Position numbers and translations under genes: made by a program. A stretch of 64,000 bases of DNA, from NCBI GenBank assembly GCA_946402705.1, contig CAMIXG010000001.1:186001-250000 (forward strand), written 5' to 3'. Numbering within the stretch: the stretch's first letter is position 1; every line of letters starts with the position of its first letter. The stretch comes from an uncultured Tissierellia bacterium. GTDB lineage: Bacteria; Bacillota; Clostridia; Tissierellales; Tissierellaceae. The notes beneath the pieces are model-generated. The model was not told where the DNA came from. It searched no databases and saw only the letters and a program-made list of their open reading frames with translations. Positions 1-64,000 of the stretch are shown here, piece by piece.

Positions 1-122
1 TGGTATCTAGTTACATTTAGGATACAAGCCAATTCTTGCTGGAATATTTTATTGTCTTTTCTTAATTTTTTAATCTTTTTTCCAAGCTGATTAAATAACT
101 CATTATCTAATTTATTCTCCAT
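1..122 (-). CDS. helix-turn-helix (XRE-like) transcriptional regulator, N-terminal part only, runs off the window
   Basis: Minus-strand translation MENKLDNELFNQLGKKIKKLRKDNKIFQQELACILNVTRY resembles an HTH_3 N-terminus; GGAGGGG SD upstream of the ATG (130-136). Confidence 0.7.
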   Translation of the reverse strand, partial: MENKLDNELFNQLGKKIKKLRKDNKIFQQELACILNVTRY

Positions 123-465
123 AAATTTCCCCTCCAGTATAATATGTAATATTATATCATTAATATTTAATAATACATATTTTCAGAGTTTTCGTGTTAT
201 TATCAACATTGTAAGTGATTCATCAGCCTAAAACATTACTCAAATTCTGTAATTTACTATAACTCACTGTAATAACTTTGTGTTTTATATAATATAAATT
301 AATAGCTATATTATAACTTATCTTATATAAAATTTAGTAACAATATATCTATTAAAATTGGTGTATATTATTTTGGAAAATTTGAATTAAAAGAATGATA
401 CAAGTTTTATGAAATATTATATGATAGTATAAATATTATATGAAAGAAAAAGGAGGTTCATACTT

Positions 466-900
466 ATGGTAAAAACTTGTTTAAAGTATTTTATAATTAC
501 AGCTATTTTTAGCCTAGTTTATTGTTTTGTTTTAGCTCGATTTGTACCCAGTCCATTGGCTTTGAATATATTAATAATCATTATCTATGTTTACCTTAAT
601 CATAAATTTCTAATAAATATTACAGAATTTACTTCAGCAGTATTTATAACACCATGCTTAATCTTTATAACTGGTATACTAGGTTATATCTTAAATTTAA
701 AACAGTTAGCGGATTTTTCAGATATATACTTTATACCATTTACTGAAGTAACTCGAGCTTTATTGCCCCTACTAAATATTAATTTAAGTACTAATCTTAG
801 TATAAATTTTTCTGGGTTATTACTAATACTATTTATAAATTATATAGTGCATTTAGAAATGATAACTGATCCATATAATAAACATTACTATGATTTATAA
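466..900 (+). CDS. hypothetical multi-pass membrane protein
   Basis: 144 aa hydrophobic ORF with AAAGGAGG SD; terminator follows. Confidence 0.6.
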   Translation: MVKTCLKYFIITAIFSLVYCFVLARFVPSPLALNILIIIIYVYLNHKFLINITEFTSAVFITPCLIFITGILGYILNLKQLADFSDIYFIPFTEVTRALLPLLNINLSTNLSINFSGLLLILFINYIVHLEMITDPYNKHYYDL

Positions 901-921
901 ATAAAATATCTAATACATATT

Positions 922-957
922 AAAGGAGATGATACTGTCATAATATCATCTCCTTTT
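922..957 (+). terminator. intrinsic terminator
   Basis: 13-bp stem AAAGGAGATGATA/TATCATCTCCTTT followed by T-run. Confidence 0.85.
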
Positions 958-1330
958 TGCTCTTCATTTTTTTAAGTTTAATTTTACATATCATAATGCT
1001 ATTACATATGAGTTATTAGGAAAGGTAACAACTTTTATATAATAGTATTTGTAACTTTCGAATAGTAGTATTCTAACATGAGCAGAGTATGACCATTTTG
1101 TAATTTTGATGATTAGTATTCTGCAATCTTTTCAAAAAATACTATAGTAATTACTGTAGTACTTTTTCTTTAGCAAAGCTATACTCTTTATCCCAATCGA
1201 ACTTATAGGTAGTAGTAGCAACTTCTAAAAAAGGATGATGCTCTTTAATAACCTTATTAAGAAACTCCAAGTCAGCAATATATGTATCTGCTGTAGGCTC
1301 TGTAGGCTTTCTTATTGTTGTAAAAGAAAA

Positions 1331-1928
1331 TTATTTTTTTTCTATAAATCTATTGACCACAAAATAATATACTTTATTATTAAATTTATCTCTCCTTATA
1401 GCAATATACAAACAGTAAATAAAATAATCTATTACCGAAACCATATAAATAGTGATTATTGCACAAATATGTGTATCAAGTATATTCATATAATTATTGG
1501 TCATTATAAAATATAATATCAAAACTATAGCTATATATATGAATATTAATACCTTGTGTGTTAGACTATATAAATTTATACCCTTGCCATATGTACAAAT
1601 ATAATATGTATTAATCTTATTCAAGAATACTGATTTAATTAATTCATCAACAGAATCAGGACTAAAATTAGAACTACATTCTAATTTTTCATAATGTTTT
1701 AAAAAAATATTTTTGAAAAGAATTTTTGAATCATTAATATTTAAAGTATTATTAAACATATGTTGTACATTTATTGATGAGTTTTTATCATAGTTTAAAA
1801 ATAAATTTGTATATTTAATGTACTCTAATTCATTAATCAGCCAATCTGCTTCGATATATTTAAAATATAATAAATCCTTAAATAATTCTTCAAATTTAGG
1901 TGAAATCTTTATTGGAATAAGTTTTTTT
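1331..1928 (-). CDS. 3' open frame of a membrane protein, accessible by -1 shift from the upstream ORF (1909..2361)
   Basis: Open frame runs from the A-run at 1922-1928 to TAA at 1331. The only ATG is internal (1759) and lacks an SD. Contains two predicted TM segments near the C-terminus. Confidence 0.45.
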
Positions 1929-2361
1929 CAATATTATTATTATATTCATTATATGTATAATTAGTATTTTTTGGACTGCTTGATTTGTCAATATAAATTG
2001 GAATACCAATTGGTAGAATTAATCCAACAATCCATTTTATAGATTCAATATTATATAGGTATGTACTACTTGCTAATGATAGGATATTAGTATTGTGTAT
2101 TATAAATATTATTGATACAAATGATATTATAGTACAAATATACATATATATATGATTAATCTTAGAGCATTTGCTTTTATATATCCTTTTAATAAAAGAA
2201 AATATTCCATATAAGTTGCATATAGCAATTGAAATTAATAAAACTATAAACTGTATATTCCCAGTCACAATAATAAAAGTAGAAAAAACTATAAAAAATG
2301 AAATTAAAATAATAATACCTGAACAAACTAAAAAACTATTTTTTCTAAAATTTGAATCCAT
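1909..2361 (-). CDS. hypothetical membrane protein (N-terminal ORF)
   Basis: 150 aa, several hydrophobic segments; ends 9 nt after an A7C slippery run. Confidence 0.55.
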   Translation of the reverse strand: MDSNFRKNSFLVCSGIIILISFFIVFSTFIIVTGNIQFIVLLISIAICNLYGIFSFIKRIYKSKCSKINHIYMYICTIISFVSIIFIIHNTNILSLASSTYLYNIESIKWIVGLILPIGIPIYIDKSSSPKNTNYTYNEYNNNIEKNLFQ

Positions 2362-2703
2362 AACATCACTCCTATCTATATAACAAATTATTAAATTTAT
2401 TTTAAATAGATTTTTTCAATATAATAATTATAAGTTTGAATTTATCTAAATATTCATAAACCCAATTATGATTTTATTAATTTAATATTTTATATTATTT
2501 TGTATAAAGTAATATAAATCAATATATTGTTTTCATTTTGTAATTTTAAAACTATTATAACATTGAAAATATTCAATAACAAACTTATTAAAATTCTTTT
2601 AAGAATTCCTCTATATTTTCTCATTTTCATGTTAATTTGAATATTTTGTTTTGTTTGAAATTTGTGATACAATTCTAAATGTAGGATTTTAATATATGAG
2701 GGG

Positions 2704-3090
2704 GTGAACTTATTGGATAATCATGATGAAACTCAAGTTATAATTGAAGATACAGTTAAGGTTAAAAAAAGTAAACTATCACTTATATCATTTGTCCTTG
2801 GAATTATATACTTTATTTATATAGTATCTTATTTTATATCAGGCATGTCAGATGCTGATAGTACAGCTGCTGTTGGTGCTGGTATAGCAGCTATGTTAGT
2901 AACACCACACATGATTGCAACAGGTATAGCAGTGCTGTTTAATGCTCTTGGATTTTTTATGAATAAAAGAGGATTTATGTTAGTTGCTGCAATTTTATAC
3001 ACTATTGCTATGGTGCTTTTTCCATTTTATTTTATGTTTGTAATTATACAAACTATACTTTCATATGTAGCATATGCAAAAATGAAATAA
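2704..3090 (+). CDS. small multi-pass membrane protein
   Basis: ORF with GAGGGGGTG SD; start could be GTG 2704 or TTG 2713; terminator follows. Confidence 0.65.
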   Translation: MNLLDNHDETQVIIEDTVKVKKSKLSLISFVLGIIYFIYIVSYFISGMSDADSTAAVGAGIAAMLVTPHMIATGIAVLFNALGFFMNKRGFMLVAAILYTIAMVLFPFYFMFVIIQTILSYVAYAKMK

Positions 3091-3106
3091 TATTTCTTAC
3101 TAAAAT

Positions 3107-3148
3107 AAAAACTGCTTAAAACCAATTGATGGTTTTAAGCAGTTTTTT
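3107..3148. terminator. bidirectional intrinsic terminator
   Basis: 17-bp stem AAAAACTGCTTAAAACC/GGTTTTAAGCAGTTTTT between convergent genes. Confidence 0.85.
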
Positions 3149-3875
3149 AGTTTATAGTTACTGTTCCATTTACTATCCCTATATCTACTTGTTCATAGTT
3201 ATTCTCTATTCCCAAGTTTTGTTTTATATTTTTAGGTATTATTGCATTTGATTTTTCCTGTCCCATAATCTCAACACTACCTGTTATAATTTCAACATTG
3301 GCATATCCCTTATATCTATCAAACTTCATATCTACAGTTCCATTTACCATATTTATATCAGTATCATATGCTTCTTCTCCACTAAGGTTTATTTCTCCAT
3401 TTGTTAAGTCTACTTCTATATTTCTAAGAGCTGTTGATGAGCTTAACATACCATTTACACCTTCATATTCAACTTCTACTAGTTTATCTTTAGGTATTGT
3501 TATTTCTATTTTATAACTATTTTTTGTAATTTTTCTGTTTCCTCTTTCCCTAAATTTCAAGGTTTCTTCATCTGTATATACTTCTAAGTCCTCTAGACTT
3601 CCTCTACTATTTTTATATACCTTATATTTGAATTCATTTCCTTCTGTGATTTTTACAACAGAATTTACTATACTAAAATCTAACTTTTCTATCATGCCAT
3701 CTATACCTTGTTCTGAAACTAGCTCATCTGCCATCTCTATACTATTATAGTTATACTTATTATCATCAATTACTTTTTTTACTGTGATTAGGTCAAACTT
3801 CAAGAATGATATTATTGCTATAATTGATGAAATAACTGTTATTAAAAATACTTTAAATATAAAATTATTTTTCAT
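3147..3875 (-). CDS. DUF4097-like beta-strand repeat protein
   Basis: N-terminal TM then repeated beta-rich segments (VNGMLSSSTALRNIEVDLTNGEINLSG...); in a PadR-HAAS-DUF4097 context. Confidence 0.7.
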   Translation of the reverse strand: MKNNFIFKVFLITVISSIIAIISFLKFDLITVKKVIDDNKYNYNSIEMADELVSEQGIDGMIEKLDFSIVNSVVKITEGNEFKYKVYKNSRGSLEDLEVYTDEETLKFRERGNRKITKNSYKIEITIPKDKLVEVEYEGVNGMLSSSTALRNIEVDLTNGEINLSGEEAYDTDINMVNGTVDMKFDRYKGYANVEIITGSVEIMGQEKSNAIIPKNIKQNLGIENNYEQVDIGIVNGTVTIN

Positions 3876-4494
3876 CTCTTACACCTCTTTTTTCTATCTT
3901 CCATTTTATAGTTATAAAAAGATTTTTTAAACTTTTAAACAGCCATTTGAAAAAGTTAATACCTATACCAGCTGTTAAGATACTACCACTAATTAAGGCT
4001 ACACTTGTAAAAATTATTGTAATAGGATGTATTTGAGCAAATACTGCTGGCATAGCCACAATATTTAAACTTAAAAATCCTGGGATTAATGAAAGTAGTA
4101 GTGCAACTCCTAAAGCAAATATAGCTATTGCCATGGCTATTATGGCAAATATTAAACCTACAAATGTTCCTACAACGCCAACTAATACACCTAAAATCGG
4201 TAAAATCACGGGAATCAGTAAAACTACTAAAATAGATCCTATAATTATCTTCGATAAACTCATACCTTCTTTTCCTGTATTTGTTTTTGCAAGTGCCCTA
4301 CCTTCATTTTCTAAAAATTGTTTTGCTATAGTTTCTGGTGAACCTAATTCTTGTGAAATCTGATCTTCTGCCTTTCCATTTTCTAGTCCTATATTAAAAT
4401 GTTCTTCATAATCCGCTACTATGTCCTTTACTACTACACTTGGAAAATCTTTTAAATAATATTTTAATAAGTCCAAATATTCTTGTCTACTCAT
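3865..4494 (-). CDS. DUF1700/HAAS-domain membrane protein
   Basis: N-terminal MSRQEYLDLLKYYLKDFPSVVVKDIVADYEEHF HAAS-like motif plus TM segments. Confidence 0.8.
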   Translation of the reverse strand: MSRQEYLDLLKYYLKDFPSVVVKDIVADYEEHFNIGLENGKAEDQISQELGSPETIAKQFLENEGRALAKTNTGKEGMSLSKIIIGSILVVLLIPVILPILGVLVGVVGTFVGLIFAIIAMAIAIFALGVALLLSLIPGFLSLNIVAMPAVFAQIHPITIIFTSVALISGSILTAGIGINFFKWLFKSLKNLFITIKWKIEKRGVRDEK

Positions 4495-4807
4495 TATTAT
4501 TCCTCCTTAACAAACTATCTATATCTTCTTTAAAGCTAGTCCATTGTTCTAATTGGTCCTCATATGCCCTTGACCCAAGATCTGTTATCTTATAATACTT
4601 TCTAGATGGTCCATTATTGGATTCTTTCAAATATGCTTCTACATATCCCTCTGTTCTAATTCTTCTTAGTAGGGGATAAATAGTTCCTTCTGATATATCA
4701 ATATACTTTGAAATCTCTTCTACTAGTTCATATCCGTACCTATCTTCATCTTTTAACAAAGATAATACTAGGAGTTCTAGCATTCCTTTTTTAAGCTGAA
4801 CTATCAT
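4487..4807 (-). CDS. PadR family transcriptional regulator
   Basis: LKKGMLELLVLSLLKDEDRYGYELVEEIS...EGTIYPLLRRI motif. Confidence 0.9.
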   Translation of the reverse strand: MIVQLKKGMLELLVLSLLKDEDRYGYELVEEISKYIDISEGTIYPLLRRIRTEGYVEAYLKESNNGPSRKYYKITDLGSRAYEDQLEQWTSFKEDIDSLLRRNNNE

Positions 4808-4914
4808 TTAATCACCTCTTGAATATAATATACTACACGCTACCTTTTAATGCAAGATACCATTCTATAAATTATACATATATTTATAAAATCTTAAGAA
4901 TATGTTAATAATTA

Positions 4915-4949
4915 AAAATAGCCCTAACTCGTCGTTAGGGCTATTTTTA
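4915..4949 (-). terminator. intrinsic terminator
   Basis: TAGCCCTAAC/GTTAGGGCTA stem with flanking T-run. Confidence 0.75.
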
Positions 4950-5852
4950 CAAACTTCTTATTAATTCTGTCATAGATAGTATATATTTAGGTACAGCACA
5001 TCTTACTGTTACAAAAGGATTAACCACCTGAGATATTCTTGCATCCATAACTAAACTTGATAATAAATAAGCTTCTTCAAAAGGCATTCTCTTAGCATGA
5101 CTTATGTAGTTTACCAGTGAACTAGCTGCACTATGTAAGGCTTTATCCATAGTTTTTTGAGATGCAATCATCACTATATCATCTTTTGTTTCAAGTATGG
5201 GCCAATCTATAGTCTTATTTTTTATAATATCTACTTTCAATCTTACCTCACCTGCCACCTCAAGACCTGTAGAACAAATTTCTCCATCACCCATAACTGC
5301 ATGTAAGTCTCCCAAGGCTAAATATGCTCCATCTTGTTTTATGGGAAGATATAAACTTGTGCCACTTACTATCTCCTTAGTATCCATATTACCACCATGA
5401 CTATAGGGGATATTTGTTGGTAAAAAACCATCTCCATCATCTGTAGCCACACCTATTACACCTATCATTGGTCTTATGGGTATCTCGAAGTTTTTAAAAT
5501 GAGCCAGATTATTTTCTATTTGTATTATCTTAGTCAAGGGCTCTTTAACTAAATCTCCCAAAGCTCCACCTTTTTTAGTTGTTAGTGTAACTCCTTGATT
5601 GTTTACCTTTATATCTAATATATCTATTTTTAATATATCACCGGCTTTCGCCTCTTCTATGTATATTGGTCCTGTTGCAGGATTCAATTTTTCTGCATCT
5701 ATTTCTTCTATTACATCATCTTCAGATATAACTTGTCCAAAAAAACAATCATTAGTTTTAACTATAAATTCTTCGTTAATACTGATTTTATCTACTGCTT
5801 CCATCTTGTTATTAAATCCATAAACAACTTTTTCTCCACTGATAATTTTCAT
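4947..5852 (-). CDS. acetamidase/formamidase family protein
   Basis: NPATGPIYIEEAKAGD..., GDLHAVMGDGEICSTGLE motifs. Confidence 0.9.
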   Translation of the reverse strand: MKIISGEKVVYGFNNKMEAVDKISINEEFIVKTNDCFFGQVISEDDVIEEIDAEKLNPATGPIYIEEAKAGDILKIDILDIKVNNQGVTLTTKKGGALGDLVKEPLTKIIQIENNLAHFKNFEIPIRPMIGVIGVATDDGDGFLPTNIPYSHGGNMDTKEIVSGTSLYLPIKQDGAYLALGDLHAVMGDGEICSTGLEVAGEVRLKVDIIKNKTIDWPILETKDDIVMIASQKTMDKALHSAASSLVNYISHAKRMPFEEAYLLSSLVMDARISQVVNPFVTVRCAVPKYILSMTELIRSL

Positions 5853-5915
5853 AATTTACCTCCATATCTATTTTTTTACTTATTTTCCTTATTTATATAA
5901 TACTATATTTGGAAA

Positions 5916-5950
5916 TTAAAAAGGTGGTAGACTTGGTCTACCACCTAAAA
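5916..5950 (-). terminator. intrinsic terminator of folT
   Basis: AGGTGGTAGA/TCTACCACCT stem followed by T-run on the minus strand. Confidence 0.8.
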
Positions 5951-6478
5951 TCACCTTAAATCTCTGAAGTTTATTTGCTTTGTTGTAACTTCTAGTATTG
6001 ATTTTATTAAAAACGCATATATTGGTGCTTGTATTAACTGTTTTGTCAGAGAATGGCCAAATTTTATCCAAAACGTTCCCGGTGCATATAATATATCTAT
6101 AAATATATTAACAAGTACAACTGAAGTTAAGAATTGACCAACTATAACACCTATTAGTATTTTCAAATAACTAAACTTAGGATATTCTTCTCCAAGTAGC
6201 TTAGTTACTAACACTGGTATCAAACCTGTAAGGGCTGATGTTAGTGTAAAAATTGGGTTTAATCCTCCCATGGCAGATGGTCTAACTATAAATGCCACTA
6301 TGTCTGTTATGGCTCCTGTTAAAAAACCTAGCACTGGTCCCAAGGCATATCCTGCCATAATAATTGGGAGTCCTCCAAAGCTAAAACTGCCAACCCTAAG
6401 GCTGTTTACAACTACTCCTAATGATACAAATAACCCAATGTAAGTTATTTGCCTTGCTGAAAATTTACTCTTATTCAT
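5951..6478 (-). CDS. folT: folate-type ECF transporter S component
   Basis: ECF S-component architecture (RQITYIGLFVSLGVVVNSLR...LPIIMAGYALGPVLGFLTGAITDI), preceded by a THF-like riboswitch. Confidence 0.88.
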   Translation of the reverse strand: MNKSKFSARQITYIGLFVSLGVVVNSLRVGSFSFGGLPIIMAGYALGPVLGFLTGAITDIVAFIVRPSAMGGLNPIFTLTSALTGLIPVLVTKLLGEEYPKFSYLKILIGVIVGQFLTSVVLVNIFIDILYAPGTFWIKFGHSLTKQLIQAPIYAFLIKSILEVTTKQINFRDLR

Positions 6479-6483
6479 AATAA

Positions 6484-6614
6484 CTCCTTTCTAACAGTCT
6501 GCGTAATAAGAAAGAAGCTTCTATTTACACAGTGAACGCAATAATACATCGCAGCTTTCGCCTTCGTCTTAAAACAACGTCCCATTTTTAAGCACTTTAC
6601 GCGTATTACTTACC
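6484..6614 (-). promoter_or_regulatory. tetrahydrofolate (THF class I) riboswitch with SD-sequestering expression platform
   Basis: Minus-strand GGTAAGTAATACGCGTAAAGTGCTTAAAAATGGGACGTTGTTTTAAGACGAAGGCGAAAGCTGCGATGTATTATTGCGTT resembles the THF aptamer consensus recalled from folT leaders; sits just upstream of folT. Confidence 0.85.
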
Positions 6615-6696
6615 CTGTTAATTTTATTTTTTACTATTAAAGATTACCATAGAAATAGCTAAATTTCAAGCTTAGAATAAGTTGTAAATTCATAAC

Positions 6697-6921
6697 TTAT
6701 TTTTTACTGTCTTCTTCTGATTTTTCTTTATAATCTTTATATTGCTTAAACTTTAAAACTACTATTAGAATTATAAGTAAAAAAATTATATAATCACTAG
6801 TTCTCAAGTGTTTAAAATCTCTTGTTACTACAAATGCTAATAATATTATTCCACTTAATATATCTATAAATTTAAATGATTTTTTCATAATTTTATGGTG
6901 AAAACCTAAGTTTTCCCCCAC
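6697..6921 (-). CDS. small hypothetical membrane protein
   Basis: 74 aa ORF; true start possibly internal (MKKSFKFIDIL). Confidence 0.5.
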   Translation of the reverse strand: MGENLGFHHKIMKKSFKFIDILSGIILLAFVVTRDFKHLRTSDYIIFLLIILIVVLKFKQYKDYKEKSEEDSKK

Positions 6922-6929
6922 ACCTCCTA

Positions 6930-7646
6930 CTATTTTTCGCCCATGACAACTAGGACATATGATTCCTCAGCTTTATAATCATCTTTTTTAAAGCTACCAT
7001 ATTTTTTTATATTTTTAAAACCTACTTTTTCTAAAAGGCTTAAAAGTTTCTCTTCTCTTATAGGATATAAGACTTCTTGATTTTCAAGCTCTCTACCCTC
7101 AACTTCTAGTAAGGTATTAAAGTATATTTTCTCATCACCAGGCACTCTTTCATAATTTCTATAAAATTTAAGTTTAACTTCTTCATCTTCTATAAGTGGT
7201 AAGGCTTCTATATTTTTATCTAAAATCCTATTGTAGTTTATAGTTTGTAGGACTATATTTCCTCCTAGTTCCAGTTTTTCATATGCCTTACTCAAAAATT
7301 CTAGTATTTTTTCATCATTATCTAAATGAACTATGGAATTTCCTATGCAATAAATCGTATTAAATGTTTGTTCTAAACTATCTATATCCAACATATTTAA
7401 AACTCTAGAATCTATGTTTTGATTTGTAGCTTTTAACTCTTCTATCATAGACTCATTTAGGTCTATGGCTTTTACATCATAGCCTAGCTTATCTAAGGCC
7501 TTAGAATACTCTCCAGTGCCACAAGCTACATCTAATACCCTCTTAGGTGTTTTACCTATAACATCAGATAAAAACTGGATTTGCGCCTTTCCAGTTGGAA
7601 ATATATATTTATAATACTTTGATATTGTTGTATAAAATTCGGACAT
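6930..7646 (-). CDS. class I SAM-dependent methyltransferase
   Basis: VLDVACGTGEYSKALDKLGYDVKAIDLNESMI motif. Confidence 0.9.
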   Translation of the reverse strand: MSEFYTTISKYYKYIFPTGKAQIQFLSDVIGKTPKRVLDVACGTGEYSKALDKLGYDVKAIDLNESMIEELKATNQNIDSRVLNMLDIDSLEQTFNTIYCIGNSIVHLDNDEKILEFLSKAYEKLELGGNIVLQTINYNRILDKNIEALPLIEDEEVKLKFYRNYERVPGDEKIYFNTLLEVEGRELENQEVLYPIREEKLLSLLEKVGFKNIKKYGSFKKDDYKAEESYVLVVMGEK

Positions 7647-7698
7647 CTCATACCACCCTTTCTTTTTACTAACTGATATTTACCCAGATATAGCTATT

Positions 7699-8007
7699 TT
7701 ATGAAATCTTGAAATATTTTTCCTCTAAATCTTCTAAATGGTAAAATATATGAATTAAGTCTTTTCCAAAATCTTCTAACTCATAATAATTATTTTCCTC
7801 TATATCCTTTTTTATTATAACTTTTTTGTCCAATAAAAGGGCTAATTTTCTATTTAGCTCTGTATGGCTCATATATGGGATACTATTTAATATATCTGTA
7901 TATCTATGATTTTCCATATCTATGGACTTTAAAATTTCTGGAATCCACCTTAGCTTAATCAAATCTTGTACTATTTCAAATCCGTTAAAAACTGTATTTT
8001 TCATCAT
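7699..8007 (-). CDS. HxlR family winged-helix regulator
   Basis: LIKLRWIPEILKSI...RYTDILNSIPYMSHTELNRKL motif. Confidence 0.85.
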   Translation of the reverse strand: MMKNTVFNGFEIVQDLIKLRWIPEILKSIDMENHRYTDILNSIPYMSHTELNRKLALLLDKKVIIKKDIEENNYYELEDFGKDLIHIFYHLEDLEEKYFKIS

Positions 8008-8109
8008 TACCTCCTAGGAACAAATTTGTGCCTTTTTGTTTCTTATATACTATCATATACTAAGTACATAGAAAAGATGTTAGTAGTTGTTAATTAAAAG
8101 GAGGATTTT

Positions 8110-8544
8110 ATGAAACATATTAATTTAGTACAAAAATATCTATCAAACTTAGCAGTGTTAAATATTAAACTTCACAATATCCACTGGAATGTAGTTGGTA
8201 AACAATTTGTTCAAGTTCACAATTTTACAGAAGACATATATAATGCCTTATTTGAAAATTTAGATGAGGTGGCAGAGCTTTTAAAAATGAAAGAAATAAT
8301 GCCTATTTCAACAGTTAAAGGTTATCTAGAAAATACTAGTATATCTGAAATAGATGCCAAAGACTTTGGTATAGAAGAAGCTTTGAAAATCGTATTAAAA
8401 GATTTAGAAGACATGAAAACTTTAGCAGTTGAAATTAGACATTTAGCTGATGAAGAAGGCGACTTTGAAACTGTTGCTATCTTTGAGGGCTATGTAGCTC
8501 ACTACAGTAAAAACATTTGGTTCTTAAAATCTATGTTAAAATAA
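8110..8544 (+). CDS. Dps/ferritin-like DNA-binding protein
   Basis: LHNIHWNVVGKQFVQVHNFTEDIY ferroxidase-type motif. Confidence 0.92.
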   Translation: MKHINLVQKYLSNLAVLNIKLHNIHWNVVGKQFVQVHNFTEDIYNALFENLDEVAELLKMKEIMPISTVKGYLENTSISEIDAKDFGIEEALKIVLKDLEDMKTLAVEIRHLADEEGDFETVAIFEGYVAHYSKNIWFLKSMLK

Positions 8545-8545
8545 A

Positions 8546-8582
8546 TAAAAAACTAGGTATAGTATTATACCTAGTTTTTTTA
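8546..8582 (+). terminator. intrinsic terminator of dps
   Basis: AAAAACTAGGTATA/TATACCTAGTTTTTT. Confidence 0.85.
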
Positions 8583-8697
8583 TGCCTGATAAAATCATCA
8601 AATGGTAGATTCCCCTATAGAATACATATTTTATCTGGCTCAACTTGGGTATATAGCTTAAAACAAGTTATTTAATGTTTTATAGGAGGTTATATTT

Positions 8698-8922
8698 ATG
8701 GATAATAGAAAAATATTTCTCTATACTTTTCTAATAATTTTATTTATCCTGACTTTTTATATACCAACATTTATTTCTAATGTTCTAATTTTATGGGGTA
8801 TCTTAGGAGTCTTTTATAAGGGTATTAAATCCTACTCAGATAAAAAAGTCCTTAGTGTTTTCTGTTTCCTACTTTCCTTTACTTTGACAATGTACCTTCT
8901 TAGACAACTTAGTATAATATAG
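8698..8922 (+). CDS. small hypothetical membrane protein
   Basis: 74 aa hydrophobic ORF with TAGGAGG SD. Confidence 0.55.
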   Translation: MDNRKIFLYTFLIILFILTFYIPTFISNVLILWGILGVFYKGIKSYSDKKVLSVFCFLLSFTLTMYLLRQLSII

Positions 8923-9342
8923 CTACTTAGCCTCATAATCTTTTTTAGGGTCATAATTTATAAAACTTTCAACATCTGCTATTTTTTCATAGACCTTTAG
9001 TTTTTCCTTGCCATAAGTTAAATATACTACTTCCTTATTATCTATGACTCCCTTAATAACATACATATCTTTAAACTTATCTCCATCTAATAGATAGGCA
9101 TTTTTATAGACTTCTCTATACTTTCCCTTATCTATTCCCTCAAATTGTTTATATATGTAAAAATTATCATCCCTACCTAAAACAAGATATTCAGAATCTC
9201 CTAAAGTTTGTCCCTTCATTTCATAAGTTCCCCTTATTGGATTTTCATATTTTTGCAGTCTACCAGCAAGTATAAATGATACAGCCCCTAAAAATATTAT
9301 TAAAAGTAATATAAAAAAATTCTTTTTTATAAATGTTTTCAT
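8923..9342 (-). CDS. hypothetical membrane-anchored protein
   Basis: MKTFIKKNFFILLLIIFLGAVSF TM anchor; start chosen at the internal ATG with GGGG SD. Confidence 0.6.
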   Translation of the reverse strand: MKTFIKKNFFILLLIIFLGAVSFILAGRLQKYENPIRGTYEMKGQTLGDSEYLVLGRDDNFYIYKQFEGIDKGKYREVYKNAYLLDGDKFKDMYVIKGVIDNKEVVYLTYGKEKLKVYEKIADVESFINYDPKKDYEAK

Positions 9343-9393
9343 CTCATTACCCCTTTCATCTCTAATATTAAATAGACTTTCCCAAAACTTTTC

Positions 9394-9425
9394 TATAAAA
9401 AAAGACACCATATCTGGTGTCTTAA
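9394..9425 (-). terminator. intrinsic terminator
   Basis: AAGACACCA/TGGTGTCTT followed by T7. Confidence 0.75.
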
Positions 9426-9878
9426 CTACTTAGATTTTAATTCTTCTCTATTTTCTTGTACCAAGCCTATTATCCTATTTAAGTTTTCTTCTATACCCTC
9501 TAAAACTTCATCTGCATATTCTAAAGAGCCTAGTCTTATCTCTACAGAGTCTTCCTTTGCCTTTACTATTATCTCTTCGGCCCTATAGTTTGCCTTTCTA
9601 GTTATGTCATCTTCATCTACTAGACTAAGTATTCTATCTTCGGCTTCCTTTACTATAATATCAGCCTCTTCTTGGGCCTCTACTAAAATTCTTTCTCTGT
9701 TATCATTTATATAAGCTGCTTTTTTAAGCTCTTCTGGTAGTTCAATTCTAATTTGTTTTATATATTCTAATAATTCATCTTTATCTACCAATACTTTATC
9801 TGTCAAAGGTAGTCCTGATGCACTTTCTATTACATTTTCTAATTCTTCTATTATACTAAGCACGTCTTCCATTATCAT
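9426..9878 (-). CDS. conserved coiled-coil ATPase-like/DivIVA-like protein downstream of coaD
   Basis: MEDVLSIIEELENVIESASGLPLTDKVLVDKDELLEYIKQIR; GAGGAGG SD before ATG; overlaps the coaD 3' end. Confidence 0.7.
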   Translation of the reverse strand: MIMEDVLSIIEELENVIESASGLPLTDKVLVDKDELLEYIKQIRIELPEELKKAAYINDNRERILVEAQEEADIIVKEAEDRILSLVDEDDITRKANYRAEEIIVKAKEDSVEIRLGSLEYADEVLEGIEENLNRIIGLVQENREELKSK

Positions 9879-10356
9879 AAGCCTCCTCAAATTTATCTTT
9901 AAGGGCATCTTCTACAACTTTAGGTACAAAACAAGACACCTTGCCTCCAAACATTGCAATTTGTCTAACTGTACTTGAACTTAAATAAGAATACTCGCTT
10001 GATGATACCATAAATAGTGTGTCTATTTCTTTATTTAACTTTCTATTAGTCAATGCCATTTGCATTTCATATTCTAAATCAGTTGTAGCTCTAAGACCTC
10101 TTATCATAGTACTACAATTTTTCTGGGTAGCATAATCACTAAGTAATCCACTAAAACTATCTATTTCTACATTTTCTATATTTTTAGTAACTTCTTTAAG
10201 TAATTCAACTTTCTCTTCTAAAGTAAATAATCCTTTTTTGTCTGGATTATGTAAAACAGCTACTACTAGATGATCTACTTGCTTTGCAGCTCTACTGATT
10301 ATATCCAAATGTCCAAAGGTTACTGGATCAAAACTTCCTGGATATATTGCTTTCAT
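9856..10356 (-). CDS. coaD: pantetheine-phosphate adenylyltransferase
   Basis: MKAIYPGSFDPVTFGHLDII; YSYLSSSTVRQIA. Confidence 0.97.
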   Translation of the reverse strand: MKAIYPGSFDPVTFGHLDIISRAAKQVDHLVVAVLHNPDKKGLFTLEEKVELLKEVTKNIENVEIDSFSGLLSDYATQKNCSTMIRGLRATTDLEYEMQMALTNRKLNKEIDTLFMVSSSEYSYLSSSTVRQIAMFGGKVSCFVPKVVEDALKDKFEEAYDNGRRA

Positions 10357-10378
10357 AGTAATAGTCCTCCTTTATATA

Positions 10379-10924
10379 TTATTTTCTATAGAAGGAAATA
10401 TATTTTCCGCCATAACTTCTCTCATCAATTAATTTTAATTCTGTATTTTCTAATATTAATTCCTCAACATGTTCGACTAAAATAATTCCATCTTTACTAA
10501 GTATATCTTTTTTATCGATTTTTTCCAATATTTTTATAAATAATTCTACTTCTTTAAAAGGTGGGTCTACATAAATGTAGTCAAACTTTTCTCCTAACAT
10601 ATCTGCCTTGTCTAAATATCTCAGAGAATCCATCTTCATAACTATAGAATTTTCTTCAAATTTTGTATGGGCTATATTATCTTTAATACAGCTAATACTG
10701 GGGTTTGATTTGTCGATAAATACAGCTTCTTTAGCCCCTCTGCTTAAAAATTCTAAACCAATAGCTCCTGAGCCAGCGAACAAATCTAAGACTCTAGCAT
10801 CACTTGAAATTTTGCCAAGTATATTAAATAAAGACTCCTTTACCTTATCTTCTGTTGGTCTAGTCTCCATACCTGATGGTGCTTTTAATCTATGTCCTCT
10901 TCTAAGTCCTGATATTACTCTCAC
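10379..10924 (-). CDS. rsmD: 16S rRNA (guanine966-N2)-methyltransferase RsmD
   Basis: MRVISGLRRGHRLKAP...RPTEDKVKESLFNIL; VDPPF. Confidence 0.96.
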   Translation of the reverse strand: MRVISGLRRGHRLKAPSGMETRPTEDKVKESLFNILGKISSDARVLDLFAGSGAIGLEFLSRGAKEAVFIDKSNPSISCIKDNIAHTKFEENSIVMKMDSLRYLDKADMLGEKFDYIYVDPPFKEVELFIKILEKIDKKDILSKDGIILVEHVEELILENTELKLIDERSYGGKYISFYRK

Positions 10925-10959
10925 AATAACCTCCTATTGTTATATTATCATAAATTTTA

Positions 10960-13020
10960 TCAATTAAAACTGATATTTCCCAAATTATTAAACTTATTTA
11001 TAACTTCCATTTTTATGGCCTGATTTTCATTTTCCCTAAGCTGAGGATCCCTATCTAAAAGTTCTTCAATTTCACCCTGGGCTAGTTTCAAAATTTTCAT
11101 ATCTGTAAATAGATTTGCTATTTTTAGCTCTGGTATTCCATGCTGCCTAGTTCCAAAAAATTCTCCTGGTCCTCTAAGCTCTAAATCTTTTTCAGATATT
11201 ACAAATCCATCTGACGAGCTTTGCATAACTCTCATTCTCTCTCTAGAAATTTTATTATTACTAGCATTTAAAAGTATACAATAGGATTGATGCTCACCTC
11301 TACCCACTCTACCTCTTAACTGATGGAGCTGGGCTAATCCAAATCTTTCAGCATTGTAGATTAGTATTATATTGGCATTTGGAACATCTACTCCTACCTC
11401 TATAACAGTTGTAGATATCAAAATACTTGTCTCTCCATTTTTAAATCTAGACATTATTTCATCCTTATCTACTGATTTCATTTTTCCATGTAACAGTTCC
11501 ATAGCTATGTCTTTAAAATCATTATTTTTCAAATCCTCATATAGTTCTTCTGCAGATTTTATATCAAGTTTTTCACTTTCTTCTATTAAAGGGCAAACTA
11601 TATAACACTGTCTACCACTTTGGATTTGCTTATTAATAAAACTATTTATCCTGTCTTTAGCCTCAAGTCCCACCGCATAGGTTTCTATCTCTTTTCTCCC
11701 TGGTGGAAGCTCATCTATTATAGATATATCTAAATCTCCATACAAGATTAGTGCTAAAGTTCTAGGTATGGGTGTAGCAGTCATAACTAGTATATCTGGA
11801 TTGTTTCCTTTATTTGAAAGGTCTGCTCTTTGTTTTACACCAAATCTATGTTGCTCATCAGTTACTACTAACCCCAATTTTTTAAAATCCACACCTTCTT
11901 GTATAAGGGCATGAGTTCCTATTAATATATCTATATCTCCATCTTTAAGTTTTGTAAGAACCTCATCTTTTTCTCTCTTTTTCAAACTTCCAATAAGTAG
12001 TCCTATATTTATATCAAAATCCTTTAAAAAGTTAGAAATCGAGGCATAATGCTGACTAGCAAGTATTTCAGTAGGTGCCATCATAGCTCCCTGATAACCC
12101 GATTCTACAGCCTTAATCATAGCTATTAAGGCTACTAAAGTCTTACCAGAACCTACATCACCCTGAACCAATCTATTCATCTGTTTATCTGATTTCATGT
12201 CCTTAAATATTTCACCTAAAACATTTTCTTGGGCATTTGTTAGTTTAAATGGTAAACTTTCTTTAAATGCCAAGGCTATCTTTTCCTCGCCCATATTTAA
12301 GCCAGTATTTTTATCTGTATTTTGTTTTTTAATCATAGATAGACCTAACTGTAAAGTTAAAAATTCTTCCAAAATAAGCCTGTTTTTAGCCCTAATAAGA
12401 GTATCTCTATTTGGAGGAAAATGAATGTTTTTTATAGCTTCTTTCCTATCCATCATTTTATACTTATCCATTATGCTTTTAGGTATAAATTCTGGTATTG
12501 AATTATAATACACACTAAGGGCGTTTAAAACTATATTTCCCAAGACCTTATTGCTTATTCCATCTGTAAGGCCATATACTGGAATTATTTCTCCATTTTT
12601 ATTATTTTCATTTTCTTCTTCAAATTTGACATTTGTGATTTGAATTTCTCCACCTGCTACTTTTTTTATACCATTTACCAAATAGGTTTTATTTGATTCA
12701 AACTGAAACTTTATATATTCTTGATTAAACCATATCAAATAAGCATTTGTCATTCCATCTGTTACTGGTATTTTTAGTATGGACATATTTCGCTTTGGTC
12801 TAAGTGTTGTAGCTGATCCTATCACCCTTAATCTAAAACTGGATTTTTCTCCTATATGGCACTCATCTATTTTTTTGAAAATAGTCCTATCATCATAGGA
12901 TTTTGGTATATAGTATAAAAGTTCTTGTAGGTTATTAATTCCAAGTTTTTTAAGTAGTCTTGCCCTCTTTGGACCAACGCCTTTTATATATTGAACTTCT
13001 ATATCTAAATCATTCATCAT
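10960..13020 (-). CDS. recG: ATP-dependent DNA helicase RecG
   Basis: VQGDVGSGKTLVAL, DEQHRFGVKQR, TATPIPRTLAL. Confidence 0.97.
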   Translation of the reverse strand: MMNDLDIEVQYIKGVGPKRARLLKKLGINNLQELLYYIPKSYDDRTIFKKIDECHIGEKSSFRLRVIGSATTLRPKRNMSILKIPVTDGMTNAYLIWFNQEYIKFQFESNKTYLVNGIKKVAGGEIQITNVKFEEENENNKNGEIIPVYGLTDGISNKVLGNIVLNALSVYYNSIPEFIPKSIMDKYKMMDRKEAIKNIHFPPNRDTLIRAKNRLILEEFLTLQLGLSMIKKQNTDKNTGLNMGEEKIALAFKESLPFKLTNAQENVLGEIFKDMKSDKQMNRLVQGDVGSGKTLVALIAMIKAVESGYQGAMMAPTEILASQHYASISNFLKDFDINIGLLIGSLKKREKDEVLTKLKDGDIDILIGTHALIQEGVDFKKLGLVVTDEQHRFGVKQRADLSNKGNNPDILVMTATPIPRTLALILYGDLDISIIDELPPGRKEIETYAVGLEAKDRINSFINKQIQSGRQCYIVCPLIEESEKLDIKSAEELYEDLKNNDFKDIAMELLHGKMKSVDKDEIMSRFKNGETSILISTTVIEVGVDVPNANIILIYNAERFGLAQLHQLRGRVGRGEHQSYCILLNASNNKISRERMRVMQSSSDGFVISEKDLELRGPGEFFGTRQHGIPELKIANLFTDMKILKLAQGEIEELLDRDPQLRENENQAIKMEVINKFNNLGNISFN

Positions 13021-13033
13021 ATACCTCCATAAA

Positions 13034-13063
13034 ATAAAAACCTACCAAAAGGTAGGTTTTTAT
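13034..13063 (-). terminator. intrinsic terminator
   Basis: AAAACCTACC/GGTAGGTTTT. Confidence 0.75.
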
Positions 13064-14679
13064 TATTCTACTGAAATTATATAGTAATAAATAGGTTGTC
13101 CACCATGTAAAACTTCTATATCTAGATCTGGATATCTCTCAACTAGTTTATCTTCAAGTTGTGAAACTTCATCTTCACTGATTTCCTCTCCATATATAAT
13201 AGTTATCAAAGATGAATCTTCATCTACCATTTTTTCTATTAGCTCATCTATTGCTATTTCTTTAGTACTACCACTTACAACTATTTTATTCTCTAGTAGT
13301 CCTATAAAATCATCTTTTTCTATCTTAGTACCATTCACTTCACTATCCCTAACTGCATAAGTTAACTGACCAGACTTAACATCGCCTATAGCTTCTAGCA
13401 TTTGACTTTCATTTTCTTCTGGGCTAGCTCCTTCATCAAAGCTAAATATAGCAGTGATACCTTGAGGTATAGTTTTTGTTGGCAGTACAATTATATTTCT
13501 ATCACACAAGTTTTTACTTTGTTCTGCTGCTAGGATTATATTACTATTATTTGGTAATATAAACACATTTTCGCCACTTGTTTTTTCTATGGCCTTAACT
13601 ATATCTTCCGTACTAGGATTCATAGTTTGACCACCAGTTACTATTTGATCCACATTCATGTCTTCAAATATTTTATCTATTCCTTCTCCAGTTGATACAG
13701 CTACAAAAGAATATTTTTTATCTACTTTTTTCTTTTCTTCTTTTACTTTTTCATACTGAAGTTTCATATTATCTATTTTTAAATCACTTAAGTATCCATA
13801 AGTTAAGGCTTTTTCTATAGCCTTTCCTGGGTTGTTAGTGTGAACATGAACTTTTGTAAGCCCTTCACCCTTAACAGCCATCAGAGAATCTCCTAAGTTT
13901 GCTAAGTAGTTTCTAAACTGTTCTAACTCTAAATCAGACATATCACAGTTAACCATAAACTCAGTACAATAAGAGAATTTTATATCTTCTGTATCTAAGA
14001 ATTTATGTTCTACTACATCTTTGTACTGTTCTTCTTCATTATTTTCTATAATAACTATTTCAATTCCACTTAGGGAGTTATAAATACCCGTTACAATAGT
14101 CATAAGACCCTTACCACCAGCATCTACTACTCCTGCTTCTTTTAAAACTGGTAACATATCTTGAGTTTTTGCCAAGGCTTCATTACCATGTTCTATAACT
14201 TTTTCTAAGAAAACCAAAACATCTGTTTCTCTTTTCTTAAGTTCTTCAGCCTTTTCTCCCATTTCTCTAGCTACTGTTAAAATAGTACCTTCTGTAGGTT
14301 TCATAACTGCTTTATAGGCAGTATTTGCTGCTTCTTTAAAAGCTGCTGCAAGTGTATCTACATCAGCTACATCCTTATCCTTAAATCCAATTGCAAATCC
14401 TCTAAATAGTTGAGATAAGATAACTCCTGAGTTACCTCTAGCTCCCATTAGAGAACCTTGAGATGCTGCAAGCATTATCTCTGATATACTTTCACTATCT
14501 GTATTTGAACTTTTATTAACTGCTGATTTCATAGTTAATGACATATTTGTGCCTGTATCTCCATCTGGAACGGGGAAAACATTTAAGGCATTTATTTTTT
14601 CTTTATTATCTTCCAAAAATTGACCTGCAACTTTAAGCCCTTGCTTAAGTTCAATTCCTGTTATATTTATTTTTTCCAA
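13063..14679 (-). CDS. DAK2-domain protein (FakA/YloV-like fatty-acid kinase)
   Basis: NVFPVPDGDTGTNMSLTM...GARGNSGVILSQLFRGF; Asp23 gene upstream. Confidence 0.92.
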   Translation of the reverse strand: MEKINITGIELKQGLKVAGQFLEDNKEKINALNVFPVPDGDTGTNMSLTMKSAVNKSSNTDSESISEIMLAASQGSLMGARGNSGVILSQLFRGFAIGFKDKDVADVDTLAAAFKEAANTAYKAVMKPTEGTILTVAREMGEKAEELKKRETDVLVFLEKVIEHGNEALAKTQDMLPVLKEAGVVDAGGKGLMTIVTGIYNSLSGIEIVIIENNEEEQYKDVVEHKFLDTEDIKFSYCTEFMVNCDMSDLELEQFRNYLANLGDSLMAVKGEGLTKVHVHTNNPGKAIEKALTYGYLSDLKIDNMKLQYEKVKEEKKKVDKKYSFVAVSTGEGIDKIFEDMNVDQIVTGGQTMNPSTEDIVKAIEKTSGENVFILPNNSNIILAAEQSKNLCDRNIIVLPTKTIPQGITAIFSFDEGASPEENESQMLEAIGDVKSGQLTYAVRDSEVNGTKIEKDDFIGLLENKIVVSGSTKEIAIDELIEKMVDEDSSLITIIYGEEISEDEVSQLEDKLVERYPDLDIEVLHGGQPIYYYIISVE

Positions 14680-14692
14680 ATTTTAGAACCCC

Positions 14693-15052
14693 CTAATTGC
14701 TTCCTACTCTAATTCCTTCAACATGCACTTTTACATTATCTATTTCTACGCCAGTCATGTTTTCTACATTAAACTTCACTCTATCTATTATATTTTCTGC
14801 TACTACAGATATTTTTATACCAAACTCTAGTATAACATGTAAATCTATAGCTACTTTTCCATCATTCATTGTAACCTTTATACCTTGAGACAAATTATCC
14901 CACTTTAAAAGTTTAAACAACTCATCTGTTGCATCTTTAGATGCCATGCCCACTATCCCATAAGATTCCATAGCTGATATACCTGCTATTTTTGCTATCA
15001 CACTTGGATCTATTGATATTTCTCCATATTCTGTAATCATATTTGTTGGCAT
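14693..15052 (-). CDS. Asp23/Gls24 family envelope stress protein
   Basis: EYGEISIDPSVIAKIAGISAMESYGIVGMASK; AGGAGG SD before MPTNM. Confidence 0.93.
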   Translation of the reverse strand: MPTNMITEYGEISIDPSVIAKIAGISAMESYGIVGMASKDATDELFKLLKWDNLSQGIKVTMNDGKVAIDLHVILEFGIKISVVAENIIDRVKFNVENMTGVEIDNVKVHVEGIRVGSN

Positions 15053-15174
15053 GAAATCGCCTCCTTGTTTTTTATTACATCTTATTATCATTTTACAATA
15101 AGTCTAATAATAGTCAAACTCATTGACTTTCCATATCTAATATCGCTAAATAGTTACTCTAAGATATTATACCA

Positions 15175-15221
15175 CAAAAGCAAGTTTTTATTCCATATTA
15201 TATATAAAAAACTTGCTTTTG
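15175..15221. repeat. 15-bp perfect inverted repeat between divergent promoters
   Basis: CAAAAGCAAGTTTTT (15175-15189) / AAAAACTTGCTTTTG (15207-15221), 17-nt spacer. Confidence 0.85.
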
Positions 15222-15240
15222 CCACAATATGTGTGATAAT
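15213..15240 (+). promoter_or_regulatory. putative sigma-A promoter for rpmB
   Basis: TTGCTT-16 nt-GATAAT with TG extension; -35 lies in the inverted repeat. Confidence 0.5.
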
Positions 15241-15300
15241 ATATAGTGTGTCTTATTAATAGAAAATTTCTTATGACTATATTTTGAGGAGGTGTTTTGA

Positions 15301-15492
15301 ATGGCTAAAGGATGTGAAGTATGTGGAAAAGGAAACTACTATGGAAATAAGGTTTCTTTCTCAAACAAGAAAAGTCCAAAAAGTTGGTCTCCTAACCTTA
15401 GAAGAGTTAAAGCTATAGTTGATGGTTCACCTAAAAGAGTAAACGTTTGTACTAGATGCTTAAGATCGGGATATGTAGAGAGAGCATTATAA
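15301..15492 (+). CDS. rpmB: 50S ribosomal protein L28 (two-CxxC form)
   Basis: MAKGCEVCGKGNYYGNKVSFSNKKSPKSW...VNVCTRCLRSG. Confidence 0.97.
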   Translation: MAKGCEVCGKGNYYGNKVSFSNKKSPKSWSPNLRRVKAIVDGSPKRVNVCTRCLRSGYVERAL

Positions 15493-15504
15493 TTATATAA
15501 ATTT

Positions 15505-15531
15505 AACAAGACTATCTAGTCTTGTTTTTTA
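15505..15531 (+). terminator. intrinsic terminator of rpmB
   Basis: AACAAGACTA/TAGTCTTGTT + T-run. Confidence 0.85.
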
Positions 15532-15541
15532 TTATCCTTTT

Positions 15542-16180
15542 TTAGTCCTTAGATACAAATACTAGGGCTTCTCCTGAGTGAATCTTAACCTTAGCTCTTT
15601 CATCTAAGATTTCATTACTAACTCCAATAGTTTCTGAAAATCCTATCAAATACTCATCCAAAGGATATTTAAATCCAAATAAGCTAACCACAACTCCATC
15701 ATTTGTAATTGGCACAACTGATATATATTTTTTCTCATTTTTATCTAATAGTAAAACATCATCTACTAAATATATTTCATTATTTAAATCCAAAATCTTA
15801 GCTTTTATTTTATTTACCATAAGCTTTCTAAGTAAAAGTATATTTGCAAAGCTATGATCAAGTCTTGTTCCAGTACTTCCATAGATAATAACTTCATCAA
15901 AATTGTTTTCCACTACATAATCTATAGCAAGTTCCATATCAGTCTTATCTTTTTCTGCCTTAAACTTTATAACTTCCATACTAGTCTCATCTATAGTATC
16001 TAATATATTCTCTCTTGTTGAATCCTGATCTCCTAAAAAAACATCAGGCTCTATGTTTAATTCTCTTAAAAAATTCATACCTCCATCAACTGCTATAATC
16101 TTATCTGCCCATAAAAGATCCCTAGCCAGTTCATCCATAGGTACATACTGCCCACTACCTATTATGATTACTTTTTTCAT
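15542..16180 (-). CDS. thiamine diphosphokinase
   Basis: ADKIIAVDGGMNFLRELNIEPDVFLGDQDST; KDKTDMELAIDY. Confidence 0.92.
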   Translation of the reverse strand: MKKVIIIGSGQYVPMDELARDLLWADKIIAVDGGMNFLRELNIEPDVFLGDQDSTRENILDTIDETSMEVIKFKAEKDKTDMELAIDYVVENNFDEVIIYGSTGTRLDHSFANILLLRKLMVNKIKAKILDLNNEIYLVDDVLLLDKNEKKYISVVPITNDGVVVSLFGFKYPLDEYLIGFSETIGVSNEILDERAKVKIHSGEALVFVSKD

Positions 16181-16229
16181 ACAATCCTCTCCAAAAAAAT
16201 ACTAGGAGTAGCTAGGCCACTCCTTAGTT

Positions 16230-16874
16230 TTATAGATTTTTAAATTCCCTAGTTCTAGCTACTAAATCTTCATGATTAAAAATATCTGATCCAACTACTA
16301 GCATATCTGCTCCAGCTTCAAGAACCGTCTTAGCATTATCTAGTTTAACTCCACCATCTACTTCAAGTAAGATATCAAGTTTTCTCTCATCTATTATTGC
16401 CCTTAGATTTTTAATTTTTTCAAGGGCTGAATCTATAAATGACTGTCCTCCAAATCCTGGATTAACGCTCATAACCAAAATCAAGTCTATATCTTCTATA
16501 ATATAGTCCAAAACTTCTATTGGAGTTGCCGGATTAAGGGCTATACCAACTTTTTTCCCATAAGATTTTATTATTTGCACAGTTCTATGTAAATGAACAC
16601 TTGCTTCTGCATGTATAGTTATTATATCTGCTCCTGCTTTCGCAAAATCTTCTATGTATCTTTCAGGTGCTTGAACCATTAGATGTACATCAAATGGAAG
16701 TTTAGTAACTGGTCTTATAGCCTTGATTATAGGTGCGCCAAAGCTAATATTTGGAACATAATTACCATCCATTACATCAAGATGTATATAATCTGCTCCA
16801 CCTTCTTCTATATTTTTTATATCTTTTTCTAAATTGGCAAAATTTGCCGATAAAACTGATGGTGATAATAACAA
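16230..16874 (-). CDS. rpe: ribulose-phosphate 3-epimerase
   Basis: LLSPSVLSANFANLEKDI...DYIHLDVMDGNYVPNISFG; VNPGFGGQSFI. Confidence 0.97.
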   Translation of the reverse strand: MLLSPSVLSANFANLEKDIKNIEEGGADYIHLDVMDGNYVPNISFGAPIIKAIRPVTKLPFDVHLMVQAPERYIEDFAKAGADIITIHAEASVHLHRTVQIIKSYGKKVGIALNPATPIEVLDYIIEDIDLILVMSVNPGFGGQSFIDSALEKIKNLRAIIDERKLDILLEVDGGVKLDNAKTVLEAGADMLVVGSDIFNHEDLVARTREFKNL

Positions 16875-16945
16875 ATTATCCCTCCTAAATTATTTATTGC
16901 TTAGATTATATCACAGTTTAAATCTATCCTCTACTTTAATAACTT

Positions 16946-17287
16946 CTATTTAGCCACCATATATGTTGTTGTAATTATTGGCTCTAGGTCTTTTATATCA
17001 TCTATCTCAATATTTTCTCTAAGTACTAAAGCTTCATCAGTTATTACAACTAATTTTTCAGTAGAAAGTTCTTCCATATCCTTACCTAGTAGAGTAACCA
17101 CAAATGCCAATGCCTTATGTTCTTTAGAATGTCCAACCATAACATCATAGCAAAAACCATCTTCTTCGCTGGCTACAAAGTTTTTGATTGTTTCGTTATC
17201 TAATACAAATGTTTTTACTTCTTCTAATAATTTTTTTCTAGAATATTCTTCTTCATTTACTACTTTTAATATTTCTATAGTTTCCAT
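16946..17287 (-). CDS. hypothetical protein
   Basis: 113 aa ORF METIEILKVVNEEEYSRKKLL...; no recognised family. Confidence 0.6.
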   Translation of the reverse strand: METIEILKVVNEEEYSRKKLLEEVKTFVLDNETIKNFVASEEDGFCYDVMVGHSKEHKALAFVVTLLGKDMEELSTEKLVVITDEALVLRENIEIDDIKDLEPIITTTYMVAK

Positions 17288-17309
17288 TTTCTCTTCTCCC
17301 CTACATAAT

Positions 17310-17342
17310 AAATACCTAAAAGTAAACTTTTAGGTATTTATT
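17310..17342 (-). terminator. intrinsic terminator after rsgA
   Basis: AAATACCTAAAAGT/ACTTTTAGGTATTT. Confidence 0.75.
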
Positions 17343-18218
17343 TTAATATTTTTTTATATTTTTATATTCATTTAAAAAGTATAGATAATTATCATATCTA
17401 AGCTGACTAATTTCTCCTGCTTCAACCATTTTTTTTATATTACAATTTGGTTCATTTTCATGGAGACAAGATTGAAACTTACAAGTTTTTCCATACTTAT
17501 CTATCTCTCTAAAATATTTTTTTATATCTGTCTTATCTTCTATAAATCTCAAATCCAAGGAGCTAAATCCTGGAGTATCAAGTACATAGGTGTCCTTATC
17601 TAAAGCCATAAGTTCCACATGACGGGTAGTATGTTTTCCCCTACCAGTTTTTTTACTAATATCTCCAACTTCTAAATCTACCTCTTCTCCTATTAGATTT
17701 AAAAGAGAAGATTTCCCAACTCCTGATGGTCCTGCAAAAGCGGTCATTTCTCCCTTTAGATAGGTTTTTAAATCATCTACTCCAACATTTTCAAATGTAC
17801 TAGTTTTAAAGACATCAAAACCTGCTAGCTTATAAGCTCTTTCTATTTCACTTGCCTTTTCTTCGTTAAGTTCAAATTTATTGATACAAATAACTATCTT
17901 CAGTTTTTCTTTCTCAGCCATCATTATAAACCTATCAAGCAGCCAAGGATTTATTTTAGGATCTTCTATACTCATAACTATTATTATTTGAGTTATATTT
18001 GCCACTGTTGGCCTTATAAGTTCAGATGTTCTAGGATATATTTTTTCAATATATCCTGTATTATCTTCACTACTTATTCTAATATCGACCTTATCTCCTA
18101 TAAGTGGTTTTAAGTTTTCTTCTCTAAATAGGCCTCTGGCTCTACATTCTATCAAGCCATCATCTGTCATTACATAGTAAAATCCACCTATACCCTTTGT
18201 GATAATTCCATTAATCAT
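17343..18218 (-). CDS. rsgA: ribosome small-subunit-dependent GTPase A
   Basis: GPSGVGKSSLLN; DTPGFSS; C-terminal zinc-type CKFQSCLHENEPNCNIK. Confidence 0.96.
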   Translation of the reverse strand: MINGIITKGIGGFYYVMTDDGLIECRARGLFREENLKPLIGDKVDIRISSEDNTGYIEKIYPRTSELIRPTVANITQIIIVMSIEDPKINPWLLDRFIMMAEKEKLKIVICINKFELNEEKASEIERAYKLAGFDVFKTSTFENVGVDDLKTYLKGEMTAFAGPSGVGKSSLLNLIGEEVDLEVGDISKKTGRGKHTTRHVELMALDKDTYVLDTPGFSSLDLRFIEDKTDIKKYFREIDKYGKTCKFQSCLHENEPNCNIKKMVEAGEISQLRYDNYLYFLNEYKNIKKY

Positions 18219-18231
18219 CTAAGTCCTCCCA

Positions 18232-20175
18232 TTATTTAGTTACACTATCTATAAGGGCTCCATCTGCATAGATATCAAATCTAGCTCCTGCTAATCCCTC
18301 TGTTCCAATCCTTACATCTCCTGCTGAAACACTTTGATTATATACTGTTGTTGTTTCGCCATTTTGACTTCTTTCAACTCTTATAACAGTACCTTCTTTA
18401 GCTACATTGATTGTTAACTGTACAGGATTCATTTTTTGCTTATCATCTTTTTTATCTTCTTTTTCTTTATCTTTATCTTTTTCTTCTTTTTCTTTTTCCT
18501 TATCAGTTTCTTTTTTACCGTTACCATCACTGATTTTAACACTTACCACAGTATTTTTATTTAATTCTTCTCCTGTTGGGTAACTTTGCCATACTATAGT
18601 GCCTTTTGGTTCTGAACTTGCTTCTTCATGAGCACTACCTAATTTTAAATTATTTTTTGCAAGTTCTGCTTTAGCCTCATCTAGTGTTAATGCCAATAAT
18701 TTTGGCATTACAATTTTAGTTTCTTCTTTACCTTGGGTTACCTTTACAGTTATTACAGTACCTGCTTCAACTTCTCTACCTGCTGGTATATCTTGTTCTA
18801 TAATTTTTCCAGCTTCTCCTGTTTCAGATTTTACATAGCTTGGGCTTAGTTTAAGTTTCATTCTTCTAGCTATAGTTTCAGCTTGGTATATATTTTGATT
18901 TAAGAAATCTGGCACCTCTACTGGTCCACCATTTTCACTTATGACTATAACAACTGGATAGTCTTTTTTAAACTTAGTTCCTGCTACTGGATCTTGTTCT
19001 ATAACGATTCCAGCCTTTTCATTTTCTACTGGTTTTCTATTTATAGTGTAGGTTATACCTAAATCATCTGCCATTTTTTTAGCTTCTGCTTCTGTTTGCA
19101 GTGTTAAGTCTGGCATAGTTATCTCTTCAGATTTAAATAGGGTCATAACATAGTTTTTTCCAAAAAACACTCCTAAAACTATGACAAATGCTGATACTAT
19201 ACCTAGTATCGATCCCTTTACACTACCCTTGCTCTTTGATTTTGCCTTCTTATTTTTCTTCATTTTTTTAGCTTCCTTTTTTATCTCTTCTGTCGGTAAT
19301 ACTTGTGTGAATGAAGAAGTATCTTCCATGCTATTTTTTTGCACTGGTCTAACATCTACTCTATCAAGTGCTGCTATAACTTCATCTAGGTTTTTAAACC
19401 TGTCTACTTGTTTTTTCTCAACACACTTTAATATGATATCCTCTAAAGCTTGTGGTATATTACTATTTAGTTCTCTTGGTGGAACTATATCTTCTTGTAC
19501 ATGTTTTAAGGCTACAGTTATAGGACTTTCACCCTTATATGGTAGTTCACCTGTTGCCATCTCATACATAACTATACCTAATGAATATATATCAGACCTT
19601 TCATCTGTATAGCCTCCCCTAGCTTGTTCTGGAGAGAAATAATGCACTGAGCCTAGGGCCTCTGATGTTGATGATATTGTAGAACTTGTAGCAGCTCTTG
19701 CTATACCAAAATCCATGACCTTTATTTGATTGTCTTCATCCACCATAATATTTTGTGGTTTTATATCCCTATGGATTATATCATTTCTATGGGCTTCCTT
19801 TAGAGCAAGTCCTATTTCTCTTGTATATTCAATAGTTCTTGCAGGTCCAAATTTACCCTCTCTTCTAAGCTTATCCTTAAGAGTTTCTCCCTTTACATAC
19901 TCCATGACAATATAATATACTGCCTTTCCATCTATTTCGTCTGTTCCCACATCATATATATTTACTATATTTGAATGTGAAAGAGAAGCTGCTGCCTGAG
20001 ATTCCATTCTAAACTTTGTTACAAACTCTTCATCTCTTGCAAACTCATCTTTTAATATTTTTATAGCAACATATCTGTTTAAAAGCCTACATTTTGCCTT
20101 ATATACTGTTGCCATTCCACCTGTTCCTATTACTTCTAATAGTTCATACCTTCCACCTAATAGATTACCTATCAT
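18232..20175 (-). CDS. prkC: PASTA-domain Ser/Thr protein kinase
   Basis: IIHRDIKPQNIMVD kinase core, one TM, three PASTA-like repeats, KE-rich linker and extra C-terminal region. Confidence 0.95.
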   Translation of the reverse strand: MIGNLLGGRYELLEVIGTGGMATVYKAKCRLLNRYVAIKILKDEFARDEEFVTKFRMESQAAASLSHSNIVNIYDVGTDEIDGKAVYYIVMEYVKGETLKDKLRREGKFGPARTIEYTREIGLALKEAHRNDIIHRDIKPQNIMVDEDNQIKVMDFGIARAATSSTISSTSEALGSVHYFSPEQARGGYTDERSDIYSLGIVMYEMATGELPYKGESPITVALKHVQEDIVPPRELNSNIPQALEDIILKCVEKKQVDRFKNLDEVIAALDRVDVRPVQKNSMEDTSSFTQVLPTEEIKKEAKKMKKNKKAKSKSKGSVKGSILGIVSAFVIVLGVFFGKNYVMTLFKSEEITMPDLTLQTEAEAKKMADDLGITYTINRKPVENEKAGIVIEQDPVAGTKFKKDYPVVIVISENGGPVEVPDFLNQNIYQAETIARRMKLKLSPSYVKSETGEAGKIIEQDIPAGREVEAGTVITVKVTQGKEETKIVMPKLLALTLDEAKAELAKNNLKLGSAHEEASSEPKGTIVWQSYPTGEELNKNTVVSVKISDGNGKKETDKEKEKEEKDKDKEKEDKKDDKQKMNPVQLTINVAKEGTVIRVERSQNGETTTVYNQSVSAGDVRIGTEGLAGARFDIYADGALIDSVTK

Positions 20176-20918
20176 TTCTTCACCTCATTACTGAATTTGA
20201 TGGCTATTATAGTGCTGTTATCTAATCCGCCACGATTATTTGCTGCTGTTATTATATCTTCACAAGAAGTTTGTAGATTTTGTGAATTATTAAATTCTTC
20301 TAAGATTTCTTCATCTTTTAGCATATTAGTGATTCCATCTGTCATTATAAGTAATATATCTTCTTTTTTAAACTTTTCTTTGATTAAGTCTATCTCTATT
20401 ATACTGCTACTACCTATAGCTCTAGTTATCATATTTTTCTTAGGATGATTTCTAGCTTCTTCCTTAGTAATTCCACCATATTTTACTAGTTGATTTACAA
20501 AAGAATGATCTTCTGTAAGTTGTTCCATTTCATTGTTTCTTATCAAATATGCACGACTATCTCCCACATGTCCTAGATAAAAATATTTTTCACCTATATA
20601 ACAAAGTATAATTGTTGTGCCCATACCAGTATAACATTCATCCTCTAAAGATTTTAAATAAATTTTTGTATTTGCTTCTTCCATTGAAGTTTTAATAGCC
20701 TTAAGTATTTCATCTTCTCCAAATAAATCATCTTTATTTTCTTCAAAATTATTTGCTATAATCTCTTTTGCCATACTGCTGGCTACTTCTCCAGCCTTAT
20801 GTCCTCCCATACCATCTGCTATGATATAGATAGGAATATTTTTATCATCTGATACATAATATGTATCTTGATTTATTTTACGAACTTTACCTACATCTGA
20901 TTTAGCTCCAACAACCAT
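20172..20918 (-). CDS. PP2C-family Ser/Thr phosphatase (Stp/PrpC)
   Basis: VRKINQDTYYV; IADGMGGHKAGEVAS; 4-nt overlap with prkC. Confidence 0.95.
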   Translation of the reverse strand: MVVGAKSDVGKVRKINQDTYYVSDDKNIPIYIIADGMGGHKAGEVASSMAKEIIANNFEENKDDLFGEDEILKAIKTSMEEANTKIYLKSLEDECYTGMGTTIILCYIGEKYFYLGHVGDSRAYLIRNNEMEQLTEDHSFVNQLVKYGGITKEEARNHPKKNMITRAIGSSSIIEIDLIKEKFKKEDILLIMTDGITNMLKDEEILEEFNNSQNLQTSCEDIITAANNRGGLDNSTIIAIKFSNEVKK

Positions 20919-20927
20919 ATAATCACC

Positions 20928-21977
20928 TCATATATTATTATTTTCTATGATAGAACGTCTTAGCTGACCACAAGAAGCACTTATATCTCTTCCCATTTCT
21001 CGTCTAACTGTAGTTTTTACTCCCAATTTTTCCAACTGCTTTTTAAACTTTGCTATATGACTATCTGAAGGGTTTATTTGTTTATATTCTTTTATTGGAT
21101 TAAGTGGTATTAAATTTAAATGTGATTCTAAATCTCCAAATAAACTTGCCAGTTTCTTAGCATCTTCCATACTATCATTTATACCTTCAATCAAAGTATA
21201 TTCAAAGGTTATTCTTCTATTAGCTTTTCCATTATAATATCTACAAGCCTCTAAAATTTCATCTATACTATATTTCTTAGATATGGGCATTATTTCTTTT
21301 CTTTTCTCATCATAGGCTGAATGAAGAGATATGGCTAAGGTTACAGGTATATCTTCATCTGCCAAATCATATATCTTTGGAACCACGCCACATGTTGATA
21401 GGGTTATACTTCTAGCACTTATATTTCTACCCTTTTCATCATTTATCAGTTTTAGAAACTTCACAACATTATCATAATTATCAAGTGGCTCTCCACTTCC
21501 CATCAATACTATATTGCTAATATTTTTGTCTAAATCTCTTTCTATAGTATATATTTCACTTATCATCTCTGCTGGAGTTAAGTTTCTTATTAAACCATCC
21601 TTTGTAGATGCGCAGAAAGAACAGTTCATCCTACATCCCACCTGAGTTGATATACAAATAGAAGTACCATGTTTATATTCCATTGCTACAGCCTCTATTA
21701 TATTACCATCATTTAAGAGATACAAATATTTTTTAGTATCATCTATTTCAGATTGATATTTTTCATATATTTTTACATTATTTATAAAACTAACTTCATT
21801 TAATTTACTTCTAAGTTCCTTAGATATTGTTTGAATATCTTCTATGGAAGTCCCCTTATTTTTATGAATATAATTAAATATCTGCTGCGCTCTAAACTTC
21901 TTATCTCCCAATTCTACAACTAAGTCTTCCAACTCTTTTAGACTTAGACCATTTAATTCTATCTTCAATAATCCCAC
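20928..21977 (-). CDS. rlmN: 23S rRNA (adenine2503-C2)-methyltransferase RlmN
   Basis: GCRMNCSFCAST radical SAM motif; SLHSAYDEKR. Confidence 0.96.
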   Translation of the reverse strand: MGLLKIELNGLSLKELEDLVVELGDKKFRAQQIFNYIHKNKGTSIEDIQTISKELRSKLNEVSFINNVKIYEKYQSEIDDTKKYLYLLNDGNIIEAVAMEYKHGTSICISTQVGCRMNCSFCASTKDGLIRNLTPAEMISEIYTIERDLDKNISNIVLMGSGEPLDNYDNVVKFLKLINDEKGRNISARSITLSTCGVVPKIYDLADEDIPVTLAISLHSAYDEKRKEIMPISKKYSIDEILEACRYYNGKANRRITFEYTLIEGINDSMEDAKKLASLFGDLESHLNLIPLNPIKEYKQINPSDSHIAKFKKQLEKLGVKTTVRREMGRDISASCGQLRRSIIENNNI

Positions 21978-21984
21978 TCCATTA

Positions 21985-23274
21985 TTATTTTTTAACTAGT
22001 TTACAAATGAAAAATCCATCTGTTTCATCTATATTTGGAAATATTCTTATCATATCTCCTTCTTTTTTAAAGTCTTCATTTTCTTTTAGAAATTTATCTA
22101 TTATAGATTCATTTTCTTCTCTATTTATAGTACAAGTACTATATACTAATGTTCCACCTGATTTAACATAGTTTTTTGAAACACTAAGTATTTCATATTG
22201 TAGCTTTGATAGCTCAATTATATCATCATAACTTCTATTATACTTTATTTCTGGACTTCCCATTATAGTTCCAAGTCCTGAACAAGGAGCATCTACTAAG
22301 CAATAATCTACCATATTTACTAAAGTTTTATCTAAGCTTATAGCATCAAACTCTTCTGTTTCAATATTTTTAAGCTTTAGCCTCTTAGTATTCTCCCTTA
22401 CAAGCTTTAGTCTATGTTCATATATATCTCTGGCTATAACCCTACCAGTATTATTCATTATTTCACCCAAATGGATTGACTTACCACCAGGAGCTGAACA
22501 AACATCTAAAACCAATGAATCTTCTTTAGGATTTATGACTTCTCCAACTAGAGTACTTCCCTCTCCCTGAACAGTAAATAAACCATTTTTAAATAGGTCT
22601 GTCTTAAATATATTCTTAGGATTATCTATTATTATTGTATCTTTTGAAATTTTACTATCCCTTATACTATATCCCAAATTTATTAATTCTTCTTTAAGAT
22701 TTTCTTTAGATGTGGTTAATCTATTGAATCTTATAGCAAAATGTGGTACTTGATTATTAGCCTTGCATAAGTCCTCTGTAAAATCCAAGCCAAACTGTTT
22801 TTCCCAATATTCTACTAGCCACATAGGATGAGAATATTTTATAGAAATATACTCTTTTTTATCCTTAGCACTTATTTTACCTAGATTTTCTTTATCTCTT
22901 GATATATTTCTAAGCACTCCATTTACAAAACCTATACTTCCCTTGTTTCCAAATTTTTTAGCCAACTTTACAGACTCATTAACTGCTGCATTATCTGGTA
23001 CCTTATCTAAGAAATACATCTGATATATTCCCATTAATAAAGTTGAATATATTTTACTATGTATTTTTTTCATCCTAACTTTTGATACTTTTTTCAAGAT
23101 ATATTCTAAGTATATCTTGTTTTCAATAACTCCATATACAAGCTCTCTTATAAAGGCTTCATCTGAATATACTTCATATTTTTTTATATTGCTATTTAAA
23201 GTTATATTTGAATATGCCTTATTATATAAAACATCTTCTATTATAAGTACTGCTACTTCTCTTGCGTCTTTCAT
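21985..23274 (-). CDS. rsmB: 16S rRNA (cytosine967-C5)-methyltransferase RsmB
   Basis: DVCSAPGGKSIHLGE; VDAPCSGLGT. Confidence 0.95.
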   Translation of the reverse strand: MKDAREVAVLIIEDVLYNKAYSNITLNSNIKKYEVYSDEAFIRELVYGVIENKIYLEYILKKVSKVRMKKIHSKIYSTLLMGIYQMYFLDKVPDNAAVNESVKLAKKFGNKGSIGFVNGVLRNISRDKENLGKISAKDKKEYISIKYSHPMWLVEYWEKQFGLDFTEDLCKANNQVPHFAIRFNRLTTSKENLKEELINLGYSIRDSKISKDTIIIDNPKNIFKTDLFKNGLFTVQGEGSTLVGEVINPKEDSLVLDVCSAPGGKSIHLGEIMNNTGRVIARDIYEHRLKLVRENTKRLKLKNIETEEFDAISLDKTLVNMVDYCLVDAPCSGLGTIMGSPEIKYNRSYDDIIELSKLQYEILSVSKNYVKSGGTLVYSTCTINREENESIIDKFLKENEDFKKEGDMIRIFPNIDETDGFFICKLVKK

Positions 23275-23316
23275 TTTACACTCCTCATAAAATAGAAAAT
23301 AGGGGTAGTCCCCCTA

Positions 23317-24039
23317 TTAGTCTCTCCTTCTATTCACATAACTAAGTATTCTTAATAACTCTCCTATAGATACTAATATAGCTGCTATATAAGTCATTGC
23401 AGCTGCTTGTAATACCTTTTTTGCTCCATCTACTTTTTCATAAGATAGAATTCCATTTTCAAGTTGTACCAAGGCTCTTTTACTTGCATCAATCTCAACT
23501 GGTAATGTTATAACTTGAAAAAATACAACTGCTAAAAATAAAGCTATAGCAATTTGTATAAAAGCTTCACTCACTAATGAACCTGCCCCACTAAAAGCAA
23601 ATCCTATGAAGATTAAAATCCAAACAAACTTATTACCTATGTTCACTACTGGTACTATAGAATTTCTAAGTTTAAGTGGTACATATCCTTCTGCATCTTG
23701 GATTGCATGTCCAACTTCATGTGCTGCAACCCCAAAAGCTGCTATATCATTTCCATCATAAACTGCACTTGATAACCTTAAAACTTTTGTCCTTGGGTCA
23801 TAGTGGTCTGATAACTGACCTGCTACTCTTTCAATCCTAACATTAGTAAGCCCATTTCTATCAAGTATAGTTCTAGCCACATCACAACCATTATAATCTG
23901 TTCCACTAGCTACCTGACTATATTTTGCAAATCTGCTTTTTATAAGACTTTGAGCCCAAATAGAAACTATCACAGCTGGTAAAACAAACATTATCCAAGA
24001 TGTATAGTAACCAGGTCCAAATAAAAATCCATTCATCAT
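23317..24039 (-). CDS. YugP-like zinc metallopeptidase
   Basis: AFGVAAHEVGHAIQDAEGY HExxH motif with TM segments. Confidence 0.93.
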   Translation of the reverse strand: MMNGFLFGPGYYTSWIMFVLPAVIVSIWAQSLIKSRFAKYSQVASGTDYNGCDVARTILDRNGLTNVRIERVAGQLSDHYDPRTKVLRLSSAVYDGNDIAAFGVAAHEVGHAIQDAEGYVPLKLRNSIVPVVNIGNKFVWILIFIGFAFSGAGSLVSEAFIQIAIALFLAVVFFQVITLPVEIDASKRALVQLENGILSYEKVDGAKKVLQAAAMTYIAAILVSIGELLRILSYVNRRRD

Positions 24040-24052
24040 ACAATCATCTCCA

Positions 24053-24982
24053 TTATTTAAAAACTATACCACTTTCTATTGAGTTTCCCTTTAAATAATC
24101 AGCTACCAACATTTTCTTCTTATTTGGAAACTGTATTTCAAAAACTTTTAGTAAACCCTGTCCACATTTTATATATATATACTCTTTATCCACTCTTACT
24201 ATCTGTCCTAATGGAACTTCTATATCTTCATCACTTACTTCTGCCCCATGTATCTTAACTATTTCATCATTAAGATAGGTAAAAGCTGATGGCCAAGGTT
24301 TAAGTCCTCTAATTAGATTCCTAATTTCAAAAGCTGACTTGTTCCAATCTATATGTCCCAGTTCCTTGTTCATCATTGATGCATAAGAAGATAAACTATC
24401 ATCTTGTTTCTTTTTACTTAAGCTTCCATCTACTAGTCCTAATATGGCTTCTGGTAACATTTTTCCACCAAGTTTTGATAACTTTTCTGTTATAGTTATA
24501 GCATCATCTTCATCTTCTATAGCTATACTTTCTTTTAATATCATGTCTCCAGTATCCAGACCTTCTTGGATTTCCATTATAGTTACACCAGTTTCCTTTT
24601 CACCATCTATTATAGACCAATTAATAGGAGCCGCCCCTCTGTATTTTGGAAGCAAGGAGGCATGAACATTTATAATATCATATTTAGGTATTTCTAAAAT
24701 AGATTTTCTTATTATTTGTCCATAGGCTACCACTACTATAAAGTCTGGATCAAGTGCCTTTATTTTTTCAACTGACTCTTTAGAGTTTACATTCTTAGGC
24801 TGATAAACTTCAAATCCCAGCTCTAAGGCTTTTTCCTTAACAGGTGTGGCTTGTAGCTTCTTTCCTCTACCTTTTGGTTTATCTTCCTGTGTTATAACTA
24901 AATCTACAGTATATCCTGACTCATGGAGTGAAACTAAACTTGGCACTGCAAACTCAGGAGTTCCCATAAATACTATTTTCAT
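24053..24982 (-). CDS. fmt: methionyl-tRNA formyltransferase
   Basis: MKIVFMGTPEFAVPSL; HASLLPKYRGAAPI. Confidence 0.97.
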   Translation of the reverse strand: MKIVFMGTPEFAVPSLVSLHESGYTVDLVITQEDKPKGRGKKLQATPVKEKALELGFEVYQPKNVNSKESVEKIKALDPDFIVVVAYGQIIRKSILEIPKYDIINVHASLLPKYRGAAPINWSIIDGEKETGVTIMEIQEGLDTGDMILKESIAIEDEDDAITITEKLSKLGGKMLPEAILGLVDGSLSKKKQDDSLSSYASMMNKELGHIDWNKSAFEIRNLIRGLKPWPSAFTYLNDEIVKIHGAEVSDEDIEVPLGQIVRVDKEYIYIKCGQGLLKVFEIQFPNKKKMLVADYLKGNSIESGIVFK

Positions 24983-24983
24983 T

Positions 24984-25457
24984 TTATTCACCATCTTCTT
25001 CTAAAAATATTTCCTCTGTCATCTTATCTATATACAATATTCCATCTAAATGGTCTGTCTCATGGCAAATTATTCTAGCTAAAAAACCTTTTGCCTCCAA
25101 GACTAACTCTTCTCCATTTTCATTCAAATACTTAACCTTTACATCACTAGGTCTATCAACTAGTCCATTTCTATTAGGTACAGATAAACAACCTTCCATA
25201 TCTGATAGACAACCTTCTGATTCTAATATAACAGGGTTAACCATCTTTATGGTTCCTCTTCCACTACCATCATTTACAACTATTACTCTTTTAAGGATGC
25301 CTATTTGTGGTGCTGCAAGGCCTACTCCATCTGCATGATGCATAGTTTCATCCATATCTTCTAAAAGCTCTACTATTCTATCTGTTACTTCATCTACTTC
25401 TCTAGATTTTTTTCTAAGAATTGGATCTCCATCTAATCTTATTTGTCTTATTGCCAT
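24984..25457 (-). CDS. def: peptide deformylase
   Basis: GVGLAAPQIG; EGCLS; HETDHLDG. Confidence 0.97.
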   Translation of the reverse strand: MAIRQIRLDGDPILRKKSREVDEVTDRIVELLEDMDETMHHADGVGLAAPQIGILKRVIVVNDGSGRGTIKMVNPVILESEGCLSDMEGCLSVPNRNGLVDRPSDVKVKYLNENGEELVLEAKGFLARIICHETDHLDGILYIDKMTEEIFLEEDGE

Positions 25458-25472
25458 TTTATAACCTCCATT

Positions 25473-27926
25473 TTAAATTATTGATGTAGGATTAATATCT
25501 ACACTCAGCTTTATATCTTTCAAATTTATTTTATTAATATTTTCTATACCTATATTTTTAACTATTTTTTTGACTAAAAACATCTCACTATCATCTGCTT
25601 TTATCATAATATGCCATCTAAAATTGTTTTTTATTTTCTCAAGTCCTGCTGGATAGGGTCCTAAAATTTGAACCTTTCCACTTAGGTACTCATTAGCTTC
25701 TATTTCTTTATAAAGAGCAATTTTGATATCACCTATACTTTGCCTAACTCTATTATACCCTTCTCCATAAACTAAAATGTTTACAATATTCTTAAAAGGT
25801 GGGTAGGCAAAAGCCTTTCTAATCCTTAATTCTTCCTCATAAAAACCCTCATAGTTATGTTCTTTAGCATATTGCAGACTATAATGTTCTGGATTATAGC
25901 TTTGAAGTATTACCCTTCCCAAGTCTTTACTCCTACCAGCCCTACCTGCTACCTGAGTAGTTAGCTGAAAAGATCTCTCACTGGATCTAAAATCTGGTAG
26001 GTTTAAAGTAGTATCTGCAGCTATTATACCCACTAAAGTAACATTTTCAAAATCTAATCCCTTAGATATCATTTGTGTTCCTATTAGAATATCTATCTCC
26101 TTAGCCTTCATCCTACCTAGTGTTTCCTCATAACTATTTTTTTGCCCCATTGTATCTGTATCCATTCTTGCTACAGTGGCGTCTTTAAACATCTCTCTAG
26201 TTATATATTCAACCTGTTCTGTTCCTATACCAAAATGTTTTATATATTCACTTCCACATTCTGGACATAATTTTGGGACTATTTGTGTGTCCCCACAATA
26301 GTGACATTTAACCCTTCCAATATTCTTATGATAGGTCATAGATACATCACAGGACTTACATTTTAAAACATAACCACAGGCCCTACATGATATGAAAGAT
26401 GTAAAACCTCTTTTATTTAAAAATAGTATGGTCTGCTTTTTGTTTTCCAAATTATATTTTATACCATCATAAAGAGCCTTACTAAATATAGTTTTATTAC
26501 CTAATTCTAGCTCTTCCCTCATGTCTATGATATTGACTTCTGGCATATTTTTATTTACCCTTTCTTCCAAGGTAAGTAATTTATACTTCATCATGTCCTT
26601 TGCCTTATAATAAGTTTCTATGCTTGGAGTCGCTGTACCTAATACAAGGCTGGCATTTTCAAGTTCTATCCTTTTTCTAGCCACTTCAATTGTATCATAC
26701 TTAGGATTATTTGACGATTTGTAACTATCTTCATGCTCCTCATCTATTATAATTAATCCTAAATCTTTGACTGGAGCAAAAACCGCTGATCTTGCCCCAA
26801 CTACAATTTTAACCTTACCATCTCTTATCATTCTCCATTGGTCAAATCTTTCTCCACTTGATAGTTTGCTATGAAGAACTGCTACTTGACCTTTAAACCT
26901 GCCTATAAATCTGTCTATAGTCTGTGGTGTAAGAGCTATCTCTGGAACTAAAATAATAGAGTCTTTTCCCTCTTCTATCATTTTTTCAACTAACTGAAGA
27001 TATATTTCCGTTTTACCACTACCAGTTACTCCGTGGATTAAATAGGTATCTTGTCCCCCATTTATTATCTTATTATAGACATTTTCTTGCTCTTTATTTA
27101 ATATAAATTTATTATATTTTTCTATTTTTTTACTTACAGGATTTCTGACTACTTCCCTGTCTTCTACCAATAGAATGTTTTTCTTTTCCAAAGTTTTTAT
27201 TGGAGAATTACTTATTTCCAAGTCTGTCATTATATCCTTTAACCTAGCTTCTAAACCATCTTGCTCAAGTAGGTAATCTATAACTTCTAGTTGCTTTTTA
27301 CTGATTTTTTCATGGTCTTGATTATCTCTGGACTTTAGCCTTACTAGTTTTTCATACTTTTTATTTATCTCAGTATTTATGTCTATATAAATCTCAATAA
27401 ACTTTCGATTATCTAAACTTGTTAGAAAATCATTTATTTTATTTATCTTTAGTTCCTCTTTAAGCTTTGATAAAAGTACATAATCTTTATTTTCTAAGTA
27501 ACTGATTATCTTTACTTCTTCTGCTTCTAAGTTTAGTAACAAACTATAATCTATACTTTCACCTAGCCTTATAAAGGTATTAATTCGCTTATAATTACCA
27601 GGTGGTAATACTAGATTTAATCCATCTAAATAAGAAGCTAGATAAAACTCACTTATCCACTTACTAAGCTTAAGTAAATTATCAGATATAATAGGCTTAT
27701 CATCCAATATATCAATTATGGACTTTAGTTTATATTTGGACTGGAAGTCTTCAAGTAGGTTTATGACTATGCCCTGTATATTTTTATTTCCCTTACCAAA
27801 TGGAACTATAACCCTCATGCCAGGTTTTACTACGCCCTTAAGATTCTCGTCTATCTTATAAGTAAAAGGCTTATCTGTATTTATAGAATTATTTTCAACT
27901 ATTACTTCTGCAAAATTAAAATTCAT
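25473..27926 (-). CDS. priA: primosomal protein N' (replication restart helicase)
   Basis: GVTGSGKTEIYL; DEEHEDSYK; zinc-binding Cys pairs CRACGYVLKCKSCD. Confidence 0.97.
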   Translation of the reverse strand: MNFNFAEVIVENNSINTDKPFTYKIDENLKGVVKPGMRVIVPFGKGNKNIQGIVINLLEDFQSKYKLKSIIDILDDKPIISDNLLKLSKWISEFYLASYLDGLNLVLPPGNYKRINTFIRLGESIDYSLLLNLEAEEVKIISYLENKDYVLLSKLKEELKINKINDFLTSLDNRKFIEIYIDINTEINKKYEKLVRLKSRDNQDHEKISKKQLEVIDYLLEQDGLEARLKDIMTDLEISNSPIKTLEKKNILLVEDREVVRNPVSKKIEKYNKFILNKEQENVYNKIINGGQDTYLIHGVTGSGKTEIYLQLVEKMIEEGKDSIILVPEIALTPQTIDRFIGRFKGQVAVLHSKLSSGERFDQWRMIRDGKVKIVVGARSAVFAPVKDLGLIIIDEEHEDSYKSSNNPKYDTIEVARKRIELENASLVLGTATPSIETYYKAKDMMKYKLLTLEERVNKNMPEVNIIDMREELELGNKTIFSKALYDGIKYNLENKKQTILFLNKRGFTSFISCRACGYVLKCKSCDVSMTYHKNIGRVKCHYCGDTQIVPKLCPECGSEYIKHFGIGTEQVEYITREMFKDATVARMDTDTMGQKNSYEETLGRMKAKEIDILIGTQMISKGLDFENVTLVGIIAADTTLNLPDFRSSERSFQLTTQVAGRAGRSKDLGRVILQSYNPEHYSLQYAKEHNYEGFYEEELRIRKAFAYPPFKNIVNILVYGEGYNRVRQSIGDIKIALYKEIEANEYLSGKVQILGPYPAGLEKIKNNFRWHIMIKADDSEMFLVKKIVKNIGIENINKINLKDIKLSVDINPTSII

Positions 27927-27939
27927 TAAACCATCCTTT

Positions 27940-27978
27940 ATAAAACAAAAGCTAGATATTATCTAGCTTTTGTTTTTA
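27940..27978 (-). terminator. intrinsic terminator overlapping the coaBC stop
   Basis: ACAAAAGCTAGAT/ATCTAGCTTTTGT. Confidence 0.7.
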
Positions 27979-29167
27979 ATATATCTTTTACTTTATCTAA
28001 TATAATCACTGCAACATCTTTTTTATCCATTAAAGGATAGTCAGTTCTATTTTTTTCCCTATCTATTATAGTAACTAGATTAGTTTCTCCATCAAAACCT
28101 GCGCCCTTTATAGTTACATCATTTGCCACTATAAAATCCAGATTTTTTTTATCTATTTTTTTACTGGCATTTTCTATTAAGTCATTTGTTTCAGCAGCAA
28201 AACCAACCATTATCTTATCTGCTTTTTTCTTGCCAAAATATGCTGCAATATCAGGATTTTCTATAAAATCAATGGTTAATTCATTATCATCTATTTTTTT
28301 CTTGATTTTTTTATCAGCTACATTTTTAGGTCTATAATCAGAAGGTGCTGCAGATTTTATTAAAACATCTGTAGCTTCAAAGTATTTTTCAACAGCATCT
28401 TTCATCTCTAGTGTTGTATCAACCCTAATTAGATTAACTCCTTCTGGTGGAGTAAGCTTAGTTGGTCCTGTTATAAGGTTTACAACTGCCCCTCTATCAA
28501 CTGCATTCTTAGCTATGCTATATCCCATTTTTCCGCTAGATTTGTTTGATAGGTATCTAACTGGATCAAGTGGTTCTATAGTTGGTCCCGCAGTTATGGT
28601 TATGTTTACGCCCTTTAAATCCTTCTCTACAAAATACGATTTAATATATTCTAAAATTTCTGCTGGTTCAGACATTTTACCTGAACCCACATCTCCACAA
28701 GCTAGTAACCCAGAAGTTGGATTTACAAACTCATATCCAAGTTTTTTTAGCTTAGACATATTTTCCTGCACTATTGGGTTTTCATACATGACAGTATTCA
28801 TAGCTGGAACTAAAACAACTTGAGCCTTTGTTGCCATTACAACAGTACTTAAAAGATCATCTGAAATACCATTTGCTATTTTCCCAATTATATTTGCTGT
28901 GGCTGGTGCTATTACTAATATATCCGCCTTTTTCGCCAATGATATATGCTCCACATCATAATGTGTTATCTCACTAAACATCTTGTGATGTACAACATTA
29001 TTAGACATTGTTTGAAAAGTTAAGGGTGTAACAAATTCTTTAGCACCATCTGTCATTATTACTTCTACATTTGCCTGTTCTTTTTTTAATCTACTAACTA
29101 AATCAACAGACTTATATACTGCAATACCTCCAGTAACTCCTAAAACTACTGTCTTATCCTTAAGCAT
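27959..29167 (-). CDS. coaBC: phosphopantothenoylcysteine decarboxylase/phosphopantothenate-cysteine ligase
   Basis: GVTGGIAVYKSVDLVSRL; PAMNTVMYENP; ITAGPTIEPLDPVRYLSNKSSGKMG. Confidence 0.97.
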   Translation of the reverse strand: MLKDKTVVLGVTGGIAVYKSVDLVSRLKKEQANVEVIMTDGAKEFVTPLTFQTMSNNVVHHKMFSEITHYDVEHISLAKKADILVIAPATANIIGKIANGISDDLLSTVVMATKAQVVLVPAMNTVMYENPIVQENMSKLKKLGYEFVNPTSGLLACGDVGSGKMSEPAEILEYIKSYFVEKDLKGVNITITAGPTIEPLDPVRYLSNKSSGKMGYSIAKNAVDRGAVVNLITGPTKLTPPEGVNLIRVDTTLEMKDAVEKYFEATDVLIKSAAPSDYRPKNVADKKIKKKIDDNELTIDFIENPDIAAYFGKKKADKIMVGFAAETNDLIENASKKIDKKNLDFIVANDVTIKGAGFDGETNLVTIIDREKNRTDYPLMDKKDVAVIILDKVKDILKTKAR

Positions 29168-29183
29168 TTAACCACTCCTTAGA

Positions 29184-29381
29184 TTAGTCTTCTATTCTTT
29201 CGTAAGATATTTTATCATCTAATATTTCTTCCAATGCTATAGACACAGCCTTAGAACTATCTGTATCTACTAATGGTTTTGAACCATCAACTATTTTTCT
29301 TGCTCTTTTTGCAATAAGTATTGCTAGTGTGTATCTGCTATCGCCTTTTTCTCCTAATTCACCAAATGATGGATTTAACAT
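29184..29381 (-). CDS. rpoZ: DNA-directed RNA polymerase subunit omega
   Basis: RYTLAILIAKRARKI...AVSIALEEI; gmk-adjacent. Confidence 0.93.
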   Translation of the reverse strand: MLNPSFGELGEKGDSRYTLAILIAKRARKIVDGSKPLVDTDSSKAVSIALEEILDDKISYERIED

Positions 29382-29992
29382 TATTTTCTTCCCCCTAAAT
29401 ATTCTTCTTTAATATTATTTTTTCTAACAACTCTATGTTTTTCTGCATTTATTATAGACTTAATATTATCTATTGCAGCTTCAAGGTTATCATTTACAAC
29501 AAAGTAATCATACTTGTCCACTAGGTCAATTTCCTTATAAGCATTAGACATTCTCTTATCTATCTCAGCTTGAGTTTCAGTATCTCTATCCACAATTCTT
29601 CTTTCTAGTTCCTCCATAGATGGTGGAAGTATAAATACAGTTATAACTTCTGGATGTTTGTCCTTTACCTGTAGTGCTCCTTGTACATCTATTTCTAGTA
29701 GTACTATTTTACCACTATTTATACCTTTTTCAACAAATTCTTTAGATGTTCCATAATAATTTGTATGGACAAAGGCATGTTCTAAAAACTCACCTTTTTC
29801 TATCTTTGTTTCAAAGTCTTCCTTGCTTATAAAATTATAATTTATTCCATCAACTTCACCTTCTCTAGGCTTTCTACTAGTTGATGATACTGAAAACACT
29901 ATATCTTTATCTGATTCAATAAGATCTTTACATACAGTACCTTTACCTACTCCTGATGGTCCTGATACAATTAACAAAAATCCTAAATCCAT
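29381..29992 (-). CDS. gmk: guanylate kinase
   Basis: LLIVSGPSGVGKGTVCKDL; SVSSTSRKPREGEVDGINYNF; start set at internal ATG with AGGAGTG SD. Confidence 0.97.
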   Translation of the reverse strand: MDLGFLLIVSGPSGVGKGTVCKDLIESDKDIVFSVSSTSRKPREGEVDGINYNFISKEDFETKIEKGEFLEHAFVHTNYYGTSKEFVEKGINSGKIVLLEIDVQGALQVKDKHPEVITVFILPPSMEELERRIVDRDTETQAEIDKRMSNAYKEIDLVDKYDYFVVNDNLEAAIDNIKSIINAEKHRVVRKNNIKEEYLGGRK

Positions 29993-30002
29993 ACTATCAC
30001 TC

Positions 30003-30242
30003 CTATTTCTCATTTGTCCTTAAAGCTATTGTCTCTGGTTGAATAGCTGAAAGTATAATATGTTTGCTATCCATAACTATTACACTTCTAGTTTTTCTCC
30101 CATAGGTTGCATCTATTAAATACCCTTTTTCACGAGTTTCTTGTATTAGTCTTTTAATAGGTGCTGACTCTGGGCTTATAATGGATATTACACGATTTGA
30201 TGCTACTACATTTCCAAATCCTATATTAATAAGTTTATCCAA
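30003..30242 (-). CDS. remA: RemA/DUF370 extracellular matrix regulator
   Basis: [36 protein letters not shown]. Confidence 0.95.
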
Positions 30243-30258
30243 ATAATCACTCCAATAA

Positions 30259-31140
30259 CTACTCTATATTTTGAACTTGTTCCCTAAGTTTTTCTATTTC
30301 TGACTTTATCTCAACTACATGGTTTGTAATTATAACATCTCCAGTTTTTGAACCAATCGTATTTACTTCCCTATTCATCTCTTGAATCAAAAAGTCCAAC
30401 TTTCTTCCAACAGGCTCTTTTTCTCCCATTATTTTTAAATATTGTTTTATATGAGAACCAAACCTTGTTATCTCTTCATCTATATTGGATTTATCTGAGA
30501 AGAAAGCTACTTCTTCAGCAAGTTTTTCTTCACTGATTAAACTACCATCTGGAAGTAATTCATTTATTCTTGTCTCTAATTTTTCCTTGTATTCTGCTAC
30601 TACCTTGGGAGCTGATTTTTCTATCTCTTTGACTAAACTCTCTATCTTATTTATTTTTTCAACCATATCTAGTCTTAAGTTTTCTCCCTCTGCCCTTCTC
30701 ATTTCGTATATGTCATCTAAGGCAGTTGTCAAACTTTCCTTCAGGTCCTTCCATAGCAAATCCTCACTAAGTTCTTCTCTCTCAACACTAAATACATCCC
30801 CAAGTTTAAGGATTGAAGATAGATGAATATCCTCATTTAAATTTAATTCAGCCTTTAATATATCAAGGTTTCTATGTATCTCTTTTGCCAGTGGCAGATC
30901 TAAATTTATCTTTAGGGATTTTTCATCTAAATATTCTAAATTAATATAGATATCCACTTTACCCCTATTTATATATCTTTTAACTTCTCTCTTTATCTTA
31001 TCCTCTAAAAAATTTAAGTGTCTTGGTAGTCTTATAGATATATCGTTATATCTATGATTAACAGTTTTTATTTCAGTTTTCAAACTATACTTTTCAGATA
31101 AAAACTCACCTCTACCAAAGCCCGTCATACTAATTAGCAT
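30259..31140 (-). CDS. YicC/YloC family endoribonuclease
   Basis: [10 protein letters not shown]-terminus; [10 protein letters not shown]-terminus. Confidence 0.95.
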
Positions 31141-31321
31141 TCCATCACCTCTTCTTTTGCCATTATATAATAGAAAGTTTTAAAATTGCTAGGAATTGTT
31201 AATTTTTTTTAATATTTATAATATAATTCTTAAATTTAGCCATTTTTTCTCAACTTAAGTAATATACAAGACAAAATAATATATGATATACTATTTTAAG
31301 AATTATATAGGAGGTAGAGCA

Positions 31322-33076
31322 ATGGCATTTGATGGTATAGTCATGCATTCAGTTATAGATGAATTAAAAGAAAAACTAATAGATGGTAGAGTTGATAAGG
31401 TATATCAGCCTGAAAAAGATGAGATTTTTATCCATATAAGGGCCAAGGGCCTTAATCAATCACTACTAATATCAGCTAGTAGCAATAATCCTAGATTATA
31501 TCTAACTGATAAAACTAAAAAAAATCCTACAGAAGCACCGCAATTTTGTATGATTTTAAGAAAACACTTAATAGGCTCAACTATTTTAAGTATAGAGCAG
31601 TATAAAACAGATAGAATTGTATTTATTGATATGTTATCCAAGGACGAACTTGGTATAAATAGAGAAAAAAGATTGATAGTAGAAATTATGGGAAGACACA
31701 GTAACATTATTCTTATAGATAAAGAAAGTGAAAAAGTCATAGACTCCATTAGCAGAGTATCTGTAGATATGAGTAGTGTTAGACAGATATATCCAGGTTC
31801 TTTATATGTCCTTCCCCCTCTTCAAGATAAACTATCACCACTAGAACTTGAAGAAACTAGCTTTAATTCAGCCCTAAAACTAGCTGAGGATTTGCCAGTA
31901 TTTAAGTTTATATATACAAATTATCTAGGACTAAGTCCAATTTTTAGCAAGGAGATTTGTTTTAGGGCTCAAGTAGATAGTAATCAAAGTGTAGATACTT
32001 TATCTGATGAAGATATAGTAAAACTCTTTAATACTTTTAAGAGTCTTATGGATTCTATAAAAAATAATAAATATACTCCAAATATAGCCTATGATAAAGA
32101 TAAGTCTATACTTGGCTTTCATATAATCAAACTAAGTCAGTTTGAAAGTGCTAGCTTTAGAAATTTTGATTTTATATCAACTCTTTTAGATAATTATTAT
32201 TTTGAGAAAGATTTATCTGATAGGATAAATCAAAAATCTTCATCCATGAGAAAAATTATAAGCAATCATTTAGATAGGGCAAAAAATAAACTAAAAAAAC
32301 AAAATAGAGAATTAGAAGATGCTCATGATAGGGAAAAGTATAAGGTTTATGCAGATTTAATTTCGGCAAATATTTATTCAATAGAAAAGGGTGCTAAAAA
32401 TATTACAGTACAAAATTTCTATGATCCAGAACTTAAGGATTTAGAAATTCCCCTTGATGAAAAAATACCAGCACACTTAAATGCGCAAAAATACTATAAA
32501 AAATATTCAAGACTTAAAAATGCATCTAATCTTTTAAAAGAAGAGATACCTAATACAGAAAATGAGATTGAATATCTTGAAAATGTTTTATATTCTATAA
32601 CTCATTCTAGTGATACTCTTGATCTTGAAGATATAAAAGATGAACTTATATCTGAAGGCTATATTAAAAAATCTAAAAAGTCTAAGAAAGCTAAGCTTGA
32701 AAAAACAGAAGCTTATAATTTCCTTACTTCAAATGGCATAACTGTTTTAGTTGGAAGAAATAATAGGCAAAATGATGAATTAACTTTCAAAAAATCTAAT
32801 CGTGATGATATATGGTTACATGCTCAAAATATTCCAGGTTCTCATGTCATTTTAAAAACTAGCTTAGATAAGCTAAAAGAATCTGATTTAATAGAAGCTG
32901 CAAGACTAGCTGCCTATTATAGCAGTGGTAAAAATTCAAACTCCGTTTCCATAGATTACACAGAGAGAAAACATGTTAGAAAACAAAAAGGAGCAAAACC
33001 TGGCCTAGTGTTTTATGAAGATTTTAATACTATATCAGTAAATCCTAATGATGAACTGATACAACAGCAAAAATAA
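31322..33076 (+). CDS. rqcH: NFACT family protein / Rqc2 homolog RqcH
   Basis: MAFDGIVMHSVIDEL start with GGAGG SD; NDELTFKKSNRDDIWLHAQNIPGSHVILK. Confidence 0.95.
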   Translation: MAFDGIVMHSVIDELKEKLIDGRVDKVYQPEKDEIFIHIRAKGLNQSLLISASSNNPRLYLTDKTKKNPTEAPQFCMILRKHLIGSTILSIEQYKTDRIVFIDMLSKDELGINREKRLIVEIMGRHSNIILIDKESEKVIDSISRVSVDMSSVRQIYPGSLYVLPPLQDKLSPLELEETSFNSALKLAEDLPVFKFIYTNYLGLSPIFSKEICFRAQVDSNQSVDTLSDEDIVKLFNTFKSLMDSIKNNKYTPNIAYDKDKSILGFHIIKLSQFESASFRNFDFISTLLDNYYFEKDLSDRINQKSSSMRKIISNHLDRAKNKLKKQNRELEDAHDREKYKVYADLISANIYSIEKGAKNITVQNFYDPELKDLEIPLDEKIPAHLNAQKYYKKYSRLKNASNLLKEEIPNTENEIEYLENVLYSITHSSDTLDLEDIKDELISEGYIKKSKKSKKAKLEKTEAYNFLTSNGITVLVGRNNRQNDELTFKKSNRDDIWLHAQNIPGSHVILKTSLDKLKESDLIEAARLAAYYSSGKNSNSVSIDYTERKHVRKQKGAKPGLVFYEDFNTISVNPNDELIQQQK

Positions 33077-33117
33077 AAGGATAAAGTTCTATTAATTTTA
33101 GAACTTTATCCTTTATT
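33076..33117. terminator. bidirectional intrinsic terminator
   Basis: AAAGGATAAAGTTCT/AGAACTTTATCCTTT. Confidence 0.85.
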
Positions 33118-33151
33118 TATTATAAGTTTTTATAGTACATATAAAATCTAT

Positions 33152-33499
33152 CTATATACCAAAATATTGTTTTGTTACTAAAACCGCTACTACAGCTATC
33201 ACTATAGAAGCTATAGTTTGTATGATATCAATAATAAGATAAAAATAATCATACTTAGTATTATTTCTATTCTTACTATTAAATTTTATTTTCTCTATTC
33301 TTGAAATAAGGCTAGGTATAGTTATACATATTAATCTTAAAGCTATGACTACTAATAAAATAATAGCTAATACTTCATGAGAATTCAAAAAATTAATTAC
33401 CCTTTTATCTTTTTTTGCTATATAAAATATAATAGCAGAGATTAATACTAAGATTAGTGGTAATGGTGTATTTTTTTCGCCACCCTTAAGCTTATTCAT
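33152..33499 (-). CDS. hypothetical membrane protein
   Basis: 115 aa with three hydrophobic segments. Confidence 0.55.
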   Translation of the reverse strand: MNKLKGGEKNTPLPLILVLISAIIFYIAKKDKRVINFLNSHEVLAIILLVVIALRLICITIPSLISRIEKIKFNSKNRNNTKYDYFYLIIDIIQTIASIVIAVVAVLVTKQYFGI

Positions 33500-33941
33500 G
33501 GTATCAAACCTTTCATTATTTAATATAGATAATTAGTAAATTGATATCACATCCATATAAGTTACTATTACTTTAAGTATTCTGTCTTTTCTTTACCCTC
33601 TTAGATTTTACTCTTAAAATGATGATATTTTTTATGATTATTTATCAACTTAGTAGTATCTAATAAATCTCCTCTAACTTTACAAGTTGATTTTAAAAGA
33701 AAGTATATCAGCCAGCATAATTTTTTTCAAAAACTATACTTAAACCTAATCTTATATCTTTACTAATTCACTACTTTATAAGGCTACATCTATGACTACA
33801 CCCTATAGCACTTATTATTTCTTGTCAATATTCATTTTCCAATTTATTGCCAATTAAATAAATCAAAGCTCTATTTTTAGCTGTCTAAATTGTTTAAATT
33901 TTCGCACAAATGATTGTTTTTTAAACTTAAGTAAACAGACT

Positions 33942-34099
33942 AAAATAGATTTTTAAATTCTAAGTGTATCCTAAATGTTAAACACTTATACTCCAGTATA
34001 TAAACAAGTACAATTGTTAATACATTTGAATAATTTTCTAGTCTTGGTATAATATTGTAGTCAGGTTATTTATATTAAAATAAAAATAGATTTTTAAAT
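33942..34099 (+). repeat. 17-nt direct repeat AAAATAGATTTTTAAAT (33942-33958 and 34083-34099)
   Basis: Two identical copies in an 800-bp non-coding gap. Confidence 0.6.
34026..34053 (+). promoter_or_regulatory. putative sigma-A promoter
   Basis: TTGAAT-16 nt-TATAAT, about 250 bp upstream of the chemoreceptor. Confidence 0.4.
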
Positions 34100-34300
34100 A
34101 AATTTTAGCCAAATAAATTATATGATTTGTATAGGATTACTTCGCTTTATTTTATTAAGGATTTTCAAAACTATTTAATTTTTTAATTATATTACTTTAT
34201 CACAATTCATACTTCTATCTCCAAAATAGAAGCTATCATAATGAGTAATTTTAATTACTACTTGGATTTAAAATAATACATATCTCAAGGAGGATTTATA

Positions 34301-36346
34301 ATGAGCAGCAAGAGTGACAAAAGAATATTTAAAAAACAAGAGAAAACCAAACAAAAAAGTGCCAAATTTAAGCTAACATTTTTATTAATAGCCCTAATAG
34401 CCTTTTCCATAATAGCAGTGTTTTCACTGACTTATACTGGAGCAAAGAAGGGACTTGTTAATCAAATAAAAAATGGAGAATCCCAACTAATGGGTAATGT
34501 TTCTGACTATGTAGAATCTTGGATAGAAAATAAAAGACAGGAAATCAATGCTATGTCTACCCTACTACAAGATGACATAACACCTATTGTAAATGACAAG
34601 TTAAATATAGTAAAAGGTTATAATTCTCTAAATGAAACTTACGAGTACTATGCAGGTCTTAAGGACGGAACCTATTTAGATGGTGGAGATTGGACACCAC
34701 CAGCAGGATTTAAACCTGAAAAAAGAGATTGGTATGTAGATGCTGTTTCTAGTTCTACTATGGTTATGTCTAGCCCCTACATTGATGAAAAGACTAATGA
34801 TGTAGTAGTTTCAATTTCTAAGATAATTGGTGATAAAGAAGCCATAGAGGGTGTAGTAGCCTTAGACTTTAAAATTTCCAACCTAGATAGTTTACTATCT
34901 AAGGTAAATATAGGAGAAAATGCTTATATCATAATAGCAGATAAAAATAACAATGTACTTCTTCATCCAGATAAAAAATATAGACCACAAAAAACTGGAT
35001 CTACAAATCTGGCAGATTTAAATATTAATATAACAGGAGATAATAATCAGGATATAAATGCAAAGGTTACAGACTATGACGGAGTAGAAAGATTCTTTTT
35101 ATCAAGTGATATAAAATCTCTTGGTTGGAAATTGATTTTAGCCAGACCAGCCTCAATCTTAACTGATGTACCAAATGAACTTTTAATAAAAAATATAGTT
35201 GCTTCAATCATAATACTAGCCTTATCTCTAGTTTTTGTATCCATGATTGCCAGCTATGCTCTTACACCATCTATAGTTGCTTCTAATATAATTAAGGACA
35301 TAGCAAATACTAGACTAAGAGTAGATAAGAAAAAAATAAATAAATATAAAAATAAAAATGATGAAATCGGAACCTTGTTTAGTAGTATAGAACTATTGGT
35401 AGATAATATGACCAAGATGACCAGCGTTATACAAGAAACATCTAACGAATTAGATTCAAACTTTAATGATGTCTTAGTAAAAACAACTAATTTAGATGCT
35501 GGTGCAAATAATACTTTTTCTTCAGTAGAAAACTTATCTGCTGGACTTGAAGAATTAACTGCTACTACAGCTCTTTTAGAAGATAATTCTAAGTCTATAG
35601 ATGGTAATGTGAAAAACTTTATCGCAGATGTTAATTCAGGTAGAGAAAAAGCTCTTGCTATTTCTAAAAATGCTAGTAGTCAGGAACAGCTATTTCTAGA
35701 AAGAGCCCATAGTTTTGATGTTAACTTAAATGTTATCTCTGAAGAGCTAGAAGTATCTATAAAAGAAGCTCGTAAAATAGAAAATATCAAAAGCTTAGCA
35801 TCTCTTATAAAGGATATAGCAGAACAGACAAATTTACTTGCTTTAAATGCTAGTATTGAAGCTGCTAGAGCTGGTGAACATGGCAGAGGTTTCTCTGTTG
35901 TTGCAGATGAAATAAAGAAACTTTCACATGAAACCAAAGATGTGGTAACTCAAATAAATGATGATACAGAAAATATTATACTTGCAGTAAATAATCTACT
36001 AGAGGCAATATCAAAATCTATGACTGGAATAAAGAATAGTACAACTCAAAATCATGATGAAGTTATGGTACTTCTAGGTAAGTATAATACAGATGGAAAA
36101 GATTACTTTAGTACTATGAGTAATATGTCAGAAACTAGTAAGGATATCTTAGCTTCTATCAACACTATTTTAGATTCTATAACAGAGGTAAACCATGTAA
36201 TAGAAGAATCTGCTAAATTAAGTATGAATGTTACAACTGAAACTCAAAATATAACAAATAATACAGCTGAATTAGAACAAGCTAATGCCAAGGTTAAAAA
36301 ACTTGCAGAAACCTTAAATGATGTAGCATCAAATTTTGAAATTTAA
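34301..36346 (+). CDS. methyl-accepting chemotaxis protein with dCache-type sensor
   Basis: TM-sensor-TM layout, KRDWYVDAV and VVALDF cache motifs, signalling hairpin [37 protein letters not shown]. Confidence 0.95.
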
Positions 36347-36348
36347 AC

Positions 36349-36382
36349 AAAAAACAGATTGGGATTTCCCAATCTGTTTTTT
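36349..36382. terminator. bidirectional intrinsic terminator
   Basis: AAAAAACAGATTGGGA/TCCCAATCTGTTTTTT. Confidence 0.85.
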
Positions 36383-36398
36383 ATCTATCCAGCTCTAA

Positions 36399-37043
36399 TT
36401 AGATTTCATAGAAATTATCAAATACACTTTCCATATCTTTATAGGCCTTATTTAAAATTTCATCTTCTGTAAATAATCCTGTTGCAGTACCTTCAGCTCT
36501 CACTATATCAAAGCTATCAAATTCCATAACTTCTTTAAATACCACATTTAAATATTTCCTACTAAACTCTAGTTCTGAATACTTATCATTATTTGAATAT
36601 ATGGAGCCACTACCTTGTAAAAGGAGTAATTTTCTCCCATCATTCATAAGTCCTGCATATCCAGTTTCAGTATATTTAAAAGTTTCTCTTGCAATTAGTA
36701 CATTATCTACATAGTCTTTTAATTTAGATGGTATATTAAAATTGTGCATTGGCATAACAACTACAACTCTCTTATGATTCTTAAACTGATCTAAAAGTTC
36801 CCTCATCCTATTTGCAACTATTTGTTCCTCATCATTTAAAGTCTGACCTTCTTTTTGCTTATCAAAGATAGTTAAGACTTCTTCATTTAAATTTGGTATA
36901 TACTCATCATATAAATCTATAATTTCTAAATCTTTTAAATCAAATTTCCCCTCAAATTTATCCATAAAATGTTTTTGTAGCTTTAAAGAATAAGATACCT
37001 TTGAATCAAATCTTGGGTGTGCGTTAATAATAAGTGTTTTCAT
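36399..37043 (-). CDS. FMN-dependent NADH-azoreductase / NAD(P)H-quinone oxidoreductase-like flavodoxin fold protein
   Basis: MKTLIINAHPRFDSKVSYSLKLQKHF; MPMHNFNIPSKLKDYVDNV. Confidence 0.9.
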   Translation of the reverse strand: MKTLIINAHPRFDSKVSYSLKLQKHFMDKFEGKFDLKDLEIIDLYDEYIPNLNEEVLTIFDKQKEGQTLNDEEQIVANRMRELLDQFKNHKRVVVVMPMHNFNIPSKLKDYVDNVLIARETFKYTETGYAGLMNDGRKLLLLQGSGSIYSNNDKYSELEFSRKYLNVVFKEVMEFDSFDIVRAEGTATGLFTEDEILNKAYKDMESVFDNFYEI

Positions 37044-37148
37044 AAAAATCCTCCTAGGCTAAATTTTGATAATCATCATCATTTAATATATATATCCTTT
37101 TTTCTACTTTTATTAACATATATATAAACTTTATCTAATAATAAAAAT

Positions 37149-37178
37149 AGACAAGATCAAATTGATCTTGTCTATTTC
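37149..37178 (-). terminator. intrinsic terminator after pyrR
   Basis: AGACAAGATC/GATCTTGTCT. Confidence 0.75.
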
Positions 37179-37709
37179 CTATATAATAATATTAATCTTG
37201 TCTTCCCCATCTATTTCCTTAACTTTCACCTTAACATTTTCATCTTTAGAAGTGGGAACATTTTTTCCTATAAAGTCTGCTCTTATTGGTAACTCCCTAT
37301 GTCCTCTATCAACTAATACTGCAAGTTGTATTCTCTCTGGCCTATCTTTTTCAAGTATAGCATCCATTGCTGCTCTAGTAGTTCTCCCTGTATATATTAC
37401 ATCATCTACTAAAACTACTATTTTGCCATGAGTTTCTCCCTGAAAAGAGTGATTTAATATAGTTTTGTCACTTATCTCTGATAGGTCGTCCCTATATAAA
37501 CTTATGTCCAAATCATATACTACTGGTGATATACCTTCTATTTCTTTTATTTTACTTGCCAATCTTTGAGCTATTGGGAAACCACGGGTTTTAACCCCAA
37601 CTAAAACTACATTTTCTATCCCCTTATTTTTTTCAATTATTTCATGGGCTATTCTTGTTATAGCTCTTTGCATAGCTTGTTCATCTAATATAATTGCCTT
37701 TTCTTGCAT
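37179..37709 (-). CDS. pyrR: bifunctional pyr operon regulator / uracil phosphoribosyltransferase
   Basis: [36 protein letters not shown]. Confidence 0.95.
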
Positions 37710-38632
37710 TAACCGTCTCTCCTTTTTATCAAATTATTTAATATTTTACTTAAGTCACTTGGTAAATCAGATTTCAATTCTATTAGCTGATTTGTAATTG
37801 GATGTATAAACTTTATTTCAGCAGAATGTAAAAATTGTTTTTTTAAGCCAAATTCATTTTTTCCACTTGCATATACTTGATCCCCAACTATTGGATGATT
37901 TATATACTTCATATGCACCCTTATTTGATGTGTTCTTCCAGTTTCTAAGTCTGCTCTTATATAAGTATGATTTGGAAACCTATCAAGTACATTATAATGA
38001 GTTATAGCATTTTTACTGTTTTTATTTATAACTGTCATTACCTGTCTATTAGTTGGATGTCTTCCAATTGGTTCATCAATTGTTCCCTCATCTTCTGAAA
38101 CAACTCCATTTACTAAAGCCTTATAGCTTCTCTTTACTTCTTTGTTTCTAAACATCTCTACTAGCTTATAGTAGGCTTCATCTTCTTTTGCTACTAGCAT
38201 AAGCCCTGAAGTGTCTTTATCTAATCTATGAACTATCCCTGGTCTTATTTCATCTTCATTGTTTCCAACCCTACCAAATTCATATAAGATTGCATTTACT
38301 AGTGTACCATTTTTATTTCCAGCACCAGGATGTACTACCATACCACTAGGTTTATTTATAACAGCCAAATATTCATCTTCATATACTATTTCTAGATTTA
38401 AATTTTCTGGAACCAATTCTATTTTTTTCTCATCTTCTACATTTATATCTACTAAATCACCTTGCTTTAAGCTATAACTAGGTTTTACCTTTTTATCATT
38501 AACCCTTATACTTCCATTTTTTATTGCTTCCTTGATTTCATTTCTAGAAATTTCTTTTATTTCCTTTGATAGATAAGCATCTATTCTTTCGTCTGTATTG
38601 TCTTCTATAAGTAATTTTAATTCTATTGCCAT
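37709..38632 (-). CDS. RluA family 23S rRNA pseudouridine synthase
   Basis: N-terminal S4-like domain; [27 protein letters not shown]. Confidence 0.95.
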
Positions 38633-38640
38633 ATATCCTC

Positions 38641-39090
38641 CTAGTGTAAATCTTTCGCTATAACTATAATGTATACTAATAAAAGAGTACCTAGTACAAT
38701 GGCTATATCAGCAACATTAAATACTGGGAAATAATAATTTCCAAATCTTAAACTAAACAAGTCCACAACATATCCATTTAAAAGTCTATCTATAAAATTT
38801 CCAAGTGCTCCTGCTAAAATCAAAGACATAGAAATTTTCTCTAGGGAGCTCATAATCTTATGATTTTTAAAAATATATCCCACTAGTACTACTACAACTA
38901 CTGTGGTTATTATTATAAAGAATATTCTTCTATCTGATAAAACCCCAAAAGCTGCCCCTCTATTTTCAACATAAGTTAGTTCAAAAAAGTTTTTAATTAT
39001 AACCTTTGAACCCTGATTTTTAAGTGCCTGTATTGCCCATTTTTTTGTTAACTGATCTATTATTATAATAATGAATGCTGCTATAAACAT
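38641..39090 (-). CDS. lspA: lipoprotein signal peptidase
   Basis: IDQLTKKWAI; YVENRGAAFG; GNFIDRL; FNVADIAI; start at ATG with GGAGG SD. Confidence 0.95.
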   Translation of the reverse strand: MFIAAFIIIIIDQLTKKWAIQALKNQGSKVIIKNFFELTYVENRGAAFGVLSDRRIFFIIITTVVVVVLVGYIFKNHKIMSSLEKISMSLILAGALGNFIDRLLNGYVVDLFSLRFGNYYFPVFNVADIAIVLGTLLLVYIIVIAKDLH

Positions 39091-39105
39091 AAGTACCTCC
39101 AGTCT

Positions 39106-39135
39106 GATAAAAAAAAGGCCTAAGCCTTTTAATTT
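39106..39135 (-). terminator. intrinsic terminator between divIVA and lspA
   Basis: AAAAGGC/GCCTTTT with T-run. Confidence 0.6.
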
Positions 39136-39158
39136 TTCTCTACTCAAAGTAAAAATGA

Positions 39159-39608
39159 TTAATCTTCAAGCTTAATCTCATCTATTGTTTTTATTTGCGA
39201 TTCTAAAAACGATTTATATTTACTTTTCATAGCATTAAATTCCATTCTTAATATATTTATTTCTGAATTTAATTTTTCTAAATTTCGCTCATTTTTTGTA
39301 GTGTCATTTATAGATTTAAGTTCTGCATCTGCTATGATTATTTCAGCCTTATCTCTAGCAGTTTTTATGATATCTTCACCAGTTGTCTTAGCTATTAATA
39401 GTGTTTCTTTCAAAGTGTTTTCCAGATTATTATATTTAAAAACCTCATTTTCAAGATCTTCCATCCTACTTCTAAATTCTTGATTTTGGATATATAATTT
39501 TCCATAATCCTTAATAATTTCATCTAAAAAAGTATTAACTTCATCTACTGAATACCCTCTAAAAGATTTACTCAATTTCTTATTTTCTATTTCCAATGGT
39601 GTTATCAA
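39159..39608 (-). CDS. DivIVA domain protein
   Basis: ITPLEIENKKLSKSFRGYSVDEVNTFLDEIIKDY. Confidence 0.95.
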   Translation of the reverse strand: MITPLEIENKKLSKSFRGYSVDEVNTFLDEIIKDYGKLYIQNQEFRSRMEDLENEVFKYNNLENTLKETLLIAKTTGEDIIKTARDKAEIIIADAELKSINDTTKNERNLEKLNSEINILRMEFNAMKSKYKSFLESQIKTIDEIKLED

Positions 39609-39618
39609 ATTTTCACCC

Positions 39619-40416
39619 CTATAAATATAATTTTATTTGTATTTTAAATTTATCTTTTTTACTAATTCCCTTTAGTTTATATAATATAGACCTACCATAC
39701 CTTCTAACAGAAATTAAATCGCCTTCTTTTATCTCATAAGATATTTTATTTATCGGCTCAAAATTTACCTTTACATTATTGGCAGTTATTATATTTTGAC
39801 TAGTACTCCTTGATAGATTATAGGTTGTACTAATATAAGAATCCAGTCTTAAAGAAGCAATTGTAGTATCTTTAAGCTGAAAATCATCTTCTATATAAAC
39901 AATATCATCAAAGCTAACTTCTCTTATCTCAAAATTATTTCTTCCTATCTTTTCTAGATTTGTATAAATATAGTTACCAAGTTCTGACTTAACTATTATA
40001 TCTGCATAATTTTCATGAAGTATAATGTCTCCAACCTTGCTCCTATTTATACCAGTTCCCATTATTCCACCTAGAAAATCTTTATGACTTAGACCATCCA
40101 TATTACCTTCTAATCTAAAAACTAATAGATTAGAGTCCTTACTTGTAAAATAGTGATAATCAGGATAGATTATCACTATTTGTCTTTCAGCATTTTCATA
40201 TCCTCCAAATATACTATATCCAATTTGAGGTAATCTATTTAATATAGATTTTGCTACTTTAATGCTAAAAGGATCCAAGAAGTCAGTAGTTTGAATAGTA
40301 TAATTTTTAATAACTATTTCTACGATATCTAAGATCCTATTCATATTCTTAATTTGTTCTAAATCATTTATATGAGATAAATATTTTTCTTTGTCTATTT
40401 TATTAAAGTTGTCCAT
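39619..40416 (-). CDS. YlmH/S4-domain RNA-binding protein
   Basis: FSIFGGYENAERQI; C-terminal S4-like domain; divIVA-sepF context. Confidence 0.9.
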   Translation of the reverse strand: MDNFNKIDKEKYLSHINDLEQIKNMNRILDIVEIVIKNYTIQTTDFLDPFSIKVAKSILNRLPQIGYSIFGGYENAERQIVIIYPDYHYFTSKDSNLLVFRLEGNMDGLSHKDFLGGIMGTGINRSKVGDIILHENYADIIVKSELGNYIYTNLEKIGRNNFEIREVSFDDIVYIEDDFQLKDTTIASLRLDSYISTTYNLSRSTSQNIITANNVKVNFEPINKISYEIKEGDLISVRRYGRSILYKLKGISKKDKFKIQIKLYL

Positions 40417-40458
40417 GCTACTATCTCCTAAATAATTCTACATCTACAAGGTTCTATC

Positions 40459-40899
40459 TTACCAAGAAAAGATTCCCTTGCTTTTTAATTCATCTTTTAG
40501 TCCGTCAATTTCAACACTGTTAGGTGCTAGTACAAAAATGTCCTTTGTAACTTTTTGAATGCTTCCTTCAAGTGAATATAAGCCACCATTAATGAAATCA
40601 AAAATTTGTCTTTTAGTGTTAACATCTAATTGCTCTAAATTAACAACTACAGTTTTTCTCATTTTTAAATCATTCACTATCATTGGTGCTTCGTCATAAC
40701 TTAAAGGTTCGTGAACAACTATTTTCATGTTAATATTTGTATGTAAACTAACAACATTGTTGTTTACTTTTCTTAACTTTTGTTGTTCTTGTTGTTCTAA
40801 TGCTTCCTCATAATGGCTATCTTCGTAGATTTCATCTTCATAGTCATCATCATTCATTCCCATAAAATCTTTAAACTTTTCTACTAAACCTTCACTCAT
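40459..40899 (-). CDS. sepF: cell division protein SepF
   Basis: MSEGLVEKFKDFMGMNDD...VVVNLEQLDVNTKRQIFDFINGGLYSLEGSIQKV. Confidence 0.95.
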   Translation of the reverse strand: MSEGLVEKFKDFMGMNDDDYEDEIYEDSHYEEALEQQEQQKLRKVNNNVVSLHTNINMKIVVHEPLSYDEAPMIVNDLKMRKTVVVNLEQLDVNTKRQIFDFINGGLYSLEGSIQKVTKDIFVLAPNSVEIDGLKDELKSKGIFSW

Positions 40900-40983
40900 A
40901 CTTAAAACCTCCTTAATAAAAAAACAATTACTTAAATACATTATACACTCTTTTTGCCATTTGGTAAATGGTATCATTCTGAT

Positions 40984-42276
40984 TTAGTCTATTATTTTCC
41001 CGTCTTTTATTCCTTTTGGTTTTAAAAACACTTCATCAAATATATTTATAGTTCTGATTGTGCCCTGTTTTTCATTGCTAACATAGCCATTATCATCACC
41101 CATTTTTACATATACATTCTCTTCATCTTCTGCCAGTATTATAATCGGTCTAAATCTTGCAATCCCGCTTATATCCTTAACCATAACACCCTTAACTTTT
41201 TCTTCTTCTATGACACTTGTCTTAGGTATTTTAAAGCCCATTGTATTTGATTCTATAACTCTTATCTTAGGAAATCTCTTTGTATAAAAGTCTTGTAACT
41301 TACTTCTAAATTCTAAAATTATTACAGCTTTATTTTTAAATTTATTTATTGTTACAATTTTCCCTTCTAATTCTTCACCATTATCTATTTGAACTGTTAG
41401 AGTTTTTTTATCTCCAAGTTTATTGACCAATTTTATATCATCTATTTTTATGGCTAAATGCCACTTAAAATTATCAATGGTTTTAAATATCGGACTATCT
41501 GTTTCTACTGCAAAAGATTTTTGCTCCTTAGTTATCTTAGATTTTTTCCCTGGTTTTTCAGTATTTTCTTCTATGTCCTTATTGATTTTATCATATGTAT
41601 ACTTTTCAAAATCCTTATCAACATATGCGTTTTCGTATCCGTCAATATTATAACTTATCATAGCTGCTTCATCTATATAATAATCCTTTACATTTTCATG
41701 TAATAAACCAAATAACTCTTCTCTTCTTTTTTCAAGTTGCGCCAAGGTATCGTTTCCCTCTTGAATTGTGGTCTCGCCACCTGTCAAAGATTGTAGTTGT
41801 TCCCTTAATATATATATATTATCAACCTTATTATTTTTTACAGCTATTTGTATGTTATTTTTCAACTCTTTTATTAAGTCCTCTTTTGACACATCACTAT
41901 TTTCACTTAAGTTGACTCTAACATTTTTTATCTCATTAATAGATTTGTTGATTTGCTCTAACTCATTTTCAAACTTAGAACTTCCTTCTGTTGCAGTAAG
42001 TACACTTACCTTACTTCCAGATGCAGCTCTTTCTCCTTCACCTATTAAGGTCTCAACATTTCCTTTATTTGTAGCATAATATACCTTCTCATCCTTTATA
42101 ATAACTCCTGTTGTCTCCAAAGTTTCCATATATGTAGACACTGTAGGTCTCATGGTTCCACTATTTTTAAAGAAAGGCAGAGGAACAACCCTAAGAAGTA
42201 AATATATTATTACAAAAATAAATAGAAATTTTAAAACCTTACTCATATTCAACTTATTTTTTTTATCATTCTTCAT
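40984..42276 (-). CDS. HlyD-like membrane-anchored adaptor protein
   Basis: Single N-terminal TM, barrel-hybrid-like region, coiled coil, GFKIPKTSVIEEEKVKGVMV motif typical of HlyD-like proteins. Confidence 0.7.
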   Translation of the reverse strand: MKNDKKNKLNMSKVLKFLFIFVIIYLLLRVVPLPFFKNSGTMRPTVSTYMETLETTGVIIKDEKVYYATNKGNVETLIGEGERAASGSKVSVLTATEGSSKFENELEQINKSINEIKNVRVNLSENSDVSKEDLIKELKNNIQIAVKNNKVDNIYILREQLQSLTGGETTIQEGNDTLAQLEKRREELFGLLHENVKDYYIDEAAMISYNIDGYENAYVDKDFEKYTYDKINKDIEENTEKPGKKSKITKEQKSFAVETDSPIFKTIDNFKWHLAIKIDDIKLVNKLGDKKTLTVQIDNGEELEGKIVTINKFKNKAVIILEFRSKLQDFYTKRFPKIRVIESNTMGFKIPKTSVIEEEKVKGVMVKDISGIARFRPIIILAEDEENVYVKMGDDNGYVSNEKQGTIRTINIFDEVFLKPKGIKDGKIID

Positions 42277-42299
42277 AAACTACCACCTATATCTGCTTT

Positions 42300-42671
42300 T
42301 TAGGAAGCAAAAAATTTTCCATATTTTTTTGTTACCTTTAGTTTTAAAATTTCATTTAATTTAATTTCCTTTATATTATTAGGTTTTGTAACTATCCTAA
42401 TTATACCTTCATTAAATTTACCACCTAGTAATATCCCTTTATATATTCTATTCTCAGTGATGATTTTAAGTTCATCTCCTGTTTTTAAATATACTTGATT
42501 ATATATAAAAGAGTTCATATCAAGACCATTTAGATCTGACTTTCTTATATTTTTATTATCAATTATTATAATATTTTTTTTAAGATAATATTTTTCCCTA
42601 AGTACAGAAAAGACATATCCTAAAATACTTACTATTAAAGATATTATTAGTATTATTTTAATATAAATCAA
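42300..42671 (-). CDS. small hypothetical membrane-anchored protein
   Basis: 123 aa, N-terminal TM, upstream of the HlyD-like gene. Confidence 0.6.
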   Translation of the reverse strand: MIYIKIILIISLIVSILGYVFSVLREKYYLKKNIIIIDNKNIRKSDLNGLDMNSFIYNQVYLKTGDELKIITENRIYKGILLGGKFNEGIIRIVTKPNNIKEIKLNEILKLKVTKKYGKFFAS

Positions 42672-42897
42672 TTTTAAACCTCCAATAGATAGATTATATC
42701 ACATAATTTTTTATAATTAAATCAATATCAATTATGATAAGATTATTTATGACTTTGTAAGCATAAAAAAAACAAGGTGATTATCACCTTAATCTTATAT
42801 AAATCTTTTCTTATTTAAAATTTAAAATGATACTAATAAGATATAAGACCTAATATAGATAAAACAATTATCATTCTAAGTCTTATATTATACTAGC

Positions 42898-43281
42898 CTA
42901 TTCATTATAAATATCCTTTAAGATACTATCTATTATCACTTTTGAATCCTCAAAGGCTGGTTTGTTTTTTCTCTTTAAAACCTTATACTGCTCTATGCCC
43001 TTATCTGTTATCCTATATCTCTTTATTGATCTTTTATTAGGTTCATCCCATGTACCAACGATATAGCCATCTGATTCAAGTTCTGTTAGGAGTGGATAAA
43101 CCATTCCTGGACTTGGCTCCCATCTGTTGTTTAATCTTATTTTTATTTCCTCTATTATTTTATTTCCATAGTAGGACTTATCTATTAGTAAATTTAAAAT
43201 ATACATTCTAACAAAGGCTGTTGTACTTATTTTTGTTGGAAACTGCCTTTGTCTTGTACTTGTTTTTTCGATTTTATTCAC
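42898..43281 (-). CDS. PadR family transcriptional regulator
   Basis: YILNLLIDKSYYGNKIIEEI...WEPSPGMVYPLLTELESDGYI. Confidence 0.88.
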   Translation of the reverse strand: MNKIEKTSTRQRQFPTKISTTAFVRMYILNLLIDKSYYGNKIIEEIKIRLNNRWEPSPGMVYPLLTELESDGYIVGTWDEPNKRSIKRYRITDKGIEQYKVLKRKNKPAFEDSKVIIDSILKDIYNE

Positions 43282-44095
43282 CCCTTTTAGTAAAATAGTC
43301 TATACTTTCCACCTCTAGTGTATAATCACCCATACCATCTCTTCCTTTTAATCCCTCTCCATGAAAGTCTGAGCCTGCTGTTATTTTAAGTTTATTTTCT
43401 CTGGCAATTTTCATAAAGTACTCGCTTAATTCTTCATCATGCTTAGGATGTATACACTCTACACCTTGTAAATCAAATTTTATAACCTCTAAAAAGTTTT
43501 CTCTGGATAAATCCCCTGGATGGGCTACTACTGTTATGCCTCCAGCATTATGAATATAATCAATAGCATCTGGAACCTTTAGCTTGAATTTTTCTACAAA
43601 GGCTGGTGCATCATTACCTAAATAACTACTAAAGGCTTCTTCCATATCCTTTACATAGCCCTTTTCTATAAGTATATGCCCTATAAGTGGCCTACCTATG
43701 CTTTTATTTTCTCCTCTAGCTCTTACCTCTTCAAAATCTAAATCTACACCTAGAGCATTTAACTTTTCAACTATTTCTATAGCTCTGTTATACCTGTGCA
43801 CCTTTAAATCTCTAGTCATATTTATTATCTTCTTATCTTCATAGTCTATAAAATAACCTAAAATATGAACTTCTTCCCCTCCATGTACACAACTTATCTC
43901 TATACCTGGTATTATCTTTATATTTTTACCTTTAGCAAACTCCATTGCTTCGCTTATTCCATCTATTGTATCATGGTCTGTTATCGCTATTACATCTATT
44001 TTTTTCTCTATTGCCATACTCACTATTTCAGAAGGTGTATTTAGTCCATCTGAAAATGTTGTATGCATATGCATGTCAGTTATAATACTTATCAC
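43274..44095 (-). CDS. PHP domain phosphoesterase
   Basis: DMHMHTTFSDGLNTPSEIV; ITDHDTIDGI; GSDFHG. Confidence 0.93.
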   Translation of the reverse strand: MISIITDMHMHTTFSDGLNTPSEIVSMAIEKKIDVIAITDHDTIDGISEAMEFAKGKNIKIIPGIEISCVHGGEEVHILGYFIDYEDKKIINMTRDLKVHRYNRAIEIVEKLNALGVDLDFEEVRARGENKSIGRPLIGHILIEKGYVKDMEEAFSSYLGNDAPAFVEKFKLKVPDAIDYIHNAGGITVVAHPGDLSRENFLEVIKFDLQGVECIHPKHDEELSEYFMKIARENKLKITAGSDFHGEGLKGRDGMGDYTLEVESIDYFTKRGE

Positions 44096-44211
44096 CGCTA
44101 CCTTCTCTTATTCTTGAGTCTATTTATTTTTTTCTTAGCTTCTATTATAACCCTAATAAAAATTTACTACAAATTTTTTGATTAAAATTTTATCTTATTA
44201 TAATAAAAAAT

Positions 44212-44243
44212 AAAAAAAATCTACCTATATGGTAGATTTTTTT
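44212..44243 (-). terminator. intrinsic terminator after spoVS
   Basis: AAAATCTACC/GGTAGATTTT. Confidence 0.75.
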
Positions 44244-44504
44244 CTATCTTGGTTCAACTATTAGTTTAATAGCTGTTCTTTCTTCACCGTCTATCGTAAT
44301 GTCTGTAAATGCTGGAATACATATTAGGTCAATTCCACTTGGAGCAACAAAGCCTCTAGCTATTGCTATAGCTTTGATAGATTGATTCAAAGCCCCAGCC
44401 CCTATTGCTTGAATTTCTGCACTTCCTTTTTCTCTTAAAACACCTGCAAGAGCTCCTGCAACAGAATTTGGTACTGATTTAGCTGATACTTTTAATACAT
44501 CCAT
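44244..44504 (-). CDS. spoVS: stage V sporulation protein S
   Basis: MDVLKVSAKSVPNSVAGALAGVLREKGSAEIQAIGAGALNQSIKAIAIARG. Confidence 0.97.
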   Translation of the reverse strand: MDVLKVSAKSVPNSVAGALAGVLREKGSAEIQAIGAGALNQSIKAIAIARGFVAPSGIDLICIPAFTDITIDGEERTAIKLIVEPR

Positions 44505-44546
44505 TGTAATGCCTCCTCTTAACTATAAATTTTATATTTTATAAAT

Positions 44547-46091
44547 TTACTTAGCGTATTCAATAGCCCTAGTTTCTCGAATGACATTTACTTTGATTTG
44601 TCCTGGGTAATCTAATTCTTGTTCTATTCTATTACCTATGTTTCTTGCCATATTTACGATTTCACTTTCAGATACATCTTCAGGTTTTACAAGTATTCTA
44701 ACTTCTCTACCTGCCTGTATTGCAAAAGATTGCTCTACTCCTTCAAATGAGTTTGCAATTCTTTCTAAAGTTTCTAAACGTTTGATATATAGCTCTAAAG
44801 TTTCTCTTCTAGCTCCTGGTCTAGCTGCCGATATAGCATCTGCTGCCTGAACTAATATAGCTTCTATTGTAGATGGTTCAACATCACCATGATGTGCTTC
44901 TATACCATGGATAACCTCTTCCGACTCACCATATTTTCTGGCTAAGTCTACACCTATCTCAACATGCGGTCCTTCCACTTCATGGTCTATTGATTTACCT
45001 ATATCATGAAGTAGTCCTGCTCTTTTTGCTATTTTTTCATTAGCTCCAATTTCAGCTGCCATCATACCTGCTAAATGTGCAACCTCTATAGAATGTTTTA
45101 ATACATTCTGACCATAAGATGTTCTATATTTTAATCTACCTAGATACTTGATAAGTTCTGGATGAAGACCATGAACATTTGTATCAAATGCTGCTTGTTC
45201 TCCTTCTTCTTTTATCATAAGATTAACTTCATCTTCAGCCTTTTTAACCATTTCTTCTATTCTAGCAGGATGAATTCTACCATCTACGATTAGTTTTTCT
45301 AGAGATATTCTAGCAACCTCGCGACGAATAGGATTAAATCCTGATAAAACTACTGCTTCTGGAGTGTCATCTATTATTAAGTCAATTCCTGTTAAAGTTT
45401 CAAGAGCCCTTATATTTCTACCCTCTCTACCTATAATTCTACCTTTCATCTCATCGTTTGGTAAATTTACAACTGTAACAGTTGTTTCTGCAACATGGTC
45501 GGATGCATATCTTTGAATTGCTGTAGATATAATTTCCCTAGCTTTCTTATCTGCTTCTTCTCTAGCTTTGCTTTCCATCTCTTTTATCATTATTGCTGAT
45601 TCTTGTACTATTTCTTTTTCAATATTACTTAGTAATAAATTTTTAGCCTCTTCACTAGTAAGACCAGATAATTTTTCCAACTGTTCAAGCTGTTCTTTAT
45701 ATATATCATCTAGCTTAGTTTCTCTAAGATTTAGTTCTTCTTCTTTAGAACTTAGATTTTCTTCCTTCTTATCTATCATCTCAGATCTACGATCTACAGT
45801 TTCCTCTTTAGTTATAATTCTTTTTTCAAAATTTTGCAATTCTAGCTTGCTCTTTTTGATTTCATTTTCTGCTTCGGTTCTTCTCATATGAACTTCTTCT
45901 TTAGCTTCTAATAGTAGTTCTTTTTTCTGAGATTCTCCTTCTCTAGCTGCATTTTCTATTGTTCTCTTAGCTATTTCTTCAGCGCTGTTTAGTTTTCCTT
46001 CAGCTATATTCTTTCTTATAATAAATCCTATAATTATTCCAACTAACGCGCCAATAACTACAAATAGTATTTCGATTTCTAACACCTCCAT
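44547..46091 (-). CDS. rny: ribonuclease Y
   Basis: KH-domain [33 protein letters not shown] domain [21 protein letters not shown]. Confidence 0.97.
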
Positions 46092-46129
46092 TTTTATTTA
46101 GTTTTCAAATTTCATTTTAAAATTCATAA

Positions 46130-46185
46130 CATATTAAAAAAATTATTAAATACTAGCACAAAAATACAATTCTAGTATTTATTTC
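46130..46185 (-). terminator. intrinsic terminator after the Rad50-like module
   Basis: AAATACTAG-15 nt-CTAGTATTT followed by T-run. Confidence 0.6.
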
Positions 46186-46221
46186 ATTTTATTACTAATT
46201 TATGATGATGTCAAGCTTGAA

Positions 46222-46875
46222 TCACTCGTCATTCTCACTAATAATACTTGTACCATTCTCCATTTTTACAGTATATGAGGTGTTTCCAATAGATGCCAAA
46301 AAATTGTCATGTGTAACCATTATAATTTGTCTATCAAATAAATCTGAATTCTGTTTCAAAAAGTCTGAAACATTATAAATATACTCTCCACTAACATGTT
46401 TTGCAGGCTCATCTAGTATTAGAGGCCCTAAGATTTTTGGCCTATGGGTTTCTAAAAATGCTATCCTAAGGGCAAGAGAGACAACATCTATAACCCCTCC
46501 ACCCTTAGAGTGCTCTGGTTCTAATTTTACTTCCTTGCCCTCCATCTGAGTTACTATATAAAATTTAGCACTGGGTCTGCCCCTAAGTTCTTCTATTTCT
46601 ATCTTAAAATCCATTTCTTCTTCAAATACAAACTGAAGACACTTACTGACTATGGTTTCAATTTGAACCTTGGCTTGATTCCTAGCATATTCGGAAGTTT
46701 TCTGAAAGAGTATATTGACCTTTTCTATAAGTTCTACATTTAACTTTAGCTCTGTAATCTGTTTTTCATTAGACTCAATTCTTTCTTCCACCTTTTCCTT
46801 TTTGCCATTTTCTCTAGCCAAGTATAGTTTAGAATCATCTATTACTTTCTTTAATTCTTCTAAATTACTTATCAT
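46222..46875 (-). CDS. C-terminal-half Rad50/SbcC-like ATPase
   Basis: Coiled-coil N-terminus then HSKGGGVIDVVSLALRIAFLE (signature-like), LGPLILDEPAKHVS (Walker B/D-loop), IIMVTHDN (H-loop). Confidence 0.85.
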   Translation of the reverse strand: MISNLEELKKVIDDSKLYLARENGKKEKVEERIESNEKQITELKLNVELIEKVNILFQKTSEYARNQAKVQIETIVSKCLQFVFEEEMDFKIEIEELRGRPSAKFYIVTQMEGKEVKLEPEHSKGGGVIDVVSLALRIAFLETHRPKILGPLILDEPAKHVSGEYIYNVSDFLKQNSDLFDRQIIMVTHDNFLASIGNTSYTVKMENGTSIISENDE

Positions 46876-46879
46876 ACTA

Positions 46880-47122
46880 TCACCCTATTAAATCTTTAGG
46901 TAAATTATTATTCGCCTCATTAAATAAGTCTTCTATCTCAGTGGATAGTTTTTCTATTTCATTTTCTAAATCTTCTGGCCTTATATTTAATTTATCTAGT
47001 TCTGCAACTATTTCTTTCTCTTGTTTTTCTAACTGCTCAAGTCTAGCTTCAGCTTGATATTTTAAACTTTTAGCCTTGTCCAAATCTTTTTTTAATTCAT
47101 TTAATCTATCTTCATAGTTCAT
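46880..47122 (-). CDS. small coiled-coil protein between the two ATPase halves
   Basis: 80 aa almost entirely heptad-like; own GGAGG SD; overlaps the upstream gene end. Confidence 0.75.
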   Translation of the reverse strand: MNYEDRLNELKKDLDKAKSLKYQAEARLEQLEKQEKEIVAELDKLNIRPEDLENEIEKLSTEIEDLFNEANNNLPKDLIG

Positions 47123-48563
47123 AATTTTCCTCCAAAAATTTACTCATGACACCTTGCACATGTTCATGGCTGATTTTACTTAAACATAAAGGACAAGTTT
47201 CTGCCTTTTCAAGCAAAGCTCCATACTCTTTAAGTATTTTATCTATCTCTAGTTCTCTTTCTTTTAAATATTTGCTTCCAAGTTTCCTACTCTCTGTATT
47301 TGATAGATAGGCTTGCCTTAGATTTATGAGTTTCTCCGTAAGCATTTTCTTACTCTCTAACTTGTCTAAACCTTTAGAAACACCATCTAGCTTTACAAAT
47401 TTTTCTATATAGACCTCACCATTGGATAGACTGGTCTTATTGTCCTTATATAATTTTTCCAGCATACATAGCTGCCTATATTTATCAATTTGTTTATTTA
47501 AAAGCTCAGAATTTATTTTTTCTATATTTTTAAACTTAGAAACTATCTCTACTGATTTCTTTTTCTCACTAGCCAAATTTTTAAGTTGGACATCTTTTAA
47601 ACTTAAAAATTTTACCCTATCTATTAAATTTTCCACTGCTCCAGTTTTTTCTAGTGAAGTATCTAAGTTTTTACATTTGGATAATATATCCTCCTGAAGT
47701 TTTTTACCCTCTATATTTTCTAAGGTTTTTACTTGTAAGTTTTGTAGATTACTAGTTCTATAGATTTTAAGTTCTAGATCCTTCATTTCACTTTCTAGTT
47801 TTTCTATAGACTTTAATTTATCTAACGTTTCCAAGTTTTTATTTTTTAAGTCTACATTTTCCCTATTAGCTTTTTCCAAGTCTTCCAGTCTTGCCCTTAG
47901 TTTTTGTTTTTCTTCTATCTTGATGTAAATCAAGTCCAATTTCTCTATAGATCTACTAAGCTTTTCCAAATAGTCATATGACTTTAACTCTTCTTCCAAA
48001 GTCTGATTATCTGCACTCAAAGCATTTAGTTTAATATTTAGATTTCGATTATCCTTTAAACTTTCCTTAAGAGCATCATCTATAATATTAGCACCTACTA
48101 ACCTGCCTATAGAACTAGCTTTTACAGAAGGTTTTTCCGATATTAAAAATGGACCTTCCAATTGCTCTGCAAGATTTATACTCCTTGATTCTTTTTGATC
48201 AAGCTCTAACTTATCTATCCCTATAGCCTGACTTACCTCAAGTGGAACTCCGCTTCCAAAACCTTCATAGGTTTCTTTTTCTTCTCCATTATAGATGTTG
48301 TATTGATTTTTACTCTTATCTCTATATCTTTCAACCCTTACTCCATTATTAAGTGAGATAGTAACACTACAACTATCTTCTCCATCTCTCATAAAATAAT
48401 CTCCAAGTGGCTCATTATATAAAACCCATTTTATCCCTCTAAGAACTGATGTCTTACCACTATCTGAAGGTCCAACTATTATATTTAACTTGTTATCAAA
48501 TTTTAAAACTGTATTTTTATGAGACTGGAAATTTTTAAGGGCAACCTCCGTTATATATTTCAC
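47112..48563 (-). CDS. N-terminal-half Rad50/SbcC-like ATPase with terminal zinc hook
   Basis: VALKNFQSHKNTVLKFDNKLNIIVGPSDSGKTSVLRGIKWVLYNEP Walker A; long coiled coil; AETCPLCLSKI 27 residues from the C-terminus. Confidence 0.88.
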   Translation of the reverse strand: MKYITEVALKNFQSHKNTVLKFDNKLNIIVGPSDSGKTSVLRGIKWVLYNEPLGDYFMRDGEDSCSVTISLNNGVRVERYRDKSKNQYNIYNGEEKETYEGFGSGVPLEVSQAIGIDKLELDQKESRSINLAEQLEGPFLISEKPSVKASSIGRLVGANIIDDALKESLKDNRNLNIKLNALSADNQTLEEELKSYDYLEKLSRSIEKLDLIYIKIEEKQKLRARLEDLEKANRENVDLKNKNLETLDKLKSIEKLESEMKDLELKIYRTSNLQNLQVKTLENIEGKKLQEDILSKCKNLDTSLEKTGAVENLIDRVKFLSLKDVQLKNLASEKKKSVEIVSKFKNIEKINSELLNKQIDKYRQLCMLEKLYKDNKTSLSNGEVYIEKFVKLDGVSKGLDKLESKKMLTEKLINLRQAYLSNTESRKLGSKYLKERELEIDKILKEYGALLEKAETCPLCLSKISHEHVQGVMSKFLEENYEL

Positions 48564-49546
48564 TTTATTTCCATCTCCCTCATTTGTATTTCAGCTATCC
48601 TTCTCAGGGCTTCCTTTCTAACCTCTTCTTCAAAATTATCTAGATTGGAAACTTCCAGCAATATATCATTTATATCCATTTTTTCAAAATCCAAAGACTC
48701 ATCTATAGTTTGCTTAAACTCAAATAATCTTTCTCCCTTAAATACTGCATTCTCCATTTTTTCCCTATCTAAAACTTCTTCTCCTGGTTTAGCGCATTTA
48801 AGCTGGATACTTTTAATATCTATGCCTTTTTCATTCAAGTCCATCATTATAATTTCAGGCCTTCTCTTAAGTTCTGCTAAAGAATTACTTACCCTAGCCA
48901 AGGATCCTGGATTTATAAAGTATTTTCCATCTATATTTATGATTCCAAATCCACTATGATAATGTCCACATAGGGTTATATCTGCTGGTGTATCTTTTAT
49001 TTCATCTATAACTGTATGATTCACAGTTTTTATAAAATGTTTTTCTAAAAGCAAGCCATGAACCATATGAATAGAATAATCTACTTCTTCTAAGATTTCT
49101 TTAGGCTTATAATATTCTGCCCTTCGCTCCCCATCTATACCAAATATATAGGGTTGACCAGTTAATTGGGCTTTTATTCCATCTTTTTCTAAAACTATCA
49201 AATCATTTGCATTTATAAGTTTTATAGTTCCAATTGTATTTAAAAGACTTATGACAGTTCTATTTATAGTTTTTGGATTATGTCCATATATATCATGATT
49301 ACCACTTATCATATAAATAGGTTTATCAATTTCCATTAAAATTTTTACAAATCTATTTACTATGGAAACAGATACATCTGGTCTATCTAATAAGTCTCCT
49401 CCATGAAAGACAAAGTCTACATTTTCCCTTATTGCAATATCTCTTATTTCCTTAAACTTCTCCTCTATAGAATCTACAAATATATCCTTTCTATTTGCAG
49501 GATTATTTCCCCTTATATGTGTATCTGTAAAAAATAAAATTTTCAT
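48560..49546 (-). CDS. SbcD/Mre11-like metallophosphoesterase
   Basis: FFTDTHIRG, HGGDLLDRPD, ISGNHDIYG, CGHYHSGF, NPGSLAR motifs; 4-nt overlap with the ATPase. Confidence 0.92.
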   Translation of the reverse strand: MKILFFTDTHIRGNNPANRKDIFVDSIEEKFKEIRDIAIRENVDFVFHGGDLLDRPDVSVSIVNRFVKILMEIDKPIYMISGNHDIYGHNPKTINRTVISLLNTIGTIKLINANDLIVLEKDGIKAQLTGQPYIFGIDGERRAEYYKPKEILEEVDYSIHMVHGLLLEKHFIKTVNHTVIDEIKDTPADITLCGHYHSGFGIINIDGKYFINPGSLARVSNSLAELKRRPEIIMMDLNEKGIDIKSIQLKCAKPGEEVLDREKMENAVFKGERLFEFKQTIDESLDFEKMDINDILLEVSNLDNFEEEVRKEALRRIAEIQMREMEIK

Positions 49547-49596
49547 AAATACTTCCTCTTTCTTAACTTAGAATACCTACTCCTATATAATCTCAT

Positions 49597-49632
49597 AAAA
49601 ATATGCCTAAATCTACATTTAGGCATATTTTT
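49597..49632 (-). terminator. intrinsic terminator after recA
   Basis: AAAAATATGCCTAAAT/ATTTAGGCATATTTTT. Confidence 0.85.
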
Positions 49633-49646
49633 ATATTTATTTATTT

Positions 49647-50720
49647 TTATTTTTCGTCTTTTTTATCTTCTTTTTTCTCTTTTTCAATTATTTCTCCAGT
49701 TTCTGGTACAACTGTTTGTCCATCATCTGGTATTAAATTATTAGCCACTCTTATTTTATATTCAATTTCATTTGCTATCTCTGGATTTTCAACTAGGAAA
49801 TCTTTAGAATTTTCCCTTCCTTGTCCTAGTCTATGTTCTCCATAACTATACCAAGAACCAGCCTTATCTACTATTCCACTATTAACTCCAACATCTAAAA
49901 TATTTCCCTCTCTAGATATTCCTTCTCCATACATTATGTCAAACTCAGCAGTTTTAAAAGGAGGAGCAACCTTATTTTTTACAACTCTTATTCTAGTTCT
50001 ATTTCCTATCATTTGGTCCCCTTGTTTAAGAGTTTCTATTCTTCTTATATCCATTCTAACACTGGCATAGAATTTTAAGGCTCTACCACCAGTTGTTGTT
50101 TCAGGGCTTCCAAACATAACTCCAACTTTTTCCCTAAGTTGGTTTATAAATATTATAGTTGCATTTGATTTGTTAACTGCTCCAGCAAGTTTTCTAAGAG
50201 CCTGTGACATCAATCTAGCTTGAAGACCAACATGGCTATCTCCCATTTCTCCTTCTATCTCAGCCTTAGGTACTAGGGCTGCTACAGAGTCTATTACTAG
50301 TAAATCAACTGCACCACTTCTAACTAATGCCTCTGCTATCTCAAGGGCTTGTTCTCCTGTATCTGGTTGGGATACTATTAGGTTTTCTATATCCACACCT
50401 AGTTTTTTCGCATATGTTGGGTCAAGGGCATGCTCTGCATCTATAAATGCTGCTATACCTTCTTTTTGGGCTTCTGCTATAACATGTAGTGTAACTGTAG
50501 TTTTACCAGAGGATTCTGGTCCATAAATCTCTATTATTCTTCCTCTTGGCAGACCACCTAATCCTAGTGCTATATCTAAATCTAAAGCTCCCGTAGGAAT
50601 AACTTCTAAATTTAGTTTTGCACCTTCTCCAAGTCTCATTATTGAGCCTTTACCAAATTGTTTTTCTATTTGACTTAAAGCCAAGTCAACGGCTTTTTGT
50701 TTTTCTTCTAATTCACTCAT
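49647..50720 (-). CDS. recA: recombinase RecA
   Basis: [58 protein letters not shown]. Confidence 0.98.
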
Positions 50721-50756
50721 ATTTATTATCCAGTAAACTGGACCCTCCCTTCATAT

Positions 50757-50770
50757 AGAACTTACGTTCG
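50757..50770. promoter_or_regulatory. LexA (SOS) operator upstream of recA
   Basis: AGAACTTACGTTCG (minus: CGAACGTAAGTTCT) fits the Gram-positive CGAACRNRYGTTCG box, one terminal mismatch. Confidence 0.8.
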
Positions 50771-50812
50771 ATATATATAATATATACTAATATTTTCTTT
50801 TAGTCAATCTTA

Positions 50813-52045
50813 TTAATAGTTTTTTATTATAAATTCTCTCATGCCAAATAAAGTATTTTCTGCTACCTTATTTTGGATGGTTCTCCTATCTCCCTTTAGA
50901 TTATATTTTCTACATATAATCTTGTCCTTATTCCCTATTGCTATATAGACAAGTCCAACTGGTTTATCAGTAGAATCAGAATTTGGACCGGCTATTCCTG
51001 TTACGGCTGCCCCTAAATCTATGGCTGAAGTTTCAAGTAATCCTCTAAGCATAGCTTCTGCCACTTCTTTACTCACAGCTCCATGTTCTTCAAGTAGTGC
51101 TCTACTCACTTTTAACTCTTCCTCTTTAGCTAGATTACTATAGGTTATCTTTCCCCTATCAAAAACCTTTGAAGAACCTGCAACTCTAGTTATTTTAGAA
51201 GATATTAAGCCCCCAGTGCAAGATTCTGCAAAGCCTATTTTTAAGGACTTATTCTCTAGTAGTTTTACCAATACATTTTCTATTGGTTCATTGTCATATG
51301 CATAAAGATTTAAGCCATATCTATTCTTTATTTCAAGTTCCATACCTGCTATTTTATCTTCAAGGTCTTTTAGGCAAGTCCCTCTTGCTATTATTTTTAT
51401 TTCTACATTATTTAGTTTTCCAAATGTGGCAACTTCTACATCTTCATACTTATGAATCAAGTCCATAATATCAAGCTCTACCTGAGACTCACCAACATCT
51501 GTTATATTTATGGATTTTGTAATTATCTTTAAATCATCATTTGTCAGTATTGGTCTAACTTCCTTCTGAAACATTGGGATAAGTTCTCTTGGTGGTCCTG
51601 GTAAAAGAATTATTTTCTTTTCACCTTCTTCTAAAAATATCCCTGACGCTGTTCCCATTTCATTATTTAAAAACACACTATTTTCCATCCTAATTGCCTG
51701 TTTGTAATTATTTTGTGGTATATTTTCCCTACCTTCAAATATTTTATCTATTTTTCTTACTTCCGCCTCATCTCTTATAAGCTTAAGTCCTAGATAATCT
51801 GCTATAACTTCCTTTGTCATATCATCTTCTGTTGGTCCTAGACCACCAGATGTAATTATTAAATCTGCTCTGTCTATAGCATTTTTTAAAACTTCTTTTA
51901 TGTTTTCTACAGAATCTGCAACACTAGTTTGAAAGCTTACTTCTATTCCCATTGAAAGAAGTTCCTTGGCTAAAAAATGTGCATTTGTATTTAATATAGC
52001 TCCAGTTGTAATTTCTGTGCCTATTGATATGATTTCCGTTTTCAT
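50813..52045 (-). CDS. cinA: CinA family competence/damage-inducible protein
   Basis: EIISIGTEITTGAILNTNAHFLAKEL; ESCTGGLISSKIT; GIAGPNSDSTDKPVGLVYIAI. Confidence 0.95.
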   Translation of the reverse strand: MKTEIISIGTEITTGAILNTNAHFLAKELLSMGIEVSFQTSVADSVENIKEVLKNAIDRADLIITSGGLGPTEDDMTKEVIADYLGLKLIRDEAEVRKIDKIFEGRENIPQNNYKQAIRMENSVFLNNEMGTASGIFLEEGEKKIILLPGPPRELIPMFQKEVRPILTNDDLKIITKSINITDVGESQVELDIMDLIHKYEDVEVATFGKLNNVEIKIIARGTCLKDLEDKIAGMELEIKNRYGLNLYAYDNEPIENVLVKLLENKSLKIGFAESCTGGLISSKITRVAGSSKVFDRGKITYSNLAKEEELKVSRALLEEHGAVSKEVAEAMLRGLLETSAIDLGAAVTGIAGPNSDSTDKPVGLVYIAIGNKDKIICRKYNLKGDRRTIQNKVAENTLFGMREFIIKNY

Positions 52046-52054
52046 ATAATCACC

Positions 52055-52597
52055 CTAGTCCATATTTGCTGTAAGTATTTTTCTATTTTTATATAAATAA
52101 TCCACTCCAGATAAAACAGTAAAGAATAATGATACATATAGCATTATTATATCTACTGGTATACCAGTATAGATGAAGGGAAAATTATTTAATAGTAAAA
52201 GTATAAGTGCCACTAACTGTGTTATAGTTTTTATTTTTCCAAGAGGACTTGCTGCTATTGTTACTCCTGCTGATACAGCAAGGGTTCTAAATCCTGTTAT
52301 GGCAAACTCTCTTGCTATTATAATTACTACAACCCAGGCTGGGACCTTTCCAAGTCCTACCAAGGATATATAGGCTGCTGAAGTCAATATCTTATCTGCT
52401 AAAGGATCCATAAATTTTCCAAAATCCGTTATCATATTTCTACTTCTGGCTATATGTCCATCTAAACTATCTGTTATAGATGCAAGTATAAAAATCCCTG
52501 CTGCCAAATATGTATTATATGGTAAGGCTACCAAAAATACAGGTACTAAAAATATCCTAAAAATCGTCAACTTATTTGCTAAATTCAAATTTCTCAC
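52055..52597 (-). CDS. pgsA: CDP-diacylglycerol-glycerol-3-phosphate 3-phosphatidyltransferase
   Basis: LANKLTIFRIFLVPVFL; TDSLDGHIARSRNMITDFGKFMDPLADK. Confidence 0.96.
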   Translation of the reverse strand: MRNLNLANKLTIFRIFLVPVFLVALPYNTYLAAGIFILASITDSLDGHIARSRNMITDFGKFMDPLADKILTSAAYISLVGLGKVPAWVVVIIIAREFAITGFRTLAVSAGVTIAASPLGKIKTITQLVALILLLLNNFPFIYTGIPVDIIMLYVSLFFTVLSGVDYLYKNRKILTANMD

Positions 52598-52679
52598 CCC
52601 ATAATTAATCTACTCTTAAGTATTTATAACTTATTAAATATCTATCATTTATTACCCTAAATATTAAAACTAAATAAAA

Positions 52680-52710
52680 AATAATGCACTTTCCAGTGCA
52701 TTATTGGTAT
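52680..52710 (-). terminator. intrinsic terminator after gpsA
   Basis: AATAATGCACT/AGTGCATTATT. Confidence 0.65.
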
Positions 52711-52727
52711 AACTATAAAATTTTCTC

Positions 52728-53753
52728 TTATTTGTATAATTCATTTTCTAAAAAATCATCCATCTCAGATTTTTTATCCCTATTCATAAGTGATTTTACA
52801 GACTCCTTAACATCTCCACCTACATACAATAGCCTATAAATCTCTTCTGTTATTGGCATATTTACCTTATATTTTTTTGAAAGTTCATAGGCAGACTTAG
52901 TAGTTTTTATTCCCTCTACTACCATACCTGTTTTTTCAATGGCTTCATCTACAGTTAAGCCTTCACCTATTAAGATACCAGCCCTTCTATTTCTACTGTG
53001 CATACTAGTACAAGTTACGATTAAATCTCCTATACCTGATAGGCCTAAAAATGTATTAAAGTTTGCTCCCATAGCAACACCTAGTCTTGCCATTTCAAAT
53101 ATTCCCCTATTCATAAGGGCAGCCTTTGCATTATCACCAAATTCTAATCCATCTGAAATTCCAGCTCCAAGTGCTATAACATTTTTAAGCGCTCCGCCTA
53201 GTTCCACTCCAATAACATCATTGTTTGTATAAACTCTAAAGTTTTCAGTCATAAATATATCTTGAATTAACTTTCCTGCTTCTTCATCAGTTGATGCAGC
53301 TATAACAGTAGTTGGATCATTTACCCCAACTTCTTCTGCATGAGAAGGACCAGATAGGGCAACAAATTTATTGGCTGGAAGTATATCTTTAACTATTTCT
53401 GATATTCTCTCTAGAGTATCATTTTCTATACCTTTAGCCACATTTACTATAACCTGATTATCTGAAAAATAGTCTTTATTTGCCTCTAAGACCATTCTTA
53501 CAGTATGGGTTGGAACTGCCAAAATTACTGCAACCTTCCCCTTAATAGTTTTTTCTATATCTGTTGTTATATTAATGTTTTCGCTTAACTTTACCTTCGG
53601 CAAATATTTTTTATTTTCTCTACTCTCTTGCATATCCATGCACTGTTCTTTATTTCTCATCCAAATATCTACAGCATATCCTTTATTACCAAGTACTGTA
53701 GCCAGGGCTGTTCCCCAGCTACCTCCACCTAATATACCTATCTCCGTTTTCAA
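52728..53753 (-). CDS. gpsA: NAD(P)-dependent glycerol-3-phosphate dehydrogenase
   Basis: EIGILGGGSWGTALATVL; SGPSHAEEV; LGGALKNVIALGAGI; TTG start with TAGGAGTG SD. Confidence 0.96.
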   Translation of the reverse strand: MKTEIGILGGGSWGTALATVLGNKGYAVDIWMRNKEQCMDMQESRENKKYLPKVKLSENINITTDIEKTIKGKVAVILAVPTHTVRMVLEANKDYFSDNQVIVNVAKGIENDTLERISEIVKDILPANKFVALSGPSHAEEVGVNDPTTVIAASTDEEAGKLIQDIFMTENFRVYTNNDVIGVELGGALKNVIALGAGISDGLEFGDNAKAALMNRGIFEMARLGVAMGANFNTFLGLSGIGDLIVTCTSMHSRNRRAGILIGEGLTVDEAIEKTGMVVEGIKTTKSAYELSKKYKVNMPITEEIYRLLYVGGDVKESVKSLMNRDKKSEMDDFLENELYK

Positions 53754-53763
53754 AGTATCACTC

Positions 53764-54345
53764 CTAAAACTTAAACTTGTTCTCATTACCAGCCATAAGC
53801 CTCTTTATGTTATCCTTGTGCCTAATTATGATAAATATTATTAAAACCAGTATTAAAAAATTTGTAGCAGGTTCTGGTGTGGAAATAATGTTAATAGCTA
53901 TTATAGCTGTAATAGCTGCGAACATAGATCCTAAAGATACATATTTGCTTATAACAACAGTTAATATACCTACTATGGTACAAAGAATTCCAACCCTATA
54001 GTCTATTGAATATATAACACCTATAGATGTTGCAACACCCTTTCCACCCTTAAACTTTAAATAAAATGGAAAATTATGTCCCATAACTACGAAAAAACTA
54101 GCTATTAAACTTCCATATAAACCACCAAAATACCTTCCCACATTAACTGCTATTACTCCCTTTGATATATCTATTACAAAGGTAAGTATGGCAGATTTTT
54201 TACCTAAAACTCTAAGCGCATTAGTAGAGCCTGCATTTCCACTTCCATGTTCTCTTATATCTAAATTTTTTCTCTTACCTATAAAATATGAAGATGAAAA
54301 AGAACCTACTAGATAGGAAAATATGGCTATTAGTAAATACCTCAT
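53764..54345 (-). CDS. plsY: glycerol-3-phosphate acyltransferase PlsY
   Basis: SYFIGKRKNLDIREHGSGNAGSTNALRVLG; GHNFPFYLKFKGGKGVATS. Confidence 0.96.
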   Translation of the reverse strand: MRYLLIAIFSYLVGSFSSSYFIGKRKNLDIREHGSGNAGSTNALRVLGKKSAILTFVIDISKGVIAVNVGRYFGGLYGSLIASFFVVMGHNFPFYLKFKGGKGVATSIGVIYSIDYRVGILCTIVGILTVVISKYVSLGSMFAAITAIIAINIISTPEPATNFLILVLIIFIIIRHKDNIKRLMAGNENKFKF

Positions 54346-54347
54346 AT

Positions 54348-55670
54348 TTATTCCCCTCTTTGACGTTCTTTAAAATCTAACCAAATAGTAACTCCTTCAA
54401 AGCCAAAGTAATATCTTATCCTATTTTCCAAAAATCTCTTATAAGAGAAGTGCATTAAATCTTTATTTTTCATAAATATTACAAATTTAGGCGGTCTAAC
54501 AGATGCCTGTGTAGCATAGTAAATTTTAGCCTGTCTTCCCTTATCAGAAGGTGGTTGATTATTCATTATGGCTTCATTTATAATATCATTTAAAGTACCA
54601 GTTTTTATTCTCAGGTTATAATTATTATTTACAACATTGATTAATTCCAATAAATTATTAACCCTTTGACCTGTTTTTGCAGATACAAAGATTATTGGAG
54701 CGTAAGTCATAAATATCAAGTCTGACCTTACTTGTTTTTCAAAGTCTCCCATAGTCTTTCCATCTTTTTCTATTAGGTCCCATTTGTTAACTGCTATTAT
54801 TATACCCTTACCTGCTTCATGGGCATAACCTGCTATTTTTGTATCCTGTTCTGTAACTCCTTCTGTTGCATCAATTACAAGAACACATATATCTGACTTA
54901 TCAACTGCTGCTAGGGTTCTAACAACAGAATATCTCTCAACATTTTCCTCTATACTTCTTTTTCTTCTAAGACCAGCTGTATCAACAAACATATATCTAT
55001 GGTCATTAAATTCAAAATAAGTGTTAATAGCATCCCTTGTAGTGCCTGGTATATCAGTAACTATTACTCTTTCCTCACCTAGAATGTTGTTTATAAGAGA
55101 AGATTTTCCAGCATTTGGTTTACCTATTAGGGTAACTCTTATAAGGTCTTCATCTTCTTCTGTATCTGTATCTGATGGGAAATTTTCTATAACATCATCT
55201 AATAAATCTCCAAGTCCTAAACTTGATTCTGCTGAAATTATGTGAGGACTTCCAAAGCCTAACTCATATAATTCATATATCTCATCTGGAACATTCATAT
55301 TATCAATCTTATTTGCAACTAAGATTACCTTCTTATGTGATCTTCTAAGCATATTTCCTATTTCTTCATCAGCTGCTGTAAGACCTATTCTACCATCTAC
55401 TACAAATAAAATAACATCTGCCATTTCAATTGCTAAATTTGCCTGTCTTTTTATATTATCCATTATGATATCTTCATCTTCTAAATCAAGTCCACCTGTA
55501 TCTATTAATGTATAATATTTTCCAAGCCATTCTCCTTCAGCATATATTCTATCTCTTGTTACTCCTGGTGTATCTTCTGTTATTGATATTCTCTCTCCTA
55601 CCAATTTATTAAATAATGTAGATTTCCCAACATTAGGTCTACCTACCACACACACTGTTGCTCTGTTCAT
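54348..55670 (-). CDS. der: ribosome biogenesis GTPase Der
   Basis: Two G domains: GRPNVGKSTLFNKL and GKPNAGKSSLINNI. Confidence 0.97.
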   Translation of the reverse strand: MNRATVCVVGRPNVGKSTLFNKLVGERISITEDTPGVTRDRIYAEGEWLGKYYTLIDTGGLDLEDEDIIMDNIKRQANLAIEMADVILFVVDGRIGLTAADEEIGNMLRRSHKKVILVANKIDNMNVPDEIYELYELGFGSPHIISAESSLGLGDLLDDVIENFPSDTDTEEDEDLIRVTLIGKPNAGKSSLINNILGEERVIVTDIPGTTRDAINTYFEFNDHRYMFVDTAGLRRKRSIEENVERYSVVRTLAAVDKSDICVLVIDATEGVTEQDTKIAGYAHEAGKGIIIAVNKWDLIEKDGKTMGDFEKQVRSDLIFMTYAPIIFVSAKTGQRVNNLLELINVVNNNYNLRIKTGTLNDIINEAIMNNQPPSDKGRQAKIYYATQASVRPPKFVIFMKNKDLMHFSYKRFLENRIRYYFGFEGVTIWLDFKERQRGE

Positions 55671-55734
55671 AATAACACCTCTTTATATTACATAATTAAA
55701 TTTATATAGCTTACATTATAACATAAATTCACAT

Positions 55735-55769
55735 AAAAAATGAGCCTAAGATACTTAGACTCAAATTTT
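55735..55769 (-). terminator. intrinsic terminator after glyA
   Basis: TGAGcCTAAG/CTTAGaCTCA followed by T-run on minus. Confidence 0.65.
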
Positions 55770-56978
55770 TTAGTATAGGGGATATTTTTTAGTTAAATTT
55801 TCCACCTTATTTTTAACTTCTTTTCTATCATTATTTATATCAAGTGCCAAATCTATAATTTCAGCTATCACAGCCATATCCTCTTCTTTAAATCCTCTAG
55901 TTGTAACTGCTGGTGTTCCTATTCTAAGCCCACTTGTTACAAAAGGTGTCTCTGGATCATTAGGTATAGTATTTTTATTAGTTGCAACTCCTATTTCCTC
56001 AAGAAGTTTTTCTGCATCTTTTCCAGTTATTTTCTTATCTCTTAAATCTATTAACATCAAATGATTATCTGTTCCACCTGATACTATTCTAAAACCTCTT
56101 TTAGTAAGTTCTTTAGCCAGTCTATCTGCATTTTTCACTACCTGATTTTGATAATCTTTAAAATCATCTCTAAGAGCTTCTCCAAATGAAACAGCCTTAG
56201 CAGCTATTATGTGTTCTAAAGGGCCTCCTTGTATTCCTGGGAATATTGCCTTATCTATTTTTTTAGCATATTCTTCCTTACAAAGGATAGCTCCGCCCCT
56301 TGGTCCTCTTAAAGTTTTATGAGTTGTAGTAGTTACAAAGTCTGCATAAGCTACTGGATTTTCGTGTAAACCTACTGCTACAAGACCTGCTATATGAGCC
56401 ATATCCACCATTAAATATGCCCCTACTTCTTCAGCGATTTCCTTAAATTTTTTGAAATCTATTTTTCTTGAATAAGCACTAGCTCCTGCCACTATCATCT
56501 TTGGTTTTTCTCTTAAAGCTATCTCTCTTACAACATCATAATCTATAGTTTCTGTTTCCTTGTCTACTCCATAGTCTATAAAATTATAATAAGTTCCAGA
56601 TATATTTACTGGACTACCATGTGTTAAATGTCCACCTTCTGATAAATTCATACCTAGCACCTTATCTCCAGGGTTTAACATAGCAAAATATACAGCTAAA
56701 TTTGCATTAGAGCCTGAATGTGGCTGAACATTAGCATGTTCTGCTCCAAATAATTCTTTCAGTCTATCTATGGCAATTTGCTCCACCTTGTCCACTATTT
56801 CACAACCACCATAATATCTTTTATTCGGGTATCCTTCAGCATATTTATTTGTAAGTATGCTACCTGCTGCCTTCATTACTTCTTCGCTAACAAAGTTTTC
56901 AGATGCTATTAGTTCTATATTATTTCTTTGTCTGCCTTTTTCTTCTTCGATTAAATTAAATATCTCTAAATCCTTCAT
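55770..56978 (-). CDS. glyA: serine hydroxymethyltransferase
   Basis: [50 protein letters not shown]. Confidence 0.97.
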
Positions 56979-57077
56979 TGTTACACCCTCCATTTTATTT
57001 AGACTTAATACTTATAACTATGATATAATATAGTCTGATAAAAAACAATTATTGAAAATATTTAGGAAGGTGATATT

Positions 57078-57869
57078 TTGGAAGAATTAAGTATATCTGA
57101 AGGAATATCTGTTACAGATAATGTGAAGCTTCGTAAGCTTTTAACACTGGCAGTTTTAACTGGAAGTGTCATGCTACAAAGTGGAGCAGAAACCTATAGA
57201 GTAGAAGATACTATAAAGAGAATATGTAAATCAAGACTTGGTATAAAGTTTGTTCATTGTTTTGCAATACCATCTGCTATTTTTGTGTCTATAGATTATG
57301 AAGGTGAACTTATATCTTATTTAAAGAGAGTTAATTCATATCAAATGAATTTAAATAAAATACATTTAACAAATAAATTTTCTAGGGATTTTGTATCTTC
57401 AGATATTTCTACTGAAGAGGGTCTTAGAATTATAGAAGAAATAGATCAAAATAAATCTTTTTCAAAAAATCAAATGATTTTATTTGCAGGTATAGTGGCA
57501 GGAACCTTTACTGGAATGTTTGGTTCAAATTTTACCGATATGATACTTAGTGCCTTTGTAGGTGGCATTACTATGAAATTTATCTACTATTTATATCAGT
57601 TTAAGTTTTCTGCTTTTATAAATAATTATGCAGCAGGTTTCACTACAGCAGCCCTTGCCTATATACTTATAAAGCTTGGATTTGCTACAAATATGGATTT
57701 AATTATAATCGGTGGTATGATGCCACTACTTCCAGGATATGCTCTTACTAACGCTATAAGAGATGCCATAACGGGAGAATATATATCTAGTTTGTCAAGG
57801 GGACTTGATGCTATATTATGTGGTTTGTCGCTAGCTATTGGTGTAGCTACTGTACTTAGAATTATTTAG
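57078..57869 (+). CDS. ThrE-like threonine/serine exporter, large subunit
   Basis: GAETYRVEDTIKRICKS; multi-pass C-terminus with GGMMPLLPGYALTNAIRD; TTG start. Confidence 0.9.
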   Translation: MEELSISEGISVTDNVKLRKLLTLAVLTGSVMLQSGAETYRVEDTIKRICKSRLGIKFVHCFAIPSAIFVSIDYEGELISYLKRVNSYQMNLNKIHLTNKFSRDFVSSDISTEEGLRIIEEIDQNKSFSKNQMILFAGIVAGTFTGMFGSNFTDMILSAFVGGITMKFIYYLYQFKFSAFINNYAAGFTTAALAYILIKLGFATNMDLIIIGGMMPLLPGYALTNAIRDAITGEYISSLSRGLDAILCGLSLAIGVATVLRII

Positions 57870-57880
57870 GAGGGGATTTT

Positions 57881-58312
57881 ATGTTGATTATTAAACAATT
57901 TATACTAGCCTTTATATCCACTCTTATGTTTTCTGCTTTTTTCTCTGCACCCAAGAAAAGTTTACCACTAGCAGGACTCTTGGGGGGACTAAGCTGGACG
58001 CTTTACTTGTTAATAAGTGATTATTTTGGCTATAGTAAAGTTCTTGCAGCCTTTATAGCTACTTTAGTGGCTAGCATCTTAGCAGAAATTTCAGCTAAAA
58101 AATTTAAAAAACCTGCTACCATTTTTGTGATACCATGTCTATTACCATTGGTACCTGGAGCAGGAGTTTATTATACTATGTCAGCATTTGTAAATGGTGA
58201 GGCTACAGCTTTTGCAAAATTTATGGAAACTTTTTCAATTGCAGGTGCCATAGCCTTTGGAATAATGGTGTCATCAGTCTTTTCAAACTCTATAAAGAGA
58301 AAAACCTACTAA
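57881..58312 (+). CDS. ThrE-like threonine/serine exporter, small subunit
   Basis: Hydrophobic; PCLLPLVPGAGVYYTM motif. Confidence 0.88.
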   Translation: MLIIKQFILAFISTLMFSAFFSAPKKSLPLAGLLGGLSWTLYLLISDYFGYSKVLAAFIATLVASILAEISAKKFKKPATIFVIPCLLPLVPGAGVYYTMSAFVNGEATAFAKFMETFSIAGAIAFGIMVSSVFSNSIKRKTY

Positions 58313-58572
58313 TTTGTTTTAGTATATTGAAGCATTATCTTTATTAGTGCTTCAAGGTCCTCTTCATTGGTTTCACCATCTAAATAACCCTTTAGACAGT
58401 CTTCCATATAATTTTCAAGAATTACTCCTCCAAGATTATTTAAAGCTGATTTTGCAGCTGATACTTGTACTAATATATCTCCACAAAATTTTTCCTCTTC
58501 AACCATTTTTCTTATTCCCTTTATTTGACCTTCGATCCTATTCAATCTAGTTACAACAGGATTTGCCATCAT
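58309..58572 (-). CDS. CsoR/CstR/RcnR-family transcriptional repressor
   Basis: VVTRLNRIEGQIKGIRKMVEEEKFCGDILVQVSAAKSALN. Confidence 0.92.
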   Translation of the reverse strand: MMANPVVTRLNRIEGQIKGIRKMVEEEKFCGDILVQVSAAKSALNNLGGVILENYMEDCLKGYLDGETNEEDLEALIKIMLQYTKTN

Positions 58573-58583
58573 ATCACCCTTAT

Positions 58584-59009
58584 CTATAGTATTTCTATTA
58601 TTTTTATAAATTCTTCATCTTTTTTTGCTATCTTCTTATCTAATAGTTTCACTATTAAGTACCCTATTCCTAAAAATGCTAAACCAGTGACAAAACCTGC
58701 TACTTCATATGATTTTAAGCCCATAAGTTGAAACAGTTTTATCCCGCCAAATAAGCCTATCAATAAGGTAGTTAGTGGTATTAAATAGACGATAAATGTA
58801 TATTTCAAAAAGTTATTTGTCTGACCTTTTATCTTAACCATATCTCCAACTTGAACATTTAAGTTGTTTTTAAGTATTAATGTATGACCTGGAGTATCAC
58901 ATCCACTACAAGTTTTACAACTTCCTCCACAACCAGATATTCTTTTAACTTCAATTGTAGCCTTATTGTTGCCAACTTCTTTTACAATACCAATTTGTTC
59001 TAATTCCAT
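58584..59009 (-). CDS. RseC/MucC-like SoxR-reducing system protein
   Basis: GIVKEVGNNKATIEVKRISGCGGSCKTCSGC plus two TMs. Confidence 0.88.
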   Translation of the reverse strand: MELEQIGIVKEVGNNKATIEVKRISGCGGSCKTCSGCDTPGHTLILKNNLNVQVGDMVKIKGQTNNFLKYTFIVYLIPLTTLLIGLFGGIKLFQLMGLKSYEVAGFVTGLAFLGIGYLIVKLLDKKIAKKDEEFIKIIEIL

Positions 59010-59013
59010 GAAA

Positions 59014-59724
59014 TCAATCCTCCTTTTGCACTATATCCATAATGACCTTAGAAGCCATAGTTATTCCAAATACTGATGGTACAAAAGCAATACTAGCTGG
59101 TGTAGCCTTTCTTATGCCTTCTTCACCTAGATTTACATTTTTAGGTGTTTCATTTGACCAGACCACATTTAGCTTTTTAATATTTCTTTTTTTTAGTTCC
59201 CGTCTTATAACTCTTGCTAATGGGCAAATTTCAGTTTTATTAATATCAGATATCCTAACCTTTGTTGGATCTAATTTATTACCTGCACCCATAGCACTAA
59301 TTATAGGAATTTCACTATTAATACTATATTCTATTAAGGATAGTTTTGCAGTTATATTGTCTATAGCATCTATTATATAATTATACTCTTCAAATTTAAA
59401 CTGATTTTTATTTTCTTCTAAATATTTTAAGTTTAAGGCTTCCACTTTAGCCTCTGGGTTTATATCCAATATTCTATTTTTCATAATTTCAACCTTAGAT
59501 TTTCCAACTGTACTAGTTAAGGCTAAAATTTGTCTATTTATATTGGTGATATCTACAGTATCATAGTCAATTAAAACTATATTTCCAACTCCAGATCTGG
59601 CCAAAGTTTCTGCGGCGTAGGATCCTACTCCACCTACGCCAAATACAGCCACTTTAGTAGTTTTCAATCTTTCCATTGCCCTACTTCCTAAAACTGCTTC
59701 TGTCCTTAAAAATCTTTCATCCAT
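59014..59724 (-). CDS. tcdA: tRNA threonylcarbamoyladenosine dehydratase
   Basis: RTEAVLGSRAMERLKTTKVAVFGVGGVGSYAAETLARSGVGNIVLIDYDTVDITNINRQ. Confidence 0.93.
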   Translation of the reverse strand: MDERFLRTEAVLGSRAMERLKTTKVAVFGVGGVGSYAAETLARSGVGNIVLIDYDTVDITNINRQILALTSTVGKSKVEIMKNRILDINPEAKVEALNLKYLEENKNQFKFEEYNYIIDAIDNITAKLSLIEYSINSEIPIISAMGAGNKLDPTKVRISDINKTEICPLARVIRRELKKRNIKKLNVVWSNETPKNVNLGEEGIRKATPASIAFVPSVFGITMASKVIMDIVQKED

Positions 59725-59737
59725 AAATTGATACCCA

Positions 59738-61516
59738 CTAATCTAAATCTACATCTATTGATAGTTCTTTTAATTGTTCCTTAGAAACCATAGTTGGTGC
59801 TTCCATCATAAGGTCTGTTGCTGCTTGTGTTTTAGGGAAGGCTATTACATCTCTAATATTTTCAGTTCCACACAATAACATTGTAAGTCTATCGAATCCA
59901 TATGCTATACCACCATGAGGAGGTGTTCCATATTTAAAGGCTTCTATTAAATGTCCAAATTGTTCCATTGTTTGTTCTTCATTAAATCCTAATAGTTTAA
60001 ACATTTGATTTTGAAGTTGTGAATTGTTTATTCTAATACTTCCCCCACCTAGCTCATCACCATTCATTACAATGTCATAAGCTTTTGCTCTAACTCTAGC
60101 TGGATCTGACTCTAAAAATTCTATATCTTCGTCCATTGGAGAAGTAAATGGATGATGCACTGCTACATATCTATTCTCATCTTCATCAAATTCAAATAAT
60201 GGGAACTCTGTTATCCATAATAAGTTAAGTTCATCTAAATCTATAATTTCTAAATCTCTAGCAATTTTATTTCTTAGATTACCTAGAGAATTACATACAA
60301 CTGAATACTTATCTGATACTAAGAATATGATATCTCCATCTTTAGCTTCCATAGTCTTAACTATTCCTGCTATTTCTTCTTCTGTTAAGAATTTAGATAT
60401 ACCAGATGTAAATTCTCCATCTACCATTTTTATAGTTACTAGACCTTTTGCGCCATAGTCCTTAACAAAAGATTCTAGCTTTTTAATACCCTTGCTGCTA
60501 AAGTTTTCCACTGCTCCATCTATTTTTATGGCCTTAACTACCCCGCCATTTCCTATATTTTCGCTAAATACTTTAAAGTCACTTTTGTTTAAAACTTCTG
60601 TTAAGTCTACTATTTCATAGCCAAATCTTAAATCTGGTTTATCAACACCATACTTATCCATAGCTTCTTTATAAGTCATTCTTCTTATTGGAAGACTTAT
60701 GTCCACACCTTTCATTTCTTTAAAAATATGGGCTATTAACTTTTCATTTATATTAAGTATATCTTCAACATCCACAAATGACATTTCAATATCTACTTGA
60801 GTAAATTCAGGTTGACGATTAGATCTTAAATCTTCATCTCTAAAGCATTTTGTTATTTGATAATATCTATCCATACCAGATACCATCAAAAGTTGTTTCA
60901 TCTGTTGTGGTGATTGTGGTAGTGCATAGAATTTACCAGGATTAACCCTACTTGGTACTAGATAATCTCTAGCTCCCTCAGGTGTAGGTTTAGTAAGCAT
61001 TGGAGTTTCTATTTCAACAAAGCTATTATTATCTAAAAATTCTCTTATAACCCTACCTGTTTTTGCCCTTAATTTAAGTTTATTTTGCATACTAGGTTTT
61101 CTAAGATCTAAATATCTATATTTTAATCTCATATTATCAGAAACATTATCATCATCTTTTACATAGATTGGTGGAGTTTCTGATACATTAAGTATTTTTA
61201 ACTCTTCAACTAAAACTTCTACATCTCCCGTTGGTATTTCTTCGTTTTTAGATTGTCTTTCTCTTATTTTACCTCTAACAGCTATAACAAATTCTGATCT
61301 TATCTTGCTTGCTTTTTCAAATATATCACTAGCTACTGTATCATCTATAACTACTTGTGATATACCAGTTGTATCCCTTAAGTCTATAAATATTATAGAT
61401 CCTAGATTTCTTTCTCTTTGAACCCAGCCCATAAGAGTTACTTCTTCCCCTATATTTTCACTTCTTAAATTACCACACATATTAGTTCTTCTTAAACTAC
61501 CCATATTTTCTACCAT
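59738..61516 (-). CDS. aspS: aspartate-tRNA ligase
   Basis: GWVQRERNLGSIIFIDLRD; TPEGARDYLVPSR; FRDEDLRSNRQPEFTQVDIEMSF; GIAYGFDRL. Confidence 0.97.
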   Translation of the reverse strand: MVENMGSLRRTNMCGNLRSENIGEEVTLMGWVQRERNLGSIIFIDLRDTTGISQVVIDDTVASDIFEKASKIRSEFVIAVRGKIRERQSKNEEIPTGDVEVLVEELKILNVSETPPIYVKDDDNVSDNMRLKYRYLDLRKPSMQNKLKLRAKTGRVIREFLDNNSFVEIETPMLTKPTPEGARDYLVPSRVNPGKFYALPQSPQQMKQLLMVSGMDRYYQITKCFRDEDLRSNRQPEFTQVDIEMSFVDVEDILNINEKLIAHIFKEMKGVDISLPIRRMTYKEAMDKYGVDKPDLRFGYEIVDLTEVLNKSDFKVFSENIGNGGVVKAIKIDGAVENFSSKGIKKLESFVKDYGAKGLVTIKMVDGEFTSGISKFLTEEEIAGIVKTMEAKDGDIIFLVSDKYSVVCNSLGNLRNKIARDLEIIDLDELNLLWITEFPLFEFDEDENRYVAVHHPFTSPMDEDIEFLESDPARVRAKAYDIVMNGDELGGGSIRINNSQLQNQMFKLLGFNEEQTMEQFGHLIEAFKYGTPPHGGIAYGFDRLTMLLCGTENIRDVIAFPKTQAATDLMMEAPTMVSKEQLKELSIDVDLD

Positions 61517-61544
61517 AACAGCCTCCTATAAAAATAAAAAATAG

Positions 61545-61750
61545 ACCACTCATCTCTGATATTTCAGGGACGAGAAGCCTCTCGCGGTACCACCCTAATT
61601 AGGTTTTCCTCACTTTAATTATTAACGCTTACGCGAATAAATCTTTGATTTATCTACTCCAAGGTGTCTTCACAAAGCTCTTTCGTCGAATTTCCACCAT
61701 CATCAACTCTCTATCTAAAGATTATCTTTATTACTCTTCCTCTTCAATGT
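61545..61750 (-). promoter_or_regulatory. T-box leader (aspartate-responsive) of aspS
   Basis: AGGGTGGTACCGCG T-box (61583-61596); GGAGTAG; GAC specifier (61666-61668); terminator CTCGTCCCTGA/TCAGAGATGAG (61549-61574) plus T-run. Confidence 0.95.
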
Positions 61751-61812
61751 ATTTATATTTAATTTACTTATATATTATAATATCAATCCCTATATTTTAC
61801 AAGTTTTCTAAT

Positions 61813-63246
61813 CTATAAATAAGTTTTTTTCCTCTCTATCAATTCATCAATCCTAGAAATATAATCGTCTATACTTTTAAAACTTGGAACTCTCTTTATC
61901 CTATCCTTATTTACTATTTTGGAAACAGAGCCAACCCCTATACCAATTACAGTTTCCCTTTCCTCCATCATGGATATATTATATAAACATAGGCTGTCCT
62001 GTCTTCCATAGCCTATATTTTCTAAGTTTCCAGCTATATGTTTCTGTCTGTACAAATAGTAGGGCTTAAGTTCCATCTTTTTTGTATAAGCATCTATCAA
62101 GTCTGATATTTCTTCTGCTTCATGGTCTGTTATTGTTTCATATTCATCCACTACCTTTGCAAATAAGGAATTAGTTTTTAAAGATAAGCTATGAATAGTC
62201 AAGTTGTCTGGATTTAAAATATTTATCTCCTTCAGAGTTTTTTTCATATCTTCATATTTTTCCCCTGGTAGTCCAACTATCAAATCCATATTTATACTTT
62301 TAAGTCCTAGCTCTTTAGCCTGTCTATATATATCTACAATATCGGCCCTAGTATGATTTCTTCCTATGACTTTAAGGGTTTCATCATTCATAGTTTGAGG
62401 ATTTATACTGATTCTATCCACTTTTTGTCTTACAAACATTTTCAAATATTCCTCATCTAAAGTGTCTGGTCTACCGGCCTCTACTGTTAGCTCTCTCATA
62501 CTAGGAAATATTCTCCTTATATTTTCTAGTAAAAATTCTAAATCCTTTCGCTCTAAAGAAGTTGGTGTTCCCCCACCTATATAAATAGTATTAAGAGTCT
62601 TACCTTGCATCATTTCTTCTGTTTTTTCAAGTTCATATACAAGGGTTTTAATATAATTATCCACTAGATGTTTTTCCCTATTTATATTTAGGGATGTAAA
62701 TGAGCAGTATAAGCACCTACTAGGACAAAATGGTATTCCTATATATATACTATACTTTCCCTTTGACTCTTCTAAGTAGCTTCTCTGACCTTTGCAAACT
62801 TTTATGAGTAGCTCCAGCTTATCTAACCTAATAAGATACTCCTCTTTCAGTATTCTATAGATTTCCTTTTCTTCCAACTGTTCATCCATCAACTTATGAA
62901 CTATCTTAGTTGGCCTTATTCCCGTTAAGATACCCCATGGAAGCTCTACTCCCATAATTTCAAGTAGGGATTGTTTTAATGCTACATCTATCTTTTTCTT
63001 TATGTTGTCTATCTTAACATCAATTTTTCCCACATCTTTTACTATTTTTTTTAAGACTATCTTGTCCCTTAAAAAAGTCGTTTCCACTAAAGTTTTATTT
63101 CCACTGAAAAAAAGCTTACTAGTTAATAGTAAGCCCTCTTCTAAATTCTCAATATCATCTAACATTTCATAATTATCTTTTGATAATATTCTATATAATT
63201 CAAGTAAACCTTGATTAGCTTTTATATTTTCTAAATATACCTTCAC
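61813..63246 (-). CDS. hemZ: coproporphyrinogen dehydrogenase HemZ (radical SAM)
   Basis: YIGIPFCPSRCLYCSFTS; GGGTPTSL; INPQTMNDETLKVIGRNH. Confidence 0.95.
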   Translation of the reverse strand: MKVYLENIKANQGLLELYRILSKDNYEMLDDIENLEEGLLLTSKLFFSGNKTLVETTFLRDKIVLKKIVKDVGKIDVKIDNIKKKIDVALKQSLLEIMGVELPWGILTGIRPTKIVHKLMDEQLEEKEIYRILKEEYLIRLDKLELLIKVCKGQRSYLEESKGKYSIYIGIPFCPSRCLYCSFTSLNINREKHLVDNYIKTLVYELEKTEEMMQGKTLNTIYIGGGTPTSLERKDLEFLLENIRRIFPSMRELTVEAGRPDTLDEEYLKMFVRQKVDRISINPQTMNDETLKVIGRNHTRADIVDIYRQAKELGLKSINMDLIVGLPGEKYEDMKKTLKEINILNPDNLTIHSLSLKTNSLFAKVVDEYETITDHEAEEISDLIDAYTKKMELKPYYLYRQKHIAGNLENIGYGRQDSLCLYNISMMEERETVIGIGVGSVSKIVNKDRIKRVPSFKSIDDYISRIDELIERKKTYL

Positions 63247-63255
63247 TTAAAACAC

Positions 63256-63885
63256 CTATCTTAAAAATGGATTAAAATTAGTTTCTTCTTCTACGGTAGT
63301 AGGATATCCATGTCCAGTTAAAAGTATAGTTTCTGGTTTTAAAACTAAAATTTTACTTTTAATAGAATTTATTATATCATCATAATTTCCACCTGGAAAA
63401 TCTGTTCTACCTATAGACCTTTGAAATATTGTATCTCCTGTTATAACAATATTTCCAAAGTTCAAGCATATACCACCTGGTGTATGTCCTGGTGTATGCA
63501 TAACATCACACTTAAATTCTCCATTTACCTCAATTTCATATCCATCCTTAAGTTTTATATCTGATGAAAACTCTATTGGTTTTGTTGACATTTGTGTGGA
63601 GAAATTTAACTCCTTAGTATTTATCATATCTTCATCATCTTCATGAATTAATATTGGTATACTGTATTTTTCTCTTAATTCTTCAGCTGAAGTTATATGA
63701 TCTGAATGACCATGTGTTAAGACTATTTTTTCCAAATCTATATTATTACTTTCTAACTCTGATACAATTTCATCAATTGGGCAGCCAGGATCAACTATTA
63801 ATCCTTTTCTACTTTCTTCTGAATACACTATATAGCAATTTGATGCAAATCCCATTTCTGGTATTGTTAATATTTTTATAGCCAT
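63256..63885 (-). CDS. MBL-fold metallohydrolase (glyoxalase II-like)
   Basis: LTHGHSDHITSAEELR; HTPGHTPGGICL; GHGYPTTVEEE. Confidence 0.95.
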   Translation of the reverse strand: MAIKILTIPEMGFASNCYIVYSEESRKGLIVDPGCPIDEIVSELESNNIDLEKIVLTHGHSDHITSAEELREKYSIPILIHEDDEDMINTKELNFSTQMSTKPIEFSSDIKLKDGYEIEVNGEFKCDVMHTPGHTPGGICLNFGNIVITGDTIFQRSIGRTDFPGGNYDDIINSIKSKILVLKPETILLTGHGYPTTVEEETNFNPFLR

Positions 63886-63896
63886 TGTTTTCCTCC

Positions 63897-64000
63897 TTAA
63901 AAAGTCTTCTTACTATCTAACATTATAGTAACTGGCCCTTGATTAAGCAAGTCAACATTCATATCTGCTCCAAATATTCCAGTTTCAGTTTTAATTCCAT
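63897..64000 (-). CDS. dtd: D-aminoacyl-tRNA deacylase, C-terminal end only (runs off window)
   Basis: Minus translation [33 protein letters not shown], typical Dtd C-terminus. Confidence 0.85.

Follow-up and report, generated by a model that had tools for sequence, protein, structure and literature searches.

Four minus-strand open reading frames were found in the window, the whole stretch of 64,000 nucleotides of uncultured Tissierellia DNA that was analysed, each where an earlier sequence-only reading had placed it. They encode a 328 aa nuclease related to Mre11/SbcD (positions 48560..49546), the 483 aa N-half of a Rad50-like ATPase, made up of an N-lobe, a long coil and a terminal zinc hook (47112..48563), an 80 aa coiled-coil linker subunit (46880..47122), and the 217 aa C-half of the ATPase, made up of a short coil and a C-lobe (46222..46875). 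The N-half gene has a GTG start codon and overlaps the stop codon of the nuclease gene, and the ribosome-binding site described for the linker (GGAGG-AAAATT-ATG) was seen within the terminal part of the N-half coding sequence. On the same strand, the conserved neighbours are recA upstream (49647..50720; Pfam RecA, 1.7e-143) and rny, which encodes RNase Y, downstream (44547..46091; Pfam RNase_Y_N, 3.4e-63). An 18-pair stem-loop with a T-rich stem (49595-49634) lies between recA and the nuclease gene; read on the plus strand it resembles a terminator, and it may act in both directions. The four-gene module may have its own promoter.

The nuclease matched Pfam Metallophos (5e-16), and its profile matches were to calcineurin-like phosphoesterases and Mre11, the latter in the PDB. 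Nine residues (D8, H10, D51, N83, H84, D85, H163, H195 and H197) are invariant in 23 relatives, and correspond to those that line the Mre11 active site; the Mre11 phosphodiesterase motifs of a two-metal active site are present. With the SbcD model TIGR00619 the protein scored 33.8 bits, below the curated cut-off of 77.65.

The motifs that had been assigned to the two ATPase halves were all recovered, with key residues invariant or nearly so in 53 to 57 relatives. In the N-half, G31, D34, G36 and K37 of Walker A (GPSDSGKT; 48450..48473, minus strand) are invariant in 53 relatives, as are C457, P458 and C460 of the CPLC near the C-terminus, a zinc-hook half site (47184..47195, minus strand). The C-half, compared across 57 relatives, carries on the same strand an ABC signature-like motif (SKGGG; 46495..46509) that is without the usual SGGE form and in which GGG is invariant, a Walker B motif (LILDEP; 46405..46422) with invariant D155 and E156, and an invariant H-loop histidine, H189 (46309..46311). 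With the Q-loop (Q134) beside Walker A in the N-half, the motif set of a Rad50-type ABC head is complete across the two proteins.

The N-half matched Pfam AAA_23 (1.9e-11) and PHROG 16465 (2.8e-66), and when a profile of its relatives was used as the query, the top match in the PDB was the Rad50 N-lobe (1.5e-11), with the Rad50 hook structure 1l8d also found (8.8e-5). The C-half matched PHROG 15167 (4.8e-59), and its PDB search had the Rad50 C-lobe on top (3qkr_B, 7.5e-7; also 1ii8_B). The proposal of a split Rad50 accompanied by an Mre11-like nuclease is borne out by these searches, which place the N-half on the N-lobe and hook and the C-half on the C-lobe. An AF2 model of the N-half (mean pLDDT 82, from 53 alignment rows) consists of a head lobe and then helices between about residues 160 and 454, after which come the CPLC turn and a brief final helix, and Rad50 ranked first when this model was searched with Foldseek. 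The Pfam hook score of the single N-half protein was below the cut-off, and it is the terminal CxxC and the profile match to 1l8d that identify a zinc hook where the coil ends. In 115 of 118 loci with separate parts, the N-half has a CxxC no more than 40 aa from its C-terminus (median 21 aa), and the other three have interrupted N-half genes. In L042, L128 and L173 the N-half gene is broken within the head or the coil, which may reflect either misassembly or a genuine break. The closest solved relatives of both halves are archaeal Rad50 proteins from Pyrococcus and Methanocaldococcus (1ii8, 3qkr and 3av0), and the Pyrococcus heads 1ii8 and 3qkr were crystallised as separate N and C chains (A and B). 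Native archaeal Rad50, unlike the split set, is a single chain whose ascending and descending arms match.

In the textbook view, Rad50 and SbcC need one long chain that doubles back to bring the two lobes together. Here the lobes were not found joined in one polypeptide by an equal-armed antiparallel coil, and are encoded by separate genes in all lineages seen apart from one family, f71. In the window the adjoining reading frames overlap by a few bases, as might be seen in a broken sbcC, whether a pseudogene, an assembly error or a programmed-frameshift gene. The chance that this is the explanation is practically negligible. The N-half/linker and linker/C-half junctions of 73 loci, mostly overlapping or within 20 bases, occur in each of the three frame offsets and with each of the three stop codons, which rules out programmed frameshifting and sequencing error as the general cause. 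The same separate parts recur, well in excess of chance, in bacterial, viral and further genome loci, the halves lie up to ~1.1 Mb apart, and dN/dS, estimated pairwise from close pairs, is low in every part (nuclease, 0.05-0.14; N-half, 0.11-0.21; C-half, 0.026-0.10; linker, 0.025-0.066 where computable). Pseudogene, assembly error and frameshift were rejected on the unlinked halves, the junction frames and dN/dS, and the first two of these also uphold the earlier claim that the gene breaks are real. The strong purifying selection on the 80 aa linker is that of a real gene, as judged from sequence. The locus is also not a lone broken copy among intact relatives, the outcome that would have told against the sequence-only reading, as the single-chain forms found are a nested, coil-less derivative in one family.

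Close homologues of the C-half were found in 38 of 59 other genomes in the relatives set, at loci where nuclease, N-half, linker and C-half lie between recA and rny and parts are missing only at contig ends or at gaps in the N-half gene. The C-half was also found in 65 of 399 sampled Bacillota genomes (~16%), representing 45 genera, and loci from these carry the same parts. No match was obtained when the C-half was used as a single-protein query against genome contigs, and an alignment query of the C-half against the contigs of named genomes matched 304 stretches. Among the best 80 loci of these, 64 have four separate open reading frames and 52 have the order recA, nuclease, N-half, linker, C-half, rny. 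Genera with the split set include Tissierella, Peptoniphilus, Anaerosphaera, Thermosediminibacter, Fonticella and Halanaerobacter. The order N-half, linker, C-half is kept at most loci, but in some relatives the linker and C-half do not follow it or do not even share a locus. The recA neighbourhood may reflect mere shared descent. The split set extends well beyond a single locus, to many anaerobic Firmicutes and to phages of various kinds.

Acetivibrio mesophilus, Pseudobacteroides cellulosolvens, a Herbivorax strain and relatives carry the C-half gene apart from the other parts. In the three loci that were read closely, this gene comes after a folD-like gene, with rny next in two of them (genes named by sequence inspection). 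Each of these genomes has exactly one C-half and one place with an N-half, which in Herbivorax consists of two overlapping matches in one frame, and the N-half sits in a cluster of nuclease, N-half and linker at another locus. In Pseudobacteroides, the two halves are on the same contig, ~1.09 Mb apart. As the sole N-half and the sole C-half are unlinked, the ATPase in these genomes, if it works at all, is built from two chains that assemble in trans.

SbcCD of Escherichia coli (PMC6265447) combines the same Mre11-type nuclease with a Rad50-type ABC ATPase that has a coil and zinc hook, whereas the ATPase of the split set is made of three polypeptides. When scored with the SbcC model TIGR00618, split N-halves reached at most ~38 bits, whereas canonical SbcC proteins of Bacillota mostly exceeded 100. 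The split set was found in 38 of the 59 relatives, canonical SbcC in 16, both in none and neither in 5. In 398 Bacillota genomes, where canonical SbcC was called at E <= 1e-15, the C-half was found in 64, SbcC in 173 and neither in 164, with both in only 3 where ~28 would be expected (Fisher 1e-13, uncorrected for shared ancestry). In two of these three genomes (G155 and G444), the split copies are phage-like with the nuclease downstream of the C-half, and the third (G236) has a weak SbcC match (3.5e-16). The near-mutual exclusion suggests that the two systems do the same job and supports the replacement of SbcCD, despite the many genomes with neither; the split set probably replaces SbcCD in these bacteria. 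This would explain the apparent lack of SbcCD in many anaerobes, including relatives of Tissierella and Peptoniphilus.

The N-half, linker and C-half were also recognised as phage protein families (PHROG 16465, 18563 and 15167; 1.4e-8 for the window's linker), which are listed separately as 'exonuclease', unknown and 'ATPase' with no link stated between them. In 59 viral contigs carrying a C-half, a separate N-half was found in nearly all and a detectable linker in most, and in 4 the nuclease is fused to the N-half with the C-half separate. Bacillus phage vB_BboS-125 (L031) carries genes for the N-half, an AP2-domain protein, the linker and the C-half, together with the nuclease. The latter is a 326 aa Mre11-like open reading frame (NC_048735; L031:7022-8002), unannotated, shortly after the split ATPase genes. 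Overlapping genes for the N-half, nuclease, a linker-like protein and the C-half are present in Microcystis phage Mvi-JY20, in which the linker-like reading frame was not matched by the linker profile. All four parts are found in a 485 kb uncultured phage, and in Microbacterium phage Magritte the N-half and C-half genes are ~40 kb apart. Several viral contigs have DnaE- or DnaG-like replication genes (named by sequence inspection) between the parts. This placement fits a part for the phage copies in recombination and replication of the phage, comparable to that of gp46/47 in phage T4.

Genes related to AP2-domain endonucleases lie between the N-half and linker genes in three phages (L031, L190 and L207). 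Genes of other types also sit between the N-half and linker in phages, so that a homing-endonuclease insertion as the source of the split, of which the AP2-type genes might be a trace, is a guess. A ~100 aa open reading frame occupies this position in a group of similar viral contigs (L182-L186, L188, L189, L191, L193, L194, L196 and L227).

An alternative is a Lamassu- or AriA-like defence system, anti-phage or mobile, in which an SMC-like ATPase senses DNA ends and a nuclease kills; the copies on phages and plasmids would favour it. PADLOC returned weak ABC-ATPase matches, of the N-half to AriA and LmuB (~2e-12) and of the C-half to LmuB (2e-9), and found no matching effector of the dedicated type that goes with such an ATPase. 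However, the nuclease resembles Mre11 and has every catalytic residue, the chromosomal place beside recA is fixed over whole families, the split set is anticorrelated with SbcC, and the phage copies sit among the phages' own replication genes, all of which make a defence system very unlikely.

Fusions of the parts were found in several lineages. In six genomes of family f71 (L104, L105, L106, L146, L148 and L149), nuclease, N-lobe and C-lobe form a single chain of ~690-780 aa, and two further f71 loci (L152 and L153) have two genes, for the nuclease and for a coil-less ATPase of 373-375 aa that joins the N- and C-lobes. The long coil is absent from the f71 proteins and loci inspected, and neither a CxxC hook nor a linker was seen in them. 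In an AF2 model of the f71 fusion, the nuclease was good and the ATPase poor, so that head assembly is not argued from this model, and the top Foldseek matches were Mre11. The nuclease tree, rooted for drawing only and with uncertain long branches for the phages, places f71 within the split clade and the phage-like copies outside it. Mre11/Rad50 fusions have been reported from Mimivirus, a Clostridium kluyveri plasmid and elsewhere (PMC3175470); as in the phage and f71 fusions, their nuclease and ATPase form a single polypeptide. The differences are that f71 is without coil and hook, and that the phage fusions of nuclease and N-half keep a separate C-half. A word search of this 2011 paper returned no mention of a split ATPase (PMC3175470).

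The fusions of Mre11 with the N-half in phages, and with both the N- and C-lobes in f71, point to the parts being components of a single machine. They also bear on a further alternative, namely that the ATPase is a recombination mediator of the RecF/RecN type whose partner is a phosphodiesterase and not an end-processing nuclease. The C-half weakly matches RecN and SMC_N, and recA adjoins the locus, as such a mediator might lead one to expect. However, this alternative is highly improbable, since the best structural-database matches are the Rad50 lobes and zinc hook, the catalytic residues of the nuclease are invariant, and nuclease-ATPase fusions recur in several lineages.

The four genes are thus best read as encoding a four-subunit DNA-end-processing complex of the Mre11-Rad50 (SbcCD) type in which Rad50 naturally comes in three pieces, and we put the probability of this at roughly 0.82. 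The motifs, conservation, splitting, unlinked halves and near-exclusivity with SbcC support it at the level of sequence, whereas the stoichiometry, the geometry of the arm, the activity of the nuclease and the biological role are inferred. The N-half, contributing Walker A and the Q-loop, and the C-half, contributing the signature, Walker B and H-loop, would form one ABC head. By comparison with Rad50, two such heads would dimerise on ATP and gate a dimer of the Mre11-like nuclease. The arm, with the CxxC half of a zinc hook at its end, would come from the N-half alone, hooks would pair through zinc as in Rad50, and the linker would be an obligatory coiled-coil subunit. The complex would probably clip blocked or hairpin DNA ends, as SbcCD does, before RecA loading and recombination. 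As the split set is predicted to work like Mre11-Rad50 but lacks one of the features that define SbcCD/Rad50, the single chain, it would be a variant and not a plain member. Searches of open-access papers, which are only part of the literature, turned up no account of Rad50 or SbcC in split form. The split and coil-less forms are natural experiments on long-standing questions, namely the purpose of the coil and hook, and whether the lobes must be covalently joined for the ATP cycle to run.

The arm of such a complex would differ from that of Rad50. In the 118 loci, the N-half is mostly ~360 to 530 aa, the linker 77-106 aa and the C-half 211-233 aa, with no correlation between N-half and linker length (r = 0.005). 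As the linker and the C-half coil together are shorter than the N-half coil and do not scale with it, the arm is not an equal-armed antiparallel coil as in Rad50. Either the N-half coil folds back, or more than one linker binds, or the arms of two complexes pair. The linker is 51-68% identical in most bacterial relatives and 31-38% in the three most distant, with a conserved hydrophobic spacing of the coiled-coil type. Its most likely place is on the N-half arm close to the hook, where it would replace part of the missing descending strand.

The main alternative, less likely but deserving of weight, is that the linker is not in the arm and is a free regulator or adaptor, for example for DNA ends or RecA, that binds the head or the nuclease. 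A linker length that stays at 77-106 aa no matter how long the N-half is would suit this, as would a linker that travels with the nuclease and N-half in some genomes and with the C-half in some phages. However, the linker's hydrophobic residues are conserved at coiled-coil spacing, and no linker was seen in f71, which lost the coil and hook. A more tentative and rather doubtful reading is that the arm is the N-half alone, highly variable in length, with the linker of constant length serving as a detachable clasp, the split being functional, ancient and common to phages and bacteria. Such a complex could open or assemble stepwise on DNA, a gate that is absent from single-chain Rad50. In one phage locus with a very short N-half (290 aa), two small open reading frames of 76 and 77 aa, at least one of them a coiled coil, are located at the usual place of the single linker (L223:6500-6960).
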